Part shown: piece after piece, positions 1 to 15,178 of the stretch
Layout of the letters: each line of letters begins with the position of its first letter
How positions within the stretch are numbered: the first letter of the stretch is position 1
Assembly: GCA_905236615.1 (NCBI GenBank)
Contig: CAJORC010000006.1
Location: 1 to 15,178 of the forward strand
DNA length: 15,178 nt
Reading direction: 5' to 3'
Source: an uncultured Lachnospiraceae bacterium
Lineage (GTDB): Bacteria; Bacillota; Clostridia; Lachnospirales; Lachnospiraceae
Program-made: the position numbers and the translations under genes
The notes under the pieces: model-generated
The model's input: the letters and a program-made list of their open reading frames with translations, nothing else
Database searches by the model: none
Told to the model about the DNA's origin: nothing

Positions 1-1020
1 CTGAATGAGCTTTCGGTCAAGTCTGCGAACGGAGTATTGACATCCGATGACAGGTCTTATATTGAGAACGAGGCGAAGGAGCTCCGCAAGGAGATCGACA
101 AGATTTCAAAGACCACGGAATTTGACGGACAGCCGCTTTTTGATGGGGGATTCGTAAACAGCGGATATACGACCAAAAAGGAAATAAAGATTGTTTCTTA
201 CAGTGAAGAGACTGTCATAAGTTCTACAAAGGATATTAAAATTTCGGAAACTGCTACCGGAGGTAAGCTTACGATCAAAGTTGACGGATTGCCGTTTTTT
301 AGTGCTGACAAGGCAATCGATGTTGATTTTCCAAAGTATTATGATGATGAAAAAAAATCAACTGTTGGCACAACTGTTCATGAGCAGACAGCGGTAACAA
401 CCGGGATGTATACTGATGCCAACAGCAATTCAGTTAAGATTGATGTTGACGGGAATCAATATATTACCATAAACGGAACCAATGGAGAGTCAATAACTTT
501 CATGGTAAAGTCGAATAGTGATGTGCTGGGATATGGTGATGATACAATATCTCATGATGGTAAAAACTATTATTATCAAAAACCTACATTTACAGATGTA
601 ACGTTTAATGTAAACCTCACCTATGACGGTGCCATGAGAATTCAGACGGGTGGTAACCAGAATGATTATCTGGATATGACATTACCGTCGATGTCGACTA
701 CAATGCTGGATCTTGATGATCTCGATCTTTCAACGGAAGCAGGGGCAACCGTCGGAATCGGAAAAGTCAGATACGCATTAAGTTATGTTAATGAAGCAAG
801 GTCAAGGATAGGTGCATATCAGAATAGGATAGAAGATACGATCAGCTTTATAGCAGAGGCAACGGAAAATCTTGAGAGTTCGGTATCAAGGATCGAAGAT
901 ACTGATATGGCTGAGGAAATGACAAACTTCACCAATTATCAGGTATTGATGCAGGCTTCTACTTCAATGCTTGCACAGGCTAACGAAACACCGCAGATGG
1001 CATTACAGCTTCTGCAGTAA
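1..1020 (+). CDS. fliC: Flagellin, C-terminal ~340 residues (5' end outside window)
   Basis: Structural subunit of the flagellar filament, exported by the flagellar type III apparatus. The frame is open from base 1 and reads as the N-terminal D1 helix of flagellin (MNELSVKSAN-like, then SDDRSYIENEAKELRKEID and TTEFDGQPLFDG), so the gene starts upstream. The TTG at 37 is internal and not a start. Fragment residues about 60-230 are a variable surface domain rich in Thr, Ser, Asn and Asp. The last ~100 residues are the conserved D1/D0 end, with SRIGAYQNRIEDTI, SRIEDTDMAEEM and a terminal MLAQAN...ALQLLQ. About 70 N-terminal residues are probably missing, which predicts a protein of roughly 410 residues. 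No cysteine is visible. fliS follows after 45 bases, the usual flagellin-chaperone pairing. The middle of the gene is visibly more AT-rich than its ends. Confidence 0.96.
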   Translation: MNELSVKSANGVLTSDDRSYIENEAKELRKEIDKISKTTEFDGQPLFDGGFVNSGYTTKKEIKIVSYSEETVISSTKDIKISETATGGKLTIKVDGLPFFSADKAIDVDFPKYYDDEKKSTVGTTVHEQTAVTTGMYTDANSNSVKIDVDGNQYITINGTNGESITFMVKSNSDVLGYGDDTISHDGKNYYYQKPTFTDVTFNVNLTYDGAMRIQTGGNQNDYLDMTLPSMSTTMLDLDDLDLSTEAGATVGIGKVRYALSYVNEARSRIGAYQNRIEDTISFIAEATENLESSVSRIEDTDMAEEMTNFTNYQVLMQASTSMLAQANETPQMALQLLQ

Positions 1021-1065
1021 ATAAACTAAGGGGTATGGATCAATAATTTGACGGGGGTAAAAATT

Positions 1066-1533
1066 ATGACAGACGAAAGAAAACAGGAATACGCAAGAAA
1101 GATATCACAGGCAAACAAATCTCAGGTTGTAGTTATCATTTACGAGGTTGCAATGGAGTATTTTGACGAGGCTATCGCAGCCGAGACAAGTGAGGGATTC
1201 TGTGAAGCTGTAAAGAAAGCAAAGAAGTGTGTTGAGCAGCTTCGTGATGCGCTTGACATGAACTATCCGGCAATTTCACTTCCTTTAAGCAGATTATATA
1301 ATTTTGTTACTCTTGAATGCGATAAGGCAACAATGAAAGATGACAGAACCAATATCCCTGCATGCAGGAAGGTTATGGAAGGACTCCATGATTCTTTCGT
1401 AGAAGTTGCAAAGCAGGATACATCAGGACCTATGATGTCAAATGCAGAGGAAGTTTATGCAGGGCTGACCTATGGTCGTGACGGAGCAAACTCAACTGTC
1501 GGAGCATCAGCTTCGAGGGGATTTGCAATCTGA
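1066..1533 (+). CDS. fliS: Flagellar export chaperone FliS
   Basis: Cytoplasmic chaperone that binds the C-terminal helix of flagellin and keeps it unpolymerised until export. The 155-residue protein has the helical FliS layout, including ANKSQVVVIIYEVAMEYFDEA near the N-terminus. Its end, VAKQDTSGP followed by VYAGLTYG, is what I recall of the longer FliS form of Lachnospiraceae. I choose ATG 1066 because GGGGG at 1053-1057 lies 8 bases before it. A TTG at 1048 in the same frame would add six residues but would place the Shine-Dalgarno inside the gene. It lies directly downstream of flagellin, presumably in the same transcript, and is followed by a strong intrinsic terminator. Confidence 0.93.
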   Translation: MTDERKQEYARKISQANKSQVVVIIYEVAMEYFDEAIAAETSEGFCEAVKKAKKCVEQLRDALDMNYPAISLPLSRLYNFVTLECDKATMKDDRTNIPACRKVMEGLHDSFVEVAKQDTSGPMMSNAEEVYAGLTYGRDGANSTVGASASRGFAI

Positions 1534-1552
1534 CCTGTTAATACAAAAGACC

Positions 1553-1581
1553 GGAGGCTGTTTAACTGCAGCCTCCTTTTT
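1553..1581 (+). terminator. Intrinsic terminator after fliS
   Basis: A perfect 8-bp stem (GGAGGCTG at 1553-1560 with CAGCCTCC at 1569-1576) encloses an 8-nt loop and is followed by five T residues. It ends the flagellin-fliS transcript 20 bases after the fliS stop codon. Confidence 0.92.
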
Positions 1582-1639
1582 ATAGTTTAAAACTATAACT
1601 GATTATAGCTTTTAAGTCATTTTATTTTAAATAATAAAG

Positions 1640-1648
1640 TGATATAAT
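1640..1648 (+). promoter_or_regulatory. Extended -10 promoter for the ECF S-component gene
   Basis: TGATATAAT: a consensus TATAAT at 1643-1648 preceded by the TGn extension. No convincing -35 lies 16-18 bases upstream (the region is T-rich). The gene starts at 1704, leaving a leader of about 50 bases in which I see no riboswitch fold. Confidence 0.6.
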
Positions 1649-1703
1649 GTGGGAAATTTTGTGATGAACTTATAAACAGCATTATTAAAGAGGATTGATC
1701 ATT

Positions 1704-2270
1704 ATGGAAACGAAAAAATTAGTTCAGACTGCAATGTTTACTGCACTCGTTTTACTGGCAACTTTTGTGTTTAAGATACAGACTCCGGTTATCGGATACA
1801 TTCACCTCGGTGATGCTTTTGTACTGCTTGCGGGAATCATTCTCGGACCGGTGAGCGGCGGACTGGCAGCGGGACTTGGCTCTGCTTTGTCAGACTTTGT
1901 CGGCGGATACATGATCTGGTGTCCCGGAACTTTTGTTATAAAATTCCTGACGGCTTTTACAGCTGCTAAGATATATCAGGGAATAAACAGATTTTACAGT
2001 AACAACAGATATCATCTTTCACAGACGGTAATTGCGGGAATCGCGGGTGAAACCCTGATGGTTCTGGGCTATTTCCTTTATAATATTCTTATTGTCATGT
2101 TTGGAAACGGAAATTTCAGTGCAGACGGATTTTCCGAAGCGGTTGTCGTTTCGGTAGCGGAAATCCCGTTTAACGTAATACAGGGAACTGCGGGAATTGC
2201 AATAGCATCGGTACTGCTTCCGATATTCAATAAAATTGCAAACAGGTTAGGTGTCAGGATAACAGTCTGA
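1704..2270 (+). CDS. ECF transporter S component (substrate-binding membrane subunit), substrate unknown
   Basis: Integral membrane protein of 188 residues that would capture a vitamin or other micronutrient and work with a shared EcfA/A'/T energising module. The sequence is almost entirely hydrophobic segments. The diagnostic stretch GYIHLGDAFVLLAGIILG, then SGGLAAGLGSALSDFVGGY, matches the ECF-ribofla_trS type of S component. ATG 1704 has AGAGG at 1689-1693, about 10 bases upstream; the in-frame TTG at 1695 would sit on that Shine-Dalgarno and is rejected. No EcfA or EcfT gene is in the window, which fits a group II (shared module) system. The substrate cannot be told from sequence. Its stop codon touches the stop codon of the opposing DUF1622 gene with no base between, so convergent transcripts must overlap. 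Confidence 0.88.
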   Translation: METKKLVQTAMFTALVLLATFVFKIQTPVIGYIHLGDAFVLLAGIILGPVSGGLAAGLGSALSDFVGGYMIWCPGTFVIKFLTAFTAAKIYQGINRFYSNNRYHLSQTVIAGIAGETLMVLGYFLYNILIVMFGNGNFSADGFSEAVVVSVAEIPFNVIQGTAGIAIASVLLPIFNKIANRLGVRITV

Positions 2271-2603
2271 CTATTCCGCCTTTTCGTTCTTTATCTCCCA
2301 GTGTATCAGGAAGGTAAGGACGGCTCTCAGAACAATTATCGCACCTAGTATTCCGAGCTCTGACCATTCCCGGACTACTACGGTGCGGAGAACTTCTCCG
2401 CCCATCTTAAATTCAAGAGCGAGTGCAATACCCTGCGCAAGCTCCATTCTTATATTTGCCGTATCTTTTTTTACCCATGAATAAAAGCATTTCAGAGCAG
2501 TGACCATCAGCACAAGAATACCGAAAAATTCAAGGAGAGTCGTGCAAACCTGTACGACATCATAAAGTGCTGTATCAAGAAAAGTTATTATGATCTCAAT
2601 CAT
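2271..2603 (-). CDS. DUF1622 family small membrane protein
   Basis: A 110-residue protein of unknown function. It has a hydrophobic segment at about residues 19-40, a conserved middle (RMELAQGIALALEFKMGGEVLRTVVVREWSE, with a run of charged residues) and a second hydrophobic segment at about 84-101 ending in LIHWEIK. This pattern is that of DUF1622, which is usually annotated only as a membrane protein. The start is well supported: on the minus strand GGAGGGG precedes the ATG by about 8 bases, and a plausible promoter lies at 2644-2672. It faces the ECF S-component gene tail to tail with zero spacing and no room for a terminator. Confidence 0.88.
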   Translation of the reverse strand: MIEIIITFLDTALYDVVQVCTTLLEFFGILVLMVTALKCFYSWVKKDTANIRMELAQGIALALEFKMGGEVLRTVVVREWSELGILGAIIVLRAVLTFLIHWEIKNEKAE

Positions 2604-2643
2604 TATCGTCCCCTCCGATCTGTTCGAAATCCCTTCTAAATAA

Positions 2644-2672
2644 AGTATATCGCCTCATTAGCTATCGTGCAA
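2644..2672 (-). promoter_or_regulatory. Promoter for the DUF1622 gene
   Basis: On the minus strand TTGCAC (complement of 2667-2672) and TATACT (complement of 2644-2649) are separated by 17 bases. Transcription would begin about 35-40 bases before the DUF1622 start codon. The -35 is a weak match. It lies back to back with the plus-strand promoter at 2680-2709. Confidence 0.5.
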
Positions 2673-2679
2673 TCAATAA

Positions 2680-2709
2680 TTGAATTTCCGGTTTAGTATT
2701 TGTTATACT
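2680..2709 (+). promoter_or_regulatory. Promoter of the truncated regulator
   Basis: TTGAAT at 2680-2685, an 18-base spacer, and TATACT at 2704-2709 preceded by TG at 2701-2702 (extended -10). It points at the response-regulator remnant at 2775. Its -35 lies 7 bases from the -35 of the opposing DUF1622 promoter. Confidence 0.6.
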
Positions 2710-2774
2710 GAAATACTGATATGTCAGATAAGGAACTGTTCATAAGCTATAAGACGATTGGGGAATATTTATAA

Positions 2775-2930
2775 ATGTATAACATTGCGATCTGCGATGA
2801 TGAAGAGGTAAGCATTACCGTCATCGAGAGCAGGCTGAAAGAAGAATTTGCGAAGCATGGAGCGGAGATAAGAGTAAACCGCTATACATCTTCTAATGGA
2901 ATAGAAAAGGCAGTTGAACGGGGACAGTAA
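2775..2930 (+). pseudogene. Truncated AgrA/LytTR-type response regulator, N-terminal 51 residues only
   Basis: The reading frame starts MYNIAICDDEE, the typical first strand and acidic pocket (DDE) of response-regulator receiver domains in AgrA/LytTR-like proteins. It continues through the first helix (VIESRLKEEFAKHG) and second strand, then stops at TAA 2928-2930. That is just before the strand carrying the phosphoacceptor Asp, so no phosphorylation site, dimerisation face or DNA-binding domain is encoded. I could not find the rest of the receiver or a LytTR domain in any frame downstream, so this looks like a deletion or replacement rather than a simple frameshift. The Shine-Dalgarno is weak (GGGG at 2760-2763). 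It keeps a promoter upstream and a terminator downstream, so a short transcript may still be made. Confidence 0.7.
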
Positions 2931-2985
2931 ATAATATGGTTATTACCTCTCTTTTTCATAAATACTATTACACACCTCCTTGAAG

Positions 2986-3010
2986 GGCGGATCCTTGTGA
3001 GCCGCCTTTT
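2986..3010 (+). terminator. Intrinsic terminator after the regulator remnant
   Basis: GGCGG (2986-2990) pairs with CCGCC (3002-3006). The stem can extend inward by TC/GA across one A-G mismatch, leaving a 5-nt loop, and is followed by TTTT. No T-run lies on the other side, so it acts on the plus strand. Confidence 0.75.
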
Positions 3011-3065
3011 ACAACATAAAAGAAATACTGATTAATGTCAGGCATAACTGTGAATAATTGGGCGG

Positions 3066-3094
3066 TTTAAATCGTGCATAATTTGTGGTAAAAT
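3066..3094 (+). promoter_or_regulatory. Promoter upstream of dinB (or of a small leader RNA)
   Basis: TTTAAA at 3066-3071, a 17-base spacer, and TAAAAT at 3089-3094 with the TGn extension at 3086-3088. The same architecture and much of the same spacer recur at the citrate synthase promoter (4550-4578), which strengthens both calls. Transcription would start near 3101, giving dinB a leader of about 160 bases that contains the hairpin at 3138-3175. Confidence 0.6.
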
Positions 3095-3137
3095 TAAAAA
3101 CTATACATATATTTGTGTGTCGATTTGTTAAAGGATT

Positions 3138-3175
3138 TAAACAGAGGGATGGTTTTACAGCCATCCCTCTGTTTA
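3138..3175. repeat. Perfect 15-bp inverted repeat in the dinB leader
   Basis: TAAACAGAGGGATGG (3138-3152) is matched exactly by its reverse complement at 3161-3175 around an 8-nt loop. The + strand continues GATAAAAAAGG and the - strand AAATCCTTT, so neither side has a proper T-run. It is therefore not a textbook terminator, although the GTTTA end of the stem might serve weakly. No flanking direct repeat is visible. Confidence 0.8.
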
Positions 3176-3260
3176 GATAAAAAAGGCAATTGTTAAGCAC
3201 AGTTCGAAGCATTTTGTTGCAGTCTGCGTAATGACATGAATTGTAACTGAGGTGATGACT

Positions 3261-4532
3261 ATGCGGGAAAAATGTATTTTTCATATAGATGTAAACAGCG
3301 CTTTTTTATCATGGTCTGCGGTAAAAAGGCTTAAAGATGATCCGGATTCCGTTGATCTCCGTACAATTCCTTCGGCGGTGGCAGGGGATGTGGAGACAAG
3401 ACACGGGATCATCACGGCAAAATCAATCCCTGCAAAGAAGTTCGGCGTAGTTACTGCGGAACCTGTTTTTAAGGCGCTTGAAAAATGTCCAAATCTCGTT
3501 TTAGTTAAATCGGATTTTAAGACTTATCGGGAATATTCGGCAGGATTCATCGGGATACTTAGGAAATATTCCGAAAAGCTCCAGCAGGTATCGATAGATG
3601 AAGCCTTTCTGGATCTGACAGGAACTCGGTATGCGGAAGATCCGGTCGTGTCTGCCAATATCATAAAAAATGATATAAAGGATAGTCTGGGATTTACTGT
3701 TAATATCGGTATTTCAGAGAATAAGCTTCTTGCAAAGATGGCAAGCGATTTTGAAAAGCCCGACAAGGTTCATACACTGTATCCTGAAGAAATAGAAAAG
3801 AAAATGTGGGGTCTTCCCATCGGGGAACTTTTCGGATGCGGAAAACGTACCAGTGAGAAACTTAAGAAGATCGGAATCCATACCATAGGTGATGCGGCAA
3901 AAACGGATGCCGATATACTGATCCCGCTTCTGGGAGAAAAGGCCGGTACTTATATTTTTGAAAGTGCAAACGGTATTGGTGATGATGAGGTTATATCAGA
4001 AGAGCGGGAAGCGAAAAGTTATTCCAACGAATCGACAACAGTCGTAGATATAGATGAGACAAATTTTGCCGAAGAAGGTATGAAGATAGTACATGAACTG
4101 TCGGAAAGCGTTGCGAAACGGATGCAGAGAGACGGTGTATATGCAAGTACGATCGAGGCAATAGTGAAGACCTCTGAATTTAAACGGCGTTCCCACCAGA
4201 GAAAGCTGATAGATTCAACTAACAGTGCTGCCGTTATAGAAGCAAATGCAGAACTGCTTTTTGAAGAGATGCTGATGGGCGAAAAGGGACTGTTCCGGCA
4301 GGGACAAAAACTGAGACTGATAGGTGTCGGTGCATCAAATCTCGACAAACGTGAATTCCACCAGATGTCGCTTCTGGATATGCTTCAGGGTAATGAGATA
4401 GTCATGCCCGAAGAGATGGAAAGGTCTTATGAGAAAGCGGAGAAAGATAAAAAACTCCGGAATATGATGGATAAAATAAATCAAAAATTCGGGAAAGGAT
4501 TTATCAGCAAAGGTGTTACAAAGAGTCAATAA
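3261..4532 (+). CDS. dinB: DNA polymerase IV (Y-family translesion polymerase)
   Basis: Error-prone polymerase that copies past damaged template bases. The 423-residue protein carries the Y-family motifs. FHIDVNSAF near the start supplies the first metal-binding Asp (D10) and the steric-gate Phe (F15). SIDEAFLDL supplies the catalytic D113/E114. RHGIITAKSIPAKKFGV lies between them, and a helix-hairpin-helix-like LFGCGKRTSEKLKKIGI follows. QMSLLDML at residues 368-375 looks like a sliding-clamp-binding motif. I choose ATG 3261 because GAGG at 3249-3252 is 8 bases upstream; the GTG at 3252 and ATG at 3255 overlap or crowd that site. I see no LexA (SOS) box upstream, so damage control of this copy is not supported. 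It appears monocistronic, with a promoter at 3066-3094 and a new promoter after its end. Confidence 0.95.
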   Translation: MREKCIFHIDVNSAFLSWSAVKRLKDDPDSVDLRTIPSAVAGDVETRHGIITAKSIPAKKFGVVTAEPVFKALEKCPNLVLVKSDFKTYREYSAGFIGILRKYSEKLQQVSIDEAFLDLTGTRYAEDPVVSANIIKNDIKDSLGFTVNIGISENKLLAKMASDFEKPDKVHTLYPEEIEKKMWGLPIGELFGCGKRTSEKLKKIGIHTIGDAAKTDADILIPLLGEKAGTYIFESANGIGDDEVISEEREAKSYSNESTTVVDIDETNFAEEGMKIVHELSESVAKRMQRDGVYASTIEAIVKTSEFKRRSHQRKLIDSTNSAAVIEANAELLFEEMLMGEKGLFRQGQKLRLIGVGASNLDKREFHQMSLLDMLQGNEIVMPEEMERSYEKAEKDKKLRNMMDKINQKFGKGFISKGVTKSQ

Positions 4533-4549
4533 ATGAAACACTTTAGCTG

Positions 4550-4578
4550 TTTAAATCGCAAACAATTTATGTTAAAAT
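4550..4578 (+). promoter_or_regulatory. Promoter of the citrate synthase gene
   Basis: TTTAAA at 4550-4555, a 17-base spacer, and TAAAAT at 4573-4578 with TG at 4570-4571 (extended -10). It begins 17 bases after the dinB stop codon and gives a leader of about 80 bases before the start codon at 4665. Confidence 0.65.
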
Positions 4579-4603
4579 ATTATCTGGGAAAGTATCTGAT
4601 CAC

Positions 4604-4643
4604 GGCTGTAGTGCGCTCTTTTTTGCGCTTAAGACAGCCTTTT
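4604..4643 (+). promoter_or_regulatory. Terminator-like hairpin in the citrate synthase leader
   Basis: GGCTGT (4604-4609) pairs with ACAGCC (4634-4639), and inside it GCGC (4613-4616) pairs with GCGC (4625-4628) around an 8-nt pyrimidine-rich loop. TTTT follows at 4640-4643. It lies between the promoter and the Shine-Dalgarno (AAGGAGG, 4654-4660), the place expected for a transcription attenuator or an mRNA-stabilising stem. I see no leader peptide and no obvious competing antiterminator. Confidence 0.5.
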
Positions 4644-4664
4644 ACTCAACATTAAGGAGGGGCC

Positions 4665-6035
4665 ATGGAACTAAATGCAAAAGACTTCTCGGAAATTACT
4701 CCCCAGATAAGGGAACTGGCAAAAATGGCGGAAGAGTCTACTATCATAGATTCGTCGCTTTATGCTAAATTTGATGTAAAACGCGGTCTTCGCGACCTCA
4801 ACGGAAAGGGTGTCCTTGCGGGACTTACCCATATCTCGGATGTTCAGGCGAAGAAAATAGTTGACGGAAAAGAGGTTCCCGCAGAGGGAAATCTTTATTA
4901 CCGCGGATTTAACGTTAAAGATCTTGTAAACGGCTTTGAAAATGAAAACCATTTTGGTTTTGAGGAAATAACCTATCTTCTTCTTTTTGATAAGCTGCCG
5001 ACAAAAAAAGAACTGGACGAGTTCAGCAATCTTTTGGGATTTTACAGAAATCTTCCCACAGGATTTGTTCGTGACAGCATCATGAAGGCGGCAAGCAAGG
5101 ATATGATGAATGTGCTTGCCAGAAGCGTGCTGACACTTTATGCTTACGATGAAAATGCCGATGATATTTCAATACCGAATGTGCTCAGACAGTGTCTGCA
5201 GCTGATAGCGATATTCCCGCTGCTTTCGGTTTACGGTTATCAGGCTTACAGACATTATCACGAGGGAGAAAGTCTTTTCATTCACCCGCCCGTGAAGGAA
5301 TACTCAACAGCACAGAACCTTCTCCATGTGCTTCGTCCCGACAGTAAATTTACTGAACTTGAGGCGAAGATCCTTGATGTGGCACTCGTACTTCATATGG
5401 ATCACGGCGGAGGAAATAACTCAACCTTCTCAACACACGTTGTCTCATCTACAGGAACCGATACTTATTCCGTGATAGCAGCGGCACTGGGTTCATTAAA
5501 GGGTCCGAGACACGGTGGTGCAAACGTAAAGGTTGTTCAGATGTTTGATGACCTTATGGAGAATGTCCGTGATTTCAAGGACGAGGACGAGATATCCGCT
5601 TATCTTAAAAAGCTTCTACATAAAGAGGCTTTTGACCATTCGGGACTTATATACGGAATGGGACATGCGGTTTATTCGCTTTCGGATCCGAGAGAGGTTA
5701 TTTTCAAGTCTTACGTTGAAAAGCTTGCCGAGGAAAAGGGCATGATGGATGTGTTCAATCTTTATTCCCTTGTGGAAAAACTCGGTCCTATGATCATTTC
5801 GAAAGAGCGTCCCATTTATAAGGGCGTGTGCTGCAACGTGGACTTTTATTCAGGATTTGTTTATAAGATGCTGGGACTTCCGATGGAACTTTTCACTCCG
5901 CTTTTTGCCTGCGCGAGAATATCCGGCTGGAGTGCTCACAGAATAGAAGAGCTTTCGAACAACGGAAAGATAATAAGACCTGCGTTCAAGACTGTTGCCG
6001 AGAAGCAGACTTATACAGCGCTTAAAGACAGATAA
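4665..6035 (+). CDS. gltA: Citrate synthase
   Basis: Condenses acetyl-CoA with oxaloacetate to citrate, the entry step of the (here probably partial) TCA pathway toward 2-oxoglutarate and glutamate. The 456-residue protein has the family's catalytic set: H283 in GPRHGGAN, H334 in GMGHAVYSLSDPR, and D393 in NVDFYSGFVYKMLG. LHMDHGGGNNSTF (H244, H247) is the preceding oxaloacetate-site region. The position that is Arg after the second histidine in the E. coli enzyme (GHRVY) is Ala here, as I recall for the longer citrate/2-methylcitrate synthases of Clostridia. 2-Methylcitrate synthase activity cannot be excluded from sequence alone. The start has a strong AAGGAGG 4 bases upstream. Neither aconitase nor isocitrate dehydrogenase is adjacent. 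Confidence 0.95.
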   Translation: MELNAKDFSEITPQIRELAKMAEESTIIDSSLYAKFDVKRGLRDLNGKGVLAGLTHISDVQAKKIVDGKEVPAEGNLYYRGFNVKDLVNGFENENHFGFEEITYLLLFDKLPTKKELDEFSNLLGFYRNLPTGFVRDSIMKAASKDMMNVLARSVLTLYAYDENADDISIPNVLRQCLQLIAIFPLLSVYGYQAYRHYHEGESLFIHPPVKEYSTAQNLLHVLRPDSKFTELEAKILDVALVLHMDHGGGNNSTFSTHVVSSTGTDTYSVIAAALGSLKGPRHGGANVKVVQMFDDLMENVRDFKDEDEISAYLKKLLHKEAFDHSGLIYGMGHAVYSLSDPREVIFKSYVEKLAEEKGMMDVFNLYSLVEKLGPMIISKERPIYKGVCCNVDFYSGFVYKMLGLPMELFTPLFACARISGWSAHRIEELSNNGKIIRPAFKTVAEKQTYTALKDR

Positions 6036-6042
6036 ATATCAG

Positions 6043-6071
6043 GGCGGGCTTAATGCCCGCCTGTATTTTTT
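6043..6071 (+). terminator. Intrinsic terminator between citrate synthase and the response regulator
   Basis: GGCGGGC (6043-6049) pairs perfectly with GCCCGCC (6055-6061) around TTAAT, followed by TATTTTTT. The T-run touches the Shine-Dalgarno (GAGG, 6072-6075) of the next gene, so terminator and ribosome binding site fill the whole 49-base gap. Confidence 0.9.
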
Positions 6072-6084
6072 GAGGTAATTTGTT

Positions 6085-7683
6085 ATGGATAGATATTCGG
6101 TTTTGATGGCAGATGATGAGGAAGAGATCCTTGAAATAATCCTTAGAAAACTGAATTGGGAAGAACTGGGATTTGAGATCGCGGGAAGTGCGAAAAACGG
6201 TGTTGAGGCACTGGAACTTGCTGAAGAACTGCAGCCGGATGTTGTGATGACCGATATTAAAATGCCTTATATGGACGGTCTTACACTGGCTCACCGTGTA
6301 AAAGAGATCAATCCGAAGGTAAAGATCATAATCTTTTCGGGTTTTGACGATTTTGAATATGCGAAGGAAGCAATAAAACTTGAGGCTGAGGAATACCTCT
6401 TGAAACCTGTAAATTCCGAAGAACTGGAAAAGGTTTTTAAGCGGATAAAGACGGGGCTGGATCGCGAGCTTGACGAGAAGAGGAACGTCGACAAGCTCAA
6501 GAACTATTATATGGAAAGTCTTCCGATAATGCAGGAGAGTATTTATACCGCACTTCTGCAGGGCCAGCTCAAAGACAAGAGAAGGGAAGAACTTTTTAAG
6601 AACTACCAGATAGAATTCAGCGGTGATGATTACCTGGCGGCACTTATCCATCTGTCGTCCAAGGAAAGACCGGAAGGAATAGAACCTTCGCTGCTTCTTG
6701 TATCGGTCCGCCGTCTGGCAGGAGAGGAACTGCAGGGAAAGTGGAATGTCAAGCTGGTCAACTGGTTTGGTGATATAGCAATGATAGTCTGCCTTAATGA
6801 AGAAGATGATGTAAGAGAGTTTACGGATGCCTGTGACCGTTTCTGCCGTTCGGTAAAAAAAGTCACGGGAGCTGTCGTCACTGTGGGAATAGGAGACAGG
6901 GTTGAAAGTCCTGAAGAGCTTTCAGATTCTTTCAGGGGTGCGGACAGTGCCGTAAGTTACCGGATGATGTATGGCAGCGGAAGAGCAATAAATATAGCGG
7001 AGATAGATCCTTCTGAAAGAAGTTCGCTCCCTTCTGTCGAGGACGGAATGAGAGAGGTCTTTCACAGGATAAAGACTTCCGGAAAGAAAGAATTAAAGGA
7101 GTCAGTAAAAAATCTTGTTGAGGAGATCATCGGAATAAAAACAAGCATACAGCAGTACCGCATTTTCGTTATGGAAATGATCGCCGGAATTTACAGATTT
7201 GGAAGCAGCAACAACCTGAATATGGAGGATATTTTCGGAAAAGGAGCAGACGCCTATTCAGAGGCACTTTCAATCGGAACGCCGCAGCAGCTTGTGGACT
7301 GGCTTTGCGGTATATCCGTAAAGATGCAGGAGAAGGTTGCGAATGAACGTGTAAGTTCTACCAAGTCTTTTGTTGAGAGAGCAAAGGACTATGTAAGAGA
7401 CAATTATTCAAATAAGGATCTTACGATTGAAATGGTATGCAGTTATCTTGCGGTAAGTTCGGCTTATTTTTCAACTGTCTTCAAGAAAGAAACCGGAAAG
7501 ACTTTCGGGAATTATCTGACTGAGGTCAGGATGAAAAAGGCTGTGGATATGCTCGTAAATGAAAATGAAAAGACTTATGTTATAGCGGAAAAGACCGGAT
7601 ATTCAGATCCGAATTATTTCAGCTATGTTTTCAAGAAGCAGTTCGGAATGAGTCCGTCCAAGTATAAAGCAGGAGCAAAATGA
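6085..7683 (+). CDS. YesN-like response regulator with AraC-type DNA-binding domain
   Basis: Transcription factor expected to be phosphorylated by the kinase encoded next. Residues 1-125 are a complete receiver: acidic pocket D10/D11, phosphoacceptor D57 in VVMTDIKMPYMDG, switch residue S85 in IIIFSGFDDF, and K107 in EYLLKPV. Residues about 130-425 are the long linker usual in YesN proteins, including a degenerate GGDEF-like part (VTVGIGDRVESPEELSDSFRGADSAV). Residues about 430-530 are two AraC helix-turn-helix motifs (LTIEMVCSYLAVSSAYFSTVFKKETG and YVIAEKTGYSDPNYFSYVFKKQFG). The start has GAGG 9 bases upstream. Its stop overlaps the kinase start as ATGA. I find no clear promoter between it and citrate synthase. 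Likely targets are sugar-uptake genes, by analogy only. Confidence 0.93.
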   Translation: MDRYSVLMADDEEEILEIILRKLNWEELGFEIAGSAKNGVEALELAEELQPDVVMTDIKMPYMDGLTLAHRVKEINPKVKIIIFSGFDDFEYAKEAIKLEAEEYLLKPVNSEELEKVFKRIKTGLDRELDEKRNVDKLKNYYMESLPIMQESIYTALLQGQLKDKRREELFKNYQIEFSGDDYLAALIHLSSKERPEGIEPSLLLVSVRRLAGEELQGKWNVKLVNWFGDIAMIVCLNEEDDVREFTDACDRFCRSVKKVTGAVVTVGIGDRVESPEELSDSFRGADSAVSYRMMYGSGRAINIAEIDPSERSSLPSVEDGMREVFHRIKTSGKKELKESVKNLVEEIIGIKTSIQQYRIFVMEMIAGIYRFGSSNNLNMEDIFGKGADAYSEALSIGTPQQLVDWLCGISVKMQEKVANERVSSTKSFVERAKDYVRDNYSNKDLTIEMVCSYLAVSSAYFSTVFKKETGKTFGNYLTEVRMKKAVDMLVNENEKTYVIAEKTGYSDPNYFSYVFKKQFGMSPSKYKAGAK

Positions 7684-9521
7684 AGAGACTGAGGGGATTA
7701 AGAAAAAGAACCGTTGTTTTAATGAACCGGAAGATACTGCGCCCCGAAATGAGAACCATTCAGGTGACGACGGCGCTTTATTTTACAACGGTTGCCGTTG
7801 CAATGGTTTTCATCATTTCTCTGATACTCTACAAGCAGTTTGTAAGCCGGAGCGAAAAAATGCAGATCGATGCCACAAACCGCATTTTAAGCCAGAGCCT
7901 TATAAACCTTGAAGATTATCTCAGAAGTATGAGAAGAGTTTCCGATACTGTCTATTACAGTACGATCAAGGATAAGGATCTGTCTGAAAACGGTGTGGAA
8001 GAAGACATGGCACTTCTCTATGAGGCTAATAAAGATAACCTTATCAGTATTGTATGTTTTGACGCGGACGGACAGCTCGTGGTAGCTACACCTAACAATA
8101 AGATGAAGGCGAATGCGAAAGTATCGGAACAGAGCTGGTTCAGGGAGGCACTTGCACAGGTTGAGAATCTTCATTTTTCGACACCCCATGTTGAAAATCT
8201 TTTTGCAGACAGTTCTTACAGATATTACTGGGTACTTTCACTTTCGAGGGCGATCGAACTGACAAAGGGCGGACGGCCCGAACCCGGAATCCTTCTGGTT
8301 GATATGAATTATTCAAGGATAAATGAGCTTTTATCCAAAGTCAACAGTTCCGGAAACGGAGAATATGTTTATCTTACGGACAGTGAAGGACGTATAATCT
8401 ATCACCCGAAGAAACGTCTTATCGTGTCAGGTCTTTATGAGGAAAACAATCATGAAGCAGTTAATTACAGCGAGGGCGTAACGAGGGAAGTCTTTAACGG
8501 CGAGGAGCGCGTGGTGCTTACCAGATCGGTCAGCTATACGGGATGGAAACTGATCGCGGTCGTGCCAATGAGCACTTTCCGTTTGGGATTCAGAGGATTT
8601 CAGCTTTATGCGGTTCTGGTGGTAACACTGGCACTGCTTGCGATCATAGTCGTCAACCAGCTGGTATCCTACAGGATCGCTCTTCCTTTAAGGAAGCTGG
8701 ATCGTTCGGTAAGGAAATGGGAAGCCGGAGATTCTTCCGCGCAGATCTATATCGGAGGAAATGCAGAGGTCGAGCATCTGGGGCGGACGATGTCCGCTAC
8801 ACTGGCGCAGCTCCGTAAGCTTATGGATGATATCGTTATGGAACAGGAGCAGAAGAGGAAGAGTGAGCTTGATGCCCTGCAGAGCCAGATAAATCCGCAC
8901 TTCCTTTATAATACACTGGAGTCCATTGTCTGGATGATAGAGGGCGAACGTTATAGAGATGCGGTCTATATGGTTACCGAGCTTTCGAGTCTTTTCAGGG
9001 TAAGTCTTTCAAAGGGGAAGACGATCATAAGAATCGCGGACGAAATTAAACATGCCACTAATTATATGAACATACAGAAGATCCGTTATAAGAATTCTTT
9101 TACGGTTGATTTTGACATCGCGGAAGACATAATGGAATGCTGTACGGTAAAGCTTGTCATCCAGCCTCTTCTGGAAAATGCCATTTATTATGGTATTGAG
9201 GGTATGGATGGAGAAGGTGAGATAGAAGTAAAAGGTTACCGGAAGGATGATGACATTTATCTGGAGGTAAGGGATAATGGTGTCGGAATGCCGCCGGAAG
9301 TTGTTGAAAGCCTTCTTAATGATGAGGGTAAAAAATATGCGCACGGTTCCGGCGTCGGAGTGATAAACGTGCATCGACGGATTCAGATAAGGTTCGGAGA
9401 AGCCTACGGACTGGAAATTGAGAGTGAGCCGGATGAAGGAACCGTTATGCGGATACATCTGCCCTATACCCTGTATGGCAGTGATACCCAGCAGCTGCTT
9501 GAGAAGGGGGGACGGAGATGA
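7680..9521 (+). CDS. YesM-like sensor histidine kinase (dCache-HAMP-HisKA_7TM/LytS-type kinase)
   Basis: Membrane sensor kinase of 613 residues. It has a basic N-terminus, a first membrane helix at about residues 29-51, and an extracytoplasmic region at about 55-300 that reads as a dCache-type sensor (for example FDADGQLVVATPNNK and YVYLTDSEGRIIYHP). A second helix lies at about 305-330, followed by HAMP (LPLRKLDRSV onward). The phosphorylated H407 is in QSQINPHFLYNTLES, characteristic of the His_kinase/LytS-YesM class. ATP-binding residues follow: N500 in QPLLENAIYYGIEG, D532 in DNGVGM, and the glycine loop GSGVGVINVHRRI. The start ATG overlaps the regulator's stop (ATGA) and has AGGAG 4 bases upstream, implying translational coupling. 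An internal ATG at 7722 lacks a ribosome binding site. Confidence 0.93.
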   Translation: MKRLRGLRKRTVVLMNRKILRPEMRTIQVTTALYFTTVAVAMVFIISLILYKQFVSRSEKMQIDATNRILSQSLINLEDYLRSMRRVSDTVYYSTIKDKDLSENGVEEDMALLYEANKDNLISIVCFDADGQLVVATPNNKMKANAKVSEQSWFREALAQVENLHFSTPHVENLFADSSYRYYWVLSLSRAIELTKGGRPEPGILLVDMNYSRINELLSKVNSSGNGEYVYLTDSEGRIIYHPKKRLIVSGLYEENNHEAVNYSEGVTREVFNGEERVVLTRSVSYTGWKLIAVVPMSTFRLGFRGFQLYAVLVVTLALLAIIVVNQLVSYRIALPLRKLDRSVRKWEAGDSSAQIYIGGNAEVEHLGRTMSATLAQLRKLMDDIVMEQEQKRKSELDALQSQINPHFLYNTLESIVWMIEGERYRDAVYMVTELSSLFRVSLSKGKTIIRIADEIKHATNYMNIQKIRYKNSFTVDFDIAEDIMECCTVKLVIQPLLENAIYYGIEGMDGEGEIEVKGYRKDDDIYLEVRDNGVGMPPEVVESLLNDEGKKYAHGSGVGVINVHRRIQIRFGEAYGLEIESEPDEGTVMRIHLPYTLYGSDTQQLLEKGGRR

Positions 9522-10489
9522 AATCAGACAAGATAGTGCTTATCGCCGCCATTACCATACTTCTTTCGGTTATCGCGCTGGTAAGCTGGCAGATAGTTAA
9601 TATGGGACGAATGACTGAGCCTGTAAAGGTTTCGGTCATAGTTAATAATTCAAGCCTTGACAGATGGACTAATTTTAAGGAAGGCTTGAAGCAGGGTGAG
9701 AAAGATTTTGATATCAGGATAAATCTCGTCTCAACTTCGGATATCGTTTCGATGGCAAATGAGAAGGAAATTATAGAGAAAGAGATTGCAAACGGAGCGG
9801 GAGCACTGATCGTAGAACTGTTCAACAGTTATAACCAGACAGCTTATCTGGAAAACATTAATAATGAAGTTCCGATCGTTCTTGTCAGTACAGACTCATC
9901 TCCGGAAGATGTCTTTTATTCCGTTACTTCCGATAATACTTCTATAGGAAGAACACTTGCCATGGAATTAAAACGCGATCTTGAGGGAAAGCCGGCCAGA
10001 GTGGGTATCCTTGCCGGAAATCAGGAACAGCTTTCGATGTTTCAGCGCCTGAGCGGTTTTCGAAAGGAGATAGAGGGCGGCAGAATAGAGATAGTATGGC
10101 AGATCTCCGGACATGATAATTCAGGTGTGGTCGCAAAGATGATGGACTACCAGAAGGAGAAGCATGCAGAGTATTGTATCGCACTTGGCAATACGGAAAC
10201 AGAGAAAGCGATAGAGTATTATAATGTATTTGGCGGAACTTTTGAGGGTGCCGTTTATGGTGTGGGATGTTCGGAGGAGGCTGTTTATTATCTTGACAAC
10301 GGACTGATCAGAAAACTTATTGTTCCGGATGAATATGATATGGGATATAAGTGTGCCCTTTCCATAGCGAAGCGGATATCATATATAACCGAAGCGGATA
10401 AGCATATTGATACGGCATTTAAAGTAATCGACGGTGACAGTCTTTATAATCCCGAAAATCAGACTTTGATATTTCCGGAAGCGCAGTAA
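9518..10489 (+). CDS. Membrane-anchored sugar-binding-protein homologue (putative co-sensor)
   Basis: A 323-residue protein with a single N-terminal membrane helix (about residues 6-26), no lipobox cysteine and no obvious signal-peptidase site. It should therefore stay anchored with its binding domain outside. Residues about 36-300 follow the periplasmic-binding-protein type 1/4 fold: VSVIVNNSSLDRWTNFKEGLKQG, GAGALIVELFNSYN, VPIVLVSTDS, SDNTSIGRTLAMEL, RVGILAGNQEQLSMFQRLSGF. It overlaps the kinase gene by ATGA, so the three proteins are probably made in step. Known parallels (XylFII with LytS and YesN in clostridia) suggest that it binds a sugar and passes the signal to the kinase; the ligand is unknown. 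It does not look like a transport lipoprotein. Its stop codon lies within the left copy of the GTAATAGT repeat that flanks the adjacent palindrome. Confidence 0.88.
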   Translation: MKSDKIVLIAAITILLSVIALVSWQIVNMGRMTEPVKVSVIVNNSSLDRWTNFKEGLKQGEKDFDIRINLVSTSDIVSMANEKEIIEKEIANGAGALIVELFNSYNQTAYLENINNEVPIVLVSTDSSPEDVFYSVTSDNTSIGRTLAMELKRDLEGKPARVGILAGNQEQLSMFQRLSGFRKEIEGGRIEIVWQISGHDNSGVVAKMMDYQKEKHAEYCIALGNTETEKAIEYYNVFGGTFEGAVYGVGCSEEAVYYLDNGLIRKLIVPDEYDMGYKCALSIAKRISYITEADKHIDTAFKVIDGDSLYNPENQTLIFPEAQ

Positions 10490-10543
10490 TAGTGTTACAA
10501 TTCAGTTCCCAATTGGTTGGGAACTGAATTGTAACGTAATAGT
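10486..10543. mobile_element. 42-bp perfect palindrome flanked by an 8-bp direct repeat (candidate micro-insertion)
   Basis: The left arm at 10494-10512 (GTTACAATTCAGTTCCCAA) and its exact reverse complement at 10517-10535 surround TTGG. Directly outside both ends, with no gap, is GTAATAGT (10486-10493 and 10536-10543); the bases beyond these copies differ. This is what an insertion of a 42-bp palindromic unit with an 8-bp target duplication would leave. There is no T-run, so it is not a standard terminator. On the mRNA it forms a stem of 19 bp immediately before the Shine-Dalgarno of the lipoprotein gene. The mobile origin is inference; the palindrome and repeats are directly visible. Confidence 0.7.
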
Positions 10544-10556
10544 TGGGAAGGTAAAC

Positions 10557-11567
10557 ATGAAAAATGGAGTTGTTAAAAAGCTGACAGCGGTGATCCTGCT
10601 GGCATCACTCTGTCTGTCGGGATGTGAAAAGAAGGAAGAGGAAAAGACCTCGATAAAGGTTGGGGTAACGGTGTATGACAGTCATGATACATTTATTTCG
10701 GAGCTGATGGGCGATTTTAACGAACTCGTGACGAAGAAGGCATATGAGAGCGGTGTCGCGATCAGCGTTGAAGTAATGAATGCAGGCTGGAACCAGTCCA
10801 CGCAGAACAGCAATGTCGAGGATATGATCGACAACGGCTGTGATATTCTATGTGTAAATCTTGTTGACAGAACTGCACCGACTGCAATAATAGATATAGC
10901 GAGACAGAAGAATGTTCCCATTATTTTCTTTAACAGGGAACCGGTGGAAGGTGATCTGGACAGATGGGATCATCTCTATTATGTGGGAACCGATGCGAGA
11001 CAGTCAGGAGCAATGCAGGGAGAGATCGCTGCAGAGGCATTTACGAAACATCCTGAATATGACCGTAACGGGAACGGAGAGATAGAGTATGTTATGATCG
11101 AGGGAGAAAGCGGACATCAGGATGCGATCGTCAGAACCGAAGTTTCGATCAGCAAACTCGCTGACTCCGGATTCAAAGTAAAGAAGCTTCAGTCGGCAAT
11201 AGGCAACTGGCTTCGGCCACAGGCATTCACGAAGATGGAACAGATAATAGCCGAATACGGAGACGAGATAGAGCTTGTCATGGCAAATAATGATGACATG
11301 GCACTTGGTGCGATCGATGCCTATAATTCGGCGAAGATACCATTGGAAAAACGTCCGGTGATAATCGGAATTGACGGCACGGATGCCGGTGTTGTTGCCG
11401 TAAAAAATAAAGAGATGTACGGTACTGTCTTTAATGACACAAAAGGTCAGGCAGAAGCAATGGTGGATCTTATCTATGCTGAGAGCGTTCTGGGAAATAC
11501 TTCCGGTATAGATTTCAGTGAAGACAGGGTTATCCGTGTGCCTCACAGTAAGATTGTTGGTGAGTAG
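10557..11567 (+). CDS. mglB: MglB-like D-galactose/D-glucose-binding lipoprotein
   Basis: Extracellular sugar-binding protein tethered as a lipoprotein: 336 residues with signal sequence and lipobox LSGC (C23). The mature part follows E. coli MglB closely. FFNREP..YYVGTD matches the hinge region, and DRNGNGEI (from D169) matches the calcium loop. GESGHQDAIVRT holds the His, Asp and Arg ligands of the sugar, and W in GNWLRPQA is the stacking tryptophan. ANNDDMALGAIDA, GIDGTDAG and GTVFNDTKGQA supply the remaining polar contacts. Galactose or glucose is therefore the likely ligand (inference from conserved residues). GGGAAGG at 10545-10551 is the ribosome binding site, 5 bases before the ATG. 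No MglA ATPase or MglC permease follows, so the partner transporter must be elsewhere or lost, or this protein serves sensing or chemotaxis. It is the fourth gene of the sensor operon. Confidence 0.9.
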   Translation: MKNGVVKKLTAVILLASLCLSGCEKKEEEKTSIKVGVTVYDSHDTFISELMGDFNELVTKKAYESGVAISVEVMNAGWNQSTQNSNVEDMIDNGCDILCVNLVDRTAPTAIIDIARQKNVPIIFFNREPVEGDLDRWDHLYYVGTDARQSGAMQGEIAAEAFTKHPEYDRNGNGEIEYVMIEGESGHQDAIVRTEVSISKLADSGFKVKKLQSAIGNWLRPQAFTKMEQIIAEYGDEIELVMANNDDMALGAIDAYNSAKIPLEKRPVIIGIDGTDAGVVAVKNKEMYGTVFNDTKGQAEAMVDLIYAESVLGNTSGIDFSEDRVIRVPHSKIVGE

Positions 11568-11581
11568 GAGCGTTAAATTAA

Positions 11582-14500
11582 ATGTCTTTTGTGCATTTGC
11601 ATACCCATACGGAATATTCACTTCTGGATGGGTCGAATAAAATAACTGAATATGTATCAAGAGTAAAAGAACTCGGAATGAATGCGGCAGCCATCACAGA
11701 CCACGGTGTTATGTACGGGGTAATAGATTTTTATAAAGCCTGCAAAGCTGCGGAGATCAATCCGGTTCTTGGCTGTGAAGTCTACGTGGCGCCGGGGTCG
11801 CGTCATGAAAAACAAGGAAAAGCCGATGATGACAGATATTATCATCTGGTACTTCTTGCTGAAAATAATGAAGGTTATCAGAACCTTATGAAGATAGTAT
11901 CCATCGGTTTTACGGAAGGCTACTATTATAAGCCCCGTGTTGATAAAGAGATACTGAGAAAATATCATAAGGGAATAATAGCATTGTCTGCATGTCTTGC
12001 CGGTGAGATTCCCAGAGCACTTGTGCGAGGTCAGAGAGAAGAGGCGGAAAAGCTTGCACTTGAATATGAGGAAATATTCGGAAAGGGGAATTTCTTCCTT
12101 GAACTTCAGGATCACGGGATAAATGCGCAGCGCCTTGTTGACCAGGAACTTGTTGCGATGTCGTCAAAGCTCGGGATAGAACTTGTTGCGACAAACGATA
12201 TCCATTATACATATCATGAGGATGAAAAAGCGCATGATATACTTCTCTGTCTGCAGACCGGAAAAAAACTTGCGGATGAAGACAGGATGCGCTATGAAGG
12301 CGGTCAGTATTATGTGAAATCAGAGGAAGAAATGCAGAAGCTCTTCCCATATGCGCTGCAGGCTCTGGAAAATACGCAGAAAATAGCTGACAGATGCCAT
12401 GTGGAGATAGAATTCCACAATACAAAGCTTCCGCATTTTGAAGTACCCGAAGGCTATGATTCATGGAGTTATCTAAATCATTTATGCGAAGAAGGATTCA
12501 GAGAAAGATATCCTGATGATGACGGAAAACTGCACGAGCAGATGATCTACGAATTATCCGTCATAAAGAAGATGGGTTATGTGGATTACTTCCTTATAGT
12601 ATGGGATTACATAAATTATGCAAAGGAACACGATATACCTGTAGGTCCGGGAAGAGGATCTGCGGCCGGAGCGATAGTTTCTTATGCGCTGAAGATCACG
12701 GATATCGATCCTGTTAAATACGACCTTCTCTTTGAGCGTTTTCTTAATCCCGAGCGTGTGTCCATGCCCGATATAGACGTGGACTTTGCATATGAAGGCC
12801 GTCAGCAGGTCATTGATTATGTGGTGGAAAAATACGGCAGGGATAAGTGCGTACAGATCGTCACTTTCGGTACACTGGCTGCCAAGGGTGTTATCAGGGA
12901 TGTTGCCAGAGTTATGGATCTTCCCTATTCCTTTGGTGATAACCTTGCAAAAATGATACCTGTCGAGCTCAATATCACTCTTGATAAGGCACTTAAGGAA
13001 AATAACGATCTGAGAAAACTGTATGAAACGGATGAGACGGTGCATCTTGTAATAGATATGTGCAAAAGGCTTGAAGGACTTCCGAGGCACACTTCCATGC
13101 ACGCAGCGGGAATACTTATCACACCTGAGTCGGCAGATAATTATGTTCCGCTGTCGAGAGGATCCGCAGGGGAAGTTACGACCCAGTTCACAATGACAAC
13201 ACTGGAAGAACTGGGACTACTGAAAATGGACTTCCTTGGTCTGCGTACACTTACGGTAATTCAGGATGCGGTCAATTTTGCGAATGAAAGACATCCGGGA
13301 CTCAATCTTGATATAAATAAGATCGACTATGATGATCCTGAGGTTCTCAAATATATATCCACAGGAGAAACAGACGGTATTTTCCAGCTGGAGTCCGGCG
13401 GAATGCAGCGGTTTATGAAAGAACTTTCTCCCGAAAGCCTTGAAGATATCATCGCGGGTATCGCTCTTTACAGACCGGGCCCGATGGATTTCATACCTAA
13501 ATATATCGAGGGAAAGAAGAATGCCGGAAATGTCAGCTACGACTGCCCGGAACTGGAGCCGATACTTAAACCTACCCACGGCTGTATAGTTTATCAGGAA
13601 CAGGTTATGCAGATAGTACAGCAGCTCGGCGGTTATACGCTGGGACGGGCAGACCTTGTGCGCCGTGCCATGAGTAAGAAAAAGCAGCATGTCATGGAGG
13701 AAGAACGGGCTAATTTCGTTCACGGAAATGCGGAGCAGGGAGTGCCGGGATGTGTTGCAAAAGGTATATCCGAGGAGACTGCTTCGAAGATATACGGCGA
13801 CATGATGGATTTCGCAAAGTATGCCTTTAATAAATCACATGCGGCCTGCTATGCTTATGTTACTATGCAGACGGCCTTCATGAAATATTATTATCCTGTG
13901 GAATTTATGTCTTCCATCATGACAAGTTTCATGGATAATCCGGGTAAGGTTGCCGGATATATAATGGTATGCCGGAATATGGGAATCTCGATTCTTTCAC
14001 CTGACATAAACGAAAGTGCCGGAGGATTTACACCATCCGGGGAAAAGGCGATCCGCTACGGACTTAAGGCGATCAAATCCGTCGGCAGGCCTATCATTGA
14101 AGCAATAGAAAATGAACGTGAAAAGAACGGAAAATTTACAAGTATTGATGATTTTATAGAGAGGCTGGCCGGAACGGAACTTAACCGCCGTGCAGTTGAA
14201 TCCTTCATCAAGGCGGGAGCTCTGGATTCTCTCGGAGGAACGCGGAAACAGTATATGTTTGTCTACAATGCGATCATTGACAATGTTGTGGATGAACGTA
14301 AAAATAACGTGGCCGGACAGATGAGCATTTTTGATCTTATGTCCGGAGAGGATGTGAAGAGCAGGCGTTTCAGTCTTCCGAATGTCGGGGAATTCCCTGA
14401 GGATGAACGGCTTTCGTATGAAAAAGAAGTGCTGGGGGTATATGTAAGTTCCCATCCGCTTCTTGAATATGAAAATCTTTTGAAAAAAAATACTACAGCA

Positions 14501-15037
14501 AACAGCAGTCAGTTTGAGATTGACGAGGAAACCGGGATTCCGGCGGTCAGGGAAGGAAGCGTCCAGACCATAGGAGGTATCATCAGCGATGTTAATATAC
14601 GCCAGACCAAAAAAGGTGATACAATGGCTATATTAAAGCTGGAAGATCTTTTCGGTACGATAGAGGTCATAGTATGGCCCGACAAGTATCTTGCATATGC
14701 GCCTTATCTCGTTGTTGATAAGAAAGTACTGATAAACGGAAAGGTAAAGTGCGATGATGAGCGTGATGCACAGCTGATCGCAAATAAACTGACAGCATTT
14801 GAGGAGATCCCGAAGAAACTCTTTATCCGTTTCTCAAACATGGATGATTATAAATTGAGGAATGAGCTGCTTCTTGCAGCAATTCAGGATCATGGCGGAA
14901 GAGACAGCGTAGTGGTTTATATCAGTGATGAGAAGAAACAGAAAGTGCTTCCGAAAAGCCAGAATGTAAAGGCGGACGAGGAACTGATAGGAAGTCTGTC
15001 GAGGATATTCGGAGATGAAAATGTCAGATTAATATGA
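11582..15037 (+). CDS. dnaE: DNA polymerase III alpha subunit (DnaE)
   Basis: Replicative-type DNA polymerase of 1151 residues. In Firmicutes DnaE normally works beside PolC. The N-terminal PHP domain keeps what look like all nine metal ligands (H7, H9, D16, H41, E66, H88, C138, D206, H208), so a PHP-based proofreading nuclease may be active. The polymerase core has GPGRGSAAGA (from residue 355), the catalytic D399/D401 in PDIDVDF and D550 in KMDFLGLRTL. QMSIFD at 913-918 is a sliding-clamp-binding motif. An OB fold begins near 994 (VQTIGGIISDVNIRQTKKG). Length and order are those of DnaE rather than PolC. AGGAG at 11566-11570 overlaps the stop codon of the preceding lipoprotein gene and lies 11 bases before the ATG. 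No promoter or terminator separates it from the sugar operon. Confidence 0.97.
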   Translation: MSFVHLHTHTEYSLLDGSNKITEYVSRVKELGMNAAAITDHGVMYGVIDFYKACKAAEINPVLGCEVYVAPGSRHEKQGKADDDRYYHLVLLAENNEGYQNLMKIVSIGFTEGYYYKPRVDKEILRKYHKGIIALSACLAGEIPRALVRGQREEAEKLALEYEEIFGKGNFFLELQDHGINAQRLVDQELVAMSSKLGIELVATNDIHYTYHEDEKAHDILLCLQTGKKLADEDRMRYEGGQYYVKSEEEMQKLFPYALQALENTQKIADRCHVEIEFHNTKLPHFEVPEGYDSWSYLNHLCEEGFRERYPDDDGKLHEQMIYELSVIKKMGYVDYFLIVWDYINYAKEHDIPVGPGRGSAAGAIVSYALKITDIDPVKYDLLFERFLNPERVSMPDIDVDFAYEGRQQVIDYVVEKYGRDKCVQIVTFGTLAAKGVIRDVARVMDLPYSFGDNLAKMIPVELNITLDKALKENNDLRKLYETDETVHLVIDMCKRLEGLPRHTSMHAAGILITPESADNYVPLSRGSAGEVTTQFTMTTLEELGLLKMDFLGLRTLTVIQDAVNFANERHPGLNLDINKIDYDDPEVLKYISTGETDGIFQLESGGMQRFMKELSPESLEDIIAGIALYRPGPMDFIPKYIEGKKNAGNVSYDCPELEPILKPTHGCIVYQEQVMQIVQQLGGYTLGRADLVRRAMSKKKQHVMEEERANFVHGNAEQGVPGCVAKGISEETASKIYGDMMDFAKYAFNKSHAACYAYVTMQTAFMKYYYPVEFMSSIMTSFMDNPGKVAGYIMVCRNMGISILSPDINESAGGFTPSGEKAIRYGLKAIKSVGRPIIEAIENEREKNGKFTSIDDFIERLAGTELNRRAVESFIKAGALDSLGGTRKQYMFVYNAIIDNVVDERKNNVAGQMSIFDLMSGEDVKSRRFSLPNVGEFPEDERLSYEKEVLGVYVSSHPLLEYENLLKKNTTANSSQFEIDEETGIPAVREGSVQTIGGIISDVNIRQTKKGDTMAILKLEDLFGTIEVIVWPDKYLAYAPYLVVDKKVLINGKVKCDDERDAQLIANKLTAFEEIPKKLFIRFSNMDDYKLRNELLLAAIQDHGGRDSVVVYISDEKKQKVLPKSQNVKADEELIGSLSRIFGDENVRLI

Positions 15038-15054
15038 AAAAGGGGAAAAGTCTT

Positions 15055-15178
15055 ATGAAGAAAAAGAAGTTGTTGTGTGTGGTAACCGCTGTATTGCTTA
15101 TGGGAATCCTGAGTTCCTGCGGAATCAGGAACAGGCTGGGAAGTATAGCATCCAGAGTGAGGGATAAGCTTTCATCAG
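15055..15178 (+). CDS. Lipoprotein, N-terminal 41 residues (3' end outside window)
   Basis: The gene starts with MKKKK, a hydrophobic stretch and the lipobox LSSC (C22), the signature of a signal-peptidase-II-processed lipoprotein. What follows (GIRNRLGSIASRVRDKLSS) is basic and serine-rich linker-like sequence that does not identify a family. AGGGG at 15041-15045 lies 9 bases before the ATG, and the gap to dnaE is 17 bases, so it is probably in the dnaE transcript. The window edge cuts it off; its function cannot be told. Confidence 0.8.
   Translation, partial: MKKKKLLCVVTAVLLMGILSSCGIRNRLGSIASRVRDKLSS

Follow-up and report, generated by a model that had tools for sequence, protein, structure and literature searches.

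The small dispersed repeats of cyanobacteria treated by Elhai in 2008 are reportedly very small mobile repeats. Among bacterial MITEs, excerpts of a review describe QMITE1 of Coxiella, with copies of 39–400 bp (PMC10969869). Partial texts of the primary reports describe RUP of Streptococcus pneumoniae, a 107-bp repeat tied to IS630-Spn1 (PMC2229807), and MITEPsy1 of Pseudomonas syringae, a 100-nt element with a 4-nt duplication that is linked to ISPsy2 and whose transposition in the cell was shown (PMC3189936). Within the IS66 family, ISDge4 of the ISBst12 group has the ends GTGACTACTCAGCA / GTAACTGCTCAGCA and the 8-bp duplication CCTCGATG, and the group is defined by a single ORF, according to the part of the source consulted (PMC12898284).

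The stretch of DNA analysed here (15,178 nucleotides from an uncultured Lachnospiraceae bacterium, hereafter the window) contains a 42-bp palindromic mobile element (micro-MITE) with ends GTTACAATTCAGT at positions 10494..10535, delimited from the sequence, an inverted-repeat scan, its copies and the 8-bp repeats, and assigned to neither strand. Its left arm, or left terminal inverted repeat, spans 10494..10512 (+ strand) and its right arm, the exact reverse complement, 10517..10535 (− strand); in the inverted-repeat scan the arms are 19 nt long, 100% complementary and separated by 4 nt, the strandless loop TTGG (10513..10516). Both outer ends are abutted by the 8-bp target-site duplication GTAATAGT, likewise strandless, whose left copy (10486..10493) contains the upstream gene's TAA stop and whose right copy occupies 10536..10543. 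The first-pass annotation had described exactly this arrangement, a perfect 42-bp palindrome bracketed without a gap by an 8-bp direct repeat, and its positions hold to the base. It had also judged the flanking match very unlikely by chance, which calculation bears out: from the base composition, flanking 8-mers would match with a probability of about 2e-5, and the expected number of perfect 19-bp palindromes in the window, loops of 0–20 being allowed, is about 1e-6. On the + strand of the window GTAATAGT occurs only at the two flanking places, and on the − strand once. The palindrome (10494..10535) encodes no protein.

That the palindrome was inserted at this site is close to certain, and we consider it very probable, on comparative sequence grounds, that it represents a minimal non-autonomous DNA transposon belonging to a modular MITE family of the genus, for which an IS66-type transposase would be the likely helper in trans. 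The whole transposon would consist of two 19-bp terminal inverted repeats, each comprising GTTACAATTCAGT and an inner arm, joined by 4 bases. Insertion into the intercistronic gap with an 8-bp staggered cut would have generated the target duplication GTAATAGT.

The gap in question separates two co-directional genes for sugar-binding-type proteins. The upstream gene (9518..10489, + strand) encodes a protein with a periplasmic-binding-protein domain (PF13407, profile search) and is preceded by a sensor kinase gene (7680-9521, profile search), while the downstream gene (10557..11567, + strand) encodes an MglB-like sugar-binding protein (PF13407 above the cut-off; best NCBIfam model NF011924, below its cut-off). 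The left repeat begins at the last base of the codon preceding the stop, and TAA (10487-10489) is intact. The earlier claim that the stop codon was preserved inside the duplicated target therefore stands, but the gene that it terminates, then called a sensor gene, is the one for the PF13407 protein. On the opposite side, the start codon of the downstream gene and GGGAAGG (10545..10551, + strand), its likely ribosome-binding site as judged from the sequence, both lie 3' of the right 8-mer, outside the insertion. With the element just before this ribosome-binding site, a putative effect on the operon would act as an mRNA hairpin; no terminator was called at the palindrome, whose stem has no T-run after it.

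Several further sequence features were observed in the window. A scan for promoter-like sites, which returned 10 such sites versus 4.7 expected, gave a weak match at 10466-10493 (TTGATA, 16 nt, AATAGT; 9/12) that ends in the left 8-bp copy, and a − strand match at 10555-10528 that overlaps the right arm of the palindrome. A strong inverted repeat (3135-3178; 18-nt arms, 94% complementary, 8-nt loop) lies upstream of the gene at 3252, and a 42-nt direct repeat, 74% identical, is found at 3053-3094 and 4537-4578, upstream of the ORFs at 3252 and 4665.

The draft genome from which the window derives (G000; 2.47 Mb, 447 contigs, 76% complete) contains 11 matches to the arm with up to three mismatches (5 forward, 6 reverse), against none for a reversed control. 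The identical 42-mer is also present at C259:227-268, where its flanks read TTTATAAA/TTTATAAT, compared with GTAATAGT/GTAATAGT in the window (C6). Two diverged palindromes were found at C311:4653-4694, with no duplication alongside, and at C196:998-1039; the latter is the end of a 152-bp composite (C196:888-1039, flanks AATTTTAT/AATTATAT), which has at one end a hairpin nearly the same as that of the window. Contig C257 contains a single arm with a degenerate partner and C72 one arm alone, and the match in C98 (three mismatches) looks like chance. Dispersed copies with different 8-bp flanks, which the first-pass annotation had regarded as a proof of insertion, are present both in the own genome and in relatives.

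Beyond this genome, the arm pattern was detected in 2 of 61 genomes, namely its own and one congener, G033, in which the reversed control also matched (4 and 2 vs 1 and 1). Among 397 family-level genomes, the single-arm pattern with up to two mismatches was found in three (the own genome plus two isolated arms), and the exact paired pattern, which would miss diverged hairpins such as that of G139, in the own genome only. The end motif GTTRCAATTCAGT occurs in 13 of the 48 genomes of the genus, its reversed control giving 3 and 4 matches in G033 and 1 in G459; some of the matches are unpaired and probably coding, for example the same stretch in G028, G006 and G029. Within this sample, the element family seems to be confined to the genus. 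Since G033 yields several reversed-control matches, it may contain a further repeat whose composition is similar. The exact arm pattern was also present in two contigs of genome_contigs, titled Saprospiraceae and Arthrobacter. A viral origin was considered and rejected: a 16-mer scan of viral contigs returned at least 120 stretches, the 80 listed having one match each, which were taken as chance, and the exact paired pattern was found in none of the viral contigs.

The upstream gene has matches in 13 of the 48 genomes, its own included. In six relatives (G464, G033, G459, G460, G457 and G461) it adjoins the downstream gene, and the remaining matches are remote (17–27% identity). The palindrome is absent between the gene pair in all six. 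The comparison with relatives that the first-pass annotation had proposed thus speaks for insertion, as every relative that has the gene pair lacks the element, and the contrary pattern that it had named, a palindrome conserved at this locus and found nowhere else, is not what is seen, with the element missing from 6/6 relatives and its copies dispersed. Because the element is absent at the orthologous site in these relatives, the palindrome is not locus-conserved. In the nearest relative, G464, whose contig starts within the upstream gene, the upstream protein is 84% identical over its final 38 residues and the downstream protein 87% identical over 316 residues; its gap reads CAGTAATCATGGGG at the place where the flanks of the window, once joined, give CAGTAATAGTTGGG.

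These gaps without the element bear on whether the palindrome might instead be a conserved operon hairpin, such as an attenuator or an mRNA stabiliser, maintained by selection and flanked by a coincidental 8-bp repeat. Its position between two co-directional genes, a stem that covaries across species and a strong RNA fold (−29.3 kcal/mol for 10484-10545, z −7.4, equalled by none of 200 shuffles) would all suit such a role. We nevertheless regard this possibility as almost negligible, given that the hairpin is missing from the orthologous gap in 6/6 relatives, is present at unrelated loci with 8-bp duplications, and has no Rfam match at E values up to 1 in a scan of positions 9400-11700. That scan gave one sub-threshold match, outside the element (10088-10162), and no Rfam family scored above its gathering threshold for the element. 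A conserved RNA element was rejected on the absence in relatives together with the Rfam scan.

The second identical copy in the own genome (C259) occupies the leader of a lacI-type gene, and G459 and G464 lack the element there. In the leader of these orthologous lacI-type genes, G000 (C259:227-268, L141) and G033 (C1 near 573600, L174) each carry one single hairpin with different arms; the duplications are TTTATAAA/TTTATAAT, with one mismatch, in G000 and CAAAAGCA, exact, in G033. The two hairpins are best read as independent insertions in one leader, which is possibly an insertion hot spot. Both lie between a TTGACA/TATAAC-like promoter, recognised by eye, and the ribosome-binding site. Another hairpin of G033 (L143) has no counterpart in G459, and G464 preserves its flank on one side only.

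Target duplications were scored across the family in 70 sequences, comprising the window, six stretches and 63 regions around all other GTTRCAATTCAGT motif places from the search of the 48 genomes of the genus. These contain 94 strand-wise left ends, a symmetric palindrome being counted once per strand, and an end was accepted when an 8-bp repeat, perfect or with one mismatch, stood exactly outside a GTAAC-like right end 30–600 bp off. This was the case for 31 of the 94 left ends, and for none when seven shifted offsets were tried per end; the other 63, a mixture of decay, chance matches and contig ends, have no recognisable duplication. The 31 ends represent 25 distinct elements from 9 genomes, 18 with exact duplications and 7 with one mismatch. 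By size, nine elements measure 39–43 bp, one 52 bp, one 111 bp and fourteen 147–210 bp. Besides that of the window, exact duplications in the small class are GATAAAGT and TGCTTTTG (G033), TATTATTT (G015), GCGAGTGA (G139), ATCAATAC (G024) and GGATGATG (G032). A second scan, with other-type ends, detected exact 8-bp repeats at 4 of 21 left ends (control 0/146), three of them at new hairpin-B elements of 63–64 bp in G015 and the fourth at an element already counted. When ORFs of at least 150 aa were called mechanically, 22 of the 25 elements overlapped none, two lay inside one and one overlapped one.

Target duplications of 8 bp are not expected of Y1 single-strand transposition. Their presence, together with ends on which inspection by eye showed neither a GTAG nor a CGTC tag, leaves the element without either REP/REPIN hallmark, the tag or the missing target duplication. 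It is accordingly extremely unlikely that the palindrome is of the REP type and owes its spread to a Y1 (RAYT) transposase, even if its size and intergenic position are like those of REP sequences as described in excerpts of the literature (PMC3733652).

The family comprises hairpin A (39–43 bp), hairpin B (52–64 bp) and composites (111–210 bp, mostly A-middle-B), and each of these forms was found exactly bracketed by 8-bp duplications. The 15 composites carry a hairpin of 37–43 bp at one end. In end-type counts that were not blind, left ends being restricted to GTT[AG]C and right ends to a list of eight variants, with GTTGC permitted on both sides, GTTAC accounts for 28 of the 30 outer ends of composites (hairpin outer end 13/15, far end 15/15), and the inner end of their hairpin is GTTGC in 12 of 15 cases, GTTAC in two and GTTTC in one (outer vs inner GTTAC, Fisher 1.3e-7). 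By the same counts, GTTAC occupies both ends in seven of the nine free small hairpins (p 0.003 versus composite inner ends), the palindrome of the window among them, and the other two have GTCAC or GTTGC on one side. The inner arms vary between species (TTCCCAA, TGTCAGC, GGTC, GCGCC and others) and stay complementary: over 35 rows picked by eye from 50 distinct hairpins in a way that favours pairing, positions 13–18 are 79% Watson-Crick, compared with a mean of 59% and a maximum of 68% in 2000 shuffles and with 14–30% in slid pairings. The 15 rows left out were a coding match, truncated or odd-length hairpins, decayed ones and a few near-duplicates, and pairs were counted by a symmetric pairing script because the MAFFT alignment placed a gap beside one arm. 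As the position-4 bias and the arm pairing both come from related sequences, the tests overstate independence.

Because free hairpins have GTTAC at both ends, the small hairpin probably moves as a unit, with both of its ends carrying the outer-type GTTAC. This pattern points to a hairpin cut at both its ends, not a leftover, and the element of the window is likely to move as a 42-bp unit. The first-pass annotation had offered two options, a minimal mobile unit or the residue of a larger element; the former is favoured, and each holds part of the truth because larger family elements have this very unit as their end hairpin. As a residue, the palindrome would descend from a composite of about 150 bp that inserted with an 8-bp duplication and of which, after loss of the middle and the far end, a single hairpin remained. 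Such a history gains from the 152-bp composite with nearly the same hairpin in the same genome and from the ends common to composites and single hairpins. It would require, however, that in 9 of 25 elements a simple deletion had one breakpoint precisely at the inner edge of the hairpin and the other at the far duplication, and the inner end so retained would usually be GTTGC (12/15 composites), whereas both ends in the window are GTTAC; moreover, the genome has the identical 42-mer at two unrelated sites. We therefore hold a residue to be decidedly unlikely for the window, although one of the nine small hairpins, L223, which has GTTGC, could be the residue of a composite. Within the preferred reading of a minimal transposon, we give even chances to a more specific proposal drawn from the end patterns: that the transposon is only two abutting ends, a MITE end hairpin going free at 39–43 bp once its inner end changes from GTTGC to GTTAC, and that a DDE transposase is able to cut and join ends 42 bp apart.

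The candidate for moving the element in trans would be the DDE transposase of an IS66-type IS with GTTAC-NR-TTCA ends. In a helper search that covered the IS66 and IS256 transposase families, IS66-domain proteins were found in 20 of the 48 genomes, and a lower-scoring, divergent IS66 group ends in the motif, whereas the 20 loci above 130 bits do not. The IS66-type ends in the genus read, with few exceptions, GTTAC[ACT][AG]TTCA[CG]; they conform to GTTAC-NR-TTCA but do not agree with the hairpin-A end over its full 13 bases. Exact 8-bp duplications bracket a 2314-bp copy in G013 (AGAGGATT) and a 2193-bp copy in G028 (GTTCATTT); the copies of G031 and G457 (2237 bp, GTTACAGTTCAGAC ends) have matching 8-mers on contig ends, a second full copy in G028 (2190 bp) has no duplication, and the right end of the G016 copy coincides with a contig end. 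Two of the group's proteins score 69.6 and 53.4 bits with PF03050 (cut-off 23.1), which identifies the IS66 DDE transposase domain, and 125.8 and 173.2 bits with the NCBIfam IS66 model NF033517, below its cut-off of 180. Among the 120 best of 2784 matches, the few named relatives are transposases of Butyrivibrio, a Lachnospiraceae bacterium and Petrocella.

In both copies read, those of G457 and G028, the transposase is preceded by an ORF of 98–104 aa, and the G033 remnant also has a small upstream ORF (83% identity); no clear family match was obtained for the two 98–104-aa ORFs (L286:171-467 and L281:1003-1317), one having coiled-coil-like matches and the other none. Membership in the ISBst12 group was rejected on account of this additional ORF, which sets the two copies apart from the single-ORF definition given in the consulted part of the source (PMC12898284).

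The helper protein, fragments included, is present in 12 of the 48 genomes, with full-length copies of the group in G031, G457, G013, G028 and G016; in these five genomes GTTRCAATTCAGT is absent save for one unpaired, probably coding match (G028). In the element-rich genomes no intact helper was found: G000, G015, G032, G464 and G465 have no protein match, and G033 and G458 have only internally deleted IS copies of about 0.75 and 0.68 kb; several of these assemblies are incomplete (76% for G000), but completeness reaches 93% in G015 and 99% in G033. The comparison with resident IS ends suggested by the first-pass annotation gave matches in relatives and none in the window's own incomplete genome. 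One hairpin-B end in G015, GTTACTGTTCAGACCC, has 16 bases in common, without a difference, with the terminus of the IS remnant in G033.

The missing intact copy would be explained if the micro-element were mobile but relied on another 8-bp-duplicating transposase. This is possible but rather improbable, as the GTTAC-type IS66 group is the only one among the IS loci examined that combines GTTAC-TTCA ends with 8-bp duplications, its internally deleted copies persist in element-rich G033 and G458, and its remnant shares the 16 bases with the G015 hairpin. The 20 IS66 loci above 130 bits yielded no matching ends outside an 8-bp repeat, save one unrelated pairing in L249, and only scattered matches with up to two mismatches, including one close pair in L258. 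The IS256 type had no paired ends in the 4 loci examined of 12, two of which contained one unpaired one-mismatch match each. Seven IS256-type transposase pieces, some at contig ends, were observed in G139 (L322, L324, L326, L328-L331), which suggests a multi-copy IS256 in that species. Transposition of the 42-bp element by a GTTAC-type IS66 transposase is the best available but unproven explanation.

Taken as a class, the family has the attributes of MITEs: short, non-coding sequences with terminal inverted repeats, a target duplication of fixed length at different sites (25 elements, 18 exact; shifted controls 0), and dispersed copies with sites lacking the element in relatives. Its candidate autonomous partner would be the IS66-type IS of the genus, which has this end pattern and duplication length and, in the G033 remnant, the 16 bases of a hairpin-B end, although no intact copy was found in the element-rich genomes. 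Like the bacterial MITEs in excerpts of the review, its members are short, non-coding and foldable, have inverted ends and target direct repeats, and come in several sizes per family; by contrast, its smallest form is two abutting ends, equals the end hairpin of a larger form and has GTTAC-WR-TTCAG ends, a contrast that leaves aside the build of the 39-bp QMITE1 copies (PMC10969869). RUP, in the text seen, is likewise a small intergenic repeat proposed to be mobilised in trans by an IS acting on matching ends, but at 107 bp and with IS630-Spn1 it differs from a smallest form of 39–43 bp with 8-bp duplications (PMC2229807). MITEPsy1 is also a non-coding element with inverted ends; its 100 nt, 4-nt duplication and ISPsy2 link are, from the part available, its own (PMC3189936). 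With ISDge4 as excerpted (PMC12898284), the IS of the genus shares its end pattern, GTNACTRYTCAG, and a duplication of 8 bp; unlike an IS of the ISBst12 group, the palindrome itself encodes nothing.

The kind of element, a MITE, is already known, and copies down to 39 bp are reported in Coxiella in the excerpted review (PMC10969869). In the literature searched (listed titles and abstract starts, with most subscription papers outside its coverage), we found no description of this family, its modular build or the two-ends-only form; no title on Lachnospiraceae MITEs dealt with this element family, and none was found on IS66 insertion sequences in Butyrivibrio. If true, the proposed reading would mean that DNA as short as this can be moved by a DDE transposase and still give a normal target duplication, and would pose the physical problem of how two ends separated by only 42 bp meet. 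It would also supply a natural one-base contrast, GTTAC versus GTTGC at position 4, that predicts active ends. The family would also be a source, open to testing, of preformed mRNA hairpins that come to lie in intergenic gaps and leaders and leave stop codons and ribosome-binding sites unbroken.
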